From Lysobacter sp. Root76 (GTDB taxonomy: Bacteria; Pseudomonadota; Gammaproteobacteria; Xanthomonadales; Xanthomonadaceae), in contig NZ_LMIK01000001.1 of assembly GCF_001428685.1 (NCBI RefSeq), positions 1,048,464-1,112,463 on the forward strand: 64,000 nucleotides of DNA. Reading direction: 5' to 3'. How positions within the stretch are numbered: position 1 is the first letter of the stretch; the number at the start of each line of letters is the position of its first letter. The notes beneath the pieces were generated by a model that did no database searches, was not told the DNA's origin, and saw nothing but the letters and a program-made list of their open reading frames with translations. This document shows, piece after piece, positions 1-64,000 of this stretch. The position numbers were made by a program, and so were the translations under genes.

Positions 1-502
1 CCGCGCGCACCGCGTTGAGTCCGTACAGGCGCAGCTCCAGATCGCGCGCGCGACGCGGCGCGGCCTCGGCCTGCAGCTGCGCTTCGTCCAGGCGCTCGCC
101 GACCTGGTAACCCTGAGCGTCGTCGCGCGGCGGACGCGAAGGCCGCGCATGCTCGCTGCGCGGGTGTTCGCTGCGCGGATGCACGGCACCGCTGCGCTCG
201 GCGCCGCGCGGCGCCTGCGGTGCGCGCTCGCGCCAGGGCGTGTCGCGGCCGCGCGCGGGCTCGCCGCCGCGGTTGCGATCTTCGTTGCGCGGGTTGCGGT
301 CGTCGCCGCGACCGGCCCAGGGACCGGCGTTGCCCGGTTCGCGCGGGCCACGTTCTGGTGTCGCACGCTCGGGTCTCGCACGCTCGCCAGGGCGATCGTC
401 GGTGCGTTCGCGGCCGGGCCTGCGTTCGTCGCCTGCGCCTTCGCGCCGCCAGGGATCGCCGCCGCCGGGCGGGCGCGGACCACGGGGAGGATCACGGCGC
501 AT
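1..502 (-). CDS. TrmH/SpoU-family RNA 2'-O-methyltransferase, N-terminal part (cut by window edge)
   Basis: Reading leftwards from the ATG at 502, about 167 residues are visible before the window ends. The first ~140 are low-complexity and rich in Arg, Pro, Glu and Gly (for example repeated HPRSEH-type units), so they are probably disordered. They are followed by RDLELRLYGLNAVRAR, which matches the start of the SpoU substrate-binding domain (typically YGxNAVxA) that precedes the knotted SAM-binding domain. Known members 2'-O-methylate rRNA or tRNA. The start overlaps the end of the upstream GNAT gene by 11 bases, suggesting translational coupling. The catalytic domain lies outside the window, so the exact RNA target cannot be judged. 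Confidence 0.7.
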   Translation of the reverse strand, partial: MRRDPPRGPRPPGGGDPWRREGAGDERRPGRERTDDRPGERARPERATPERGPREPGNAGPWAGRGDDRNPRNEDRNRGGEPARGRDTPWRERAPQAPRGAERSGAVHPRSEHPRSEHARPSRPPRDDAQGYQVGERLDEAQLQAEAAPRRARDLELRLYGLNAVRA

Positions 503-1052
503 CTTGCAGACTCCTTCTCACCTTGGCGAACACACGCAGATCGTGCAGTTCGCCGTACTTGACCACGGCGCAGCGTTGCGCGCCCTCTTCGATAAAACCG
601 TTCTTCAGCAACACCCGCGCCGAGGCCGGATTGCTGTCCAGCACCGTCGCGAACAGGCGGTGCAGGCCGAGCTCGCCCATCACCCAGGGCGCGAACGCGC
701 CGACTACCCGCGTCATCAAGCCGCCGTTCCAGTGCGCGCGGCCCAGCCAATAGCCCAGCTCGGCGCCGTAGCCGCGTTCGCCCTGCCCCGGCCGCACGCC
801 GATGCCGCCGCAGGCACGGCCGCCGACCTCGATGGCGTAGACCGGATCGTCGAAGCTCACCACTTCGCCGGCCAGGAAACGTTCGCCGTCGTCGCGCGTG
901 TACGGGTGCGGGAAGCGGTCGCTGACGCCGCGCGCGACCTGGGCGTCGTCGGCGTGCGCGAGCAGGCTGTCGAGGTCGTCGCCGCGCCACCGGCGCAGGA
1001 TGTAGCCCGCGCCCGTCGGAGGCGGGCCATGGCGGCTGGAGGCGCGGTTCAT
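492..1052 (-). CDS. GNAT-family N-acetyltransferase
   Basis: A 186-residue cytoplasmic protein with the RimJ/RimL-type layout. It opens with a YILRRWRGDD segment, has a central G-YGAELGYWLG strand-turn (β4-β5) and an acetyl-CoA loop region (AHWNGGLMT), and ends with the NPASARVLLKNGFIEEG motif typical of this subgroup. Such enzymes transfer acetyl groups from acetyl-CoA to protein N-termini or small amines; the substrate cannot be read from sequence. The stop lies inside the start region of the downstream RNA methyltransferase gene (11-base overlap), so the two are probably co-translated. A second, distinct RimJ-like GNAT is at 13146-13730. Confidence 0.85.
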   Translation of the reverse strand: MNRASSRHGPPPTGAGYILRRWRGDDLDSLLAHADDAQVARGVSDRFPHPYTRDDGERFLAGEVVSFDDPVYAIEVGGRACGGIGVRPGQGERGYGAELGYWLGRAHWNGGLMTRVVGAFAPWVMGELGLHRLFATVLDSNPASARVLLKNGFIEEGAQRCAVVKYGELHDLRVFAKVRRSLQDAP

Positions 1053-1142
1053 GCCGCTAGCCTAATACGCCCGCGCTCCGGCGCAAATCGAAATACGCGA
1101 CGGCGGCGGCGGGAGCGGCGCAAACCGCTCCCGCGCAGCGGA

Positions 1143-4100
1143 TCAGGCGTGACCGCCGGCCTGCGGGGTCTCGCGCTCCAGCTTCTCCAACTCGTGCGCG
1201 ACCGCTTCCGGCGACTGGGTGTACTTGGCCAGCAGCACGTAGAACGCGGGCACGATGAACAGCGACAGCAGGGTCGAGAACGACACGCCGAAGATCACCA
1301 CCACGCCGATGGTCGCGCGGCTGGCCGAGCCCGGACCGCCGGCTAGCACCAGCGGCAGCGCACCGACCACGGTCGCGATCGAGGTCATCAGGATCGGACG
1401 CAGGCGCACCGCCGCGGACTCGACGATCGCCTCGTGGATCTTGCGGCCCTCGTCGCGCAACTGGTTGGCGAACTCGACGATCAGGATGCCGTTCTTCGCC
1501 GCCAGGCCGACCAGCATGACGATGCCGATCTGGCTGAACAGGTTGAGCGTGCCGCCGGTGACGGCCAGGCCGATCAATGCGCCGAGCACGCCCAAGGGCA
1601 CGGTCAGCATGATCACGAACGGGTGGATGAAGCTCTCGAACTGCGCGGCCAGCACCAGATACACCACCAGCAGGGCCAGGGCGAAAGTCAGCAGCACCGC
1701 GCCGCCGGCAGCCTGGTACTCGCGCGATTCGCCCTTCCAGTCGATCTGGGCCTGGTCCGGCAACTCCTCGCGCACGGCCTGGTTGAGCCAGGTGATGGCC
1801 TCGCCCATGCGATAGCCCGGCGTCAGGCCCGCGCTGATCGTGATCGAACGCAGGCGGTTGAAGCGGTTGAGGCTGCCGGGTTCGGCCAGTTCCTGCAGCG
1901 TGACCAGGTTCGACAGCGGCACCAGCGCGCCGTCGCGCGCGCGCACCTGGATCGCGGCCAGATCGGCCGGCGAAGCGCGCAGGGCCTTGTCGGACTGCAC
2001 GATCACGTCGTACTCCTCGCCGTTCTGGACGAAGGTGGTGACGCGGCGCGAACCCATCATGGTTTCCAGCGCGTGGCCGATATCGGTCACGCTGACGCCG
2101 AGGTCGGCGGCGCGCTGGCGGTCGATCTCGACCCGCATCTGCGGCCGGGTTTCCTTGTAGTCCGAATCGGCGGAGAAGAAACCGGGGTTCTTCTCGATGC
2201 GCGCGAGCAGCTTGTCGCGCCACTGCGCCAGCTCGGCGTACTCGGGACCGCCGAGCACGATCTGGATCGGCTGGCCGCGCGTGCGCACCAGGCCGCCGCC
2301 GACTTGCGGCAGCGCGCGCACGCCGGTGAGCTGGCCGAGCTCGGCGCGCAGGCTGTCGGCGACGTCGGCGGTGCTGACGTCGCGCTTGTCCCAGTCCTGC
2401 AGGAACACCGCGATGCGGCCGGTGTGCATTTCCTCGCTGGCGCCGAAGCCGCCGGGCACGCGCGGGTTGTAGCGCTGGATGGTCTTGTCCGGGCCGACGT
2501 GCGCGGCGACGATCTTCTCGACCTGCTGCACCTGCTTGACCGTGTAATCGAAGCCGGCGCCCTCAGGGCCGAGGATCGAGATCTGGAACGCGCCGCGGTC
2601 TTCCGGCGGCGCCAGTTCCGAGGGCACGTAACGGAACAGGCCGTAGCTCAAGCCGATCGCGACCAGCATCAGCACGCCGAACAGCCAGGGGCGCTCGACG
2701 CTGCGGTCGAGCCAGCGCCGGTAGCGATCGCTGACGCCGTCCAGGCGCGCGTTGACCCAACGGTTGATCGGGTTGGATTTCTCGTCCTTGTGCGGGCGCA
2801 CCAGCTTGGACGACATCATCGGCGTCAGGGTCAGGGCGACGAAGGCCGAGATCGCGACCGCGCCGGCCAGCGCCACCGACAACTCGCGGAACAGGCGCCC
2901 GGTGTTGCCTTCCATGAAGCCCACCGGCAGGAACACCGCCACCAGCACCGCGGTCGTCGCGATCACCGCGAACGCGACCTGCTTGGTGCCGCGCGCGGCC
3001 GCGACCAGTTTGGGTTCGCCCAGGTCGGCGCGGCGCTGGATGTTCTCCAGCACCACGATCGCGTCGTCGACCACCAGGCCGATGCACAGCACCAGCGCGA
3101 GCAGGGTCAACAGGTTGATCGAGAAGCCGAACAGGTACAGCGGAATGAACGCGGCGATCAGGCACACCGGCACCGTCACCGCCGGAATCAGCGCGGCGCG
3201 GAAACTGCCCAGAAACAGCCAGATCACGATCAGCACCAGCACGATCGCTTCGGCCAGGGTGTGATAGACGCGCTCCACCGCCGATTCGATGAACACCGTG
3301 GTGTCGAAGGCGACGAAGATGTCGGTGCCCTGCGGCAGCGACGGACGGATGGTGTCGGCGGCCTTGCGCACCGCCAGCGCCACGTCGAGGCTGTTCGCGG
3401 TCGAGGTCTTGACGATGCCCAGGCCGATGTTGGGCTCGCCGTTGCTGCGGTAGTAGGCGCGGCGCTCGGCCGAGTCGAGCTGGATCTTGGCGACGTCGCC
3501 CAGGCGCACCACGTAGCCGTCGGCGCCTTTGCGCAGCGGAATCTGGGCGAAGTCCTCGGGCTTCTGGTAGCTGCGCGCCACGCGCAGGGTGAAGTCGCGC
3601 GATTCGGATTCGATCCGGCCGGCCGGCAGCTCGACGTTCTCGGCGCGCAGCGCGGCCTCGACCTCGTTGACGGTGATGTCGCGCGCGGCCAGGGCGTCGC
3701 GGTCCAGCCAGATCCGCATCGCGTAGCGCTGCTGGCCGCCGATGCGGACCTGGGCCACGCCGTCCACCGACGACAGGCGATCGACGACGTAGCGCTCCGC
3801 GTAGTCGGACAGCTGCAGCGTGTCCATCTGCTTGGAGCTCATGTTGAGCCAGATGATCGGGTCGGCGTCGCTCTCGACCTTCTCGATCTGCGGCGGATCG
3901 GCTTCTTCGGGCAGGCGATTGGTGACGCGGCTGACCGCGTCGCGCACATCGTTGGCCGCGGCCTCGATCTCGCGCTGCAGGGTGAACTCGATGCTGATCG
4001 AGGCGCGTCCGTTGACGCTGCGCGACTCGATGGTCTCGATGCCCTCGATGCCGGCCAGGGCATCCTCGAGCACCTGGGTGATGCGGGTTTCGACCACCGC

Positions 4101-4268
4101 CGCCGAGGCGCCGGGATAGGTCACGTCGACCGAGACGATGGGCGGATCGATCGCCGGCAGTTCGCGCAGGGTCAGGCGCGAGAACGCCATCACGCCCAGG
4201 GTGATCAGCAGCAGGCTCATCACGGTGGCGAACACCGGACGGCGGATCGAGAGATCGGACAGATTCAT
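1143..4268 (-). CDS. RND multidrug efflux transporter permease (HAE1 family)
   Basis: A 1041-residue inner-membrane pump, normal length for HAE1 RND permeases (about 1030-1050). It begins with NLSDLSIRRPVFATVMS, the usual N-terminus with TM1. TM4 carries the proton-relay pair in VVDDAIVVLEN (D401, D402). The two large periplasmic loops and the second TM bundle follow (PILMTSIATVVGALPL near the end). It uses the proton gradient to expel drugs or lipophilic compounds through a tripartite channel. The gene starts 49 bases after the periplasmic adaptor gene, so the two form an operon. No TolC-type outer-membrane factor is encoded beside them, so a separately encoded channel must be used. The substrate is unknown. 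Confidence 0.95.
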   Translation of the reverse strand: MNLSDLSIRRPVFATVMSLLLITLGVMAFSRLTLRELPAIDPPIVSVDVTYPGASAAVVETRITQVLEDALAGIEGIETIESRSVNGRASISIEFTLQREIEAAANDVRDAVSRVTNRLPEEADPPQIEKVESDADPIIWLNMSSKQMDTLQLSDYAERYVVDRLSSVDGVAQVRIGGQQRYAMRIWLDRDALAARDITVNEVEAALRAENVELPAGRIESESRDFTLRVARSYQKPEDFAQIPLRKGADGYVVRLGDVAKIQLDSAERRAYYRSNGEPNIGLGIVKTSTANSLDVALAVRKAADTIRPSLPQGTDIFVAFDTTVFIESAVERVYHTLAEAIVLVLIVIWLFLGSFRAALIPAVTVPVCLIAAFIPLYLFGFSINLLTLLALVLCIGLVVDDAIVVLENIQRRADLGEPKLVAAARGTKQVAFAVIATTAVLVAVFLPVGFMEGNTGRLFRELSVALAGAVAISAFVALTLTPMMSSKLVRPHKDEKSNPINRWVNARLDGVSDRYRRWLDRSVERPWLFGVLMLVAIGLSYGLFRYVPSELAPPEDRGAFQISILGPEGAGFDYTVKQVQQVEKIVAAHVGPDKTIQRYNPRVPGGFGASEEMHTGRIAVFLQDWDKRDVSTADVADSLRAELGQLTGVRALPQVGGGLVRTRGQPIQIVLGGPEYAELAQWRDKLLARIEKNPGFFSADSDYKETRPQMRVEIDRQRAADLGVSVTDIGHALETMMGSRRVTTFVQNGEEYDVIVQSDKALRASPADLAAIQVRARDGALVPLSNLVTLQELAEPGSLNRFNRLRSITISAGLTPGYRMGEAITWLNQAVREELPDQAQIDWKGESREYQAAGGAVLLTFALALLVVYLVLAAQFESFIHPFVIMLTVPLGVLGALIGLAVTGGTLNLFSQIGIVMLVGLAAKNGILIVEFANQLRDEGRKIHEAIVESAAVRLRPILMTSIATVVGALPLVLAGGPGSASRATIGVVVIFGVSFSTLLSLFIVPAFYVLLAKYTQSPEAVAHELEKLERETPQAGGHA

Positions 4269-4317
4269 CGTCGCTCAGCCCTGCACTGCGGCGTTAGCGG
4301 ACAGCCGATGCGCGCGC

Positions 4318-5415
4318 TCAGCCATTGGCGCCGCCCTTCGCGGCCGCGGCCGGCTTGGCGCCGCCCTCGGCCACCTTGCTGCCGGCGCGCAGCTTGCCGG
4401 TGCCGTCGATCACGACACGGTCGCCGGCCTTCAGGCCTTCGACGATCTCGGCCAGGCCTTCGCGGCGGGTGCCGATCTTGACGTCGGCGCGCTCGACCGT
4501 GCTGTCGGGCTTGACCCGATACACGAACGAGTCGTTGCCGACCTGGACCACGGCGATCTCCGGGATCAGCAAGGCCTGGCGCTGCGGACGTTCCAGGGTG
4601 ATCTGCACCAGCATGCCCGGCCGCAGCGCGCGGTCGCCGTTGGCGAAGTCGCCGCGCACGGTGATCGCGCGCGTGGCCGGATCGACGCGCGCGTCGACGG
4701 TGCTGACCTGGCCTTCGAAGGCGCGGCCCGGATACGCGGCGCTGGTGCCGCTCACGCGCTGGCCGACGGCGATGTTGGCCAGCAGGGTTTCCGGCACCGG
4801 GAAATCGACGTAGACGCGCGCGGTGTCGTCCAGGGTCGCGATCGGCGTGCCCGGCGTCACCAGCGAACCCGGGCTGACCTGACGGATGCCGAGCACGCCG
4901 CTGAACGGTGCGCGGATCACCCGGTTGTCGAGATCGGCGGCCATCTGCGCCACGCGCGCGCGCGCCGCGTCGCGGGTGGCGCGCTGCGTGTCCAGCGCCG
5001 AGCGCGCGATCAACTGCTGCGCAGCCAGTTCGGTCTGACGCTGGTACAGGCTCTCGGCCTCCTTGGCGGTGGCCTGCGCCTGTTCCAGCGAAGCCTGCTG
5101 CACTTGCCCGGTCAGGGTGATCAGCGGCGCGCCCGCGGCGACCACGTCGCCGCTGTCGAAATGCACGCGCTGCACGGTCTCGCTGACCTTGGCGGTGACG
5201 GTCACCGATTCGCGCGCCTTGACGTTGCCCAGCGCCTGCACGGTGTCGTTCCACGGCCGCAGCGCGGCCGCCTGGATCGTGACCGGCACCGGCCGGTCGC
5301 CGCCGCCGCCCTGCTGGCGTTCCTCGCCCTTGCTGCAGGCCGCTACGGCCAGAACGACGACGAGCGCGCAGCTGGCGCGGAAGCAAGCTGCACGGAATCC
5401 GGGGGCAAGGCGCAT
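4318..5415 (-). CDS. RND efflux periplasmic adaptor (membrane fusion lipoprotein)
   Basis: 365 residues from the ATG at 5415. This start is preferred over upstream in-frame starts because it places a lipoprotein signal at the N-terminus, with hydrophobic ASCALVVVLAVAAC ending in a lipobox Cys. Next come the HlyD-like lipoyl half-motifs (VTAKVSETVQRVHFDSGDVV and VIRAPFSGVLGIRQVSPGS), an α-helical hairpin rich in Ala, Glu and Gln, and the β-barrel and membrane-proximal domains (AYPGRAFEGQVSTVDARVDP). The protein is anchored in the inner membrane and bridges the downstream RND pump to an outer-membrane channel. It is the first gene of the pair. A long gap toward the divergent cysK (5415-5705) holds the presumed promoters. 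Confidence 0.93.
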   Translation of the reverse strand: MRLAPGFRAACFRASCALVVVLAVAACSKGEERQQGGGGDRPVPVTIQAAALRPWNDTVQALGNVKARESVTVTAKVSETVQRVHFDSGDVVAAGAPLITLTGQVQQASLEQAQATAKEAESLYQRQTELAAQQLIARSALDTQRATRDAARARVAQMAADLDNRVIRAPFSGVLGIRQVSPGSLVTPGTPIATLDDTARVYVDFPVPETLLANIAVGQRVSGTSAAYPGRAFEGQVSTVDARVDPATRAITVRGDFANGDRALRPGMLVQITLERPQRQALLIPEIAVVQVGNDSFVYRVKPDSTVERADVKIGTRREGLAEIVEGLKAGDRVVIDGTGKLRAGSKVAEGGAKPAAAAKGGANG

Positions 5416-5704
5416 GCGGTTCTCTGAACGGGAAACACGGAAGGGAGGCTGGACGCGCGGCCGCGACAGGCGCGCAAAGGCCCAGCCGGGCGATTCTAGC
5501 GGCCCTGCGTTAACGTTCGCGTGGGCCATTGGTTGACGCCGCGGGCCTGCGTGGCCGGCCCGCGCCGCCCAGCGCGTGTAAGGTTTGCCGAATGTGGCGG
5601 GTCGCGAGCCGGACCCGCATCGGGTCGGAGATCGTCCGCGGCGGTCGCCCGCCCCGTTCGCCTCCCCCATCCTCCTCCCGTCCCCCACTCAGGAGCCGCC
5701 GAAC

Positions 5705-6661
5705 ATGATTTACGACAGCATTCTCGACACGATAGGCCGCACGCCGATCGTGCGGCTGCATCGCATCGCCCCCGCCCACGTCACCCTGTACGCCAAGGTC
5801 GAATCCTTCAATCCCGGCGGCTCGGTCAAGGACCGCCTCGCCATCGCGATCATTCTCGACGCCGAGGCGCGCGGCCTGCTCAAGCCCGGCGACACCGTGA
5901 TCGAAGCGACCTCCGGCAACACCGGCGTGGCCCTGGCGATGGTCTGCGCCTCGCGCGGTTACCACTTCGTGGCGACGATGTCGGAAACCTTCTCGGTCGA
6001 GCGCCGCAAATTGATGCGCGCCTACGGCGCCAAGGTGATCCTGACGCCGGCCGCCGAGCGCGGCAGCGGCATGGTCCGGCGCGCCGAGGAACTGGCCAAA
6101 CAGCACGGCTGGTTCCTGGCCCGCCAGTTCCAGAATCCGGCCAACCCGGCCTACCACCGCCAGACCACCGCCGCGGAAATCCTGCAGGACTTCGCCGGCC
6201 GCAGGCTCGACCATTTCGTCACCGGTTGGGGCACCGGCGGCACCCTGACCGGGGTCGGCGAGATGCTCAAGCTGGCGCGGCCGGAGGTGCGCGTGACCGT
6301 GTCCGAACCGGCCGGCGCGGCCCTGCTCAGCGGCAAGGAGTGGCAACCGCACAAGATCCAGGGCTGGACCCCCGACTTCGTGCCGGAAGTGCTCAACCCT
6401 CAGGCCGCCGACGCGATCCTGCCGGTCGAGGACATGCTCGCGCGCGACACCGCGCGCCGGCTCGCCGCCGAGGAAGGCGTGTTCGTCGGCATTTCCGCAG
6501 GCGCGACCGCGGCCGCGGCGCTGGAAGTCGCCAAGACCGCGGCCCCGGGCGCGGTGATCCTGGCGATGCTGCCCGACACCGGCGAGCGCTATCTCAGCAC
6601 GCTGCTGTTCGAAGGCGTCAACGAAGGTTCCGACGACGAGTGGCTGGCCGGCCTGTCCTGA
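5705..6661 (+). CDS. cysK: Cysteine synthase A (O-acetylserine sulfhydrylase)
   Basis: 318 residues, the usual CysK/CysM size. It makes L-cysteine from O-acetylserine and sulfide using pyridoxal phosphate. K42 in NPGGSVKDR is the PLP lysine. EATSGNTGVALA binds the substrate carboxylate, and the phosphate-binding glycine loop is GTGGTLTG. The ATG at 5705 is chosen because AGGAG (5691-5695) lies nine bases upstream; an earlier in-frame start would add an Arg/Pro-rich stretch absent from the family. The last ~40 residues include VILAMLPDTGERYLST, typical of CysK. The gene is transcribed alone, divergent from the efflux operon. Confidence 0.95.
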   Translation: MIYDSILDTIGRTPIVRLHRIAPAHVTLYAKVESFNPGGSVKDRLAIAIILDAEARGLLKPGDTVIEATSGNTGVALAMVCASRGYHFVATMSETFSVERRKLMRAYGAKVILTPAAERGSGMVRRAEELAKQHGWFLARQFQNPANPAYHRQTTAAEILQDFAGRRLDHFVTGWGTGGTLTGVGEMLKLARPEVRVTVSEPAGAALLSGKEWQPHKIQGWTPDFVPEVLNPQAADAILPVEDMLARDTARRLAAEEGVFVGISAGATAAAALEVAKTAAPGAVILAMLPDTGERYLSTLLFEGVNEGSDDEWLAGLS

Positions 6662-6665
6662 GCGC

Positions 6666-6914
6666 GTGAGCCCGTCGGCCCGCAACCTGCTGCCGTCCAA
6701 CGCCGCGCCCCTGGTCGCAGCGTTGGCGCTGCACTGGAGCGTGGGCAGGCTGCTGTGGACGTACTGGATCCAGAGCGTGATCGTCGGCTACTACGCGCGG
6801 CGACGCATGCCGTCGCTGCGCGAGTGCGGCGGGCGACGAGGAAACGTGAGCGCGGGTCGCACTGCACGGATCTGCGCTTCGCGACCCCGCACTTCGCAAA
6901 CTCGCGCTTCATAG
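6666..6914 (+). pseudogene. Remnant of a DUF6498-like membrane protein (N-terminal end only)
   Basis: Five bases after cysK, a GTG-started frame encodes SPSARNLLPSNAAPLVAA, then LHWSVGRLLWTYWIQSVIVG, then YYARRRM. This resembles the N-terminus of DUF6498 membrane proteins, where a tryptophan-rich first helix is followed by a YWxExVxxG helix. After about 47 residues the frame turns into Arg/Ser-rich sequence with no membrane character and runs into the inverted repeat at 6912-6994. I read this as a gene cut after its first helices. The family assignment is from memory of the pattern and is tentative. A small intact peptide is the alternative. Confidence 0.45.
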
Positions 6915-6994
6915 GGTGCGGTGAGCGCAACGAGCCGCATCGATAACGGTGTGCCTCGCGGCCAGATGCGGTTCGCTGCGCTCAGTGCATCCTA
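6912..6994. repeat. Inverted intergenic repeat, TAGGATGCGGTGAGCG type
   Basis: Two 30-base arms, 6912-6941 and 6965-6994, are imperfect inverted copies around a 23-base centre. The arms share the core GCG(G/C)TGAGCGCA(A/G)CGA(G/A)CCGCATC. A close copy of the right arm, in the same orientation, is at 13966-13995. Family-wide intergenic repeats of this kind can form long hairpins in RNA. It separates the truncated frame at 6666 from the convergent gene ending at 7035. Confidence 0.7.
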
Positions 6995-7034
6995 GGGCGA
7001 GGGTTGCGGCCGCCGTTGCGCAGCGACGCAGACG

Positions 7035-7565
7035 TTACAACCAGCCCGCGTCCCAAACGTAGACGATCAGGGCGAGGGCCACCGCCAGCAGCGCGAACAC
7101 CACCACTCGGCGGTCGCTGTCGTCGTGCTGCACGGTCGGCGGGCGTACGGTCGCAGCTGTGATCGGGCGGGTCGTAGCGGCATTGCCCGAACGCATCGTC
7201 GCCGCGGCCTTCGCATGCCCATGGATGTGCGCTTCGACCCGCTCCTTGGCGGTGCGCAGGTCCATGCCGGACTGGTGCAGAACCTTGATCGCCTCGATGG
7301 TCTTGCCCTGCGACAGCGCCAGCAACGCGGCCGCGGGCAGGCCGCCGTGCGCCGATGGCGCCGACCCCGGGCTCGACGCGGGCTTGATCACGCTCGCGCT
7401 GGGCAGCGGCCGGCTGTCGCGCCAGGCCTCCACCGCTTCCTTGGCCAGACGCAGCTCGATCTTGCCGTTGCTGTCGCGCACCAGTTTGATCGCCGCGATC
7501 AGATCGCCGCGCGCGACCGCCGCAGCGGCCTCGGGGGAAATCGCGACCTTCTTCGACTCGGCCAT
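7035..7565 (-). CDS. Tail-anchored protein with two ribosomal L7/L12 C-terminal-like repeats
   Basis: 176 residues from the ATG at 7565, which has AGGAGG eight bases upstream. A start 18 bases earlier would overlap that ribosome-binding site. Two similar segments are visible: AVARGDLIAAIKLVRDSNGK-IELRLAKEAVEAW near residues 15-50, and ALSQGKTIEAIKVLHQSGMD-LRTAKERVEAH near 82-115. Both follow the pattern of the L7/L12 C-terminal domain (hydrophobic I-AIK-LR, short turn, LK-AK-xVE). A Ser/Pro-rich linker joins them. The C-terminus is a single hydrophobic helix (VVVFALLAVALALIVYVW) with almost nothing after it, so the protein is probably anchored in the inner membrane with the repeats in the cytoplasm. 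The function is unknown. Confidence 0.8.
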   Translation of the reverse strand: MAESKKVAISPEAAAAVARGDLIAAIKLVRDSNGKIELRLAKEAVEAWRDSRPLPSASVIKPASSPGSAPSAHGGLPAAALLALSQGKTIEAIKVLHQSGMDLRTAKERVEAHIHGHAKAAATMRSGNAATTRPITAATVRPPTVQHDDSDRRVVVFALLAVALALIVYVWDAGWL

Positions 7566-7573
7566 GCTCGCTG

Positions 7574-7579
7574 CCTCCT
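7574..7579 (-). promoter_or_regulatory. Strong Shine-Dalgarno deciding the start at 7565
   Basis: The minus strand reads AGGAGG here, eight bases before the ATG at 7565. It sits inside the frame that would begin at 7583, which argues against that earlier start. Confidence 0.75.
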
Positions 7580-7730
7580 GCATCGACTGCGGTCAGTCTA
7601 CCCGGCTTTGGCGCGCCGCCGATCTAGCTAAATGGCGTTAGCCGGAGGCCGAAACGCTGCCCTCTCCCCACCCCTCTTCCGCTCGGCGGGAGCGGGGTCG
7701 GCTAAGGGCCGGCGCGAACCCCGGAAACGA

Positions 7731-7755
7731 AAACGCCGGCGCAAGGCCGGCGTTT
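7731..7755 (-). terminator. Rho-independent terminator of fba
   Basis: A perfect 10-bp stem (AAACGCCGGC, 7731-7740, with GCCGGCGTTT, 7746-7755) and a 5-base loop. On the minus strand it is followed by TTTTCGTTT. It lies 28 bases past the aldolase stop. Confidence 0.85.
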
Positions 7756-7782
7756 CCGCTGAGTCGAGTCGTGCTGCGCGAT

Positions 7783-8793
7783 TTACGCGGCCGACTGCCA
7801 CTGGCCGAGCGCGGCAAGGCCGTTGTCGCGGGCGCGCGCGAACACGGTCTGCTGCGCCGACGCGACGTTGTTGACCAGGTCCTGCGACCACAACTTGAGC
7901 GCGGCCGACTGCATGGCGCGGCCGTAGGAGAACGACAGCGGCCACGGATTCGGGCCCATGCGGTTCATCGCATCCAGGTGCGCGGTCGCGTCCTCGTCGG
8001 ACTGGCCGCCCGAGAGGAACACGATGCCCGGCAGGATCGCCGGCACGGTCGACTTCAGGCACTGCAGGGTCGCCGCGGCGACTTCCTCGACGCTGGCCTG
8101 CTCGTCGCTGGTGGTGCCCGGCAGCACCATCGAGGCCTTCAGGATCGTGCCCTCGAGCATCACGCTCTGCTCGTACAGCGCGCCGAACAGCGAACGCAGC
8201 ACGACCTCGGTGACTTCGAAGCAGGCGTCGATGTCGTGGCTGCCGTCCATGATCACTTCCGGCTCGACCATCGGCACCAGGCCCTGCTCCTGGCAGAGCG
8301 CGGCGTAGCGCGCCAGGGCGTGGCTGTTGGCTTCGATGCAGGTGCCCGACGGGATGTCGTCGCCGATGTTGATGACCGCGCGCCACTTGGCGAAGCGGGC
8401 GCCGAGCTTGTAGTACTCCTCCAGGCGCGCGCGCAGGCCGTCCAGGCCTTCGGTGACCACTTCGCCCGGGAAGCCGGCGAGCGGCTGCGGGCCCTTGTCG
8501 ACCTTGATGCCCGGAATGATGCCGTTGTCGGCCATCAGCTTGGTGAACGGCACGCCGGACTTGGTCGACTGGCGGATGGTTTCGTCGTACAGGATCGCGC
8601 CGGAGATGTAGTCGCCCAGCTTGGGCGTGCTCAGCAGCAGCTCGCGGTAGGCGCGGCGGTTCTCTTCGCTGTTCTCGATGCCCACGCCGGCGAAGCGCTT
8701 GGCGATGGTGTTGTTGGACTCATCGATGGCGATGATGCCCTTGCCCGCGGCGACCATGGCCTGGGCGGTTTCGGCAAGCTGTTCGATGCTCAT
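7783..8793 (-). CDS. fba: Class I fructose-bisphosphate aldolase
   Basis: 336 residues, the length of the animal/plant-type class I aldolase found in Xanthomonadaceae. It cleaves fructose 1,6-bisphosphate to glyceraldehyde 3-phosphate and dihydroxyacetone phosphate through a Schiff base and needs no metal. The N-terminal signature GKGIIAIDESNNTIAKRF is intact, and WRAVINIG is the strand with catalytic residues. The Schiff-base lysine is K219 in EGTILKASMVLPG, where the common form is LLKPNMV, so the two residues after the lysine differ. VFLSGGQSDEDAT is the C-terminal phosphate-binding loop. The gene has its own terminator. It is the last of five central-carbon genes on this strand in the window. 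Confidence 0.95.
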   Translation of the reverse strand: MSIEQLAETAQAMVAAGKGIIAIDESNNTIAKRFAGVGIENSEENRRAYRELLLSTPKLGDYISGAILYDETIRQSTKSGVPFTKLMADNGIIPGIKVDKGPQPLAGFPGEVVTEGLDGLRARLEEYYKLGARFAKWRAVINIGDDIPSGTCIEANSHALARYAALCQEQGLVPMVEPEVIMDGSHDIDACFEVTEVVLRSLFGALYEQSVMLEGTILKASMVLPGTTSDEQASVEEVAAATLQCLKSTVPAILPGIVFLSGGQSDEDATAHLDAMNRMGPNPWPLSFSYGRAMQSAALKLWSQDLVNNVASAQQTVFARARDNGLAALGQWQSAA

Positions 8794-8978
8794 GGAGATC
8801 CTGCGGCAGCGGTGGGAAGCCCGCGATTATAGCCGCTGACGGTGAACCTTGCCTTGAGCCTTACCCTGTTCAATCAGTGACTTGCGACGCGTTGCGCGGT
8901 AATCGGTTACAGGGAGGCACCTTGTCGATCGATACCGATGCCATGGCCCGAAGAAGGCACTGGAGCGAAATCGTGCCG

Positions 8979-9011
8979 GAGACGGCGGGCGGCCATGCCG
9001 CCCGCCGTCTC
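8979..9011 (-). terminator. Long GC hairpin after the secreted hydrolase gene
   Basis: A perfect 15-bp stem (8979-8993 with 8997-9011) closed by a 3-base loop, starting five bases beyond the stop at 9016. No strong U-run follows on the minus strand, so it may act as an RNA-stabilising 3' hairpin rather than a classical terminator. Confidence 0.6.
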
Positions 9012-9015
9012 GCCT

Positions 9016-10872
9016 TCAGAACGGGATGCTCTCCGGCCAGTAGCAACCGGTCTGGCGGCAGAACACGTCAGCCGATGCTGACCACGGCTCGCCTTCAACC
9101 TTGAGCAGTCCGTAGAACGGCTCCGGGCTGGGGAAGTCGGGATCAAAGCCATGTGCGTCGGCCATGCGGAACCAGATCAGATAGGTCAGCCAAGGTAGCG
9201 CAGCCTCGAACTGGCCCGGCTCCGTTTCCACGAGCTTGTGGGTGTGATACAGCGTGTTCTTCATCCACAGCGCCAGCTCTGCCGGATCGGCCTTGGTGCA
9301 GGACGGATACTGGCCGGTGACTTCATCCGGCGTACCGGTGCAACGCGTACTCGAGTTGCCAGCCTCGGACAGGATCACCGGCAAAGTGTCGTCGTTATAG
9401 CCTTCCAGCACATCGTGAATGGCTTCGTTCTTGGCGACCCAGGTGCTGTCGTCGGCATCGCGAAAGATGTACGGATGCCACGACGCCACATCGAAGTACT
9501 GGCGCGCATCCGGCGGACCGCGCCGCCCGCTGGCGATACCTTCGTAGAGGGCTTTGATGAACGTCTTGATCGGCTCAAGGTCGTTATGCCCCAGCGGCGA
9601 CGGCGGCGGCATCACCGCCTTGGCGGCCGGGTTACCTGCCTTGATTCCACGCCGGGCCGCAAACATGAGGTCCAGGGTGATGTTGACCCGATCCATCTCG
9701 GTGAATTCCTCGCGTCTGTCCGAACAAGCGTCAGCCTGGCCTACCAAAGGAGGCGCAAGGACTGTGGGGCCGTTGGTCTCATTGGCGATCTGCCACAGCT
9801 CGATCTCCGGGAATTCGCGTGCGATCGTGGTCCAGCTGCGCTCATAGCGGGCAAGGAAGGCCCGATAGGCCGCACTGGGCTGCAGAGGCGTATCGACGCA
9901 CGGTAAAACCCACGAATTATTTCGCGATGCATGGCCGGTCAGCCATTGCGGGAAGCTATTGTCGACGCCCACCAAGGTGATGTTGGCGTCCCTCAGTCCG
10001 TCCACTGCCCGCCGATGCAGACCGAGATAGGGACCGAACGTGTTCTCGTCGACCAGCAGATGGGTATTCAGCATCCACATGCGAAAGACACGGGGCCGGA
10101 ACCCCTTGGCGACCAGCACTTGCCGGTCGACATCCTCGATCTGCTTCGCCGTGTCGTACGGATACCGACTAATCGCATTCGGCACAATCGGCTCGCCCAG
10201 GCCCAGGCTGCCCTTGCCGGCCGCCTGAAGATTCGCATTGCGCGGATTGCCGCAGTAGAAGAATTGATAATCGACATTGGGACTCCCCAATGCCGCGTAG
10301 CGAGAGTAACCGGAGGGGCAAATGCGAGCGACGCCGGTCGCGGGGTTCGGGTATTCGACCGCACCGAGGCCGGTCATGCCGCCGAAATCCATGCGCAGAC
10401 CGCCTTCGACATGCGGCCGGTAGCAATAGAACAAGTTGTTATCGACGCTCGGCGTACCCAAGACCTGCCGGGCCTGGTAGCCGTTCGGGCACTCATGGGT
10501 ATGCGTGAAAGGATTAACGAAGTAATAGTAGCCGCGCCAGGGCAACGCGCCCTCTTCCGAGCCATTGGCCAGACCGACCATACCGCCGAAGTCGTACAGC
10601 GGCGCGCGACCGGCGACATGCGGTCGCGTACACAGGAACATCGACCAATCCACGTTGCCGGTGCCGAATACTTGCCTGGCGTCGTAACCCGCGGGACAGC
10701 TGGCCGCTCCGGTCGCGGGATTGTTGTAGTACTTGACCACCCCGCCCTCCGGGTACAGGCCGAACATGCCGCCGAAATCGTAGGCGTCCTCGTCCGCCGC
10801 CCAGGCCGACGCCGAAGCCAGCATCGACGTGGCCAGCGCCGCCCGCCATATCCATTTGAATCGCTTGTTCAT
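9016..10872 (-). CDS. Secreted GH-A clan glycoside hydrolase-like protein with three N-terminal Cys/Gly repeats
   Basis: 618 residues. A signal peptide (MNKRFKWIWR, hydrophobic core, cleavage near A25) exports it. Three tandem repeats of about 50-60 residues follow, at ~32-84, 93-154 and 161-209. Each is built as DFGGMxGL, then NPxTGxxxCPxGYxARQVxGT, then VDxxxFxC(Y/T)RPHV, with two cysteines per repeat. From ~225 a (β/α)8-type domain follows, with QIANETNG (E365, candidate acid/base) and VILSEAGNSS (E503, candidate nucleophile), plus WHPYIF between them, the usual GH-A arrangement. The substrate is unknown. Codons end in A or T more often than in neighbouring genes, and the gene interrupts the fba-pyk interval, so it may be acquired. 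It is not similar enough to a named GH family for me to assign one. Confidence 0.75.
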   Translation of the reverse strand: MNKRFKWIWRAALATSMLASASAWAADEDAYDFGGMFGLYPEGGVVKYYNNPATGAASCPAGYDARQVFGTGNVDWSMFLCTRPHVAGRAPLYDFGGMVGLANGSEEGALPWRGYYYFVNPFTHTHECPNGYQARQVLGTPSVDNNLFYCYRPHVEGGLRMDFGGMTGLGAVEYPNPATGVARICPSGYSRYAALGSPNVDYQFFYCGNPRNANLQAAGKGSLGLGEPIVPNAISRYPYDTAKQIEDVDRQVLVAKGFRPRVFRMWMLNTHLLVDENTFGPYLGLHRRAVDGLRDANITLVGVDNSFPQWLTGHASRNNSWVLPCVDTPLQPSAAYRAFLARYERSWTTIAREFPEIELWQIANETNGPTVLAPPLVGQADACSDRREEFTEMDRVNITLDLMFAARRGIKAGNPAAKAVMPPPSPLGHNDLEPIKTFIKALYEGIASGRRGPPDARQYFDVASWHPYIFRDADDSTWVAKNEAIHDVLEGYNDDTLPVILSEAGNSSTRCTGTPDEVTGQYPSCTKADPAELALWMKNTLYHTHKLVETEPGQFEAALPWLTYLIWFRMADAHGFDPDFPSPEPFYGLLKVEGEPWSASADVFCRQTGCYWPESIPF

Positions 10873-11034
10873 TCCAACCCCTGCCTTGATGGTCCAGTCG
10901 CCGCGGTCGCATTCGCCCGCCGCGAGCGCCGTTGTAACCCGAGATCATCGCAACAAGCGAGATGTGCCATCCCGACGGGTGGGGATTGGCCGACCGGGAT
11001 ATATACCGCCGTGGCGACCGAGCGCGACCAATAG

Positions 11035-11349
11035 CTGATCGGTCTGGCCAGCGACGAAACCCTCGGCGCCGGCACCTGTCATCGCGGGAAAGTGAGTGCG
11101 GTCGAGCGCCGTGCGGTCGAGCGCGAGCTGCGCGCCCCGTTGGGCCGGCAGCGCCTGGACCGCGCCGCCGTCGACAAGGCACTGCGCCCTTACGACGCCG
11201 AAGAGCGCAGCGGCCTGCGCGTGCAAGCGCTCGCCCTCGCCGGCGGCAAGCGCCTGCTGGTCGCCACCGCCATGGCCGCGGTGCCGCCGCGCAGCCCGGA
11301 CCAGGCCGATGCGACGCTGGATTCGGTGCTGTTGCTGGAGGCCTCGGGC
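11035..11349 (+). pseudogene. Orphan coding fragment, function unrecognised
   Basis: A plus-strand frame opens right after a TAG at 11032 and runs LIGLASDETLGAGTCHRGK, then VSAVERRAVERELRAPLGRQ, then RAAVDKALRPYDAEERSG, then VQALALAGGKRLLVATAMAA, then DSVLLLEASG. The GC-rich codon use looks genuinely coding, but there is no convincing start; only a GTG at 11092 is available. At about 11350 the composition drops sharply to AT-rich sequence and the frame decays. I read it as the middle piece of a gene that lost both ends. I do not recognise the family. It lies between the secreted hydrolase gene and pyk, both on the other strand. Confidence 0.4.
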
Positions 11350-11378
11350 CCCTCAAATGCTCGATACGGCATCATCGG

Positions 11379-11403
11379 AGTGGCATCTACTGGCTATGCC
11401 ACT
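11379..11403. other. Small hairpin in an AT-rich gap
   Basis: AGTGGCAT (11379-11386) and ATGCCACT (11396-11403) form a perfect 8-bp stem with a 9-base loop. It sits in the gene-free, AT-richer stretch 11350-11526. Apart from this hairpin and the pyk terminator I see nothing functional there. Confidence 0.45.
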
Positions 11404-11526
11404 AATAACTCGCTTGATACACGATGCCGATATGTGGCGCGATGCCGCTGAAAGCACTTTAGTCATGAAACTTTGACGACGACGGTCACGGACGCGAACC
11501 CTGTATCGTCAACGACCGATAGAAGA

Positions 11527-11550
11527 AAGGCCCAGCGTGAGCTGGGCCTT
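11527..11550 (-). terminator. Rho-independent terminator of pyk
   Basis: A perfect 10-bp stem (AAGGCCCAGC with GCTGGGCCTT) and a GTGA loop, 39 bases past the pyruvate kinase stop. On the minus strand it continues into TTCTTCT. Confidence 0.8.
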
Positions 11551-11588
11551 GTGCTGATCGGCCGAGGATAAGGCCGCGACGAACAGGC

Positions 11589-13055
11589 TTACAGCTCGCC
11601 CAGGCCCTCGGCGGAGCCGCCGGCGCCGACCTGGAGCAGGCGCAGGGTGTTGGTGGCGCCGTGCTGTTCCATGGTGTCGCCGCTGGTGAAGATCACCCGT
11701 TCCTCGATCGCCAGCTTGCCGGTGTCGAACAGCTGCTTGACCGCGCTGCGGGCGGCGTCGCGCGAGGCCAGGCCGCGGCTGTCGAAGTCGATCGGGTAGA
11801 CGTCGCGCATCAGGGCCATGCGCCGGCGCGCGCCGGGATGGCGCGAGAAGGCGTAGATCGGCGAGTTGGAGCGGAACCGCGACAGGAAGCGCGCGGTGCC
11901 GCCGGACTCGGTCAGGGCCACGATCGCGCGCACGCCGATGTGCTCGGACAGGAACATCGCCGCCATCGCGATCGCCTGGTCGGCGCGTTCGAGGTTGCGC
12001 GGCGCGGCTTCGAAATCGGTGTCGTGGTCGAACTGGCGTTCGGCGCCCAGGCAGATGCGCGCCATCGCCTCCACCGCCTTGATCGGATAGCGGCCGGCGG
12101 CGGACTCCTGCGACAGCATCACCGCGTCGGTACCGTCGATCACGGCGTTGGCGACGTCCAGCACTTCGGCGCGGGTCGGAATCGGGCTGTCGACCATCGA
12201 CTGCAGCATCTGGGTGGCGGTGATGACCACGCGGTTGCGGGCCAGCGACTCGCGGATGATCTTCTTCTGCAGGCCGGGCAGTTCGGCGTCGCCGATCTCC
12301 ACGCCCAGGTCGCCGCGCGCGACCATGACCACGTCGCTGGCCTCGACGATTTCGGCGAGGTTCTCGATCGCCTCGGCGCGCTCGATCTTGGACACCAGCG
12401 CGGCGTCGCTGCCGGCGGCGCGGGCGATGCGGCGGGCCTCGTTCATGTCTGCGGCGTTGCGGCAGAACGAGACCGCGATGAAGTCGGCGCCGAGTTCGGC
12501 GGCGACCGCGATCAGTTCCTTGTCGCGCTCGGTCAGCGCGCCCAGCGACAGGCCGCCGCCCTGCTTGTTCAGGCCCTTGCGGTCCGAGAGCACGCCGTCG
12601 TTGAGCACGGTGTTGACGATGCGTTGGCCTTCGACCGCGTCCACGCGCAGCTGCAGCAGGCCGTCGTCGAGCAACAGCACGTCGCCGGGCTTCACGTCGT
12701 TGGGCAGGCCCAGGTAGCTGACCCCGACTTCGCGCAGGCTGCCCGGCGGCGCGTCGGTGCTGGCGACCAGGTCGAAGCGGTCGCCGGCCTTGAGCAGCAC
12801 CCGGCCTTCGGCGAAACGCTCGATGCGGATCTTCGGACCCGGCAGGTCGGCGAGGATGCCGACCTCGACGCCGACCCGCTGCGCGGCTTCGCGCACCGCG
12901 GTCGCGCGGGCGACCTGCGAGGAGGGATCGCCGTGGGAGAAATTGAGGCGAACCACGTCGACGCCTGCGGTCAGCAGCGCATCGAGCACGCCCGGCGGAT
13001 CGGTGGCCGGGCCGAGGGTGGCGAGGATCTTGGTGCGACGAGGATTGGCGGACAT
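11589..13055 (-). CDS. pyk: Pyruvate kinase
   Basis: 488 residues from the ATG at 13055, standard for bacterial PK. It transfers phosphate from phosphoenolpyruvate to ADP. The N-terminal signature is RRTKILATLGPATDPP and the active-site strand RLNFSHG. The B-domain follows (FAEGRVLLKAGDRFDL). The catalytic Lys and Mg-binding residues are in VSKIERAEAIENL and MVARGDLGVEIG, and the substrate loop in TATQMLQSMVDSPIPTRAE. The C-domain, used for allosteric control in this family, ends in LLQVGAGGSAEGLGEL. A longer open frame upstream lacks PK features and is not part of the gene. It has its own terminator and is divergent from the GNAT gene at 13146. Confidence 0.96.
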   Translation of the reverse strand: MSANPRRTKILATLGPATDPPGVLDALLTAGVDVVRLNFSHGDPSSQVARATAVREAAQRVGVEVGILADLPGPKIRIERFAEGRVLLKAGDRFDLVASTDAPPGSLREVGVSYLGLPNDVKPGDVLLLDDGLLQLRVDAVEGQRIVNTVLNDGVLSDRKGLNKQGGGLSLGALTERDKELIAVAAELGADFIAVSFCRNAADMNEARRIARAAGSDAALVSKIERAEAIENLAEIVEASDVVMVARGDLGVEIGDAELPGLQKKIIRESLARNRVVITATQMLQSMVDSPIPTRAEVLDVANAVIDGTDAVMLSQESAAGRYPIKAVEAMARICLGAERQFDHDTDFEAAPRNLERADQAIAMAAMFLSEHIGVRAIVALTESGGTARFLSRFRSNSPIYAFSRHPGARRRMALMRDVYPIDFDSRGLASRDAARSAVKQLFDTGKLAIEERVIFTSGDTMEQHGATNTLRLLQVGAGGSAEGLGEL

Positions 13056-13145
13056 GGCAGACTGCGGTTCCGTGACTGCGGGCCACGCTAGCACAGCTGC
13101 CGCGTCCTTCGATCGGTTTCGCGCCCATGTCCTCTCTTGTCCACG

Positions 13146-13730
13146 ATGAATCTTGTCCACGATGAAACGGTCGAGCGCGACGACCTGCCGCTGCTGCGCG
13201 GCGAACGCCTGCGCCTGCGCGGCTTCCGCAGCGACGACCTCGGCGACTTCTTCGCCCTGCACGCCGATCCTGCGGTGATGCGCTACTGGAGCTTCCCGGC
13301 CTGGACCCAGCGCCACCAGGCCGAGGACCACCTGGCCCGGGCGATCGCGGCGCGCTCGAACGAAGAGATGCTGTGCTGGGCCGTCGTCGGGCGCGACGAC
13401 GACCGCCTGATCGGCGCGACCACCTTGTTCGATATCCAGCGCGCCCAGGGCCGGGCCGAGATCGGCTATGCGCTGCGGTCCGCGCATTGGAGCCGCGGCT
13501 ACGCCCAGGAAGCGTTGCGGCTGGTGCTGGACTACGCGTATTCCACATTGTCGCTGCGCCGCATCGAGGCCGACATCGACCCGCGCAACCTGCCCTCGTG
13601 CCGGCTGGTGGAACGCCTGGGTTTCCGCCGCGAGGGCCTGCTGCGCGAACGCTGGAACGTCGCCGGCGAATGCCAGGATTCGGCGATCTACGGTCTGCTC
13701 GCGCGCGAGTGGCGGTCGCAGACGGATTGA
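13146..13730 (+). CDS. GNAT-family N-acetyltransferase (RimJ/RimL type)
   Basis: 194 residues from the ATG at 13146; a TTG nine bases earlier is possible. Landmarks are LRGERLRLRGFRSDDLGDFF (β1-α1), AEIGYALRSAHWSRGYAQEA (β4 and the acetyl-CoA pyrophosphate loop region) and NLPSCRLVERLGFRREG near the C-terminus, the classic RimJ/L motif. It probably acetylates a protein N-terminus or a small amine in the cytoplasm; the substrate is not predictable. It is divergent from pyk with about 90 bases between starts. It is followed by a gene-free repeat region. Confidence 0.87.
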   Translation: MNLVHDETVERDDLPLLRGERLRLRGFRSDDLGDFFALHADPAVMRYWSFPAWTQRHQAEDHLARAIAARSNEEMLCWAVVGRDDDRLIGATTLFDIQRAQGRAEIGYALRSAHWSRGYAQEALRLVLDYAYSTLSLRRIEADIDPRNLPSCRLVERLGFRREGLLRERWNVAGECQDSAIYGLLAREWRSQTD

Positions 13731-13889
13731 AGGACGCGGGTCGCCGCGCTCATCGAATCCTGCGTTGAAGGGCTTGCGCACCGGGACAGCGCGGCATCGT
13801 CGCGGCGTCCGCGCTCACGGTGGCGCGGGCGGCACGCGACGCCGCGCAGGAAACGCGCGGCGACGGCTTGCGAACAGCGGTGGAACCGC

Positions 13890-13995
13890 AGGATGCGATG
13901 AGCCACGGGCGAACCGCCTCGCCGCGATGCTTCGCTACGCGGCGCCTGTGTCGGTGATCCGCAGCGATGCGTTTCGCTGCGCTCACCGCATCCTA
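13890..13995. repeat. Second copy of the TAGGATGCGGTGAGCG-type inverted repeat
   Basis: The right arm 13966-13995 (GATGCGTTTCGCTGCGCTCA, then CCGCATCCTA) matches the right arm of the repeat at 6965-6994 in 26 of 30 positions. A degraded left arm begins near 13890. It fills most of the non-coding gap 13731-14028, where I see no gene. Confidence 0.6.
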
Positions 13996-14028
13996 CGTCG
14001 GGGAGGCCGATGCGGGACCCGGCTGCGC

Positions 14029-14259
14029 TCAGTCGCAGATCCAGGTGTTGCGGGTGTAATGGGTGGTGCGGATGCCCCAGGACAGGTACTGGCCGCCGCA
14101 GTTGGCGGTGGCGCCGCCGACCTCGTTGCCGGCGTCGTCGAAATAGATCACCGAATAAGCCTCGCCGGCGCGTCCGGCGACGGCAGCGCCGGCCAGCAGC
14201 AGCCCGAGCAGGGCCGCGGCGATCAGCGTGTTCGACAGCAGAAATCCCTTGCGACGCAT
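14029..14259 (-). CDS. Small exported protein, DUF6289-like
   Basis: 76 residues. The N-terminus MRRKGFLLSN followed by a strongly hydrophobic Ala/Leu stretch ending AGAAVAG is a signal peptide or single anchor. The mature part of ~45 residues reads YSVIYFDDAGNEVGGATANC, then GGQYLSWGIRTTHYTRNTWI, then CD. The YFDDAGNEVGG, CGG and WG-RT-YT pattern with two cysteines is that of DUF6289 small proteins common in Xanthomonadaceae. No function is established for the family. The gene stands alone between the GNAT repeat gap and the HAD gene. Confidence 0.65.
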   Translation of the reverse strand: MRRKGFLLSNTLIAAALLGLLLAGAAVAGRAGEAYSVIYFDDAGNEVGGATANCGGQYLSWGIRTTHYTRNTWICD

Positions 14260-14448
14260 GATGCGATCTCCGGTTCGACGCGGTCTCCTGACCGCAACCG
14301 GACGCTACCCCCCGCCGCCGCCGCAAACCTTGATCCGGTTCACAGGCGGCCGAGCGGAGGCCGCGAATTGGGCGCGCCGGCACATCCGCACGCGCACCGA
14401 CCGACGTGCGGCGCTTGCGGCGCCGCGCGATGCGGCAGTGCGGCAGGC

Positions 14449-15105
14449 TCAGGCCGCGAGCAGTGCCGGCAGTTGCTCGGGCGCGTCCGCCAGGCGTTGC
14501 GCACCGGCCCGACGCAGTTCCTCTTCGCCGCCGAAGCCCCAGAGCACGCCGATGTTGCGCATGCCGTGGTGGCGCGCGCCTTCGATGTCCATGCGCCGAT
14601 CGCCGATCATCCAGCAGTCCTGCGCGGTCAACGACAGGCGCTGCAGCGCCTCGGCGATCAGCTCGGGCTTGTCGCTGAGCCGGCCGTCCAGAGTCGAGCC
14701 GATCACGTCCTCGAAGCGGTGGCCGAACGGCAGGTGATCGATGATCTTGCGCGCATGCGGCTCGTTCTTGGCGGTCACGATCGCCAGCCGGTGCCCGGCC
14801 GCATGCAGCGATTCCACGGTCCGCTCGATTCCGGCGTAGACCTCGTGCTCGGCCCAGCCGTGGGTTTCGAAGCGTTCGCGGTAGTGCTCGACCGCGCGCT
14901 CGACCTGCTCGGGCTGCGCGAACAGCGGCCCGAAGCTGGTGCGTAGCGAGGGGCCGATCCAGCGCCGCAGTTCGGCCTGCGGCGGCACCGGATGCTGCAT
15001 CTGGGTCAGCGCATGGGCGACGCAGCGGGTGATGCCGACCGCCGAGTCGATCAGGGTGCCGTCTAGGTCGAAGAACAGCGTCGGCGCGGCCGTGGCCACG
15101 CTCAC
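14449..15105 (-). CDS. HAD-superfamily phosphatase (phosphoglycolate-phosphatase-like)
   Basis: 218 residues starting from a GTG at 15105 whose last bases overlap the pgk stop (GTGA), so translation is coupled to pgk. A second GTG six bases later is an alternative start. Motif I is [11 protein letters not shown] (nucleophile and general-acid Asp). An α-helical cap follows. Motif II is AIVTAKN, motif III lies around K in LSDKPELI, and motif IV is [18 protein letters not shown]. This is HAD subfamily IA, close to Gph/5'-nucleotidase-like proteins that hydrolyse phosphoglycolate or related phosphoesters. Coupling to a glycolytic kinase suggests removal of a damaged or side-product phosphometabolite, but that is inference. 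Confidence 0.85.
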
Positions 15106-16277
15106 GCGCCCGCCTGCTTGAGCGCGGCGACCGCCGGCAGTTCCTTGCCTTCGAGGAATTCGAGGAAGGCGCCGCCGCCGGTGGAAATGTAGCTGACGTC
15201 GTCGGCGATGCCGTACTTGTCGACCGCGGCCAAAGTGTCGCCGCCGCCGGCGATCGAGAACGCCTTGGACGCCGCGATCGCGCGCGCCAGGGCCTGGGTG
15301 CCGTGGCCGAAAGCGTCGAACTCGAACACGCCGACCGGGCCGTTCCAGACCACGGTGCCGGCGTTCTTGATCAGCTCGGCGTAGCGCGCGGCGGTGTCCG
15401 GACCGATGTCGAGGATCATGTCGTCGGCGCCCACCGCATCGACGGCCTTGACCGTGGCCGGCGCGTCGGCGGCGAAAGCCGGCGCGACCACCACGTCGGT
15501 CGGCACCGGAATGTCGGCGCCTCGCGCCTTGGCGTCGGCCATGATCTGCTTCGCGGTGCCGATCAGGTCGATTTCGACCAGCGACTTGCCGACGCCGTGG
15601 CCGAGCGCGGCGATGAAGGTGTTGGCGATGCCGCCGCCGACGATCAGTTGGTCGACCTTGCCGACCAGCGAGGACAGCAATTCCAGCTTGGTCGAGACTT
15701 TGGAGCCGGCGACGATCGCCAGCAGCGGACGCGCCGGCTGCTCCAGCGCCTTGGCCAAGGCATCGAGTTCGGCCATCAGCAGCGGGCCGCCGGCGGCGAG
15801 CTTGGCATGGCGGATCGCGCCGTGGGTCGAGGCCTGGGCGCGATGGGCGGTGCCGAAGGCGTCCATGACGAACACGTCGCACAGCGCGGCGTACTTCTTC
15901 GACAGGGCGTCGTCGTCCTTGCCCTCGCCGGGGTTCATGCGGCAGTTCTCGAGCAGGACCAGCTGGCCGGGCTGCACATCGACGCCGTCGACCCAGTCCT
16001 TGATCAGCGGCACGTCGATGCCCAGCAACTGCGACAGGCGCGCGGCCACCGGCGCCAGCGAATCGGCTTCGCTCCACACGCCTTCCTTGGGCCGGCCCAG
16101 GTGCGAGGTCACCATCACTGCGGCGCCTTTTTCCAGCGCCAGCTTCAGGGTCGGCAGCGCGGCCAGGATGCGTTGTTCGGAGGTGATGCGGCCGGCATCG
16201 ATCGGCACGTTGAGATCTTCTCGAATCAACACGCGTTTACCGGCGAGATCGAGATCGGTCATGCGGACGATGGACAC
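15102..16277 (-). CDS. pgk: Phosphoglycerate kinase
   Basis: 391 residues. The start is the GTG at 16277, with AGGAGG five bases upstream. It gives an N-terminus [20 protein letters not shown], as I recall for Xanthomonas PGK; an ATG 15 bases later is the alternative. PGK converts 1,3-bisphosphoglycerate and ADP to 3-phosphoglycerate and ATP. The two-domain layout is clear: [10 protein letters not shown] and TSHLGRP (substrate side), [27 protein letters not shown] and VGGGIANTF, then the nucleotide side [11 protein letters not shown] and [12 protein letters not shown]. It overlaps the downstream HAD gene by four bases. Confidence 0.96.
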
Positions 16278-16282
16278 GGAGG

Positions 16283-16288
16283 CCTCCT
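16283..16288 (-). promoter_or_regulatory. Shine-Dalgarno supporting the GTG start of pgk
   Basis: The minus strand reads AGGAGG, five bases before the GTG at 16277 but 20 bases before the next ATG (16262), so the GTG is favoured. Confidence 0.7.
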
Positions 16289-16443
16289 GGGCGCGGACAA
16301 AGGGGGAAGGCGGCGGCGCACGCGGGGCCGACTGCCGGAGCCGGACATTGTAAAGGCCGGGATTTGGGATTCGGGATTTGGGATTCGAAAATGCGAAAGG
16401 CCCGCGATGGCAGGCCTTGATCGCTGCGACGAATCCCGACCGT

Positions 16444-17826
16444 CTACGCCGCCGGCGGCGCGCTGCCGCGCAGCAGGGCGACGGCGAATCCGGCGACCAC
16501 CACGGCGCCGACCACCAGCACCGCCCACAACAGCCAGGTGCGCCAGTTGCGCTCGGGTTCGTCCGGCACCAGCGCGGCGGCGCCGGCCAGGGCCTGCATC
16601 GGGCCCAGCGCGGCCTCGGCCGGGCGCCAGGTCGGGCCGCGCTCGGCCTGCAGCGCCAGCATCGTCTGCGGCAGCGGCAGGTCTTCGCGCGCCGTGCGCG
16701 CACTGCCGGCGACCAGGGCGTAGGGCGGTGCGCCCTGGGCGATGAACACCATCATCTCGGGCTGGTAGCCCAGGCGCAGGCTCGGTTCGCCGGGCACCGC
16801 CGCGTCGGCGCTCAAGCGCCAATAGCGGTCGTCGCTGCGCACCGGCAGCGCCCGCGACGAGGAGCGGCCATCGCTGCCGACGCGGTAGGCGGTCCACGGC
16901 GCCAGCCGGCGCTGCCAGGGCGCGTCGGTGCGGTCGCGGCTTTCCAGGTTCCAGCCGACCGCGTAATTGCCGGGCAGCGCGACGTCGATGCGCTGGATCG
17001 GGAAGCGGCCGTCGAGTTCGAATTCGAAACGCGCGCCCTTCTCGCCGGCGCGCTCGGCGGCGACCCTGCGGCCCTTGAGCTGGCGCCAGCGCAGCGGCGA
17101 GGGATCGGCGCTGGCGTCGAGTTCGGCGCTGACCGCGCGGATCGGCGCGACCGCGTCGGGGTTGGTCGGGCTCAGGCGCAGGTAGCGCGCGCGCAGGCCG
17201 TCGGGGTCGAACGCGATCCGGCGCTGCAGCAGGCGGCGGCCGCCCTGCTCCAGATCGACCAGACGTCCGCGCGCGACCACATCCCGCCAATGTTCGAGGT
17301 CGTCGCTGGCTTCGACGCGGTAGGTGGCGTCCAACGCGGTGCCCGGCGCCCAGTCCAGTTCCAGCGCGCGGATCGGCGCGCGCAAGGTGCTGGCGTCGAT
17401 CAGCAAGGCGGTCTGCGGCCCGATCGCAGCGCCGCGGCCGATGCCGCGCGCCTCGACCCGGCGCAGGCGGCCGTCGGCTTCGACTTCGCTGACCAACTGC
17501 CACTCCTGGGCGCCGCTGGCCGGACGCGCCGGCAAGGCGAACCAGGGCAGGCTGGCGCGGACCGCCGCGCGCGCTTCGCCCGGACCGGGCCGGTACAGCG
17601 CGGCCGGCACCGGATTGCCGGCGCCGTCGATCACGTCGACATCGCGCAGGCCGGAGCGGCGCGCATGTTGGTAGACGCTGTCGTCGAGCGCGACCCGGTA
17701 CGCGCCCGCGCCTTCGCTGCCCAGTTGCAGCGGCCATTGCTGGGCGTAATCGTCGCGCGGCCCGGCGCTCGCCAACGCGGGCAAAAGTACGAGAGCGAAC
17801 GCAGCGACAGTACGGGCCAGGCTCAT
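16444..17826 (-). CDS. DUF3999 family exported membrane protein
   Basis: 460 residues. The signal peptide is [22 protein letters not shown] long β-rich extracytoplasmic region follows, with repeated segments of the DUF3999 type ([20 protein letters not shown], then [15 protein letters not shown], then [20 protein letters not shown], then [10 protein letters not shown]). A C-terminal helix [20 protein letters not shown] anchors it. The repeated strand patterns resemble carbohydrate-binding β-sandwich folds, but no binding residues can be named. Its ATG overlaps the stop of the DUF2339 gene (ATGA), so the two are co-translated. They occur together widely, suggesting one envelope function that is not yet known. 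Confidence 0.85.
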
Positions 17827-20576
17827 GCCGGGATCTCCGGTTGGCGGTCTTCGGCGTCGGCGGCCCGGCTCGGCGGCGCCGGCGCGAGGTAACCGACCAG
17901 CGTGCACAGCAAGCCGTATGCGATGAACGAGGCGATGCCGAGCAGGTTGCCCAGGTGGGTGCGGTCGACCAACACCAGCTTGGCCAGCACCACCGCCATC
18001 AGCACCGCGCCGGCCAGCCACAAGGCGCGCTGGCCACGGCGCGAACCGATCACCCAGCCGAGCACGCCGAGCAGGCTCCAGACCACGGTCAGGCTGGTCT
18101 GAACCAGGCCGGTGCCGAACATCGCGCCATCCCAGGGCACGCCGCCCCAGTGATGGGTCGCGCGCAGGGTGACGACGGTGATCAGGGCGAAGCCGGCGGT
18201 CGCCAGCAGCGGCACCCGGCGTGCGCGCAGATCGTCCGGGCCCACCGGCGAGGCCAGCCAGAACGCAAACAGCGCCAGCACCGCGAGCTGGCTCAGGTCG
18301 AGCGGATTGAGCAGCGGCAGCCACGGCAGCGGCGCGCTCGCGCCGGGCTGGCCGAGGGCGACGATCGCGCCCAGCACCAGCGCGAACAGGAACGTGCCCT
18401 GGACCGCGCCGCGCCATTGCCCGAAACGCTCGCTCAGCGGCGCCGCGATCGCGGCCGGACGCCATTGCAGCGCCGCCGCCATCGCCAGGAACGGCAGCGC
18501 CAGCGCAGCCCAGGTCCAACCGTCGCCGACCGTGTTGCGGCCGACGAACTCGTGCAGCGACAGACTGGCCGCGAGCGGCCAGGCCCACAGCCAGGCCGCA
18601 TGCGCGACACCGAGCTCGCCGCCGGCCCGATCGCGCAGGCAGCGCAAGGCGCGCGCACCGGCGATCGCGTAGACCAGCCAGGCCGCCAGGCCATAGCCGC
18701 CGAACGGGTGCAGGTGCGCCGACTCCTGCGCGAACGCCAGCGGCAGCGCCGCGGCCAGACCGGCCGCGACCGTCCAGGCCAGCGCGCGCGCCGGCAGACG
18801 GCGATAGGTCTCGGCCGCGAGCCAGGCGCTGAGCGCGGCGAAAGCGAGCACCGCGTCGGCGCGCACGTCCGACATCAGAAAGCGCTCGATCTCGCCGAGC
18901 GCGTTGCCGCACCACCAGGCCAGGCCCCACAGGTAATAGGCCAGGGCGAAACCGCGCCGCTCGGCGCGGCGATAGCTCCAGGCGCTGGCGAAAGCGGCCA
19001 GCGCGATCAGCAAGGCGCCCATGAAACGCGCGTTGAGCAGCGCGGTCAGCGGCTCGGGACCGTCGCTGACGCCGATCGCGAAACCGCCCGCGGCGAACAG
19101 CTGCAGGGCGAAGCCGGCCAGCTGCGGCAGGATGCGTTGTTGACGCAGCCCCAGCCAGACCAGCGCCGCGCCTTCGACCGCGAACACGCAGGCGGTGCTC
19201 TGCGCCGACAACGCCAGCGGCACCGCCAGGGTCGCGAAGCCGACCGCGAGCAGCGCGTACGGGGTGGCCAGCGCGGCGAAGTGCTCGCGCCGCTGCAGCC
19301 ACCACGCCAGCGCCGCGTACAGCGCGGCCAGGCCCAGCGCGCAGAACGCCAGCGGCATGCGCTCGCCTTCGAGCAGGCCGGCCTGCAGCATGAACGCGAT
19401 CAGCGGCGTGCCGAACACCAGGCAGCCGTCGATCAGATCGCGCTTGCCGGCCGGACGGCGCCAGGCGTACAGGATCGGAATCAGCAGATAGAACCCGAAG
19501 AACAGCAGCAGGAACGGTTCGGTGGTCGCGTAGTCCTGCGCGCGGTAACTCAATACGCCCCAAGCGGTGCCGATGCCGAAGGTGAAGACGAAACCGAGCA
19601 GGTTGAGCGCACGCCACGGCCGCCACCAGGCGATCGCGAAGATCGCCGCGTTGAGCACCGCGTAATAGCCGAACAGGGCGACGTGGTTGCCCTGCCCGGT
19701 CGAGAGCCAGATCGGCGCCATGAAACCGGCGAGGATGCCGAGCAAGGCCAGCGCGATCGCGTTCTGCCGCACCGCCAGCACGCCGGCGCCGGCGACCAGC
19801 ACGATGCTCAGCCCGAACGCCGGGCCCGCTTCGATCAGGCCGTACAGCTTGAAGGCCGCGAATACCACCAACAGCAGCACGCCGATCGCGCCGCCCTGCA
19901 GACTCAGGGCGAAACTGCGCTTGCGCTCGCGCTGGTACCAGCCGAACACCACTCCGCCCAGCGCGGCCAGGGCGATGCCGGCCAGGCGCAGTTCGATCGG
20001 AAAGCGCATCCAGCCCTGATCGGTCGCGTACTTGAGCAGGGCCGCGACGCCGGCGAACAGCACCAGCATGCCGACCTTGACCGGCACGTTGCCTTCAGTG
20101 AACCAGCGTTTGACCGCACGCACGAATACGGTGGCCGGATTCGGCGGCGGACGGCGCACCGCCGCAGGCGCGGCGCGCGCCGGTGTGGCGGCCTGCGGGC
20201 TCGGTGGCGGCGTGTCGAACACCGCGCGCGGCGGCGTCGACGGCAGGGGCGGCGGTGCGACCGGCGGCGGAACCGACGATTCGGGCACAGGCGTCCGTGG
20301 CGGCGCAATCGGCGTGGCATCGACGCGACTTTCGGGCACCACGGGTGTGGGCGCGCTGCGCATCAGCTCGTCCAGGGTCGGCTCGGCGGCCATCGCGGCC
20401 TCGCGCGCATCGACCGGGGCATCGGCCGCACGGGCGGCTGGCGAGCCGAGCTCGTCGACCCTCGCCTCCAACATCGCGACCCGGCCCTTGAGGCCGGAGA
20501 TCATCACCAGCGCCGCGATCAGCAGCGCCGGTACCGCCAGCAGCACCAGCACCAGCAACGTCACCAGTCCTGCCAT
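17823..20576 (-). CDS. DUF2339 polytopic membrane protein
   Basis: 917 residues from the ATG at 20576, which begins directly with a membrane helix (MAGLVTLLVLVLLAVPALLI). A short coiled-coil-like segment (LKGRVAMLEARVDELGS) follows, then a ~90-residue Pro-rich linker (PPPVAPPPLPSTPP). After that come about 25 closely spaced hydrophobic helices to the C-terminus. KWFTEGNVPVKVGMLVLFAG marks the start of the conserved DUF2339 region. The function is unknown; size and topology suggest an inner-membrane transporter-like or envelope protein. It is first in a two-gene operon with DUF3999. It is divergent from the riboswitch-nrdA unit. Confidence 0.87.
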   Translation of the reverse strand: MAGLVTLLVLVLLAVPALLIAALVMISGLKGRVAMLEARVDELGSPAARAADAPVDAREAAMAAEPTLDELMRSAPTPVVPESRVDATPIAPPRTPVPESSVPPPVAPPPLPSTPPRAVFDTPPPSPQAATPARAAPAAVRRPPPNPATVFVRAVKRWFTEGNVPVKVGMLVLFAGVAALLKYATDQGWMRFPIELRLAGIALAALGGVVFGWYQRERKRSFALSLQGGAIGVLLLVVFAAFKLYGLIEAGPAFGLSIVLVAGAGVLAVRQNAIALALLGILAGFMAPIWLSTGQGNHVALFGYYAVLNAAIFAIAWWRPWRALNLLGFVFTFGIGTAWGVLSYRAQDYATTEPFLLLFFGFYLLIPILYAWRRPAGKRDLIDGCLVFGTPLIAFMLQAGLLEGERMPLAFCALGLAALYAALAWWLQRREHFAALATPYALLAVGFATLAVPLALSAQSTACVFAVEGAALVWLGLRQQRILPQLAGFALQLFAAGGFAIGVSDGPEPLTALLNARFMGALLIALAAFASAWSYRRAERRGFALAYYLWGLAWWCGNALGEIERFLMSDVRADAVLAFAALSAWLAAETYRRLPARALAWTVAAGLAAALPLAFAQESAHLHPFGGYGLAAWLVYAIAGARALRCLRDRAGGELGVAHAAWLWAWPLAASLSLHEFVGRNTVGDGWTWAALALPFLAMAAALQWRPAAIAAPLSERFGQWRGAVQGTFLFALVLGAIVALGQPGASAPLPWLPLLNPLDLSQLAVLALFAFWLASPVGPDDLRARRVPLLATAGFALITVVTLRATHHWGGVPWDGAMFGTGLVQTSLTVVWSLLGVLGWVIGSRRGQRALWLAGAVLMAVVLAKLVLVDRTHLGNLLGIASFIAYGLLCTLVGYLAPAPPSRAADAEDRQPEIPA

Positions 20577-20715
20577 CGCGCCGCGCCCCCTGTCCTTGTC
20601 GCCCCGCACGTTAACACCAAGCGCGCCGCCGCGAGGGCGCCGGGATTTTATTTCGAATCTGCTGTCGCTCACCACATATCGTGTTGACGGATCGAAGGAC
20701 CCCTAATATGTTGTG

Positions 20716-20980
20716 TCCGTCGGTGCCGATCGCGAGATCGGCTTAATAGGGAAGCCGGTGCGGACCCGTCCTTCTGGACGGCGACAAAGCCGGCGCTGCC
20801 CCGCAGCGGTATGGGAAACGAACGTGGTCATTGCACTGGGCGCCCGGCGCCTGGGAAGCGGCCACCAGTAGGAGGAGCCGAGGAGCGAGTAGAGAGGAGT
20901 GAGACGCGGGCCGAGGCCTGCCGACCACCGCTCTTAACTCGCCCCTCGCTCCAAGTCCCGAGCCCGAAGACCTGCCGACA
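20716..20980 (+). promoter_or_regulatory. Cobalamin (B12) riboswitch upstream of nrdA
   Basis: The core elements occur in order: GGTGCC (20722), TTAATAGGGAAGCCGGTG (20743-20760), the B12-box core GCCGGCGCTGCCCCGCAGCG (20789-20808), GCACTGGG (20833-20840), CTGGGAAGCGGCCACCAG (20851-20868), and the closing CCGAAGACCTGCCGAC (20964-20979). A long variable arm lies between the last two; GGAGCGAG (20882-20889) and CTCGCTCC (20945-20952) can pair. A look-alike GAGGCCTGCCGACC (20913-20926) inside the arm is a possible decoy for the 3' box. Binding of adenosylcobalamin normally lowers expression of the downstream gene, here class I ribonucleotide reductase, 260 bases away. Confidence 0.9.
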
Positions 20981-21142
20981 GCCGCGCGTCGCACACCGCG
21001 CGGTACCGGCTCAGGAGTCTTCGGGGGAAGGCGGCCGGTGTCGTTCCGCCGCCTCGGTCTTCCGTCGCGGCCGCAGCCCGTCTCGGACTGCGCGACACCC
21101 TGTCGTCATCCTCGAACACTTCGCGCCCGCGGGGGCGCACGC

Positions 21143-21168
21143 CGCAACGCCGACTCCACCCGGCGTTG
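21143..21168 (+). other. Hairpin in the nrdA leader, possible expression platform
   Basis: GCAACGCCG (21143-21151) pairs perfectly with CGGCGTTGC (21160-21168) across an 8-base loop, between the riboswitch aptamer and the nrdA start at 21239. There is no U-run after it, so it is not a simple terminator. It may be part of the switch that hides the ribosome-binding region. The rest of the leader 20981-21238 shows no gene. Confidence 0.4.
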
Positions 21169-21238
21169 CGTCCTGCGTCCGCGCACGTCGGCCCTCGAGG
21201 GAGGCCGGCGACCCGTGCGCCCACGCATCGGAGCCCCC

Positions 21239-23719
21239 ATGACCGCCACCACCGAAGCGCCCGCCGCAGCGAGCACCTCCTCTTCCGCCCCCTCCCCCGC
21301 CGAAGCGCCCGCGCGCAATACCGACGCCGCCCCCGGTTTCGCCCTGACCCCGCCGGCCGCCAACCTCACCATGAGCGTGACCAAGCGCAGCGGACGCCGC
21401 GAGCCGGTCGACCTCAACAAGATCGTGCGCGCGGTCACCCGCTGCAGCGAGGACCTCTACGCGGTCGATCCGATGCGCGTGGCCACCCGCACCATCTCCG
21501 GCCTCTACGACGGCGCGACCACGCGCGAGCTCGACGAACTGTCGATCCGCACCGCCGCCCTGCTCACCGCCGAGGAGCCCGAGTACGGCCGCCTCGCCGC
21601 GCGCCTGCTCAGCAACGTGATCGAGAAGGAAGTCGCCGGCATCGAGATCCATGCGTTCTCGCAGTCGGTCGTGCGCGGCCACGAACTGGGCCTGATCAAC
21701 GACCGCCTGCTGAGCTTCGTGCAGGCCAACGCGCGCAAGCTCAACGACGCCATCGACCGCAGCCTGGACGCGCGCTTCGACTACTTCGGCCTGCGCACCC
21801 TGTACGACCGCTACCTGCTGCGCCACCCGACCGCGCGCACCGTGATCGAAACCCCGCAGCAGTTCTTCCTGCGCATCGCCTGCGCGCTCAGCGAAGACGT
21901 CGGCGACGCCCTGGCCCTGTACCGGCGCATGGCCCAGCTCGACTACATCCCGTCCTCGCCGACCCTGTTCAACGCCGGCACCACCCACGAGCAGCTATCG
22001 AGCTGCTTCCTGCTCGACTCGCCCGAGGATTCGCTGGAGTCGATCTACAAGCGCTACATGGACGTGGCCAAGCTCAGCAAGTTCAGCGGCGGCATCGGCC
22101 TGAGCTACACCCGCATCCGTTCGCGCGGCTCGCTGATCCGTTCCACCAACGGCCTGTCCAACGGCATCGTGCCGTGGCTGAAGACGCTCGACGCCTCGGT
22201 GGCCGCGGTCAACCAGGGCGGCAAGCGCAAGGGCGCGGCCTGCGTCTACCTGGAGCCGTGGCATGCCGATGTCGAAGAGTTCCTGGAACTGCGCGACAAC
22301 ACCGGCGACGAAGCGCGCCGCACCCACAACCTCAATCTCGCCAACTGGATTCCCGACGAATTCATGCGCCGGGTCGAGGCCGACGCCGACTGGTCGCTGT
22401 TCGATCCGGCCAAGGTGCCGCAGCTGACCGACCTGTGGGGCGAAGCTTTCGAGCAGGCCTATGCCGCGGCCGAAGCCGCCGGCCTGGCGGTCAAGAAGGT
22501 CAAGGCGCGCGACATCTACGGCCGCATGATGCGGACCCTGGCGCAGACCGGCAACGGCTGGATGAACTTCAAGGACAAGTCCAACCGCGCCTCCAACCAG
22601 ACCCTGCGCGACGGCAACGTCATCCACTTGTCCAACCTGTGCACCGAAATCCTCGAGGTCACCTCGCAGGACGAGACCGCGGTGTGCAACCTGGGCTCGA
22701 TCAACCTCTCCCACCACGTCGAGATGTACGAAGACGGCAAGGGCGCTTTCGATTTCGACAAGCTCGCCGAAACCGTGCGCCTGGCCGTGCGCCAGCTCGA
22801 CCGCGTGATCGACCTGAACTTCTACCCGATCGAGACCGCGCGCCGCGCCAATCTGAAGTGGCGCCCGGTCGGCCTGGGCTCGATGGGCCTGCAGGACGTG
22901 TTCTTCAAGCTGCGCCTGGCGTTCGACTCCGAGGCCGCGCGCAAGCTGTCGCAGGACATCGCCGAGGCGATCTACTTCCACGCCCTGTCGGCCTCGAACG
23001 AACTCGCGCTGGAACACGGCCGCCATCCCGGCTTCGACGACACCCGCGCCAGCATCGGCGAGCTGCAGTTCGAAGCCTGGGGCGTGACCCCGTCGCAGCC
23101 CGAGCGCTGGGACGCGCTGCGCCAGCGCATCGCCGAACACGGCCTGCGCAACTCGCTGCTGATCGCGATCGCGCCGACCGCGACCATCGCCTCGATCGCC
23201 GGCTGCTACGAATGCATCGAGCCGCAGGTGTCCAACCTGTTCAAGCGCGAAACGCTGTCCGGCGACTTCCTGGTGGTCAACAAATACCTGGTCGAGGAGC
23301 TCAAGAAGCTCGGCCTGTGGACGGCGGAGATGCGCGACCGAATCAAGATGGCCGAAGGCTCGATCCAGTCCGTGCACGAAGTGCCCGAGTCGCTGCGCCA
23401 GGTCTACCGCACCGCCTGGGAACTGCCGATGCGCTCGCTGATCGACATGGCCGCCGAGCGCGGCGCCTACATCGACCAGAGCCAGTCGCTGAACCTGTTC
23501 ATCGAAAGCCCGAACATCGGCCAGCTCAGCTCGATGTACATGTACGCCTGGAAGAAGGGCCTGAAGACCACCTACTACCTGCGTTCGCGCCCGGCCACCA
23601 AGATCGCCAAGAGCACGGTCAGCGCTCCGGTGGCGGCAACGCCGAAGCCGGAATACACCGCGGACGAAGCGATCGCCTGCTCGCTGGAAAACCCCGAGTC
23701 CTGCGAAGCCTGTCAGTAG
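21239..23719 (+). CDS. nrdA: Class I ribonucleoside-diphosphate reductase, large (alpha) subunit
   Basis: 826 residues from the ATG at 21239. It reduces ribonucleoside diphosphates to deoxyribonucleotides together with NrdB. After an Ala/Pro/Ser-rich lead of ~40 residues comes the ATP-cone (VTKRSGRREPVDLNKIVRAV) that senses ATP/dATP. The catalytic barrel follows: GTTHEQLSSCFLLDSPEDS (redox Cys), NLCTEI (thiyl-radical Cys), AVCNLGSINLS (partner Cys), APTATIASIAGCYECIEPQ, and YIDQSQSLNLF. The C-terminal CEAC pair shuttles reducing equivalents. The nearest plausible homologues are the Xanthomonadaceae NrdA. A cobalamin riboswitch precedes it. Its operon partner nrdB lies beyond an antisense insert. 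Confidence 0.95.
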   Translation: MTATTEAPAAASTSSSAPSPAEAPARNTDAAPGFALTPPAANLTMSVTKRSGRREPVDLNKIVRAVTRCSEDLYAVDPMRVATRTISGLYDGATTRELDELSIRTAALLTAEEPEYGRLAARLLSNVIEKEVAGIEIHAFSQSVVRGHELGLINDRLLSFVQANARKLNDAIDRSLDARFDYFGLRTLYDRYLLRHPTARTVIETPQQFFLRIACALSEDVGDALALYRRMAQLDYIPSSPTLFNAGTTHEQLSSCFLLDSPEDSLESIYKRYMDVAKLSKFSGGIGLSYTRIRSRGSLIRSTNGLSNGIVPWLKTLDASVAAVNQGGKRKGAACVYLEPWHADVEEFLELRDNTGDEARRTHNLNLANWIPDEFMRRVEADADWSLFDPAKVPQLTDLWGEAFEQAYAAAEAAGLAVKKVKARDIYGRMMRTLAQTGNGWMNFKDKSNRASNQTLRDGNVIHLSNLCTEILEVTSQDETAVCNLGSINLSHHVEMYEDGKGAFDFDKLAETVRLAVRQLDRVIDLNFYPIETARRANLKWRPVGLGSMGLQDVFFKLRLAFDSEAARKLSQDIAEAIYFHALSASNELALEHGRHPGFDDTRASIGELQFEAWGVTPSQPERWDALRQRIAEHGLRNSLLIAIAPTATIASIAGCYECIEPQVSNLFKRETLSGDFLVVNKYLVEELKKLGLWTAEMRDRIKMAEGSIQSVHEVPESLRQVYRTAWELPMRSLIDMAAERGAYIDQSQSLNLFIESPNIGQLSSMYMYAWKKGLKTTYYLRSRPATKIAKSTVSAPVAATPKPEYTADEAIACSLENPESCEACQ

Positions 23720-23725
23720 TTGCGG

Positions 23726-24259
23726 GGGAACTAGAAGGGAGAGGAACTAGCAACGAGTGCCTGAGCCTGGAGGGCCGCCGATGCTTGGCGGACCTCTCAC
23801 TGTTCTGCGCAACGAGGTAAGCATTCGGCCGACCTCGTCGACCAGGGCAAGGGCCTCCGCCAGTTTCTGGCCGTCGAGCCAACCAAGTCGCACGCAAAGC
23901 AGCATTTGCGTATGCACTTCGGCAAGCGATCCATGCGCGACCGCCAGGAACTGAGCCTTTTCCTTGCGGGACTCTCGCGTCCACCCTTCTGCGATGTTGC
24001 TGGGAACGGAGATTGCGGCCCTCGTCATCTGCAGCCTCACGCCGTATCGCTCCTCCACCGGCAATCTCGCCGCATTCATACAAACCAGCTCCGCCAGCCG
24101 CATGGACTTGATCCAAACCAATGCTCCCCGGTAGTGCATGCCGTCGCTTCGTGTTCGCCTCAAGCTTGACCGCACCACTGCCTTTCATATGTCGGAAAAC
24201 CGCCCATGTCCATGTCAGCCAAAGCCCTTCCCGTTACTGATTCCTCCCTACTAGTTCCC
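23726..24259. mobile_element. Putative cassette: four-helix-bundle gene between ~28-base inverted repeats
   Basis: The left repeat 23726-23754 begins GGGAACTAGAAGGGAG and ends GGAACTAGCAAC. The right repeat 24233-24259, read on the other strand, begins GGGAACTAGTAGGGAG and ends CAGTAAC. They match at about 24 of 29 aligned positions. Between them lies only the antisense four-helix-bundle gene. The left repeat contains that gene's stop codon. The right repeat lies within nrdB codons ~10-18. There is no transposase, so any movement would need a trans-acting enzyme. The boundaries are my reading of the repeats. Confidence 0.55.
23747..24139 (-). CDS. Four-helix bundle protein (23S rRNA intervening-sequence protein family)
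   Basis: 130 residues from the ATG at 24139. Earlier in-frame starts add an Arg-rich lead absent from the family. The hallmark is MTRAAISVPSNIAEGWTRES followed by KEKAQFLAVAHGSLAEVHTQ. This is the conserved core of the small S23/IVP-type helical bundle proteins, related in fold to Avd of diversity-generating retroelements. They are usually basic and thought to bind nucleic acid; the function is unproven. The gene is antisense between nrdA and nrdB, where most relatives have no gene. Its stop codon lies in an inverted repeat that also recurs beyond its start. Confidence 0.87.
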   Translation of the reverse strand: MHYRGALVWIKSMRLAELVCMNAARLPVEERYGVRLQMTRAAISVPSNIAEGWTRESRKEKAQFLAVAHGSLAEVHTQMLLCVRLGWLDGQKLAEALALVDEVGRMLTSLRRTVRGPPSIGGPPGSGTRC

Positions 24260-25258
24260 AAGCTCCTGGACCCCGGTTTCGATCTCACCCTGCGGCCGAT
24301 GCGCTATCCGCATTTCTACGAGATGTACCGCGACGCGATCCGCAACACCTGGACCGTCGAAGAGGTCGATTTCTCGCAGGACGTCAACGACCTCAAGCAC
24401 AAGTTCGGCCCGGCCGAGCGCCATCTGGTCGAGCGCCTGGTCGCGTTCTTCGCCACCGGCGACAGCATCGTCGCCAACAACCTGGTGCTGAACCTCTACC
24501 AGCACATCAACGCGCCGGAAGCGCGCATGTACCTGTCGCGGCAGCTGTACGAAGAAGCGCTGCACGTGCAGTTCTACCTGACCCTGCTCGACACCTACCT
24601 GCCCGATCCGAACGAGCGCGCCAAGGCCTTCGACGCGGTCGAGAACATCCCTTCGATCCGGGCCAAGGCCGAGTTCTGTTTCCGCTGGATCGATTCGGTG
24701 CAGGACCTCAAGCGCATCGAGACCCGCGAGCAGCGCCGCCAGTTCCTGCTCAACCTGATCTGCTTCGCCGGCTGCATCGAAGGCCTGTTCTTCTTCGCCG
24801 CCTTCGCCTATGTCTACTATCTGCGTTCGCGCGGCCTGCTCAACGGCCTGGCCTCGGGCACCAACTGGGTGTTCCGCGACGAAAGCTGCCACATGGCCTT
24901 CGCCTTCGAAGTCATCCGCACCGCGCGCGAGGAGGAGCCCGACCTGTTCGACGCCGATCTGCGCGCGCAGGTGGTGAAGATGTTCGAGGATGCGGTGGAT
25001 TGCGAGCTGCAGTTCGCCCAGGACGTGCTGTCCGGCGGCGTGGTCGGCCTGTCGCTGAAGGACATGCGCCAGTACCTGGAGTACTGCGCCGACCAGCGCA
25101 TGGCGCAGCTCGGCATGCCCAAGCATTTCGGCTCGACCAACCCCTTCGGCTTCATGGACCTGCAGGACGTGCAGGAAGTGACCAACTTCTTCGAACGCCG
25201 GGTCTCGGCCTACCAGGTCGGCGTGCAGGGCGAAGTGGCGTTCGACGAGGCGTTCTGA
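24206..25258 (+). CDS. nrdB: Class I ribonucleoside-diphosphate reductase, small (beta) subunit
   Basis: 350 residues. It houses the di-iron/tyrosyl-radical cofactor for NrdA. Metal ligands D86 (ATGDSIVANN), E117 and H120 (EALHVQFY) are visible. Y124, seven residues after E117, is in the place of the radical tyrosine. The second ligand set follows in FAGCIEGLFFFAAF and RDESCHMAF. The C-terminal tail that docks on NrdA ends in EVAFDEAF. The N-terminus is odd: MSMSAKALPVTDSSLLVPKL runs ahead of the usual LLDPGF start. Residues ~10-18 are encoded by the right inverted repeat of the inserted cassette, so the extension is probably an insertion scar. Only a weak GGAA ribosome-binding site precedes it. 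Confidence 0.94.
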   Translation: MSMSAKALPVTDSSLLVPKLLDPGFDLTLRPMRYPHFYEMYRDAIRNTWTVEEVDFSQDVNDLKHKFGPAERHLVERLVAFFATGDSIVANNLVLNLYQHINAPEARMYLSRQLYEEALHVQFYLTLLDTYLPDPNERAKAFDAVENIPSIRAKAEFCFRWIDSVQDLKRIETREQRRQFLLNLICFAGCIEGLFFFAAFAYVYYLRSRGLLNGLASGTNWVFRDESCHMAFAFEVIRTAREEEPDLFDADLRAQVVKMFEDAVDCELQFAQDVLSGGVVGLSLKDMRQYLEYCADQRMAQLGMPKHFGSTNPFGFMDLQDVQEVTNFFERRVSAYQVGVQGEVAFDEAF

Positions 25259-25294
25259 GGACATCGAAGTGCGCCTCTCCGCTCAAAGCCCCCC

Positions 25295-25640
25295 GAAGAT
25301 CAAAAGCCCCTCACCCTAGCCCTCTCCCGCAAGCGGGAGAGGGAACAGTTCGCCGCGGCGCCGCTCTCATCGCTGAATAAAGCCCCTCTCCCGCTTGCGG
25401 GAGAGGGGTTGGGGTGAGGGGATGAGCGCCAAAGGCGCGAATGCCTTTGCTCTCGTTCCCCCTATTGAAGATCAAAAGCCCCCTCACCCTAGCCCTCTCC
25501 CGCAAGCGGGAGAGGGAACGGTTCGCCGCGGCGCCACTCTCATCGCTAAAGCCCCTCTCCCGCCTGCGGCGCCCGAAGGGTGTGCAAGGCTGAGAGGGGT
25601 TGGGGTGAGGGCCGCTGCGACGCCACTCTCGTCGCTTATC
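25295..25640. repeat. Two direct copies of a hairpin-rich intergenic block
   Basis: A block starting GAAGATCAAAAGCCC occurs at 25295 and again at 25467. Each copy carries CCCTCTCCCGC facing GCGGGAGAGGG (self-complementary, strong hairpin), then TTCGCCGCGGCGCC, then AAAGCCCCTCTCCCGC with GGGGTTGGGGTGAGGG. The second copy has an extra ~20 bases (near 25570-25592) inside its last hairpin. A third, short piece (GACGCCACTCTCGTCGCT) is at 25619. Nothing else is visible in the gap 25259-25657. The hairpins could end or insulate nrdB transcription. Confidence 0.75.
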
Positions 25641-25657
25641 TCCAACACACAAGCCCC

Positions 25658-26032
25658 ATGACCGAAGCCCGCATCATCGAAATCGTCTTCCCCGACCACA
25701 CCAACCACCTCGGCACCCTGTTCGGCGGCCAGGCGCTGGCGTGGATGGACAAGGCCGCGTTCGTCGCCGCCTCGCGCTACGCGCGCCGCACGGTGGTGAC
25801 CGCGCGTTCGGAACAGATCGACTTCCATACCGCCGTGCCCAAAGGCGCGCTGGTCGAACTGATCGCGCGCGTGGTCTCGGTGGGGCGCACCTCGATGCAG
25901 GTCGAGGTGGAGATGCACAGCGAAGACCTGCTCAGCGGCGAGTCGCAGCTGGCCACGCGCGGCCGTTTCACCATGATCGCGCTGGATCGCGAGGGCGTGC
26001 CGACGCCGGTGCCGCCGTATCCGGAAGATTGA
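25658..26032 (+). CDS. Hotdog-fold acyl-CoA thioesterase (YciA/ACOT type)
   Basis: 124 residues from the ATG at 25658; longer frames run back into the hairpin repeats and are rejected. The motif FPDHTNHLGTLFGGQALAWM followed by DKAA is the YciA/ACOT signature: N-x-x-G-x-x-F-G-G at the active-site helix, and the Asp after the Trp-Met. These cytoplasmic enzymes hydrolyse short-to-medium acyl-CoA thioesters, usually as hexamers of single-hotdog subunits. The central helix and the final strand (ATRGRFTMIALD) are complete. It stands alone between nrdB and gap, convergent with gap. The chain-length preference cannot be inferred. Confidence 0.88.
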   Translation: MTEARIIEIVFPDHTNHLGTLFGGQALAWMDKAAFVAASRYARRTVVTARSEQIDFHTAVPKGALVELIARVVSVGRTSMQVEVEMHSEDLLSGESQLATRGRFTMIALDREGVPTPVPPYPED

Positions 26033-26215
26033 CGCGCCTGCGCCGATCAGCATCTTGGTCGAGATCGGCAGGAACTTGCGCAGGTCGTTGAGCTGCGAGT
26101 CCAGCTCATGATTCAGCGACGGCCGCGACCTGAGCCGACGACGGCTCTTCCTGCGGGCTGGGGAAGACTCGGGACCGCTACGTGCTCGACCTTCCGAAGA
26201 AGACGTCACAAAGAA

Positions 26216-26239
26216 AAAGCCCCGCAACCGCGGGGCTTT
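26216..26239 (-). terminator. Rho-independent terminator of gap
   Basis: A perfect 10-bp stem (AAAGCCCCGC with GCGGGGCTTT) and an AACC loop. The minus strand continues TTTTTCTTT. It lies 25 bases after the gap stop. Confidence 0.9.
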
Positions 26240-26264
26240 CTCGCATCGCCAGGACCGTCGCGGC

Positions 26265-29096
<2,832 letters not shown>

Positions 29097-29171
29097 GCGC
29101 GACGCAAAACGCCGCGCGCCGCACACCGCGCGCAGGCTCCATCGCACGGACGCCGCAGTCAGAGGAAGCCG

Positions 29172-30035
29172 ATGTCCCCGCAGGTGCAGTCCTTCCATCA
29201 TGCCGACACCGGGACCTGGAGCTATCTGGTCGTGGACCCGGCGACGTCGCAGGCCGCGATCGTCGATCCGGTGCTCGACTACGACGCGCGTTCCGGCCGC
29301 ACCGGCGGCAACTCGGCGCAGGCGATCCTCGATGCTGCGCAAGCCTGCGGCGCGGACGTGCGCTGGCTGCTGGAAACCCATGCCCACGCCGACCACCTCA
29401 CCGCCGCGCACTGGCTGAAGCAGCGCCTGCCGCAGGCGCGCATCGCGATCGGCCGCCGCATCCGCGAAGTGCAGCGCACCTTCGTACCGGTGCTGGGCCT
29501 GGACGCCAAGGTCGAAGCCGACGGCAGCCAGTTCGACCACCTGTTCGAGGACGAGGAAACGTTCGCGATCGGCGAGCTGCGCGCACGCGCCATCGCGGTG
29601 CCCGGCCACACCCTCGACAGCCTGGCCTACCTGATCGACGACGCCTTGTTCGCCGGCGACTCGCTGTTCATGCCCGACAGCGGCACCGCGCGCTGCGATT
29701 TCCCGGGCGGCGACGCGGCCATGCTGTACGCCTCGATCCGGCACCTGTACGAACTGCCCGACGCCACCCGCGTGTTCGTCTGCCACGACTACGGCCCCGA
29801 CGGCCGCGCGCCGCGCTGCGAAACCAGCATCGGCGAACAGAAGCGCGCCAACATCCACCTCCGCGACGACACCGTCGAAGCCGAGTTCGTGCGCATGCGC
29901 GAGGCCCGCGACGCGACCCTGGCGGTGCCTGCGCTAATCCTGCCGGCCTTGCAGGTCAATCTGCGCGCGGGCGCCCTGCCCGAGGCCGAAGACAACGGCG
30001 TGCGCTACCTCAAGATTCCGCTCAATCAGCTCTGA
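29172..30035 (+). CDS. MBL-fold metallo-hydrolase (persulfide-dioxygenase/Blh-like)
   Basis: 287 residues. THAHADHLTA is the HxHxDH metal site. Further ligands are in VPGHTLDSLAY, LFAGDSLFMPDSGTARCDFP and FVCHDYGP. The GTARCDFPGGD stretch is typical of the ETHE1/persulfide-dioxygenase and Blh-like branch, where one iron oxidises glutathione persulfide to sulfite. Related MBL enzymes have other roles, so the substrate is not certain. AGAGGAAG precedes the ATG. A sulfite-oxidase-fold protein follows only seven bases later, so a link to sulfite or sulfide handling is attractive but unproven. Confidence 0.85.
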   Translation: MSPQVQSFHHADTGTWSYLVVDPATSQAAIVDPVLDYDARSGRTGGNSAQAILDAAQACGADVRWLLETHAHADHLTAAHWLKQRLPQARIAIGRRIREVQRTFVPVLGLDAKVEADGSQFDHLFEDEETFAIGELRARAIAVPGHTLDSLAYLIDDALFAGDSLFMPDSGTARCDFPGGDAAMLYASIRHLYELPDATRVFVCHDYGPDGRAPRCETSIGEQKRANIHLRDDTVEAEFVRMREARDATLAVPALILPALQVNLRAGALPEAEDNGVRYLKIPLNQL

Positions 30036-30042
30036 GGCCGCC

Positions 30043-30558
30043 ATGAGTCCGACACGCCTGCCGCTCGCGATCGCCTGCCTGCTGATCGGGGCCGTGTCGG
30101 CCGCTGTCGCCGCGGAGCCCGAGAAGAACCCGCACGCGCATGCTTCCGATCCGCCGCAGCGCATGGCGCCGATCGACGTGGCCCTGGACGCGGCGAAGAT
30201 CGCGGGCCTGCCGCGCGTCGTCGCCACCGGCAACGCGCACGGCAAGACCCTGAGCTGCGAAGGCGTGTCGCTGGCGGCGCTGCTGCGCGCGTCCGGCGCC
30301 ATGCCCGAGGAACCGCTGCGCGGGCCGCAACTGGCGCGCATGGTGGTGGTGTCGGCGCGCGACGGCTACCGCGTCGCCTACTCGCTGGCCGAACTCGACG
30401 CCAGCCTGGGCGCACGGGAGGTGGTCCTGACCGACCGTTGCGACGGCGCCGCGCTCGGCGCGGACGACGGCCCCTGGCGCCTGATCGCGCCGGGCGAATC
30501 GCGGCCCGCGCGCTGGATCCGCCAGATCGAATCGATCCGCGTGATCGACGCGCCCTGA
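30043..30558 (+). CDS. Exported protein with half of a sulfite-oxidase-type molybdopterin domain
   Basis: 171 residues with an N-terminal signal peptide ([14 protein letters not shown]). The part from ~65 on follows the C-terminal half of the SUOX fold: [17 protein letters not shown], then [15 protein letters not shown], then [20 protein letters not shown], then [20 protein letters not shown]. The N-terminal half, with the usual molybdenum-ligand Cys, is missing. It is therefore a small periplasmic SUOX-like protein, perhaps cofactor-binding or non-catalytic. It starts seven bases after the MBL gene and is followed 82 bases later by modA, so molybdenum and this protein are probably linked. 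No haem or partner reductase is encoded nearby. Confidence 0.7.
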
Positions 30559-30640
30559 TCTTTCCCGCAGCGCGTCCACGCCTCTGCGCTGCAGCGGTTT
30601 CGCGCTACGCTCGCGCCGTGGCCCCTGGAGCTGTCCCCTC

Positions 30641-31429
30641 ATGATCCTGTCGCGTCGCCGCTGGCTCGCCGCGTTCTGCGCCCTCGGCCTGTCCCTGGCG
30701 GCCAGCGCCGCTGCCGCTCCGCCCAAACCCGAGCCGATCACCGTGTTCGCCGCGGCCAGCCTCAAGGAAGCGCTGGACGAAGCCGCGGTGGTCTACGAGG
30801 GCCAGACCGGTCAACCACTGCGGATGTCCTACGCCGCCAGTTCGGCGCTGGCGCGGCAGATCGAACAGGGCGCGCCGGCCGACGTGTTCGTGTCCGCCGA
30901 CCTGGACTGGATGGATTACCTGCAGCAACGCAAGCTGATCGATGAGGGCAGCCGCCGCAACCTGCTCGGCAACAGCCTGGTGCTGATCGCGCCCAGGACC
31001 AGCAGCGCACAGGCGCTGACGCTGAAACCCGGCGTCGATCTGCGCCCCTTGCTCGGCGACGGCCGCCTGGCCTTGGCGCTGACCGCGAGCGTGCCGGCCG
31101 GCAAGTACGCGCGCGCCGCGTTCGAATCGCTGGGCGTGTGGCGGCAGTTGCAGCCCAGGGTCGCCGAAGCCGAAAACGTGCGCGCGGCCTTGATGCTGGT
31201 CGCGCGCGGCGAAGCGCCGCTGGGCGTGGTCTATGCCAGCGACGCGCGCGCCGAGCCGAACGTGCGCGTGCTCGCGACCTTCCCGGCCGACACCCACCCC
31301 GCCATCGTCTACCCGGTCGCGCGCATCCGCGCCAGCAAGCGCGCGCAGACGGCCGCGTTCGTGCGCTGGCTCAAGACCCCGGCGGCGGCGACGGTGTTCC
31401 GCCGCCACGGCTTCGCGGTCCTGGACTGA
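30641..31429 (+). CDS. modA: Molybdate ABC transporter, periplasmic binding protein
   Basis: 262 residues. The signal peptide begins [16 protein letters not shown], which can look twin-arginine-like, but the hydrophobic core is that of a Sec signal. The mature part opens [17 protein letters not shown], the ModA signature in which the Ser of AAASL binds the oxyanion. [20 protein letters not shown] is the second anion-binding loop. [13 protein letters not shown] sits near the hinge, followed by VYPVARI. It delivers molybdate or tungstate to ModB. First gene of modABC. Confidence 0.95.
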
Positions 31430-31442
31430 GCGCGGCCGGCGC

Positions 31443-32135
31443 ATGTTCGACTTCAGCCCAGCCGAACTGACGGCGATCGCACTGAGCCTCAAGGTCGCGA
31501 CCGTGGCGGTGCTGGCCAGCCTGCCCTTGGGCGTGGCGATGGGCTGGCTGCTCGCGCGCAAACGCTTTCCCGGCAAGCTCTTGCTCGACGCGCTGCTGCA
31601 TCTGCCGCTGGTGCTGCCGCCGGTGGTGACCGGCTACGTGCTGCTGATTCTGTTCGGCTCGCAGGGGCCGATCGGGCGGTTCCTGTCCGATTGGTTCGGC
31701 GTGAGCTTCGCGTTCCGCTGGACCGGCGCGGCGCTGGCCTGCGCGATCATGGGTTTCCCGCTGATGGTGCGCGCGATCCGGCTCTCGATCGAAGCGGTCG
31801 ACCGCCGCCTGGAGCAGGCCGCCGCGACCCTGGGCGCGAACCCCTGGCGGGTGTTCTTCGGCATGACTCTGCCGCTGGCCCTGCCCGGCGTGATCGCCGG
31901 CGCCGTGCTCGGTTTCGCCAAGGCATTGGGCGAGTTCGGCGCCACCATCACCTTCGTGTCCAACATCCCCGGCGAAACCCAGACCCTGTCGTCGGCGATC
32001 TACGGCCTGCTGCAGGTGCCCGGCGCCGAATCCGGGCTGTGGCGGCTGACCGTGGTCGCGGTCGCGATCTCGTTCGGCGCGGTACTGCTGTCGGAATGGC
32101 TGGTGCAGCGCCAGCGCCGCGAGACGCAGGCATGA
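31443..32135 (+). CDS. modB: Molybdate ABC transporter, permease
   Basis: 230 residues with five to six membrane helices. The start follows modA by 13 bases. Typical ModB features are LSLKVATVAVLASLPLGVAM (TM1), HLPLVLPPVVTGYVLLILFG, and the coupling helix EAVDRRLEQAAATLGANPWR that contacts ModC. ALGEFGATITFVSNIPGETQ is the conserved ModB C-terminal segment. It forms the inner-membrane channel as a dimer. Its stop overlaps the modC start (ATGA), so both subunits are made together. Confidence 0.95.
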   Translation: MFDFSPAELTAIALSLKVATVAVLASLPLGVAMGWLLARKRFPGKLLLDALLHLPLVLPPVVTGYVLLILFGSQGPIGRFLSDWFGVSFAFRWTGAALACAIMGFPLMVRAIRLSIEAVDRRLEQAAATLGANPWRVFFGMTLPLALPGVIAGAVLGFAKALGEFGATITFVSNIPGETQTLSSAIYGLLQVPGAESGLWRLTVVAVAISFGAVLLSEWLVQRQRRETQA

Positions 32136-32788
32136 GCGCCGCGCCGACCTATCTGCTCGACTTCAGCCTGCGGCGCGGCGCGTTCGAGCGCAGCGTGAGC
32201 ATCCGCAGCGAACGCCGGGTGATCGCCCTGGTCGGCGACTCGGGCGCCGGCAAGACCTCGCTGCTGCACGCCATCGCCGGCCTGCTGCGGCCGCAGCGCG
32301 GACGCATCGAGATCGGCGGGCGCTGCCTGTTCGATGCCGCCGCCGGCATCGACCTGCCTGCGCATCGGCGCCGGATCGGCTACGTGTTCCAGGACGCGCG
32401 CCTGTTCCCGCACCTGGATGTGCGCCGCAACCTGCTCTACGGCCTGCACGGCGACGCCCGGGCCGCGCCGCGGTTCCAGTTCGACGCCGTCGTCGACCTG
32501 CTGGGCATCGATGCCTTGCTGTCGCGTTCCACCGCCGGCCTGTCGGGCGGTGAGATGCAGCGCGTGGCCCTGGGCCGCGCGCTGCTGTCGCAGCCGCAGA
32601 TCTTGCTGCTGGACGAACCGCTGTCGATGCTGGACATGAACCGCCGCGACGAGCTGCTGCCGTACCTGCAGCGGGTGCGCGACGAGATCGCGCTGCCGAT
32701 GATCTACGTCAGCCACTACCCGGACGAAGTGCGCCGGATCGCCGACGAGGTCCACATCGTCGGCGATGGATCGCAACGCACTGCCTAG
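32132..32788 (+). CDS. modC: Molybdate ABC transporter, ATPase, short form without MOP/TOBE domain
   Basis: 218 residues. All ABC motifs are present: Walker A VGDSGAGKTS, Q-loop FQDARLFPH, signature LSGGEMQR, Walker B ILLLDEPLSMLD, and switch His in YVSHYPDE. Textbook ModC is about 350 residues, with a C-terminal MOP/TOBE domain that senses molybdate and trans-inhibits the pump. Here the gene stops at HIVGDGSQRTA, right after the ATPase core, so that regulatory domain is missing. Overlap with modB by four bases. ModC powers uptake by ATP hydrolysis at the cytoplasmic face. Confidence 0.93.
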   Translation: MSAAPTYLLDFSLRRGAFERSVSIRSERRVIALVGDSGAGKTSLLHAIAGLLRPQRGRIEIGGRCLFDAAAGIDLPAHRRRIGYVFQDARLFPHLDVRRNLLYGLHGDARAAPRFQFDAVVDLLGIDALLSRSTAGLSGGEMQRVALGRALLSQPQILLLDEPLSMLDMNRRDELLPYLQRVRDEIALPMIYVSHYPDEVRRIADEVHIVGDGSQRTA

Positions 32789-32869
32789 CCTGCACTGGAA
32801 CGCACCACAGCCGCGCTTGGATCAGCCCTGCCCGACCTGGATCGGGTACGGCGGCGGCGACAACGCGCC

Positions 32870-34216
32870 CTACTGCGCGATCGCGCGGTCGGCGGCGACG
32901 GTCGCAACCGGCGTCGACGCTGTCGCGGCGGAAGACGCTGACACCGGAACCGGCGGCGCCGGAGGTGCCGGCGGTGGGGGCGGCGGCGGCTTCACCGACG
33001 CCGTCAGCGTCACCGTGACGTCGATGCCCTGCAGGGTTTCGGTCGGGCCGGAACCGCGCACGCTGCCCAGCGTGATCCGTGCGGGCTCGCCGTTGCGCAT
33101 CAGCAAACGCGGCTCGCCCAGGGTCTTGCCGTCGCGCTGCAGCGAGGCTTCCAGGCTCAACTGGCCTGCGCGCGTGGGCAGCACTTTGCCTTCGATGCGC
33201 CAGGACGAACCGCGCGCCTCGAAAGGCTCGCCGAGGCGCTGGATCAACGAGAAGTTTTCCGGTTGCCCGCCATCGAGGGCGATCGCGAAGTCGGCGCGCA
33301 CGAAGTCCGTCGGCGCGGCGGGCGCGCGCCGCGGCTGCGCCGACCAGGCCGCGGTGCCGGTGGCGGCGGCGAGCAGTGCGATCAGGACGGCGCCGGCTTT
33401 CCAGCGCCGGGACGAAACATCGGGACGCTTCAGCATTTCTATTCTCTCCTTGAGCGGATGACCGTGGCCCCATTGGCACCCCAGAGGCGCGGGGCGCGAC
33501 GCCAACGAGGTCTTGAGCATGGCTTCGCCGTAGGCGCGACGCGCCTGCGGGTGGCGCCGGATCACGCGCTGGTCGCAGGACAGTTCCTGATCGTGGCGAA
33601 AGCGATGCGCGGCGTAGTGCAGCAAGGGATTGAACCAGTGCAGGCAGCGCAGCAGCGCCACCGCGGCATTGAGCAAGAGGTCGCCGCGCGCGATGTGCTC
33701 ACGCTCGTGGGCGCGCAGCAACGTCTGCTGCTGCTCGCTGTAGCGCTGTTCGAAGTCCTGCGGCAGCACGATCGCCGGCCGCAGCACCCCGATCGCGGCC
33801 GGCAGGCCCGCGACCGCATCGGCCTGATGCAGTCCGTCGGCGCGCAGGCGCAGCCGCCCCAGCGCGCGCACGAAGCGGCGCTGCTGGACGGCGAAGACCA
33901 GCGCGGTCGCGAGCGTGCCGGCCAGCCACAGCATCAGCGCCAGCGTCGGCAGCGATAGCGGCGCCGACCCCGAGGCCGCCGCAGTCGACGGCGACGCGAT
34001 CACGGCCATGACGGGCACGACCGGCAGCATCGGCGCCGATGCTGCCGGCAGCAACACCGCGAACATCGCCGCCGGCACCAGCGCCCACAGCGCATAGGCC
34101 GCGCCGGCGCCGAAGCCGCGCCGCAACGGATGGCGCAGCAACAACACCAGCACGATCGCGCCACTGCCGGCGAGCGCGGTTTCGATCAGCGCGGTCAGCA
34201 GCTCAAGCCTGTCCAT
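32870..34216 (-). CDS. M56-family (BlaR1-like) membrane metallopeptidase
   Basis: 448 residues. Several N-terminal membrane helices are followed by the zinc motif HEREH (H170-H174), with HRFRHDQELSCD supplying the third ligand, and the M56 region ALLRCLHWFNPLLHYAAHRF. One more helix (AVLIALLAAATGTAAWSA) leads to a periplasmic tail of ~130 residues ending in a Pro-run (KPPPPPPPAPPAPP). It lacks the penicillin-binding sensor domain of true BlaR1, so the signal is unknown. Family members cleave the partner BlaI-type repressor. The start overlaps the blaI-like gene by 14 bases. Confidence 0.88.
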   Translation of the reverse strand: MDRLELLTALIETALAGSGAIVLVLLLRHPLRRGFGAGAAYALWALVPAAMFAVLLPAASAPMLPVVPVMAVIASPSTAAASGSAPLSLPTLALMLWLAGTLATALVFAVQQRRFVRALGRLRLRADGLHQADAVAGLPAAIGVLRPAIVLPQDFEQRYSEQQQTLLRAHEREHIARGDLLLNAAVALLRCLHWFNPLLHYAAHRFRHDQELSCDQRVIRRHPQARRAYGEAMLKTSLASRPAPLGCQWGHGHPLKERIEMLKRPDVSSRRWKAGAVLIALLAAATGTAAWSAQPRRAPAAPTDFVRADFAIALDGGQPENFSLIQRLGEPFEARGSSWRIEGKVLPTRAGQLSLEASLQRDGKTLGEPRLLMRNGEPARITLGSVRGSGPTETLQGIDVTVTLTASVKPPPPPPPAPPAPPVPVSASSAATASTPVATVAADRAIAQ

Positions 34217-34574
34217 CGTCCAGCTCCTCCAGCAGCTTGCGCAGTTCGGCGATGTCCTTGCGGCTGAGTTTGCGCTGCTCGCTGAAGTGCGCGACCAGCG
34301 GCGCGACCCGGCCGTCGAACAGGCGTTGCAGCAGGCCCTGGCTCTCCTCCAGCACCCAGTCCTCGCGCTTGAGCACCGGCGCATACAGATAACGCCGGCC
34401 CTGCTTCTCGGCGCGCACCGCGCCCTTGTTCAAGAGCCGGTTGAGCAGGGTCTTGATGGTCGCCTCCTGCCAGTCCTGGCGCTCGGACAGCGCCGCGACC
34501 ACGTCCTCGGCGGCGAGCGGATGCCGCCGCCAGAGCACGTCCATCACCACCGATTCGGCTTCGCTGATCTGCAT
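34203..34574 (-). CDS. BlaI/MecI/CopY-family transcriptional repressor
   Basis: 123 residues, the full length of the family. A winged helix-turn-helix covers residues ~1-70 (ISEAESVVMDVLWRRHPLAA, then WQEATIKTLLNRLLNKGAV, then EKQGRRYLYAPVL). A C-terminal helical dimerisation domain follows (LSRKDIAELRKLLEELDD). The repressor binds ATTAC-type dyads and is released when its M56 partner, encoded immediately downstream with overlap, is activated. Two such dyads lie directly before its start, so autoregulation is likely. Whether it also controls the divergent acetyl-CoA hydrolase gene is open. Confidence 0.92.
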   Translation of the reverse strand: MQISEAESVVMDVLWRRHPLAAEDVVAALSERQDWQEATIKTLLNRLLNKGAVRAEKQGRRYLYAPVLKREDWVLEESQGLLQRLFDGRVAPLVAHFSEQRKLSRKDIAELRKLLEELDDGQA

Positions 34575-34575
34575 C

Positions 34576-34614
34576 GATTACATCCGTAATTTTTCTTGAG
34601 ATTACACCCGTAAA
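34576..34614. promoter_or_regulatory. Tandem BlaI-type operators
   Basis: Two similar 15-base boxes lie 24 bases apart: GATTACATCCGTAAT (34576-34590) and GATTACACCCGTAAA (34600-34614). The first is a perfect dyad ATTAC-4-GTAAT and the second differs at one end. They lie 1-40 bases upstream of the repressor start and 45-83 bases upstream of the divergent gene at 34659, in an unusually AT-rich patch. Position and shape fit binding of the adjacent repressor. Confidence 0.75.
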
Positions 34615-34658
34615 CGACGATGTCAAGCGATCCGCCGGGCCGATGCGATACTGCCGCC

Positions 34659-36593
34659 ATGACCGCACCCGCCCGCTTCGAACGCATCGACGACGCCGTC
34701 GACTTCCTGCTTGCCCGCACCCAGGGCCCGCTGCACGTGGGTGCCCCGCTCGGCCTGGGCAAGCCGCACCGGCTGTTGAATGCGCTGTACGCGCGGATCG
34801 CCGCCGATCCCTCGCGCGCGCTGCATCTGTACACCGCGCTGTCGCTGGATCCTCCCGGCGCCGGCAAGGGCCTGGAGGGCCGCTTCGTCGGGCCGTTCGC
34901 GCGCCGCCACTTCGGCGACGACTTCCCGCGCCTGGCCTACGTGGACGCGCTCAAGCGCAACACCCTGCCCGCGCATATCGAGATCGAAGAGTTCTATCTG
35001 CAGTCCGGCGCGCTGCTGAATTCGCCGCTGGCGCAGCAGCGTTACGCCAGCCTCAACTACACCCACGTCGCCCGCGCGCTCGCCGACCGTGGCGTCAACG
35101 CGATCGTGCAGAAGGTCGCGCGCCGCGACGGCGACACGCGGCTGTCGCTGTCGTGCAATACCGACCTGACCCAGGACGCGGTCGATGCGATCGTCGCCCG
35201 CGGCCTGCCGCGGCCGCTGCTGATCGCCGAGGTCGATCCGCAGCTGCCCTGGCTGGGCGGCAGCGCGACGGTCGCCGAGGATTACTTCGATGCGGTGGTG
35301 ACCCCGCCCGGCCCGCATCCGAAACTGTTCGGCCTGCCGCGCCAGCCGGTGACCGACGCCGACTACGCGATCGGCTTCTACGCCAGCACCCTGGTGCGCG
35401 ACGGCGGCACCCTGCAGATCGGCATCGGCGCGCTCGCCGACGCGCTCTGCCACGCGCTGGCGCTGCGCCACGCCGACAACGCCGGCTACCGGCGCGTGCT
35501 CGCGGCGCTCGACCCGGCCCTGGCCTCGCGCCCGGACCTGGCGCCGTTCGCCGAAGGTCTGTACGGCTGCAGCGAAATGATCAACGAGGGCTTCCGGCGC
35601 CTGGTCGAAGTCGGGGTGATCCGGCGCAAGGTGGTCGACGACGAGGCCCTGATGCGCCGCATCGCCGACGGCCGCGCCGACGATGCCGATCGCGCCGTCC
35701 TGGAACGCGACGGCGAATATCTGCACGGCGGCTTCTACCTGGGCTCGCCCGAGTTCTACGAGTGGTTGCGGCACCTGCCCGAGGACCAGCGCCGCGGCAT
35801 CGGCATGCGCCGCATCAGCGAGGTCAACGAACTCTACGGCGGCCACGAAGCGCTGGAACGCTTGCAGCGCCGCGACGCGCGCTTCTTCAACACCTGCATG
35901 ATGGCGACCGCGCTGGGCGCGGCGGTGTCGGACGGCCTCGCCGACGGTCGGGTCGTGTCGGGGGTCGGCGGGCAGTACAACTTCGTCGCCATGGCCCACG
36001 CCCTGCCCGACGCGCGCTCGGTGCTGATGCTGCGCGCGACCCGCGACGCCGGCGGCGAGAACCGCTCCAACCTGGTGTGGAACTACGGCCACACCACCAT
36101 CCCGCGCCATCTGCGCGACATCTACATCAGCGAGTACGGCATCGCCGACCTGCGCGGCCGCGCCGACGAGGACTGCGTGCAGGCGATGGCCGCCATCGCC
36201 GACGCGCGCTACGGCCGCGGCCTGCTGGACACCGCGCGCCGCGAAGGCAAGCTGCGCGCCGACTTCAGCCTGACCGCCGCGGCCCGCCGCAACACTCCCG
36301 AGCATCTGCGCCAGGCCCTGGCGCCGCTGCGCCGCGAGGGCCTGCTGCCCGACTATCCGCTCGGCAGCGACTTCACCCCGGTCGAGGAGCGCCTGGTACG
36401 GGCGCTGGGCTGGCTCAAGGCCGCCACCGCGACCCGAACCGGCAAGCTGGGCACGGTCGCGCGCGCCCTGCTCGGCGGCAGCGGCGACGACGCCGAGGCG
36501 CTGGCGCGCATGGACCTGGCCGCCCCGTCCGGCCTGGGCGCCAGGCTGGAGGCCCGGCTGCTGGCGCTGGCGCTGCGCGAAACGCGGAGTTGA
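34659..36593 (+). CDS. Acetyl-CoA hydrolase/transferase family protein
   Basis: 644 residues, longer than the ~500 of classic acetyl-CoA hydrolases but usual for the Xanthomonadaceae form. The N-terminal CoA-transferase domain includes VGAPLGLGKPHRLLNALYAR and IGIGALADAL. The C-terminal domain has GVGGQYNFVAMAH and SEYGIADLRGRAD, where the Glu of EYG corresponds to the residue that forms the CoA thioester. Family members hydrolyse acetyl-CoA or move CoA between acyl groups. A ~75-residue C-terminal extension follows. It is divergent from the BlaI/M56 pair and could share its operators. Confidence 0.87.
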   Translation: MTAPARFERIDDAVDFLLARTQGPLHVGAPLGLGKPHRLLNALYARIAADPSRALHLYTALSLDPPGAGKGLEGRFVGPFARRHFGDDFPRLAYVDALKRNTLPAHIEIEEFYLQSGALLNSPLAQQRYASLNYTHVARALADRGVNAIVQKVARRDGDTRLSLSCNTDLTQDAVDAIVARGLPRPLLIAEVDPQLPWLGGSATVAEDYFDAVVTPPGPHPKLFGLPRQPVTDADYAIGFYASTLVRDGGTLQIGIGALADALCHALALRHADNAGYRRVLAALDPALASRPDLAPFAEGLYGCSEMINEGFRRLVEVGVIRRKVVDDEALMRRIADGRADDADRAVLERDGEYLHGGFYLGSPEFYEWLRHLPEDQRRGIGMRRISEVNELYGGHEALERLQRRDARFFNTCMMATALGAAVSDGLADGRVVSGVGGQYNFVAMAHALPDARSVLMLRATRDAGGENRSNLVWNYGHTTIPRHLRDIYISEYGIADLRGRADEDCVQAMAAIADARYGRGLLDTARREGKLRADFSLTAAARRNTPEHLRQALAPLRREGLLPDYPLGSDFTPVEERLVRALGWLKAATATRTGKLGTVARALLGGSGDDAEALARMDLAAPSGLGARLEARLLALALRETRS

Positions 36594-36612
36594 GCCGGCT
36601 CGCTCCTGCGTC

Positions 36613-36834
36613 CTGTGGGAGCGGCGTAAGCCGCGATCGCGAATTCGCCAGTCGCGGCGCCGCCCCCGCCGGTAGCCATCGCGGCTTACGCCGCTCCCAC
36701 AGAAAGCTGGGCGCTCCGGTGCAACGGAGCCAGCGCCACGGGCCGTGAGACCGCGATCGCGGCTTACGCCGCTCCCACAGAAGGCTGGGCGCTTCGGTGC
36801 AACGGAGCCAGCGCCATGGATCGCGAGACCGCGG
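36613..36834. repeat. REP-like GTGGGAGCGGCGTAAGCCGCGA copies with a 78-base tandem duplication
   Basis: A forward copy GTGGGAGCGGCGTAAGCCGC (from 36615) faces two inverted copies (GCGGCTTACGCCGCTCCCAC) near 36681 and 36759. The inverted copies sit at the head of a 78-base unit repeated directly (36679-36756 and 36757-36834) with only a few differences; each unit also holds GTGCAACGGAGCCAGCGCCA. The gap 36594-36934 contains nothing else that looks coding. Related copies occur at 46148-46223 and 62168-62192. Confidence 0.8.
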
Positions 36835-36934
36835 CCGCGGTCAGCATCGCTCCCTCGGGGGCACGGCACGGCCCCGATGACCGGGACGGCGGCCGCTTAT
36901 ACTTCCCGGCTACGAACCCTGGAGCGCGTCGCGG

Positions 36935-37627
36935 ATGTCCGCCGAGAACGTCTACAAGCATTTCTACCGCACCCTGCGCCTGGGCGCGGCCGAACTCAGC
37001 GACGGCGGCGGGCCGTTCGGCTTCGACATCACCACTGCTCTGGAATTCGACTACCTGATCGAACGCTACCAGTGCGACGCGATCATCGAGACGGGCTCCA
37101 ACGTCGGCGACACCACCGACTACCTGGCGCGCACCTACCCGCACCTGAGCATCGTCACCTGCGACGTGGTCGACCGTTACGTGGACCTGGTCAAGCGCCG
37201 GGTCGGTTTCATGCCGCATACCCATGTCGAAAAGCTCGATTCGCCCGAGCTGATCGCGAAATTCCGCGACCAGTTCCGCTGCCCGCTGTACTACCTCGAC
37301 GCCCACTGGTACGACGCCTGGCCGCTGGAGCGCGAACTGGCGCTGATCGACAACGGCGTGGTCTGCGTCGACGACTTCAACATCGGCAACCCGCGCTTCG
37401 GCTTCGACAGCTACAAAGACGTCGAATGCGGGCCGGGCATGCTCAGCCGTTTCATCGACAAGGTCCCGGTCTACTACACCAACAATCCCGACGCGCAGTA
37501 CGAGTTGCCCTGCCTGCAGGACGGCCGGCGCGGCGGCAAGGCCTATTTCGCGATCGGACAGCAGCACGACCACCTGCGCCATCACCGCTACTTCAAGCGC
37601 CACGACACGCCGCGCCCAGCGGCCTGA
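36935..37627 (+). CDS. Class I SAM-dependent methyltransferase-like protein
   Basis: 230 residues, cytoplasmic. A Rossmann methyltransferase start is visible in CDAIIETGSNVGDTTDYLAR (motif I, E-x-G-S-x-x-G) followed by SIVTCDVVDRYVDLVKRRV, with an acidic residue ending β2. LYYLDAHWYDAWPLERELAL and NGVVCVDDFN give motifs IV-V of the kind found in small-molecule or sugar-linked methyltransferases that use acidic metal ligands. The substrate is unknown. Lone gene behind the tandem repeat block, with no obvious operon partner. Confidence 0.65.
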   Translation: MSAENVYKHFYRTLRLGAAELSDGGGPFGFDITTALEFDYLIERYQCDAIIETGSNVGDTTDYLARTYPHLSIVTCDVVDRYVDLVKRRVGFMPHTHVEKLDSPELIAKFRDQFRCPLYYLDAHWYDAWPLERELALIDNGVVCVDDFNIGNPRFGFDSYKDVECGPGMLSRFIDKVPVYYTNNPDAQYELPCLQDGRRGGKAYFAIGQQHDHLRHHRYFKRHDTPRPAA

Positions 37628-37854
37628 GCGCGATGCCCGGCCGTCGTCGCCCGCGACGACGGCGTCCCGGCAGCGGCGTCCATGCCGTTATCCATGACAT
37701 GGAAACCGTCGAGCGCGCCCGCGTTCATCCTCGACCCGCGATCATGCTGCAACCGGCGGACGAAACTCGGCGCCGGGCGAGGTCGAAACCAGCGCCGGTT
37801 ACCGTGGCAACACAGCCGCGGATGCGACCGGAACGTAACCAGGACGGGCAAGGC

Positions 37855-38967
37855 ATGTCGAAGAGGTGGTCGTTCGCATCGGGGCTGTTACCGCTGTGCC
37901 TGCTGGCCGCGGCCTGCCAGCCGCGGGCGCCCAGCGACGACGCCCAGCCCGCGGCGGTGACCATCGGCGACCAGTCCGGCGACCGTTCTGCGGCGCCCGG
38001 CAACGCCGCTCCGGCGCGGGCCGACGCACTCAAGGGCACCTACTGGCCGCCGGCCAGGCTCGACGCCGGCGAAGCCTCGATCAGTTGCGAATACGACTAC
38101 GCCCGGCATGGCGACGGCGAACCGCTGGCTTCGCTGGAATTCTTCAGCCTGGTCGACGCGCTCAGGGACTGCCAGCCGCGCGGCATGGTCCGGGTCCGCT
38201 ACCGCGGCAAGATCGGCGCCGGCTTCACCGCCCTGGTCCAGCGCGTGGCGGCGATGGCCGACCGCATGGAAATCCCGACCCGCATCCTCGACCTGGATTC
38301 GACCGGCGGTCACGTCGAAGAAGCGATCCGCGCCGGCGACTCGATCGCCGAATCGCATTGGGCGATCTGGATCCGCGAAGACTCGCTGTGCCACAGCGCC
38401 TGCGTGCTGGTGCTGGCCGCCGGCGACACCCGCTCGATTTCGGGCAAGGTCGGGATCCACCGCCTGATCCGCGACCGTTCCACCGCGACCTCGCGCGCCG
38501 AGCTCAGCGCCGAGCTCAAGGCGATCAATACCCAGGTCCGCGATTACTTGGAACGCAACGGCGTCGCCACCGCGGTCGCCGACCAGATGATGACGGTCGC
38601 CAACCGCGACCTGCGCATCCTCAGCGAAGCCGAACTCAAGGAATACGGCCTGGCCGGCAGCAACGCCGCGCAGGACGACCTCGACCGGATACGGGTCGGA
38701 CGCAAATGCGGCGAAGACTTCATGCGCCGCCGCGACGCCTTCCGGCGCGACTTCGACAAGCAGTGCATGCAGGTCGGCCAGGCCTTCGAAGCCATGGCCG
38801 AATGCGGCCTGGCCCTGCGCCAGCGTTACGGCTTCCCGGATGCGCGCTGCGCGCAGGACAGCCCGATGTCGGAATACGACCGCTACCCGGGCCGCTTGGA
38901 AACCGATGAGCCGAAACCCGCGCAACAACGCGTGATCAGCATCGCCGACAAGCCCGCGCGCCGCTGA
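37855..38967 (+). CDS. Lipoprotein with a ClpP-like (COG3904-type) domain
   Basis: 370 residues from the ATG at 37855, which gives a lipoprotein signal (GLLPLCLLAAAC, lipobox Cys). After a Pro/Ala-rich linker the domain shows GMVRVRYRGKIGAGFTALVQ, LDLDSTGGHVEEAIRAGDSI, and WIREDSLCHSACVLVLAAGD, then SGKVGIHRLIRD. This is the ClpP/crotonase fold: GG before a helix, then a candidate nucleophile Ser in CHSAC and a His. Such periplasmic ClpP-like proteins are uncharacterised. The C-terminal ~100 residues have paired cysteines (CGEDF, KQCMQ, AECGL, DARCA). An upstream open frame from 36745 has no family features and is not included. Confidence 0.75.
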   Translation: MSKRWSFASGLLPLCLLAAACQPRAPSDDAQPAAVTIGDQSGDRSAAPGNAAPARADALKGTYWPPARLDAGEASISCEYDYARHGDGEPLASLEFFSLVDALRDCQPRGMVRVRYRGKIGAGFTALVQRVAAMADRMEIPTRILDLDSTGGHVEEAIRAGDSIAESHWAIWIREDSLCHSACVLVLAAGDTRSISGKVGIHRLIRDRSTATSRAELSAELKAINTQVRDYLERNGVATAVADQMMTVANRDLRILSEAELKEYGLAGSNAAQDDLDRIRVGRKCGEDFMRRRDAFRRDFDKQCMQVGQAFEAMAECGLALRQRYGFPDARCAQDSPMSEYDRYPGRLETDEPKPAQQRVISIADKPARR

Positions 38968-39030
38968 CGGCCGCGCCAGCCGGTTCGATCCGCCGCCTGC
39001 GTTCCAGCCTGCGGCGCCCTCAAGGAAAGA

Positions 39031-39064
39031 CATCGGCGCCCCGGGGGAGTCCGGAGCGCCGATG
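39031..39064 (-). terminator. Hairpin after the small secreted protein gene at 39108
   Basis: CATCGGCGC (39031-39039) pairs with GCGCCGATG (39056-39064), extended by an inner CCGG pair. On the minus strand it is followed by TCTTTCCTT, which suits a terminator for the gene ending at 39108. It also lies after the convergent gene ending at 38967. Confidence 0.65.
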
Positions 39065-39107
39065 CCGATACGCGACGGCCTGCGATCCCTCGCGGCCGTG
39101 GACCGCT

Positions 39108-39440
39108 TTACATCGGCGAGCAGTCGGTCCAGCCGGACGCGTAGGCGGCGCTCATCTCGGCGATCAGGGCGCTGTGGCAGTTCGCGTACGAAGTGCCGTA
39201 GACGTCGTGGCCGGTGCGGAAGGTGGTGCCGACCTCGCCGATGTGCTCGATGCCGTCGCCCCACACGGTGTATTCGGTGTAGTAGCTGCCGCGCCAGGTG
39301 CCGGTCTGCGGGCCGCTCGGGTCGCGGTCGTTGATGACCCGGCCCGGCACGCCGTTGGCGGCGCTGGCGGGATCGGAGGCGAGGCCGGCGCCGAGCAGCA
39401 CGGTCGTCATCAGGGCCAGGTTGAACAGCTTGAGCTTCAT
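39108..39440 (-). CDS. Small secreted protein, function unknown
   Basis: 110 residues from the ATG at 39440, with GGAG upstream. Signal peptide: MKLKLFNLALMTTVLLGAGL, then ASDPASA. The mature chain of ~80 residues is rich in Gly, Thr and Tyr (TGTWRGSYYTEYTVWGDGIE, then VGTTFRTGHDVYGTSYANC) and ends SGWTDCSPM. It has two cysteines that could form one disulfide. I do not recognise the family. It is convergent with the ClpP-like lipoprotein gene and followed by a terminator. Confidence 0.7.
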   Translation of the reverse strand: MKLKLFNLALMTTVLLGAGLASDPASAANGVPGRVINDRDPSGPQTGTWRGSYYTEYTVWGDGIEHIGEVGTTFRTGHDVYGTSYANCHSALIAEMSAAYASGWTDCSPM

Positions 39441-39729
39441 ATCGGTCTCCAGGTGGGACCGCCGTGGCACGGCGGTTGGACGATGCGGGTTCCCGGGCAG
39501 CGACGCGATCGCGGGCCGACCGGGCCGGATCACGCTAGGGTCGACGCCGCCCGCCCACCAGAACGCAGCAGGGACCAAACCGGACCGCGGCGGGAACGAA
39601 TCCCGGCGATGTTTCGAAGAATCAATCGCTTGGCGTGAATTCGTGCCCCGTTTCGCCCCCGAAACCATTGGAGCCCCGGCGCGGCCGACGCCTACACTGG
39701 CCGGGTCATCCACACACCGTGATCGAGCC

Positions 39730-40209
39730 ATGACGCGTCATTGCCTGCCCCGCCTGCTCGGCCTGAGCCTGCTGTTCGCCACCTGCGCCCACGCCCACGA
39801 CCCCCTGGCCAAGAGCAAGAACTGGTGCCTGGACCCGAACGCCTCGCCGCAGATCGTCAGCACTTTCAGCATCACTCCGGCCGCGCTGGCGCAGTACCGC
39901 GCCGAGCACGCCCCGCTGCTGGGCCAGGAGGCATCCGGCTACTGCGTTCCGGAAAAGACCTGCGGCATCGTCGACGAGTGGTATTGGGCCAACCAGGCTG
40001 CGCACGACCAGTGCTCGGCGCTGGGCGACAAGTCGATGCAAAGCCCCAGTCAGCAGGCCATGCCCTTCGTCCAGGGGCCGGCCGACTTCAATCCCGACAA
40101 CGGCAGCCACCACGACCTGTACCGTTTCAAGGACGGCGACCTGCGCGGCGTGTGCGTGGTCTGCGTCGACAACCGGGTGCCGGGCGAAGTGCTCGCGCCC
40201 GATAGCTGA
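39730..40209 (+). CDS. Secreted Cys-containing protein, function unknown
   Basis: 159 residues. The signal peptide MTRHCLPRLLGLSLLFATCA ends with HAH. The mature protein has at least six cysteines placed in short motifs: KNWCLDPNASPQIVSTFSI, GYCVPEKTCGIVDEWYWANQ, DQCSALG, and VCVVCVDNRVPGEV at the C-terminus. It resembles conserved hypothetical secreted proteins whose WCLDP and CGIVDEW segments recur, but no activity is known to me. It is convergent with the TPR-PAS gene, with nine bases between stops. Confidence 0.7.
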   Translation: MTRHCLPRLLGLSLLFATCAHAHDPLAKSKNWCLDPNASPQIVSTFSITPAALAQYRAEHAPLLGQEASGYCVPEKTCGIVDEWYWANQAAHDQCSALGDKSMQSPSQQAMPFVQGPADFNPDNGSHHDLYRFKDGDLRGVCVVCVDNRVPGEVLAPDS

Positions 40210-40218
40210 GCGCGGCGT

Positions 40219-42453
40219 TCACACCAGGGCGCGGCGGCGGGTGTAGGCCAGCGCCGCGTCGACCCGGCGCTGCAGTTCCTCGCGCTCCTGCGGCGCCATC
40301 GTGCAATGTCCGAGCACGTAGTAGGCCGAACGCAGCACATCGCGCCAGCGCGGTTGCCGCGGCAGCTTGGACAAGACCAGATAGCGCTCCATCGCACGCA
40401 CGCGCAAGCGGCCTTCGTCGATGGTCACGCGCCAGATGCGGCTGCGTTCGGCCAGTTCCAGCCGGCTGCTGCCGGTGCTGCGTTCCCAGGTGTCGACCAC
40501 CGCCAGCATCAGTTCCACCAGGGTGCGCCGGAAGTCTTCGCGCATGCGCTCGTCGCGGGCGGGATCGGCGTCGCCCGCGGTCCCGTCCGCGAGCGTCGCC
40601 ATCGGCGTGGAGGCCGCGGAGGCCTCGCGCAATCCGAGCACGATCAGGCCGTCGCCGCGTTCCCAAGGCGTGAGCTGGGCCTGCAGGCGCACGACGCCGT
40701 CGCGGCGGGCGAATTCGAAGGTCTGCGCACTCGCATCCTCCATCCGCTCCAAGGCCGCGGCCAGCGACTCGCGATCGGCCTCGCCGACGTAGTCGCCCAG
40801 CGCCTGCCCGACCGGCGACTGCGCGACCGGCGACAGCCCGTCCGCGTCGAGCAGGCCGCAGGCGGCGCGATTGGCGGCCAGCACCTGGCCTTCGGCATCG
40901 ACCAGGCAGACCGCATCCTGGCGGCTGTCGAGCAGGGCCTGGAGCAGGCTGCGGTCTTCGGCCAGGGCATCGGCGGCGTGACGGTAGCGCGCCAGCGCTT
41001 CTTCCTGGCGCACCTGGCGCTCGGCTTCGAGCAGACGCGCGCGCTGACGCCGGCGCATCAGCAGCAAGCCCAGCGCCAAGGCCGCGGCCAGCGTGGCGGC
41101 CAGGGTCAGCCACAGCAGCAAGGTGCGCTGGCGCAGTTCGACCCGGCGCAGACGGTTCTCGGTTTCCAGCGCGGCGATGGTGCGGTCGCGTTCGGCGGTT
41201 TCGAAGCGCGTGCGTAGCCAGCCCAGTTGCCGGTCCTGCTGCGCCCGGCTGAGCACACGCTCCTGCTCGTGGCTGCGACGCAGGGTGGCGATGGCGGCGC
41301 TACGGTCGCCTGCGGCCTCCTCCGCCAGCGACAGTTCCTGCAGCAACGCGATGCGTTCGACGCCGCCTTCGGGCAGGGCCGCGATCGCTTCGTGCAGGCG
41401 CGTCGCCGCCGCGGCGGCGCGGCCTTCCAGGCGCTCGCTGCGTGCGATCTGCAATTGCAGCGACGCCGGCAAGGCCAAACGGTGTTCGGCCGCGATCGCG
41501 AACGCGGCCAGGCGCCATTGCCGCGCCTGCGCGATGTCCGCGCGCGCCAGGGCGGCGCGCATCAGGCCCGCGTACACGCGCAGCTCGTAGGCGCGATTGC
41601 CGGCCTGGCGGTAGGTCTGCAGCGCCTCCTGCAGCCACTGCTGGGCCTGGGCGGCGTCGCCGCGATCCAGGCTCAGCTCGCTCAGGCTTTCGAGCACGTG
41701 CCCGGCTTCGACCCGGTTGCCCTGGGCGCGGAACGCCGTCAGCGCTTCGCGGTAATGCCGGGTGGCCTCATCGGGGTCGTCGAGTTCGCGGTAGACGTCG
41801 GCGATGTTGTTGAACACCGCGCCGCCGACCTCGCCGCGGGCGCGCTGCATCTGCAGACTCGCGGTCAGCGTGCGCAAGGCGCCGCGGAAATCGCCGAGCC
41901 GGCGCAGTGCGCTGCCGACGTTCCTCAGGTCGCGCGCGATCGCTTCTTTGTCGTCGTGCGCGGTCGACAGCTGTAGCGCGCATTCGAAACGTCCCAGCGC
42001 TTCGGGTATCAGTTCGCGGCGGTAGGCGAGCACGCCGCGCTGGCGCATCAGTTCGTAACCCAACTCCCAGTCGGGATCGCGACCGATCGTGGCCTCGACG
42101 CAATCCAAGGCCTGCTCGGCCTGCTCGAAGCGGCCGCTGCCGATTTCGTTGCGCGCCTGCGCGAGCAGGGCTTCACCGGTGCGCGCGACCGTCGACAGGT
42201 CGGCGCCCTCGGCCAGACCGACCCGGCGCGGACAGATCGCCGGATCCGGCAGCGGTCGCGGTGTCGGGCTGGCGTCGCAGCGCGTGGGCGGTGCGGCCGC
42301 CAGCGCGCTGCCGGTCGCGATGCACAACAGCATCGTCCCGGACAGCGTCGCTCCCAACAGCCGCACTCCCAACAGCCGCGCCCAGAGCGGGACGGCATTG
42401 CGCCGCAAGGTTTGCGGCGGCGATGCCTGCTCCCGCGCCGGGCCCGCGATCAA
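40219..42453 (-). CDS. TPR-transmembrane-PAS regulatory protein without a recognisable output enzyme
   Basis: 744 residues from a TTG at 42453; a GTG at 42366 gives a neater signal peptide (RLLGATLSGTMLLCIATGSA) and is a good alternative. The extracytoplasmic part holds about seven TPR-like helical pairs (for example GSALRRLGDFRGALRTLTAS). A coiled coil and one membrane helix (TLLLWLTLAATLAAALALGL) follow, then a PAS-like domain (DSRQDAVCLVDAEGQVLAAN). The last ~120 residues, with LAERSRIWRVTIDEGRLRVR and PRQPRWRDVLRSAYYVLGHC, form a domain seen in other Xanthomonadaceae regulators. There is no kinase, GGDEF, EAL or cyclase domain. It is probably a sensor whose output is that C-terminal domain. 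Confidence 0.7.
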   Translation of the reverse strand: MIAGPAREQASPPQTLRRNAVPLWARLLGVRLLGATLSGTMLLCIATGSALAAAPPTRCDASPTPRPLPDPAICPRRVGLAEGADLSTVARTGEALLAQARNEIGSGRFEQAEQALDCVEATIGRDPDWELGYELMRQRGVLAYRRELIPEALGRFECALQLSTAHDDKEAIARDLRNVGSALRRLGDFRGALRTLTASLQMQRARGEVGGAVFNNIADVYRELDDPDEATRHYREALTAFRAQGNRVEAGHVLESLSELSLDRGDAAQAQQWLQEALQTYRQAGNRAYELRVYAGLMRAALARADIAQARQWRLAAFAIAAEHRLALPASLQLQIARSERLEGRAAAAATRLHEAIAALPEGGVERIALLQELSLAEEAAGDRSAAIATLRRSHEQERVLSRAQQDRQLGWLRTRFETAERDRTIAALETENRLRRVELRQRTLLLWLTLAATLAAALALGLLLMRRRQRARLLEAERQVRQEEALARYRHAADALAEDRSLLQALLDSRQDAVCLVDAEGQVLAANRAACGLLDADGLSPVAQSPVGQALGDYVGEADRESLAAALERMEDASAQTFEFARRDGVVRLQAQLTPWERGDGLIVLGLREASAASTPMATLADGTAGDADPARDERMREDFRRTLVELMLAVVDTWERSTGSSRLELAERSRIWRVTIDEGRLRVRAMERYLVLSKLPRQPRWRDVLRSAYYVLGHCTMAPQEREELQRRVDAALAYTRRRALV

Positions 42454-42502
42454 CCGTCGCGCTCCGGCGTTGCGGCCCCGATCATCGCGGGCATCCTAGG
42501 AA

Positions 42503-44500
42503 TCAGAGCACCTTCGCCGCCGCGACCACGCGCTCGACCGTGAAGCCGAAGTGCGGGAACAGGGCTTCGGCCGGAGCCGAGGCGCCGAAGCCGTCGATGC
42601 CGATCACGGCGCCGTCCAGGCCGACGTACTTGCGCCAGAAATCGCTGACGCCGGCTTCGATCGCGACGCGCTTGCGCACCGCGTTGGGCAGCACCGATTC
42701 GCGGTAGTCCGCGTCCTGACGGTCGAACACGTCGCTGGACGGCATCGACACCACGCGCACCTTCAGGCCTTCGGCGGCGAGCGCGTCGGCGGCCTGGGTG
42801 GCCAGGCCGACTTCGGAACCGGTCGCGATCAGGATCAACTCCGGGGTACCGTCGCTGTCGCGCAGCACGTAGCCGCCGCGGCCGATCCGCTTGAGCTGCT
42901 CGTCGCTGCGCGGCTGATGGGCCAGGTTCTGGCGCGAGAAGATCAGGCAGCTGGGGCCGTCCTTGCGTTCGATCGCAGCGCGCCAGGACACCGCCGACTC
43001 GACCGCGTCGCAGGGACGCCAGACGTCGTTGTGCGGGATGTAGCGCAGGCTGGCCAGGTGCTCGATCGGCTGGTGGGTCGGGCCGTCCTCGCCCAGGCCG
43101 ATCGAATCGTGGGTGTAGACGTGGATCGCGTGGGCGCCCATCAGCGCGCTCATGCGCACGGCGTTGCGCGCGTAGTCGCTGAACACCAGGAAGGTGGCGT
43201 CGTAGGGAACGAAGCCGCCGTGCAGGCTCAGGCCGTTGCTGATCGCGGTCATCGCGAATTCGCGCACGCCGAAATAGATGTAGTTGGCGTTCGGATCGTC
43301 GCTGGCGACCGACTTGCTGCCCTTCCACAGGGTCAGGTTGGAATGGGCGAGGTCGGCCGAACCGCCGATCAGTTCCGGCAGCAGCGGCGCGAAGGTCTCG
43401 ATCGCCATCTGCGAGGCCTTGCGCGAGGCGATGGTCTGGCCGTCGGCCTGCAGCTTGGCGATGTAGGCATCGGCGTCGGCGGCGAAGGTTTCCGGCAGAT
43501 CGGCGTGCGAGCGGCGGGTCAGTTCGGCGGCTTCGGCCGGGTACTGCGCGGCGTAGGCGTCGAACAGGCGGTTCCACTGGTCCTCGCGCACCATGCCGGT
43601 GCTGCGCGAACGCCAGCCGTCGTAGATCGGTTCCGGAATCTCGAACGCCGGGTGCGGCCAATGCAGCGCTTCGCGGGTGGCGACGACTTCGTCCTTGCCC
43701 AGCGGCGCGCCGTGCGAGGATTCCTTGCCGGCCTTGGCCGGCGAGCCGAAGCCAATAGTGGTGCGGCAGCAGATCAAGGTCGGCTTGTCGGACTTGGCCA
43801 TCGCGGTGTCGATGGCGGTCTTGATCTCGACCGGATCGTGGCCGTCGACGTTGCGGATCACGCGCCAGCCGTAGGCCTCGAAGCGGGCCGGGGTGTCGTC
43901 GGTGAACCAGCCGTCGGTGTTGCCGTCGATCGAGATCTTGTTGTCGTCCCAGAACGCGACCAGCTTGCCCAGGCCCCAGGTGCCGGCCAGCGAGGCGGCT
44001 TCGTGCGAGATGCCTTCCATCAGGCAGCCGTCGCCCATGAACACCCAGGTGCGGTGATCGACCACGGCCAGTTCGGGACGGTTGAAGCGCTGCGCGAGCA
44101 GCTTCTCGGCCAGGGCCATGCCGATCGCGTTGGCGAAGCCCTGCCCGAGCGGACCGGTGGTGGTTTCCACGCCCGGGGTCATGAAGTTCTCGGGGTGGCC
44201 CGGAGTCTTGGACTCGAGCTGGCGGAAGCGCTTGAGGTCCTCGATCGACAGGTCGTAGCCGGTCAGGTGCAGCAGCGCGTACTGCAGCATCGAGCCGTGG
44301 CCGTTGGAGAGGATGAAGCGGTCGCGGTTGAACCACTTCGGATTGTTCGGATTGTGGTTGAGGTAATCGTTCCAGAGCACTTCGGCGATGTCGGCCATGC
44401 CCATCGGCATGCCCGGATGACCGGAGTTGGCGGCCTGCACCGCGTCGATGGCGAGGAATCGGATGGCGTTGGCGAGGTCGCGGCGGCTGGGCGTCGTCAT
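42503..44500 (-). CDS. tkt: Transketolase
   Basis: 665 residues from the ATG at 44500, standard for bacterial transketolase. It moves two-carbon units between sugar phosphates in the pentose phosphate pathway using thiamine diphosphate and Mg2+. Motifs: [20 protein letters not shown] (pyrophosphate/substrate His region), the ThDP motif [20 protein letters not shown] ending in the NKISIDG segment, the catalytic Glu in [16 protein letters not shown], and [20 protein letters not shown]. It is the first, in transcription order, of the five minus-strand central-carbon genes. The frame stays open upstream of the start without family resemblance. Confidence 0.96.
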
Positions 44501-44633
44501 GGCGTCGGGCACGGGGTCTTCTGGAGGCGGGAGGCGGCCGCGCGAGCGGCTGGACCAGCCGGGCGGACTCGCCATTGTCCCATCCGCGCGCCGCCCTGTC
44601 GCGCCGGATCGGCTGGTCCGGTGCCCGGAAACG

Positions 44634-44659
44634 GCAAAGCCCGCCGTAGCGGGCTTTGC
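44634..44659 (-). terminator. Hairpin after the DAACS symporter gene
   Basis: A perfect 11-bp stem (GCAAAGCCCGC with GCGGGCTTTGC) and a CGTA loop, 41 bases past the symporter stop. Only CGTTT follows on the minus strand, so the U-run is short. Confidence 0.65.
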
Positions 44660-44699
44660 GGATCGTGCCGGGGCGCCGCGCAGGCGCCACGGGCCGGGC

Positions 44700-46019
44700 T
44701 CAGTCGGCCAGGCGCTCGATGGGCGGGTCGCTCTCGCCGCGCGAGACCACCGCGGCCACGGCCAGGTCGCCGGTGACGTTGAGCGTGGTCCGGCACATGT
44801 CCAGGAAGTGGTTCACGCCCAGGATCAGGCCGATGCCTTCCGGCGGCACCCCGACCATGCCGCAGATCAGCGCGATCACCGGCAGCGAGCCCGAGGGCAC
44901 GCCGGCGGTACCGATGCCGCCGAGGATGCAGACGAACATCACCGTGACCTGCTGCGCCAGGCTCAGCTCGACGCCGAAGAACTGCGCCAGGAAGATCACC
45001 GTCACGCCCTCGAACAACGCGGTGCCGTTCTGGTTGGCGGTCGCGCCCACGGTCAGCACGAAGCGCGACACCCGTCGCGGCAGGCCGATCTCGTCGGCCA
45101 CGCGCAGCGCGGTGGGCAGGCTGGCGTTGCTGGAGGCGGTGGAGAACGCCAGCAGCATCAGTTCCTGCGCGCCGCGGAAGAACTTCAGCGGCGACCAGCC
45201 GCCGAGGAAGCGCAGCGCCAGCGAATAGGTCACGAACAGGTGCAGCGCCAGCGCCAGCACCACCACCACGACGTAGCTGGCGAGCTTGGCCAGCAAGTCG
45301 GCGCCGAACACCACGGTCATGTTGAACATCAGGCAGAACACCGCGTACGGCGCCATGCGGATGACCAGGCCGATCAGGGTCATCGACACTTCGAACAGGC
45401 CCTGGATGCCGCGCTTGAGCGTGTCCACGGCCTCCGAGCGGGTCAGCACCATGCCGATACCGACCATCAGCGCGAAGAACATCACCGCCAGGATGGTGTT
45501 CTCGGCCGCGGCCTTGACCACGTTGTCGGGCACGATCGACAACAGCATGTCCATGCCCTTGGGCTGGCTGCCGACGTCGCTGACGATGGCCTTGGCGCGT
45601 TCGGCGTTTTCGGCCAGCAACTGCTTCGCCAAGGCCGGATCGACGCCGGCGCCGGGCTGGATCCAGTTCACCAGCACCAGGCCGATCGCGACCGCGATCG
45701 CCGACATCAGCACCGTGAAGGCCAGCGTGCGCCAGCCGATGCGGCCGAAGGCGCGCACGTCGCCCATTTCCGACACGCCGATCACCAGCGCCGAGAACAG
45801 CAGCGGGATCACCAGCATGAAGATCAGGCGCAGGAAGATCGTCGCCAACGGCTGGGTGACGTAGGTCGTGAGGGTCTTGACCCAGCCCGCGTCGCCGCCG
45901 ACCAGGTAGTGCACGAGCAGGCCGAGCACCATGCCGGCCGCGAAACCGATCGCCATCTTCCAGTGCAGCGGCAGCTTCTTGGGCTTGGCGCCGTCGGCCC
46001 CGGTCATCGCTTCGGTCAT
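44700..46019 (-). CDS. Dicarboxylate/amino-acid:cation symporter (DAACS family)
   Basis: 439 residues with the DAACS topology: six helices, then re-entrant hairpins around TM7. Hairpin 1 carries [18 protein letters not shown], a Ser-rich loop like that of GltP/DctA. TM7 has [20 protein letters not shown], corresponding to the NMDGT cation-binding segment but with NQNGT here. Hairpin 2 is [18 protein letters not shown], and TM8 has [17 protein letters not shown] with the substrate-binding Asp/Arg/Thr. It takes up C4-dicarboxylates or acidic/neutral amino acids with H+ or Na+; the Arg in MCRTT favours an acidic substrate. It lies upstream of transketolase on the same strand but has its own hairpin. 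Confidence 0.92.
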
Positions 46020-46147
46020 TTGCGTACTCCCCGACTTGAACCCGCGGAGCTTAGCAAACCTGCCCGATCCGGCCTGCCCTGCGCCCCAGGCTGAACGAAG
46101 GGGATCGCTACCGTAAACACGCCAAGCCTCCGCAGCAGCCGTGCTGT

Positions 46148-46223
46148 GGGGTAGGAGCGGCGTAAGCCGCGACCCGTGTGCCCATCGGAGTTGCGCGGTC
46201 GCGGCTTACGCCGCTCCTACCCC
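46148..46223. repeat. Perfect 26-base inverted REP-like repeat
   Basis: GGGGTAGGAGCGGCGTAAGC (start of arm 46148-46173) is repeated exactly in inverted form at 46198-46223, with a 24-base spacer. The core GGAGCGGCGTAAGCCGCGA is the same as in the repeats at 36613 and 62168. It lies just past the batD stop (46232, minus strand) and can fold into a very stable hairpin ending that operon. Confidence 0.85.
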
Positions 46224-46231
46224 AGGGCCGG

Positions 46232-47947
46232 CTAGCCCGGCGGATACAGCGGCGGCAGCGGCGAGGCCGCCACAGCGGCGACAGCGCGCCAGCGCGGGCC
46301 CTGCACGAACGCGGAGCGCAATTGCGCACGCGCGGCCGGACCATCGCCACCGGCCCAGCGTGCACGCTGCATCGCCTGCAGGGCTTCGCGCTGGGCGGGG
46401 TCGTCCAGGCGCGCGATGACCTCGTCGATATCCGCTGCCGGCGGGTTCGCCAGGGCGCACAGCGCGGCCGCGACCTCGCCGAAGTCGCCGCTGTCCAGCA
46501 CCTGCCTGAGCGCGCCGCGACGGCCCGACGGCGGCGCCGCCGGCAGTTCGCCCGCCACCGGCAGCGGCGGCGCTGCGCCGGCGCGGACGGCCGCCGGATG
46601 CGCGCGCAGGTGCAGCGCCCAGACCAGGGTCGCCAGCCACAGCGCCGCGAACACCAGCGCCGCCAACGCCCACCAGCGCGCGGCCGGATCCTGCGCGATC
46701 GCCGCGATCGGCGAAGCGTTCGCGCCGGCCTTGGCCTCGTCCGCAGCGGGCGCCGGCAACGGCGCCGGGGCCGATCCGTCGGCGGCGGCGATCTTCCAGG
46801 TCAGCGCTGGTAGCTGGGTGCTGCGCGCCGTGCCCGAGCCCACGTCCCACCAGCCCAGGCGCAGCCCGTCCAGACGCGCCTCGCCGGTGCGCGAAGGCAC
46901 CAACGAGAACTTGCGCGTGAGCTTGACCCGCGGCCGGCCGTTGGCGAAGTTTTCGTCGGATTGGACCGGTTCGGCGAACACCTGCACGCCGTCGATCGGC
47001 GGCAGCTGCAGTTCCGGAATCTGCGCCGCGGTGGCGCCGTCGGCGGTGACCTCGACGGTCAGGGTCGCGGCGCTGCCCGCGCGCAGGTCCTGCGGCGCGG
47101 ACTGGTAGCGCAGCTGCAGATCGCGCAGCGGCAGCCAGGGCTGCGGCGCGTTGGCCGGCATCGCGCGTACCTGCAGGCGCCGCGGCGTGGCCGCGACGCG
47201 CAGGGTGTCGCCGTTGCCGCCGAACATGTCCTCGAAGAAATTGGGCGCGCTGCGGCCTTCGAAACGCGCGCCCGGCACCTGCACCACGCCGCTGCGCTCG
47301 GGCACCAGCAGGTAGCGGCGCTCGACCACGTTGTAGCGGCGCCCGCCGAGTTCGCGGGTGTACTGCGCGTCGTCGCCGATGCGCTGGAACGAGGCGCCTT
47401 CGGGCGCCGGCTGGTCGAGCTGACCGGCCACGATCGGCACCGCCGAATACAGCCGCACCACCCAGCCCACCGCCTGCTGCACGTAGGGATCGGTCGCGTC
47501 GGCTTCGCTCTCGATGAAGACGTCGTCGCCGGCGTGCGCCGGCGCGCGCGCGGCCACCGGCGCGACCACCAGGGTCAGCGCCGCCGTGCGTTCGCCGCCC
47601 ACGCTCAGCGACGGCACCGTCAGGCGTCCGTCGCGGCGCGGGCGCAGGGCCACGCCGTACAGCGAGCGGGTGACGAACTGGCCGTTGCTGCGTTCGAACG
47701 AACGCCGGCTGGTGTTGTTGCTGACCTCGAAGTCCTTGGCCAGCGGCGAGTAGTCGGGACCGGCGCCGCTGAGCGAGGTGGTCTCGATGTTGAGGGTCAC
47801 GGTTTCGCCGGCATTGACGGCGTCGCGGTCCAGCCACGCGCGCGGCTGCGCGAGCACGCCGAAACTGGCGGCGCACAGCACCAGCCACAAGACGAACAGA
47901 CCGGCGGTGCGGGCGTGGACGGACGGCATGCGCGGCATCGCGGTCAT
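46232..47947 (-). CDS. batD: BatD (BatD/oxygen-tolerance family membrane protein)
   Basis: 571 residues. The signal segment (TAGLFVLWLVLCAASFGVLA) is followed by a long β-rich periplasmic region with the BatD opening QPRAWLDRDAVNAGETVTLN. It contains repeated Ig-like strand patterns and PNFFEDMFGGNG in the middle. A helix near residue 430 (WWALAALVFAALWLATLVWA) then leads to a ~120-residue cytoplasmic tail. Bat proteins form a membrane complex with MoxR ATPase and VWA proteins, linked to envelope stress or aerotolerance in other bacteria. The start overlaps the batB/C stop (ATGA). Last gene of the operon. Confidence 0.9.
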   Translation of the reverse strand: MTAMPRMPSVHARTAGLFVLWLVLCAASFGVLAQPRAWLDRDAVNAGETVTLNIETTSLSGAGPDYSPLAKDFEVSNNTSRRSFERSNGQFVTRSLYGVALRPRRDGRLTVPSLSVGGERTAALTLVVAPVAARAPAHAGDDVFIESEADATDPYVQQAVGWVVRLYSAVPIVAGQLDQPAPEGASFQRIGDDAQYTRELGGRRYNVVERRYLLVPERSGVVQVPGARFEGRSAPNFFEDMFGGNGDTLRVAATPRRLQVRAMPANAPQPWLPLRDLQLRYQSAPQDLRAGSAATLTVEVTADGATAAQIPELQLPPIDGVQVFAEPVQSDENFANGRPRVKLTRKFSLVPSRTGEARLDGLRLGWWDVGSGTARSTQLPALTWKIAAADGSAPAPLPAPAADEAKAGANASPIAAIAQDPAARWWALAALVFAALWLATLVWALHLRAHPAAVRAGAAPPLPVAGELPAAPPSGRRGALRQVLDSGDFGEVAAALCALANPPAADIDEVIARLDDPAQREALQAMQRARWAGGDGPAARAQLRSAFVQGPRWRAVAAVAASPLPPLYPPG

Positions 47948-49671
47948 TCTCCTTGCTCGCCCAGAACCTGGCGGCGTTCGTGCTCGATACGGAATTTCTC
48001 GCGCAGCAGACCGCCCGGATCGTCCGGCACGCGCCTGAGCCAGGCTTCGTTGGCGACCCGGACTTCGCGCTGCTGCGCGGTTTCCTTGCCGCGCGCGCGC
48101 GCCTGCGCCGGCTGCTCGGTGCGCGGCTGTTGCTGCAAGGCGCGCTGCATGCGCTCGCGCTGGGCGCGGTCGGCCTGTTCCTGCGCCTTGGCCGCGGCGG
48201 AGGGATCGGATTCGGATTTGGAACCGGATTCCTCGCGCTCGGGCTTGGGCTGATCCTGGGCCGGCTTCTGCTGTTTCTGCTGGCCCTGCTGCGGCTTCTG
48301 CGGTTGGTTCTGCTGGCCTTGCCCGCCCTGCGACGACTGGTTCTGCTGCGACTTGTCCTTGGGCGGCGGCTTGCGCTTCATCGCCGCTTCGACCGCGCGC
48401 TTGTTGGCCAGCGCATCGGGCATGCCGGGTTGCAGGCTCAAGGCGCGGTCGTAGGCGGCGATCGCCTGCGGGTACTGCCCGGCCTTGGCCAGCGCGTTGC
48501 CGAGGTTGTATTGGGCATCGGCGCTGTCCGAGCTGCGGTACAGCTGCGCGGCGCGCGGGTAGTCGCCGCGGCGGTAGGCCTGGGTCGCGTCCTGCATGCG
48601 CTCGTGGACGAGCTGGTCGGGACGACGCCATAGCTCGGCCGCCCGCGCGGGTTGCCAGGGCAGCCAGGCGCACAGCAGCAGTGCGGCGAGCGCGCCGCTG
48701 CGGCGACGGAACGCGAACAGCGCCACCAGCAGCAGCGGCGGCAACAGCCAATAGCCTTCGTCCTGCCAGGTACGGCCCTTGCTGCCCTTGGCCGCGGTGG
48801 CATCGGTGGCCTTGGGTTCGAGCACGCCCAGCGCGCGCAGATCTTCGTCGCCGCCGCTCATGGCCGCGTAGCTGCCGCCGCCGGCGCCGGCGAGATCGCG
48901 CAAGGTGGCCGGTTCGAGCTTGACTCCGACGATGCTGCCGTCGCTGCGGCGGATCGCGGCCCCGGCGGCGCTGCCCAGGCCCAGCGCGGACACGCGGTAG
49001 CCGTCGGCCGCGGCTGCGGCCGCCGCGGCGCGCGTGCGCGCATCGCTATGATCGGTCAGCAACAGGATGTCGCCGCGTTCGAAGCCGGCGCGGCGCAGCA
49101 GCCGCGTCGACCAGACGATGGCGCGATCGCCGCGCTGGCCGTCGACCGGCATCACGTCGGGATTGAGCGCGTCCAGGAACAAGGCGACATTGGCCGCATC
49201 GTCGGTCAGCGGCGCGACGGTGAACGCATCGCCGGCGTAGGCCACCAGCCCGACCTGGCCGCCGTCGCGCTCGCGCAGCAGGGTCGCGATCTTGGCCCGC
49301 GCCTGCGCCAGGCGCGTAGGAGGCAAGTCGGTGGCGAGCACGGCGCTGGACAGATCGAGCGCGATCACCAGCGGCGCCCGGCTCTGCCACAGGGCCTGCT
49401 CGGTCTGGCGCCAACTCGGGCCGGCCAGCGCGAACACCGCGAGCACGCCGGCGAGCATCGCCAACCAGGCGCCGTAACGCGTGCGCTTGTCCTGCCCGGC
49501 TTCGAGCAGATGCGGCAGCAGGTGCGGATCGACCGCATCGCGCCAGGCGCTGGCGCGACGCCGGCGCGCGCGCCACCACAGCGCGATCAAGGGCAAGGCC
49601 AGCAGCGCCCACAGCCAGTGCGGACGCAACAGGTGCAATTGCGAGAACGTCCCCATCCAATCGGTGCTCAT
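47944..49671 (-). CDS. batB: BatB-BatC fusion: VWA membrane protein with C-terminal TPR and Gln-rich tail
   Basis: 575 residues. Two N-terminal helices (HWLWALLALPLIALWW) precede a von Willebrand A domain whose MIDAS start is LDLSSAV (D106-L-S-S-A110). The final Ser of DxSxS is Ala, so metal binding may be weakened. Another pair of helices around residue 330 is followed by TPR units (TQAYRRGDYPRAAQLYRSSD, then AQYNLGNALAKAGQYPQAIA). A very Gln/Lys/Pro-rich tail of ~100 residues precedes the conserved end PDDPGGLLREKFRIEHERRQ. In many species the VWA (BatB) and TPR (BatC) parts are separate proteins. Overlaps batA and batD by four bases each. Confidence 0.88.
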   Translation of the reverse strand: MSTDWMGTFSQLHLLRPHWLWALLALPLIALWWRARRRRASAWRDAVDPHLLPHLLEAGQDKRTRYGAWLAMLAGVLAVFALAGPSWRQTEQALWQSRAPLVIALDLSSAVLATDLPPTRLAQARAKIATLLRERDGGQVGLVAYAGDAFTVAPLTDDAANVALFLDALNPDVMPVDGQRGDRAIVWSTRLLRRAGFERGDILLLTDHSDARTRAAAAAAAADGYRVSALGLGSAAGAAIRRSDGSIVGVKLEPATLRDLAGAGGGSYAAMSGGDEDLRALGVLEPKATDATAAKGSKGRTWQDEGYWLLPPLLLVALFAFRRRSGALAALLLCAWLPWQPARAAELWRRPDQLVHERMQDATQAYRRGDYPRAAQLYRSSDSADAQYNLGNALAKAGQYPQAIAAYDRALSLQPGMPDALANKRAVEAAMKRKPPPKDKSQQNQSSQGGQGQQNQPQKPQQGQQKQQKPAQDQPKPEREESGSKSESDPSAAAKAQEQADRAQRERMQRALQQQPRTEQPAQARARGKETAQQREVRVANEAWLRRVPDDPGGLLREKFRIEHERRQVLGEQGE

Positions 49672-50687
49672 GCGCGTCGCCTCCCTTGCAGGGCGAACGC
49701 CAGCAGCGCCAGCACGAACGCGGCCGCGAGCGGCCAGACGTAGCGCTCGATGCGCGGGCGCACGGTCTCGCCTGGGCGCTGGATAGGCTCCAGCCGATCG
49801 ATCTCGGCGTAGATGCCGGCCAGTTCGGAGGTGTCGCGGGCGCGGAAGAAACGCCCGCCGGTTTGCTTGGCCACCGCGCGCAGGGTGGTCTCGTCGATGT
49901 CGTCGCCGCCACCGGGTATCGGCAACTTGATGCCGAGCACCGACAGCGTGCCGTCGCCGCCGAAGGCGATGGTGTGCACGCGCACGTGATCGGCGCTGGC
50001 CAGTTCTGCCGCCTTCTTGGGCTCGATCGCACCGGCGGTATTGACGCCGTCGGTCAGCAGGATCAGCACGCGCTGCTCGGCGGGCTGCGAGCGCAGGCGC
50101 TTCACCGCCAGCGCGATCGCGTCGCCGATCGCGGTTTCCTGGCCGGCCAGTCCGACCACGCTGTCGGCGAGCTGGTCGCGCACGGTCGCGCGGTCCAGGG
50201 TCAGCGGTGCCAGCGCGTAGGCGCGGCGGCCGAACACCAGCAGGCCGACGCGGTCGCCGACCCGGCGTTCGAGGAAGTCGTTGAGCACCGCCTTGGCCGC
50301 GGTCAGGCGATCCACCGGGCGATCGCCGAGTTCCATGTCCGGCTCGCGCATGCTGCCCGATAGATCCAGCGCCAGCATCAGATCGCGGCCGACCTGGGGC
50401 GGCTGCACCGCGTCGCCGAGCTGTTGCGGCCGCGCGGCGGCGATGCAGAGCAGGATCCACGCCGCCCAGATCAACCAGCCCGGGCCGCGCCCGCGCACGC
50501 CGTGACCGCCGACGGCCGCGACCGCATCCAGGCGTTCGCCGAACGGTACTTTCAACGCCGCCGAGCCGTCGCGCGCGGCCGGCAGCAGCCAGCGCGCCAG
50601 CCACGGCAAGGGCAGCGCGAGCAGCCACCAAGGCCACGCGAACAGGTCGCGCGCATCGGCCAGGGCGCGGGCGAGCGCGTCCATCAT
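49668..50687 (-). CDS. batA: BatA, VWA-domain membrane protein
   Basis: 339 residues. Two N-terminal membrane helices are followed by a VWA domain with an intact MIDAS, LALDLSGSM (D108, S110, S112), and the later MIDAS residues in AIGDAIALAVKRL and LLTDGVNTAGAIEP. A C-terminal helix (YVWPLAAAFVLALLAFALQG) closes it. The domain faces the periplasm. It works with BatB, BatD and a MoxR chaperone ATPase. Two adjacent ATGs (50687 and 50684) overlap the DUF4381 stop; the stop of batA overlaps batB by ATGA. Confidence 0.92.
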   Translation of the reverse strand: MMDALARALADARDLFAWPWWLLALPLPWLARWLLPAARDGSAALKVPFGERLDAVAAVGGHGVRGRGPGWLIWAAWILLCIAAARPQQLGDAVQPPQVGRDLMLALDLSGSMREPDMELGDRPVDRLTAAKAVLNDFLERRVGDRVGLLVFGRRAYALAPLTLDRATVRDQLADSVVGLAGQETAIGDAIALAVKRLRSQPAEQRVLILLTDGVNTAGAIEPKKAAELASADHVRVHTIAFGGDGTLSVLGIKLPIPGGGDDIDETTLRAVAKQTGGRFFRARDTSELAGIYAEIDRLEPIQRPGETVRPRIERYVWPLAAAFVLALLAFALQGRRRA

Positions 50688-51142
50688 CGGCCTGCGCCCA
50701 TCAGTTCGAGGAAGCGCGTGCGCACCAGCTCGCGCAAGGCCTCCGCCTGCAGAGGATCGACGTCGCGGCGGTAACCGCCGTCGAGCAGCAGACGGCCCGC
50801 GGCCTCGACGAACTGCGGCGACTTCGCGCTGCGATCGAGAAAGGCCAGCCAGTCTTCGCCCTGCAGGCGGTCCGCCGTCGCGTCGCGGCGGCGCGCGGCA
50901 CGGCGCAATAGTTCCGACATCGCCGCGACCTGCGCCGACGGCGTAGCCGCTTCGGCCAGCGCATCGTCGAACACGCGCTCGATCGCGCGCCGCCGGCGCT
51001 GCCGGCGCGCGCGCCACAACCACACCGCGGCCACGACCAGCAGCACGGCCGCGAACACCATCCACCAGCCCGGCGCCGGTGGCCACCAGGACGGCGCCAC
51101 GCTCTCGTGCACGTCGCGCAGGAGCAGGGTCGGATCGGCCAT
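50684..51142 (-). CDS. DUF4381 domain membrane protein of the bat operon
   Basis: 152 residues from the ATG at 51142; a GTG three bases earlier is possible. It begins with LLLRDVHESVAPSWWPPAPG, where the WWPPAPGWW segment is the DUF4381 hallmark, followed by one membrane helix (MVFAAVLLVVAAVWLW). A basic cytoplasmic helical domain ends with GEDWLAFLDRS and ALRELVRTRFLELMGAGR. These proteins occur only within moxR-bat clusters and their role is not known. Its start overlaps the DUF58 stop, and its stop overlaps batA. Confidence 0.88.
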   Translation of the reverse strand: MADPTLLLRDVHESVAPSWWPPAPGWWMVFAAVLLVVAAVWLWRARRQRRRRAIERVFDDALAEAATPSAQVAAMSELLRRAARRRDATADRLQGEDWLAFLDRSAKSPQFVEAAGRLLLDGGYRRDVDPLQAEALRELVRTRFLELMGAGR

Positions 51143-52056
51143 CACGCCACCAGCGGCCGTGCCCGGCCCAGCAAGGGCAACCAGGATTCACTGGGCGCAT
51201 CGGTGGACAGGGCCTGCACACGCACGCCGCGCGAGGGCAGTTTTTCCAATGCGGCCGCGACTGGTGCGGTGAATTCCTCAGCCCAGCGCCGGCGCTGTGC
51301 GGGCACGCCAAGATCGACTTCGATCCGGCGCTCGCCGCTGCGGAACGGCAGCGCGGATTGCGGCGGCGCGTTTTCCAAGGGATCGGTCAGCAGCAGCACG
51401 ATCACTTCGTGGTGCTGGGCCAGTGCCGGCCAGCGCCGCTCGGGCACCTGCTCCAGGCTGCGCGGATCGGCCAGCACGACCAGGCGCGAGCCCGGCCGCA
51501 GCAGACGCGTGGCGTGGTCGAGCGCGACCGCGAGACCGGCGTCGTCCGCGGGCGGCTGCGCGTACCAGCGCACCAGCGCGTCGAGCGCGCGCAAGGCGCC
51601 GCGCGGTCCCGACGCCGGCGCCACCGGCGCCTCGCGCAGGCTGCCGCGCAACGCGGCGATGCGGTCGCCGTCGCGCGCCGCCGCCCAGGCCGCGATCGCG
51701 CCGGCACGCGCGGCCTGGACCGACTTGAAGCGCACGCGGGTGCCGAAATACAGCGCCGGCGAGGTGTCGGCGACGATCAGGCTCAAGCGCTCGCGTTCGG
51801 CCTGGAACAACTTGGTGTGGGCGCGGCCGGTGCGCGCGGTCAGGCGCCAGTCGATGTGGCGCGCATCGTCGCCGTTCGAGTATTCGCGCGATTCGGCGTA
51901 CTCCATGCCGCGTCCGCGCAAGGGCGACAGCGCATGGCCGCTGACCCCGTGCCGACCCAGGCGCGCATTGCGGCGACCGCCGACGGCGGCGCGCAGCGCG
52001 ACCAGTTCCGCCAGTTGCGGACGCAGGCCGTTGGATTCGGTGGACGCAGCGCTCAT
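51142..52056 (-). CDS. DUF58 domain protein of the bat operon
   Basis: 304 residues, soluble here, without the N-terminal helices of some relatives. The family core is GHALSPLRGRGMEYAESREY, then GDDARHIDWRLTARTGRAHT, then LSLIVADTSPALYFGTRVRF. The D-x-S-x-x-L start of a VWA-like fold is visible in VADTSPAL. The rest is a degenerate VWA fold (GSRLVVLADPRSLEQVPERR). DUF58 proteins act beside MoxR ATPases as likely substrates or adaptors. It is 52 bases downstream of the moxR stop, the only gap of note in this operon, and overlaps the DUF4381 start. Confidence 0.92.
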   Translation of the reverse strand: MSAASTESNGLRPQLAELVALRAAVGGRRNARLGRHGVSGHALSPLRGRGMEYAESREYSNGDDARHIDWRLTARTGRAHTKLFQAERERLSLIVADTSPALYFGTRVRFKSVQAARAGAIAAWAAARDGDRIAALRGSLREAPVAPASGPRGALRALDALVRWYAQPPADDAGLAVALDHATRLLRPGSRLVVLADPRSLEQVPERRWPALAQHHEVIVLLLTDPLENAPPQSALPFRSGERRIEVDLGVPAQRRRWAEEFTAPVAAALEKLPSRGVRVQALSTDAPSESWLPLLGRARPLVA

Positions 52057-52108
52057 GGCGATCCTGGACCGGGGCCGCGCGCCACCAGCGGCGACGCGTC
52101 GCGCCGGC

Positions 52109-53146
52109 TCACGGCAGCGGCACCCGCTGCAGCAGTTCGGCGACCAGGCGGTCGCCGTCCCAACCCTCGGCGGTGGCTTCGTAGCTGGGCAGGATGCGAT
52201 GGCGCAGCACCTCGGGCGCGATCGCGCGCACGTCGTCCGGGGTCACGTAGTCGCGACCGGCCAGCCAGGCATGCGCGCGCGCGCAGCGCTCCAGCGCGAT
52301 CGAGCCGCGCGGGCTGGCGCCCCAGGCGATCCGGCGCGCGAGCGCGGCGTCGTAGCGCGCGGCATCGCGCGAGGCCAGCACCAGTTCGATCAGATAGCGC
52401 TCGACCGCGGGCGCGACGTGCAGCGACAGCACCGCGGCGCGCGCCGCGAACACGTCGGCCAGCGGCATCTTGGTCACGACCGGCGCCACCGTACGCAGCG
52501 AGTCGCGTGCGCGTTCGCGCGCCAGGCGCAGGATCTCGGCTTCCGCGGCCGCTTCCGGGTAGCCGATGCGCACGTGCATCAGGAAACGGTCGAGCTGGGC
52601 CTCGGGCAGCGGGAAGGTACCCTCCTGCTCGATCGGGTTCTGGGTCGCCATGACCAGGAACAACGGCGGCAGCGCATACGTAGCCCGGCCGACCGTGACC
52701 TGGCGTTCGCCCATCGCCTCCAGCAGCGCCGACTGGACCTTGGCCGGCGCGCGATTGATTTCGTCGGCGAGCAGGATGGGATGGAAGATCGGCCCGGCCT
52801 GGAACTCGAAGCGGCCGTCCTGCGGACGCCAGACCTCGGTACCCGTGAGATCGGCCGGCAGCAGGTCGGGGGTGAACTGGACGCGGGCGAAGTCGGCCTC
52901 CAGGCGCGCCGCCAGCGCACGCACTGCGCTGGTCTTGGCCAGGCCGGGCGCGCCTTCGACCAGCAAATGGCCGTCGCCGAGCAGGGCGATCAACAGACGC
53001 TCGATCAGCGCCGCCTGGCCGACGATCTCGGTCGAGAGCGCCTCGCGCAGTCCGCGGAAGGCATCGTGCAGACGCGCCAGTTCGGCATCCGGCAGGGCGG
53101 GCGTACGGACCGGCGCGGTGCCGGCGAGGATTTCGGGGGTTTCCAT
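52109..53146 (-). CDS. MoxR-family AAA+ ATPase
   Basis: 345 residues. Walker A is VEGAPGLAKTSAVRA, Walker B ILLADEINRAPAKVQ. The MoxR signature is MGERQVTVGRATYALPPLFL followed by VMATQNPIEQEGTFPLPEAQ. Sensor-2 and the lid follow (ARRIAWGASPRGSIALERCA). MoxR ATPases act as chaperones that remodel or insert metal into VWA-domain partners, here the batA/batB products. It opens the moxR-DUF58-DUF4381-batA-batBC-batD operon, which faces away from the pilQ terminator about 110 bases upstream. Confidence 0.95.
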   Translation of the reverse strand: METPEILAGTAPVRTPALPDAELARLHDAFRGLREALSTEIVGQAALIERLLIALLGDGHLLVEGAPGLAKTSAVRALAARLEADFARVQFTPDLLPADLTGTEVWRPQDGRFEFQAGPIFHPILLADEINRAPAKVQSALLEAMGERQVTVGRATYALPPLFLVMATQNPIEQEGTFPLPEAQLDRFLMHVRIGYPEAAAEAEILRLARERARDSLRTVAPVVTKMPLADVFAARAAVLSLHVAPAVERYLIELVLASRDAARYDAALARRIAWGASPRGSIALERCARAHAWLAGRDYVTPDDVRAIAPEVLRHRILPSYEATAEGWDGDRLVAELLQRVPLP

Positions 53147-53256
53147 CGGCGTTCCGACGCGGGGCGAGGTCCGATTTTGACCGAACTTGGCGGCCGGGGT
53201 TCACCCAACCAATGGCACGTTCAGCTCATCGCTCCCTTTCCGACCCCGAAAACGCG

Positions 53257-53278
53257 AAGAGGGCCCGAAGGCCCTCTT
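53257..53278 (-). terminator. Rho-independent terminator of pilMNOPQ
   Basis: A perfect 9-bp stem (AAGAGGGCC with GGCCCTCTT), stable CGAA loop, 27 bases past the pilQ stop. The minus strand continues CGCGTTTTCG. Confidence 0.8.
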
Positions 53279-53304
53279 GCGTACTACGTCCGGATCGGCC
53301 GCGC

Positions 53305-55305
53305 TTAGCGCTGCGCGACCTTGAGCACTTTCGGCGTCACGAAGATCAGCAGCTCGGCCTTTTCCTTGGAGCGGCCCTTCTTCTTGAACAGGTTGCCCAG
53401 GAAGGGGATGTCGCCCAGGAACGGCACCTTGGTGACGTCGCTGCGATCGCGGAACTCGTACACGCCGCCGATCACCACGGTCTGACCGTCCTCGACCAGC
53501 ACCGCGGTGTTGACCGAGCGCTTGGCGATGATCGGCACCTGGCCGATCGAGGTGTTCAGGGTGCCGTCGACCTCGTCCTTCTTGACCGCCATGTTCAGGA
53601 ACACGCGGCCGTCGTTGGTGATGGTCGGGGTGACCTTGAGCTCCAGCAGCACGTCCTTGAACTGGACGTTCGGGATCGGCGTGCTGTTGCCGCCCTGCTG
53701 CGGGGAGATCGTCACGTAGCCCACTTCCTGACCTTGGCTGATCACCGCTTCGCGCTGGTTGCTGGTGACGACGCGCGGGTTGGAGATGACTTCGCCGCGG
53801 CCTTCTTCCTGGATCGCCGAGAGCTCGATATCGAGCAGGTAACCGGCGTTGAGGATCGACAGCGCCAGCGAGCCGGCCGGGTTGTCGACGCCCAGGTTGG
53901 TCATCAGGCCGCGGGTGATCGTGCCCAGCGTACGCACCGGCGGCGAGCCGACCGAACCGGCGTTGAGCCAGTCGCGGAAGGCGTTGGCATAAGCGGTGTC
54001 GGCGGCGACCTGCGAATTGCGGGTCGCGGTGTTCGCGTCGAGGTTGCCGCTGAAGTAGGAATTGTCCTTGTTGCCGCTGATGCCGAACTTGGCGCCGAGT
54101 TCGCGCGAGACCGATTCGGTCGCGATCACGATGCGGGCCTCGATCACGACCTGGTCGACCGGGCGATCGATCACCCGAACCAGTTCGCGCATCTGCTGAA
54201 CCTTCTTCGGGATGTCGCTGATCATCAGCGTGTTGGTGCGCTCGTCGGCGACCAGTCGGCCGCGCTGCGAGAGGAAGCCGTTCTCGTTCTGGCTCTGGCC
54301 GCCGCTACCACCGCCACCGCCGCCGCTGCTGCCGACGCCCTTGGCCTCGGTCAGCGCTTTGAAGATGGCCGTCGCGTTGTGGTAGTTGATCTGGATGTAC
54401 TCGGTGACCAGGTCGACGCGGTTGTCGAGCGCGATGCGCGCGTCTTCCTTGTCCTGCTCGTACTTGGCGACTTCGGCCTGCGGCGCGATCCACACCACGT
54501 TGCCGCTGCGGCGCTTGTCCAGGCCCTTGGCCTGCAGGACCAGATCCAGCGCCTGATCCCAGGGCACATTGACCAGACGCAGGGTCACGTTGCCCTGGAC
54601 CGTGTCGGCGGCGACCACGTTGAGATTGGACTCCTCGGCGATCAGTTGCAGCACGGTGCGCACCGGCACGTCCTGGAAGTTGAAGGTCACCGGGCGGCCG
54701 CTGTAGCCGCGCTTGGCCGAGTCGGTCGCACCGCCGCCGGCGGCGCCGACTGCGCGGCTGCCGACGGCCGAGGCGGCCTTGGGCACGATCTCGACGATGT
54801 ACTCGCGACCGGTCTGGTAGGCCAGCGACTCGAAACCGCCGTTGGTGTTGAGCACCAGCTGCGTGCCGTTACCGCTGGCGCGCGCGTCGATGCGCTGGAC
54901 CGGGGTCGCGAAGTCGGTGACGTTCAGCGGACGCTGCAGCGCAGCGGGCAACTGGGCGTTGCCGACGTTGATGATCACGCTCGAGCCCTGGCTGCGCAGG
55001 TCCGGCGCGGCACCGTCGCCGCTGAACTTCAGGATCAGCTTGCCGGAGCCGCCGTCGCCGCGCTTGAAATCGATGTTCGCGACCGAGATCGCGCCCGGCA
55101 GCTGCTTGGCCGGATCGAGGCTGTGCGCGGGAGCGACCACAGGCGCGGCGGGAGCCGCGACCGGTGCCGCGGCCCCGGACATCGGCGTCGCGGCGTGCGC
55201 GGCGCTGAGTCCGGCGAGCAAACCGACCACCAGGCCGGCGCTGCGCGTGCTGAAAGCCAAGGGGCGCCGGGCCGGCCGCGAGCATTTGGCGTTGAATACG
55301 GTCAT
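53305..55305 (-). CDS. pilQ: Type IV pilus secretin PilQ
   Basis: 666 residues from the ATG at 55305, with GGGGGA seven bases upstream. A TTG five codons earlier is less likely. The signal peptide is SAGLVVGLLAGLSAAHAA. An AMIN-type peptidoglycan-binding region follows (VANIDFKRGDGGSGKLILKF), only one clear copy here. Next are the secretin N-domains (PVTFNFQDVPVRTVLQLIAE and TEYIQINYHNATAIFKALTE), a Gly-rich loop, and the secretin barrel (ISNPRVVTSNQREAVISQGQ, then VPFLGDIPFLGNLFKKKGRS, then LLIFVTPKV). The multimer forms the outer-membrane pore for pili. Last gene of pilMNOPQ, with its own terminator. Confidence 0.95.
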   Translation of the reverse strand: MTVFNAKCSRPARRPLAFSTRSAGLVVGLLAGLSAAHAATPMSGAAAPVAAPAAPVVAPAHSLDPAKQLPGAISVANIDFKRGDGGSGKLILKFSGDGAAPDLRSQGSSVIINVGNAQLPAALQRPLNVTDFATPVQRIDARASGNGTQLVLNTNGGFESLAYQTGREYIVEIVPKAASAVGSRAVGAAGGGATDSAKRGYSGRPVTFNFQDVPVRTVLQLIAEESNLNVVAADTVQGNVTLRLVNVPWDQALDLVLQAKGLDKRRSGNVVWIAPQAEVAKYEQDKEDARIALDNRVDLVTEYIQINYHNATAIFKALTEAKGVGSSGGGGGGSGGQSQNENGFLSQRGRLVADERTNTLMISDIPKKVQQMRELVRVIDRPVDQVVIEARIVIATESVSRELGAKFGISGNKDNSYFSGNLDANTATRNSQVAADTAYANAFRDWLNAGSVGSPPVRTLGTITRGLMTNLGVDNPAGSLALSILNAGYLLDIELSAIQEEGRGEVISNPRVVTSNQREAVISQGQEVGYVTISPQQGGNSTPIPNVQFKDVLLELKVTPTITNDGRVFLNMAVKKDEVDGTLNTSIGQVPIIAKRSVNTAVLVEDGQTVVIGGVYEFRDRSDVTKVPFLGDIPFLGNLFKKKGRSKEKAELLIFVTPKVLKVAQR

Positions 55306-55320
55306 CGTGCTATCCCCCAA

Positions 55321-55869
55321 TCAATTGTCTTCTAACGCCACGGTGGCGGGACGTTCCAGCCAGCCACCGGCGCCGTCCGGCACCAGTTCCACCAACTCGA
55401 TCCGGTCTTCGGACACGCTGGTCACCCGACCGTCGTTCTGCCCCATGTACGCGCCTGGCCGCACCCGGTAGGTCACCTTGTCGGGCGCCATCACCAGGGC
55501 GATCACACCGGGACCGCGGCCGAGCGTGCCGACCATGTCCAGGCTGTCGAGCGGGAACTGTTCCAAGGTCTGCTTGCGACGCGTCGCGTCCGGACGCGGA
55601 CCGTTGCCGCCGCCCTGGTCGGTGAACGCGTTGCTGAACGGATCGCGCATCGCCTGCGCGGCGTATTCGAAGGTTTCGAACTGCTGCATCACCGGCAGCG
55701 GATCCAGCGGCGGAGCCGGACGCGCCTTCACTTCGGCGACCCACTTTTCCAGGTTCGGCGCATCGCCCGGCGTACTGGTGATGCCGCGCGAGCAGGCGGT
55801 GGCCGCCAGCAGCATCGTCGCGGCGATCAGGACGCGACCGCGAGCGCCTGCGTTGAATGTCGTACGCAT
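55321..55869 (-). CDS. pilP: Type IV pilus inner-membrane lipoprotein PilP
   Basis: 182 residues. The lipoprotein signal is VLIAATMLLAATAC. The N-terminal linker LEKWVAEVKARPAPPLDPLP and FETFEYAAQAMRDPFSNAF are the standard PilP segments that bind PilN/PilO. The C-terminal β-domain contacts PilQ (MVGTLGRGPGVIALVMAPDK, then YRVRPGAYMGQNDGRVTSVS, then IELVELVPDGAGGW). It links the inner-membrane alignment complex to the secretin. Starts within the pilO stop (one-base overlap). Confidence 0.95.
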   Translation of the reverse strand: MRTTFNAGARGRVLIAATMLLAATACSRGITSTPGDAPNLEKWVAEVKARPAPPLDPLPVMQQFETFEYAAQAMRDPFSNAFTDQGGGNGPRPDATRRKQTLEQFPLDSLDMVGTLGRGPGVIALVMAPDKVTYRVRPGAYMGQNDGRVTSVSEDRIELVELVPDGAGGWLERPATVALEDN

Positions 55870-56585
55870 CAGCCGCCCTCCTTCTTGTCGCCAGTGGGCG
55901 CGGCAGGCGCGGCCGCGGCGGCGTTAGGATCGCCGTTGGCCTTTTCCTGCGCCGACACTTCTTCTTCGTCCAGGTAACGGTAGGTCTTGACCGTGCCGGC
56001 CAATTCCAGCGGACTGTTGGGCGTGATGACCGCGGACTTGTCGCCGGCCGCAGCGCCGCGCGGACGCAGCGAGATGTCGTGCATGGTCATGATGACCACG
56101 CGCGGCAGCGAGGCGACGCCGCTGACGAAACCGCCGAACTGGTGATAGGTACCCACCATGCGCAGCGCGATCGGCTTCTCGGCGTAGAAGTCCTTGGGCT
56201 GTTCCGGACCGGGCTGGAACAGTTCGTTGGTGATGCCGGTGGCGAGCGCGGTCTGCGAAATGTCGACGATCAGGTCGGGCATTTCGGTCTTGCTCGGCAG
56301 CTGGCGCAACATCTGCTGCAACTGCTGCTCCATCTGCACGAGCTGCTGCTTCAGCGGCTCCAGATTGGCGGCGCGGCCCTGCTTGGTCTCGAACTCGGTG
56401 CGCAGTTCGGCCTCGGTGCGCTCCAGGCCTTCGAGCTGGGTGCGCTTGTCGCTGACGAACAGGTACCAGGCCAGGCCCACGATCACCAGGCCGACGATCA
56501 CGCAGAAGCCGATTTTGGCCTGCTGCGGCCACGACCCCATGTTGTTGAAGTCGAGGTCCTTGAGCGACATCTTCTTCTGGCTCAC
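55869..56585 (-). CDS. pilO: Type IV pilus alignment protein PilO
   Basis: 238 residues, starting at a GTG (56585) that overlaps the pilN stop (GTGA). A second in-frame Met five codons later gives the same protein minus SQKK. A short cytoplasmic end (LKDLDFNNMGSWPQQAK) and one TM (IGFCVIVGLVIVGLAWYLFV) are followed by a coiled coil (LEPLKQQLVQMEQQLQQMLR). A ferredoxin-like periplasmic domain follows (LIVDISQTALATGITNELFQ). The last ~20 residues are Ala/Pro-rich. It forms dimers with PilN between PilM and PilP. Confidence 0.95.
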   Translation of the reverse strand: MSQKKMSLKDLDFNNMGSWPQQAKIGFCVIVGLVIVGLAWYLFVSDKRTQLEGLERTEAELRTEFETKQGRAANLEPLKQQLVQMEQQLQQMLRQLPSKTEMPDLIVDISQTALATGITNELFQPGPEQPKDFYAEKPIALRMVGTYHQFGGFVSGVASLPRVVIMTMHDISLRPRGAAAGDKSAVITPNSPLELAGTVKTYRYLDEEEVSAQEKANGDPNAAAAAPAAPTGDKKEGG

Positions 56586-57426
56586 GATTCGGCCCCCTTG
56601 TTGTTGCCAGCGGCCGGCGCCGTTTCCGGCGGAGCCTGGGCGGGCGTCGGAACGCTGCCCGGGGTGGTAGCGGGCTTCGGTGCGGCCGGAGCGGCGGCGG
56701 GCGCCGCGGCCGGAGCCACCGGAGCGATCGCGGCCGGAGCGGTCGCGCCTGCCGGAGCGTTGGCGGCCGCAGGTGCAGCAGCGGCCGGAGCGGCGGCGTT
56801 GGCGGCGGCGGCCTCGGCCACTGCAGCCTCGGCGCCAGCGGCCGGCGCGTCGGGCTGACCGTCGCCGTCCTCGTCCTTGGGCGCGTTCGGGTTGGCCAGC
56901 TTGACCTGCAGCTTGAACTCGTACGGCAGGCCCTTGTCGGTGCCCTTGGCCTCGATGATCGACAGGTCGGGGCTGGTCATCCAGCCCGAGCCTTCCAGGT
57001 TGCGCATATAGGTACTGACGCGGGCGTTGGACTGCGCGCGGCCTTCCAAGGTGAGGGTGTCGGCGTCCTGCTTGATCGCCGTCAGCACCGCGCCGTCGGG
57101 AATGGTGCGCACCAGCGAATCGAACAGGTGCACCATCTGCGAACGGTTCGACTGCAGCTGCTCGATCACTTCCTTGCGAGCCAGAAGCTTCGACTTCTTC
57201 TTGTCGAGCTCCTCGATTTCCTTGATCTGCCGGTCGACCTCGGCGATGCGATCCTTGAGGAAGTTGTTGCGCTTGTTCTGACCGTCGATCTGACCGCTGT
57301 AGAACATCACGATCAGGCCCGACAGCACGAGCGCGCCCAGAACCGCCATCACGATCATGGTGACGAATTCTTTCTGCCGCTGTTTACGGCGTTCGGCTCG
57401 CCACGGGAGCAGATTGATCCGTGCCA

Positions 57427-57427
<1 letters not shown>
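56582..57427 (-). CDS. pilN: Type IV pilus assembly protein PilN with long Ala/Pro-rich tail
   Basis: 281 residues from the ATG at 57427 (one-base overlap with the pilM stop). It begins MARINLLPWRAERRKQRQKE, the INLLPWR motif that docks into PilM. One TM (VLGALVLSGLIVMFYSG), a coiled coil (FLKDRIAEVDRQIKEIEELD) and a periplasmic fold follow (SLVRTIPDGAVLTAIKQDAD). From ~residue 195 the chain becomes a repetitive Ala/Pro tail (GAEAAVAEAAAANAAAPAAA and similar) of about 85 residues. Typical PilN is ~190-220 residues, so this low-complexity tail is an extension of unknown use. Confidence 0.93.
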
Positions 57428-58536
<1,109 letters not shown>

Positions 58537-58714
58537 TTAGATAACGGACTTTTCACAGGCTGGCAACCATTTCTTTCTGGAATGCCAACCGAGAACGCCT
58601 TTTTTGCGTAACGGCCTTAGCGGAAACCACCGGCCGCCCGCCCCCTGGGGCGGTCCCTGTCCCGGCTCCTCTATACTCCACGCCCACTACAACCCGCAAT
58701 CGGAACCCGCTTCG

Positions 58715-61246
58715 ATGCCCCGTTTCCGCCGTCTTTTGCGCTGGGCGCTCTATGCGTTCGCCGGCCTGGCCCTGCTCGGGGTGATCGCCGCCGGCACCCT
58801 GTACTACCTGATCGCCCCCAAACTGCCGGACGTGGAAACCCTGCGCAACGTCGAGTTGCAGGAGCCGATGTACGTCTATGCCGCCGACGGCCGCCTGATG
58901 GCCCTGTTCGGCGAGACCCGGCGCTACCCGGTGGCGATCGAGGACGTGCCGACCCGGCTCAAGCAGGCCTTCATCGCGATCGAGGACGCCCGCTTCTACA
59001 AGCACCACGGCATCGACTACAAGGGCGTCGCGCGCGCGGTCTGGCTGCTGGCGACCACCGACGACAAGCGCGTCCCGGGTGGCTCGACCATCACCCAGCA
59101 GGTCGCGCGCCAGTTCTTCCTGAGCTCGGAATACAGCTACAAGCGCAAGCTCGGCGAAATGCTGCTGGCGATGCGGATGGAGCGCGAGCTGAGCAAGGAA
59201 GAGATCTTCGAGCTGTACTTGAACAAGAGCTTCTTCGGCAACCGCGCCTACGGCGTCGGCGCCGCCGCCGAGTTCTACTACGGCAAGAAGATGAACGAGC
59301 TTGCGCTCGACGAAATGGCTTCCTTGGCCGGCATTCCCAAGTTCCCGTCCAGCGGCAACCCGCTGAGCAATCCGGAGCGCGCCAAGGTCCGCCGTGACTA
59401 CATCCTCGACCGCATGGCCGAACAGCGCTTCATCAGCGCCGCCGAGGCCGCCGCGGCCAAGGCCGTGCCGATGCACGCCACCCCGCACGAGCGCCCGGTC
59501 GAGGTCTACGCGCCGTACGTGGCCGAGATGGTCCGCCAGCAGATGATCGAGCGCTACGGCGCCGAGGCCCTGACCAAGGGCTACCACGTCACCACCACCA
59601 TCGACCCGACCCTGCAGATGGCGGCCGACAAGGCCGTGCGCGACGGCCTCAAGGTCTACGACCGCCGCCATGGCTGGCACGGCGTCGAGCAGCACTTCGA
59701 CCTGGCCGCCAACGAAGACGCCGCGACCGCCAAGCAGCGCCTGCGTTCGATCCCGGCCCAGGCCGGCCTGCTGCCGGCGATCGTGCTCGGCAACGACGCC
59801 GGCGGCGGTGCCCGCCTGGCCCTGGCCGACGGCAGCGAAGTCAGCCTCAACGCCAGCCAGGGCTGGGGCGGCCGCAGCCCGGGCAGCCTGGTCAAGCGCG
59901 GCGACCTGGTCCGGATCGAGCGGATCGAGCCGCCGGCGCCCAAGGCCGATCCGAAGAAGCCCGACGCCCCGATCGCCGAGGCGCCGCCGATGGTCGGCGC
60001 GCCGCTGGGCTACCGCCTGGAGCAGCTGCCGCAGGCGCAGGCCGCGCTGGTCTCGCTGGAACCGTCCAACGGCGCCCTGCGCGCCCTGTCCGGCGGTTTC
60101 AGCTTCGCCGGCGCCAAGTTCAACCGCGCCACCCAGGCCCGGCGCCAGCCCGGCTCCAGCTTCAAGCCGTTCGTGTATGCGGCCTCGTTCGAGCGCGGCT
60201 ACAACCCGGCCTCGATCGTGCTCGATGCGCCGGTGGTGTTCCGCGACCGCCGCGGCCACATCTGGCGCCCGCAGAACGACAGCGGCAATTTCGCCGGCCC
60301 GATGCGGGTGCGCGAGGCGATGGTGCAGTCGCGCAACCTGGTCTCGGTGCGCCTGCTCGACGCGATGGGCGTGGACTTCGCCCGCAAGTACATCAGCAAC
60401 TTCGGCTTCGACATCGAGCAGCTGCCGCCGAACCTGTCGATGTCTCTGGGCACCGCCTCGCTGACCCCGCTGTCGGTCGCGCGCGGCTACGCCACCTTCG
60501 CCAACGGCGGTTTCCGCATCACGCCCTGGTTCATCGACGAGATCAAGGACCGCGCCGGCGCGGTGGTGTTCAAGGAAAAGCCGGCCACCGCCTGTCCCGA
60601 ATGCGGCGGCCGCGGCCCGGGTACCACGGTGCGCTCCGGCGGCTTGGTCGACGGCTTCAACTTCGGCCCGGAAGGCGGCGCCAAGCCCGATCCCAAGGCC
60701 GGCGCCACCGCCTCCGAGCCGGCCAAACCCGCGGCCAAGCCGCCTGCCGACCTGGTCGTCGCGCCGCGCGCGATCGACGACCGCATCGCCTACCAGATCG
60801 TGTCGATGCTGCGCGACGTGGTCCTGCGCGGCACCGGCACCGCGGCCAAGGTGCTCGGCCGCGAGGACGTCGGCGGCAAGACCGGCTCCACCAACGACCA
60901 CCGCGATGCCTGGTTCTCCGGCTTCGGCGGCCCGCTGGTGACCACGGTCTGGGTCGGCCGCGACAACTACAAGTCGCTGGGCTACCGCGAATACGGCGGC
61001 AAGGCCGCGCTGCCGATCTGGATCGACTACATGCGGGTCGCGCTGAAGGACAAGCCGATCGCCGCCAACGAGCCGCCGCAGGGCATGGTCAAGGTCTCGG
61101 TCGGCGCCAACGGCGCGCTGATCCCGGACGGCGGCGGCGGTATCGTCGAATGGGTCAAGGCCGAGGACCTGGACAAGATGCAGTCCTACGTCGACTACGG
61201 CCCGGCCGAAGCGGCGCCGACGGAAGATTCGTTCGACATTTTCTGA
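58715..61246 (+). CDS. mrcA: Penicillin-binding protein 1A (bifunctional peptidoglycan synthase)
   Basis: 843 residues. An N-terminal cytoplasmic stub and TM ([16 protein letters not shown]) lead to the glycosyltransferase domain, with catalytic E90 in [20 protein letters not shown], then [15 protein letters not shown] and [20 protein letters not shown]. An OB-like insert follows. The transpeptidase has S481 in PGSSFKPF (SxxK), SRN (QSRNLVSV) and KTG (K722 in GGKTGSTND). It polymerises glycan strands and cross-links peptides in the periplasm. Family length ~800-850. Divergent from pilMNOPQ, the arrangement common in gammaproteobacteria. A Pro/Ala-rich loop (~residues 650-690) separates parts of the transpeptidase domain. 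Confidence 0.96.
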
Positions 61247-61307
61247 GCCGAGCCCTACTGAGCCGGAGCCCCCGCTGAGCCGGAGTTGCTTCCGGCCTCG
61301 AACCCCA

Positions 61308-61335
61308 CCGACGCCCGCCTCACCGCGGGCGTCGG
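61308..61335 (+). terminator. Hairpin after mrcA
   Basis: A perfect 11-bp stem (CCGACGCCCGC with GCGGGCGTCGG) and a 6-base loop, 62 bases past the mrcA stop. It is followed by CCGTTCC, so the U-tract is weak. Confidence 0.55.
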
Positions 61336-61456
61336 CCGTTCCAGCGCCGATGTGATGAGAAAAGCCGCATCGGCGTGTTAGCGTTGAAACCGCCGGCGCG
61401 GGCCGCCGGCCGCGGCGAGTCCCCTCGCCGTCGCCGTGCCAGCCGCGGAGGTCGTC

Positions 61457-62116
61457 ATGCCACACTACGCCCGTCAGCACGCACAGCAGCATGCCGAGAC
61501 CCGCACCCGCGAACGACGCCACCGCCTCGCCCACGAGGCCGCACGGCTGATGGCCGAAGGCGGCATCCGCGACTACCACCAAGCCAAGCTCAAGGCCGCC
61601 GAACGCCTGGGCATCTACGACGACGCCTCGCTACCGCGAAACCGCGAGATCGAGGATGCGCTGCGCGAGTACCAGCGCCTGTTCCAGCGCGACAACCTGG
61701 TCGGCCTGCGCCAGCGCCGCGAAGCCGCATTGCGCGCGATGGAATTCTTCAGCGCCTTCGAGCCGCGCCTGGTCGGCCCGGTCCTGGACGGCACCGCCGA
61801 TGCCCGCAGCCCGGTCGCCCTGCACCTGTACAGCGACGACCCCGACGCCGCATCGCGCTTCCTCGACCAGCACGGCATTCCCGCCGAGGCCCGCAGCCGC
61901 CACCTGCGCCTGGACCGCGAACGCAGCGACGACTTCCCGGTCTGGATATTCAGCGCCGAGGAGCTGAGCTTCGACCTGACCGTGCTGCCTCTGGACGTGC
62001 TGCGCCAGGCCCCTCTGTCGGGCGTCGACGAGAAGCCGATGAAGCGCGCCTCGGCGGCGCAGTTGCGGCAGCTGCTGGCGGACGAGGAAATCGCCGGTTA
62101 CGAAAGCGGCGGCTGA
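61457..62116 (+). CDS. Conserved gammaproteobacterial hypothetical protein
   Basis: 219 residues from the ATG at 61457. An N-terminal basic helix (HAETRTRERRHRLAHEAARL) leads into MAEGGIRDYHQAKLKAAERL and SLPRNREIEDALREYQRLFQ, a conserved helical pattern. Then FSAFEPRLVGPVLDGTADAR and VALHLYSDDPDAASRFLDQH follow, which resemble the core strand-helix of nucleotidyltransferase-like folds (LVGPVLDGTA, HLYSDDP). This protein family is sometimes mislabelled as a Mur ligase, but it lacks ligase motifs. The function is unknown. It stands alone between mrcA and the gltA terminator. Confidence 0.75.
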   Translation: MPHYARQHAQQHAETRTRERRHRLAHEAARLMAEGGIRDYHQAKLKAAERLGIYDDASLPRNREIEDALREYQRLFQRDNLVGLRQRREAALRAMEFFSAFEPRLVGPVLDGTADARSPVALHLYSDDPDAASRFLDQHGIPAEARSRHLRLDRERSDDFPVWIFSAEELSFDLTVLPLDVLRQAPLSGVDEKPMKRASAAQLRQLLADEEIAGYESGG

Positions 62117-62167
62117 TTGCGGGCGCGGCGATGAGCCGCGGCGCGGGCGGGAGATGTCCGCGCGAGC

Positions 62168-62192
62168 GATCGCGGCTTACGCCGCTCCCGCA
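62168..62192. repeat. Single half of the REP-like repeat
   Basis: GATCGCGGCTTACGCCGCTC, then CCGCA, matches one arm of the inverted repeats at 36613 and 46148. No second arm is nearby. Confidence 0.6.
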
Positions 62193-62270
62193 GTCGGCAC
62201 AGTCCCGACGGCATCCGACGGCCGCGACTCAGCCGTAGCCCCCGACTCGAGCCCGACCGCCGGAAACGAA

Positions 62271-62295
62271 AACGCCCCGCACTGGGCGGGGCGTT
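62271..62295 (-). terminator. Rho-independent terminator of gltA
   Basis: A perfect 10-bp stem (AACGCCCCGC with GCGGGGCGTT) and a 5-base loop, 21 bases past the gltA stop. The minus strand goes on TTCGTTTCC. Confidence 0.85.
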
Positions 62296-62316
62296 CGGTG
62301 ATGCGGTGACGACAGC

Positions 62317-63651
62317 TCAGCGCTTGTCGGTGGGCACGTAGTCGCGCACGCCGTGGCCGGTATAGATCTGGCGCGGCCGGCCGATCTTGTTCTCCGGATC
62401 GTTCTGCTGCTCCAGCCAATGCGACACCCAGCCCGCGGTGCGCGCGATCGCGAACATCACGGTGAACATCTCCACCGGAATGCCCAGCGCCTTGTAGATG
62501 ATGCCCGAGTAGAAATCGACGTTCGGGTAGAGCTTGCGCTGGACGAAGTAGTCGTCCTGCAGCGCCGCCTCCTCCAGCTTCATCGCCACTTCCAGCAGCG
62601 GATCGTTGACGCCGAGCTCGCCGAGCACGTCGTGGGTCATCTTGCGCACCAGCGCCGCACGCGGGTCGTAGTTCTTGTAGACGCGGTGGCCGAAGCCCAT
62701 CAGGCGGAAGCCCGATTCCTTGTCCTTGGCCTTGTCGACCGCCGCCTTGACGTTCTCGGGACGGCCGATCTCGTTGAGCATCTTGAGCACGGCTTCGTTG
62801 GCGCCGCCGTGCGCGGGGCCCCACAGCGCCGCGACGCCCGAGGCGACGCTGACGTAGGGGTTGGCGCCGGTCGAACCGACCAGACGCACGGTCGAGGTCG
62901 AGGCGTTCTGCTCGTGGTCGGCATGCAGGATGAACAACAGGTCCATCGCCTTGGCCGCGACCGGGCTCAGCTCCAGCGGCTCGCTCGGCACTTCGAACAG
63001 CATGTGCAGGAAGCGCGTGGTGTAGTCGAGGTTGTTCTTCGGATAGCGCATCGGCCAGCCGATCGAATAACGATGGCAGGCCGCGGCGATCGTCGGCACC
63101 TTGGCGATCAGGCGGATCGCGGTCAGGCGGCGCTGCTCCGGATCGTCCAGGTCCAGTTCGTTGTGATAGAAGCTCGCCATCGAGCCGAGCATGCCGACCA
63201 GCATCGCCATCGGATGGGCGTCGTGGCGGAAGCCGTACAGGAAGGTGCGGAAGGCCTCGTGCATCATCGTGTGATGCGTGACCTCGTGCTCGAACTTGTC
63301 GAACTCGCTGGCGGTCGGCAGTTCGCCGTTCATCAGCAGATAGGCGACTTCGAGGAAGCTCGACTTCTCGGCCAACTGCTCGATCGGATAGCCGCGGTAC
63401 AGCAGCACGCCCTCGTCGCCGTCGATGTAGGTGATCGCCGACTTGCAGCTGGCGGTCGCGGTGAAGCCCGGGTCGTAGGTGAACAGACCGGTTTCCTTCG
63501 GCATCTTGGCGATGTCGATGCAGGAAGCGCCGAGCACCGGGTGCTGGACCGGAAGGGTCACGCTCTTGTCGCCGGCGGCCAGGGTCACCTGGTCGAAGCC
63601 GGGTTTATTCGGGACAGCTTTCTCAGCAGCGGATTTATCAGAAGCGGACAC
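62317..63651 (-). CDS. gltA: Citrate synthase (type II)
   Basis: 444 residues from the GTG at 63651, with AGGAG six bases upstream. Upstream in-frame sequence is not family-like. It condenses acetyl-CoA with oxaloacetate to start the TCA cycle. The N-terminal β-domain ([20 protein letters not shown]) marks the hexameric, NADH-sensitive Gram-negative type. [20 protein letters not shown], the catalytic His regions [20 protein letters not shown] and [27 protein letters not shown] and the catalytic Asp in [16 protein letters not shown] are all present. Ends [10 protein letters not shown]. Confidence 0.96.
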
Positions 63652-64000
63652 GAACAGCTCCTCATGTCTGCGCACCGCAGGGATGGCCGCGGGCGAGGTG
63701 GGGACAGGGAATCGCGGACATGCCGCGTCCACGAATTATCGCATACCGACGTGGAGCACCGGCTCGGACTTTGGTCGCGGGGACGGGCCGGGCTGTTCCG
63801 TTGACGGGGTCGATGCGGCGCCGGCGACGCGCTGCGCATACGGTGGATGGGCAGGACGAACGGAGCGCCGACCGGCATGGAACGCGGCCGCCGGGCGATC
63901 GGCCGCGCAAGCGCCGGCCGCGATCGCGAACGACCGTCAGGACGATTGATGGAGAACATCGGGACCGACGCGAACGATCCGCCGCATCGGGATGCCCGCA
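63652..64000. other. Gene-free upstream region of gltA; possible start of a gene at the window edge
   Basis: The minus strand should carry the gltA promoter; I see no convincing -35/-10 pair. At 63949 a plus-strand ATG preceded by AGGACG starts a frame (MENIGTDANDPPHRDAR) that stays open to the window end. With only 17 residues visible it cannot be judged. Nothing else is apparent. Confidence 0.3.

Follow-up and report, generated by a model that had tools for sequence, protein, structure and literature searches.

The locus considered here raises the question of why a small helix-bundle gene should lie alone and antisense between the two genes of one enzyme, ribonucleotide reductase, and what the inverted repeats that bracket it are. 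The answer that we favor, at a probability of roughly 0.55, is that gene and repeats form a two-part element, in which an IVP gene resides in the loop of a hairpin, keeps to its site, and has as partners further hairpins of its own flavour at other places in the genome. The relevant features of the window (the whole stretch of 64,000 nucleotides from Lysobacter sp. Root76 that was analyzed) are as follows.

21239..23719, + strand: nrdA, ribonucleotide reductase large chain (PF02867, E 2e-199)
23726..23754, + strand: left arm, four degenerate heptamers, GGAACTA GAAGGGA [GA] GGAACTA GCAACGA, read by comparison with relatives
23747..24139, - strand: IVP/S23 four-helix-bundle gene (PF05635 match at 23813-24118)
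24206..25258, + strand: nrdB, ribonucleotide reductase small chain (PF00268, E 3e-83)
24206..24260, + strand: predicted nrdB start and N-terminal codons crossing the right arm (MSMSAKALPVTDSSLLVP-KLLDPGF)
24233..24259, + strand: right arm, complement of the left arm, translated within NrdB from its predicted start

The antisense gene belongs to the family PF05635 (23S_rRNA_IVP; E 7e-30, 103.8 bits, cut-off 33.8) and also matches TIGR02436 "four helix bundle protein" (105.7 bits, cut-off 24) and the structure PDB 2gsc (E 4e-19), which is probably that of X. campestris S23p; all of its profile matches are to helix-bundle families. These matches, together with the Pfam matches of nrdA and nrdB, confirm the gene order proposed in an earlier reading made from the sequence alone (hereafter the sequence-only reading), viz. 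an IVP/S23 helix-bundle gene antisense between nrdA and nrdB. The open reading frame extends from a GTG at 24178, and the likely start is the ATG at 24139 (MHYRG..); the products of the nrdAB loci L016 and L017 also open with MHY. In the annotated records examined, members of this family go under the names "four helix bundle protein" and "S23 ribosomal protein".

The nrdA stop codon, which ends at 23719, is followed by GGGAACTAGAAGGGAGAGGAACTAGCAAC, the left arm beginning 6 nt past the stop, and then by the antisense PF05635 gene and nrdB. The outer parts of the arms (23726-23741 and 24244-24259) are complementary at 15/16 positions, and with a 2-nt gap allowed the pairing reaches about 23749 and 24236. 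The sequence-only reading had described imperfect inverted repeats of about 28 bases bracketing the gene; such repeats are present, but the right arm lies within the nrdB frame, and the repeat judged alone is weak and not striking, as 2-6% of random placements equal it (its survey score, 13.5, is attained by 54/965 of those drawn from the window, and its gapped score by 44/1916 of the same geometry). The case for the reality of this repeat therefore comes from comparison with other loci and not from the single repeat. In the predicted fold of the nrd-strand RNA, the arms pair to close the structure, in the MFE and the centroid predictions alike (z -3.2), so that an S23 gene lies in the loop of a predicted terminal stem, as in the intervening sequences (IVS) of rRNA, here between nrdA and nrdB and not inside a 23S rRNA gene. 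A search of Rfam at gathering scores returned no match to the hairpins in eight loci.

The first start codon of nrdB (24206) is located in the loop, and the right arm is therefore part of the reading frame and is translated if this start, which like all start codons given here is a prediction, is the one in use. In a relative without the gene (G018), the N-terminus of NrdB reads MSLATPR-LLDPGF. In 15/16 of the family's nrdAB loci, the open frame of nrdB has its first ATG inside the loop, and the right arm forms an N-terminal extension before LL(D/S)PGF; the sixteenth locus (L138) was left unassigned by the reading-frame search, and one locus (L116) has an additional ATG directly after the arm. 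A comparable arrangement is seen at another junction, where the hairpin carries no IVP gene: a GTG or TTG two codons ahead of the arm opens the downstream frame in 11/12 hairpin-bearing genomes, with one locus (L271) giving no frame. With the predicted start, the N-terminus of an essential enzyme subunit, NrdB, would derive from one arm of the element.

Within the genus, the element is present in a patchy manner and its flanks are mostly species-typical. The nrdB gene was found in 20/20 genomes, and in four of these (the window's own, G000, and G001, G002, and G006) the spacer between nrdA and nrdB holds the antisense IVP gene, whereas inspection of the remaining 16/20 spacers revealed no IVP gene and, in most of them, REP-like hairpin sequence. 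The earlier suggestion that the repeats and the gene form a single unit lacking a transposase is borne out, and this unit occurs in some relatives but not in others. In the four occupied genomes the arm sequences vary while their self-complementarity is kept. On the genus tree (2574 columns) the nrdAB trait needs 3 changes, and a single clade of carriers is rejected (AU p 1.3e-5). The nrdA and nrdB flanking DNA of G000 is nearer to that of an empty sister species than to that of the other occupied genomes in 11/12 distance windows, the exception being nrdB 200-400, and import of the element with long flanks was rejected on these mostly species-typical distances. A REP-like spacer is common to empty genomes from either side of the tree, and we therefore take emptiness to be ancestral and the element to have been acquired, probably several times over, with sharp edges; the alternative would be precise loss. 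The sequence-only reading had also proposed looking in relatives for target duplications; none was recognised on inspection of the 20 nrdA-nrdB spacers, and in occupied genomes the spacer is replaced and not interrupted. The element would have taken the place of the spacer with one arm just past the nrdA stop and the other just past the predicted nrdB start. REP-like repeats (CCCTCTCCCGCAAGCGGGAGAGGG) that resemble the filler of most relatives' empty nrdA-nrdB spacers also occur in the window downstream of nrdB (25300-25640).

The same architecture recurs throughout the family, and the gene is not the lone oddity that it had first appeared to be, as 16 nrdAB loci of the family carry an antisense IVP. 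PF05635 genes are present in 14/20 genus genomes and 64/149 family genomes. From the latter, 98 loci were taken, of which 95 were found by profile (L147, L149, and L150 were missed and dropped). Inverted repeats within 250 bp on each side of the gene were compared with those of 100 shuffled sequences, and 88/95 loci had arms that 0/100 shuffles equalled, while 7/95 failed this test. Scores of at least 16 were obtained for 80/95 loci, and in 78 of those 80 the arms have a period of 7, with a median arm of 31 nt, or about four heptamers. The arm flavours include GGGATTC, GGGAATS, GTGATTC, GGGACTC, and GGGACCG, and a typical nrdAB arm reads GGAACGA GTGGTGA GGAACGA GGAACGA.

Four operon junctions (viz. 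accBC with 45 loci, nrdAB with 16, carAB with 14, and glyA-nrdR with 5) hold 80/95 family loci, the other 15 having different neighbors. The nrdAB labels rest on nrdB, which was matched in 16/16 loci; two loci (L002 and L083) were reassigned after a weak accC match had mislabelled them, and site names were checked with NCBIfam at one locus each (accB, accC, carA, carB, glyA, nrdR, and minE) and with Pfam for nrdA and nrdB of the window. The gene is in sense orientation at accBC, carAB, and glyA-nrdR and antisense at nrdAB (16/16). In a tree of 92 IVP domains, the carAB and the glyA-nrdR proteins each form one group, accBC requires 2 changes and nrdAB 5, the nrdAB proteins sitting in one region of the tree that they share with 8 rows from the "other" class; all site labels together require 9 changes vs. 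43 when shuffled, and the protein tree thus tracks the junctions. Distances between IVPs correlate weakly with those between their neighboring genes (accBC rho 0.31, p 0.001; carAB 0.12, p 0.19; nrdAB 0.16, p 0.12), and strict vertical inheritance was rejected on this result and on the 3 changes that nrdAB presence needs in the genus. Most IVP genes are open frames, with a few in pieces (G145 and G041), and the residues most conserved across 169 IVPs suggest a functional surface. One small genome (G052) has five IVP genes (L120, L127, L139, L140, and L145) whose arms are apparently unlike each other.

The two arms of an element evolve in concert. The match of an arm to its own partner exceeds that obtained when arms are swapped among orthologues at accBC (22.3 vs. 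16.3, n = 45), carAB (26.7 vs. 19.2, n = 14), and nrdAB (19.7 vs. 12.6, n = 16), in each case with p 5e-5, which is the limit of 20000 permutations and a rough value because the rows are related. The own partner ranks as the best of its row in 7/45, 4/14, and 8/16 cases, respectively. Independent divergence of two old arms predicts about equal scores, and the results therefore point to concerted evolution or to selection for pairing.

Arrays of matching flavour are dispersed through the genomes that carry the gene. In the genus, the pattern GGGAWTSGGGAWTSG has 159-812 hits in the 11 genomes with an accBC IVP and 2-30 hits in 8/9 of the others (0-2 per strand for the reversed pattern). The ninth (G016) has 503 array hits and no PF05635 match, and a recent loss of its IVP is possible. 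Across the 149 family genomes, the presence of an accBC IVP predicts the abundance of GGG/GTG arrays with an AUC of 0.98 (at least 15 hits in 37/37 genomes with it and 20/112 without), a carAB IVP that of GGGACYS arrays with an AUC of 0.97 (10/12 with, 7/137 without), and an nrdAB IVP that of its own pattern with an AUC of 0.88 (6/13 with, 6/136 without). The control for the nrdAB pattern is noisy in a number of genomes, G080 having 95 control hits. Off-pairings of site and flavour give AUCs of 0.42-0.71, the highest being carAB IVP with GGG/GTG arrays (p 0.006). The array patterns were derived from the arms, so that each element adds its own arms to these counts, which accounts for a few hits but not for hundreds. 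Genera in which both states occur show the same direction in 14/14 cases for accBC, 6/6 for carAB, and 5/8 for nrdAB. In the 37 accBC genomes, the proportion of arm units that are of GTG type tracks the proportion of arrays of that type in the genome (rho 0.58, p 2e-4): all ten genomes with GTG-type arms have 23-94% GTG arrays, although 6/27 genomes with GGG-type arms nevertheless have 25-47%. Overall, the association of IVP genes with heptamer hairpins is well supported.

The genome of the window itself contains GGAAYTAG-N(3-12)-GGAAYTAG eight times (4 + 4; reversed control 0), at five sites that include the left arm. The repeats therefore recur, as the sequence-only reading had required of itself. 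It had also asked whether other copies flank four-helix-bundle genes; on inspection, each of the four further sites is a hairpin that lacks an IVP gene, one of them lying after minE with 34-nt arms that are 85% complementary. The pattern gave 1 or 2 hits in 3 of the other 19 genus genomes and one control hit in 5. A strict pattern of the exact arms recovered the two arms and one site with 2 mismatches (3 hits vs. 2 in the control), and the copies were found with the heptamer-aware pattern. Cognate dispersed hairpins that lack the gene, which are a hallmark of REPIN-RAYT systems, are thus found here. Neighboring arrays less than 600 bp apart in 40 loci scanned face inwards in 17/18 pairs and outwards in 0. 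At the shared junction without an IVP gene mentioned above, a heptamer hairpin is present in 10/11 genomes with an accBC IVP and in G016, G015 has one of a different flavour, and the hairpin is absent or degenerate in G012, which has an accBC IVP, and in the other seven genus genomes. By eye, the loops of gene-less hairpins have little in common with the IVP gene.

The design occurs in many phyla and on plasmids. Eight plasmid IVPs chosen from 19 plasmid hits (7 cyanobacterial and 1 from Gemmatirosa) have arms in 8/8 cases (0/200 shuffles), those of the Gemmatirosa plasmid having a period of 8. On the Nostoc edaphicum plasmid pNe_5 (L170, 1477-1845), an IVP gene with GGGAGTA arrays lies antisense between the genes for the ribonucleotide reductase alpha and beta chains, as in the window. 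On two other cyanobacterial plasmids (L174 and L176), IVP genes with arms are located between cas6 and cas4 in CRISPR operons. Heptamer repeats of cyanobacteria go by the name STRR. Among the best 80 of at least 592 chromosomal relatives from many phyla, 60/80 have arms by the shuffle test, a period of 7 being seen in 53 of these, and 20/80 fail; scores of at least 16 were reached by 52 of these 80 loci vs. 4/400 random segments from the same loci. Gene direction could be judged for 63 of the best 80 loci (17 were left out), of which 50 lie between co-directional genes, 8 between convergent and 5 between divergent genes. The co-directional loci comprise 49 sense genes and 1 antisense gene, and the antisense nrdAB arrangement is therefore unusual.

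A number of known systems resemble parts of this picture. The 23S rRNA IVS of Coxiella burnetii, as described in the available part of one paper, has an S23p gene enclosed by a terminal stem of 28 bp, with two or three heptamers in tandem and one further, degenerate copy next to the gene, and is cut by RNase III (PMC4990558). Much the same architecture is found in the window, whose element is therefore IVS-like but outside rRNA; it differs from the rRNA form, which sits in 23S rRNA and is excised by RNase III, in occupying an operon junction in mRNA, in having one arm translated, and in being accompanied by flavour-matched arrays elsewhere in the genome. Dispersed heptamers, often in four units, resemble the IVP arrays in Xanthomonas and Nostoc (GGGAATC and GGGGA(C/T)T; PMC4692102), with 70 and 75 convergent pairs, mostly near gene ends, in two Xanthomonas genomes (PMC4692102), and in Geobacter metallireducens (4 x GGGACCG; PMC2700814), and quadruplex or regulatory roles are discussed for them in the portions of these papers that were available; 7-mer direct repeats are also on record in an excerpt for the Beggiatoaceae (PMC4679880). 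The words "S23" and "helix bundle" are absent from the main text of the two former papers as far as it was available (PMC4692102; PMC2700814) and likewise from the excerpt on the Beggiatoaceae (PMC4679880), and a literature search that lay mostly outside subscription journals and bioRxiv yielded no recognisable paper tying S23/IVP genes to dispersed heptamer hairpins. The closest parallel in behaviour is REPIN-RAYT, which in the accessible part of its description likewise combines a single-copy gene with cognate inverted-repeat hairpins in several flavours and compensatory hairpin changes (PMC3116915); RAYT is, however, a tyrosine transposase, whereas IVP is a small helix bundle, the ends of its element are heptamer arrays, and the window gene is not a REP-associated tyrosine transposase. 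The Avd protein of DGRs (NF033474) is a helix-bundle relative of the window IVP, which scores 32 bits against it and falls below the family cut-off of 80 bits.

RAYTs are thought to promote the copying or upkeep of REPINs, and Avd acts together with its RT; we know of no catalytic domain or catalytic role for IVP. In the mechanism that we propose, the S23/IVP gene resides in the loop of a roughly 28-bp stem, each arm of which consists of about four tandem 7-base repeats, and an oligomer of the protein may recognise the heptamer hairpin cognate to it, in the form of either RNA or single-stranded DNA. The X. campestris homologue, reported as a pentameric ring, is described as a homopentamer in the available part of the Coxiella paper (PMC4990558). 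We infer that IVP copies or maintains the hairpins: it would drive their copying into, or their upkeep and homogenisation at, stop/start junctions, possibly through an enzyme that it borrows, for example a reverse transcriptase, in the manner of RAYT/REPIN and Avd/RT, while the element itself would rarely move and would home to the same junctions. The occurrence of the same gene-plus-repeat design with matching hairpins in many bacteria suggests an undescribed two-part genetic element. Against this reading, no movement was seen, nrdAB flavour follows the IVP in just 5/8 genera, and 20/112 genomes without an accBC IVP hold at least 15 arrays. A broader version, to which we would give somewhat less than even odds, is that PF05635 proteins from Xanthomonadaceae to cyanobacteria are trans-acting partners of heptamer hairpins in a transposase-free system that copies or homogenises itself and homes to operon stop/start junctions and to loops of structured RNA, the rRNA IVS being a special case. 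This would join three topics that are treated apart in the literature as far as it was available (viz. a protein family without a known function, dispersed heptamer repeats, and rRNA intervening sequences), and bacteria would then own a repeat-propagating system without a transposase of its own.

The main rival is that IVP is an RNA-binding regulator to which the hairpins at operon junctions offer binding sites; the hairpin around its own gene would give autoregulation, the arrays would decay by mutation after IVP loss, and nothing would be mobilised. A regulator with binding sites fits most of the data: hairpins adjoin stop and start codons where they were read, the arms co-evolve as a pairing constraint would require, and the arrays look degenerate at the shared junction in G005 and G017, which lack IVP. 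We nevertheless consider it unlikely, if worth serious attention, as the flavour of hundreds of arrays changes between lineages, which a conserved regulator would not need, and the genes beside IVP-less arrays look diverse (ten regions of G001 and a few others). It is clearly less probable that an rRNA-type intervening sequence landed in an mRNA spacer, with a stem that RNase III would cut and an IVP gene carried along as a mere passenger. The Coxiella IVS shares the S23p gene, 28-bp stem, heptamers, and RNase III cut, and its S23p is said to be decaying in the part of the source available (PMC4990558), but most IVP genes here are open, with strongly conserved residues and a tree that tracks sites; a cut in the right arm would part nrdB from its predicted start codon in 15/16 nrdAB loci, and the flavour-matched arrays elsewhere would be left unexplained. 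Ordinary heptamer satellites that expand by slippage at spacers, into which IVP genes chance to insert, would account for the length and perfection of some arrays (L160 has 29 overlapping matches), and slippage therefore probably acts; as a full account, however, this is quite improbable in view of the same flavour and inverted orientation of both arms, the inward-facing array pairs, the prediction of flavour by IVP site, and the arms at 60 of the best 80 loci from many phyla. Least probable of all is the gene-carrying MITE mobilised in trans by a DNA transposase that the sequence-only reading had put forward, which would fit the internal gene, the inverted ends that recur in the genome, and the occupied and empty sites in relatives, but which is rejected as the main reading in view of tandem 7-mer ends whose flavour changes between orthologues, a spacer that is replaced with no target duplication seen, an IVP tree that follows the sites, and a design that spans many phyla.

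A gene-less hairpin of related flavour is also present upstream of nrdA in the window, within a cobalamin riboswitch.

20704..20993, + strand: cobalamin riboswitch RF00174 upstream of nrdA
20878..20955, + strand: gene-less hairpin of related flavour (GGAGCGAGTAGAGAGGAGTGAG..), an insert in the riboswitch

The 78-nt insert (20878-20955) falls between positions 151 and 152 of the RF00174 model and could be either an ordinary variable stem of the aptamer or an IVS-like insertion in a structured RNA. A cobalamin riboswitch is present in 12/12 relatives examined, and in ten printed alignments the insert is long in G018, G012, G011, G010, G016, G008, and G017 and 13 nt in G013, G001, and G002.
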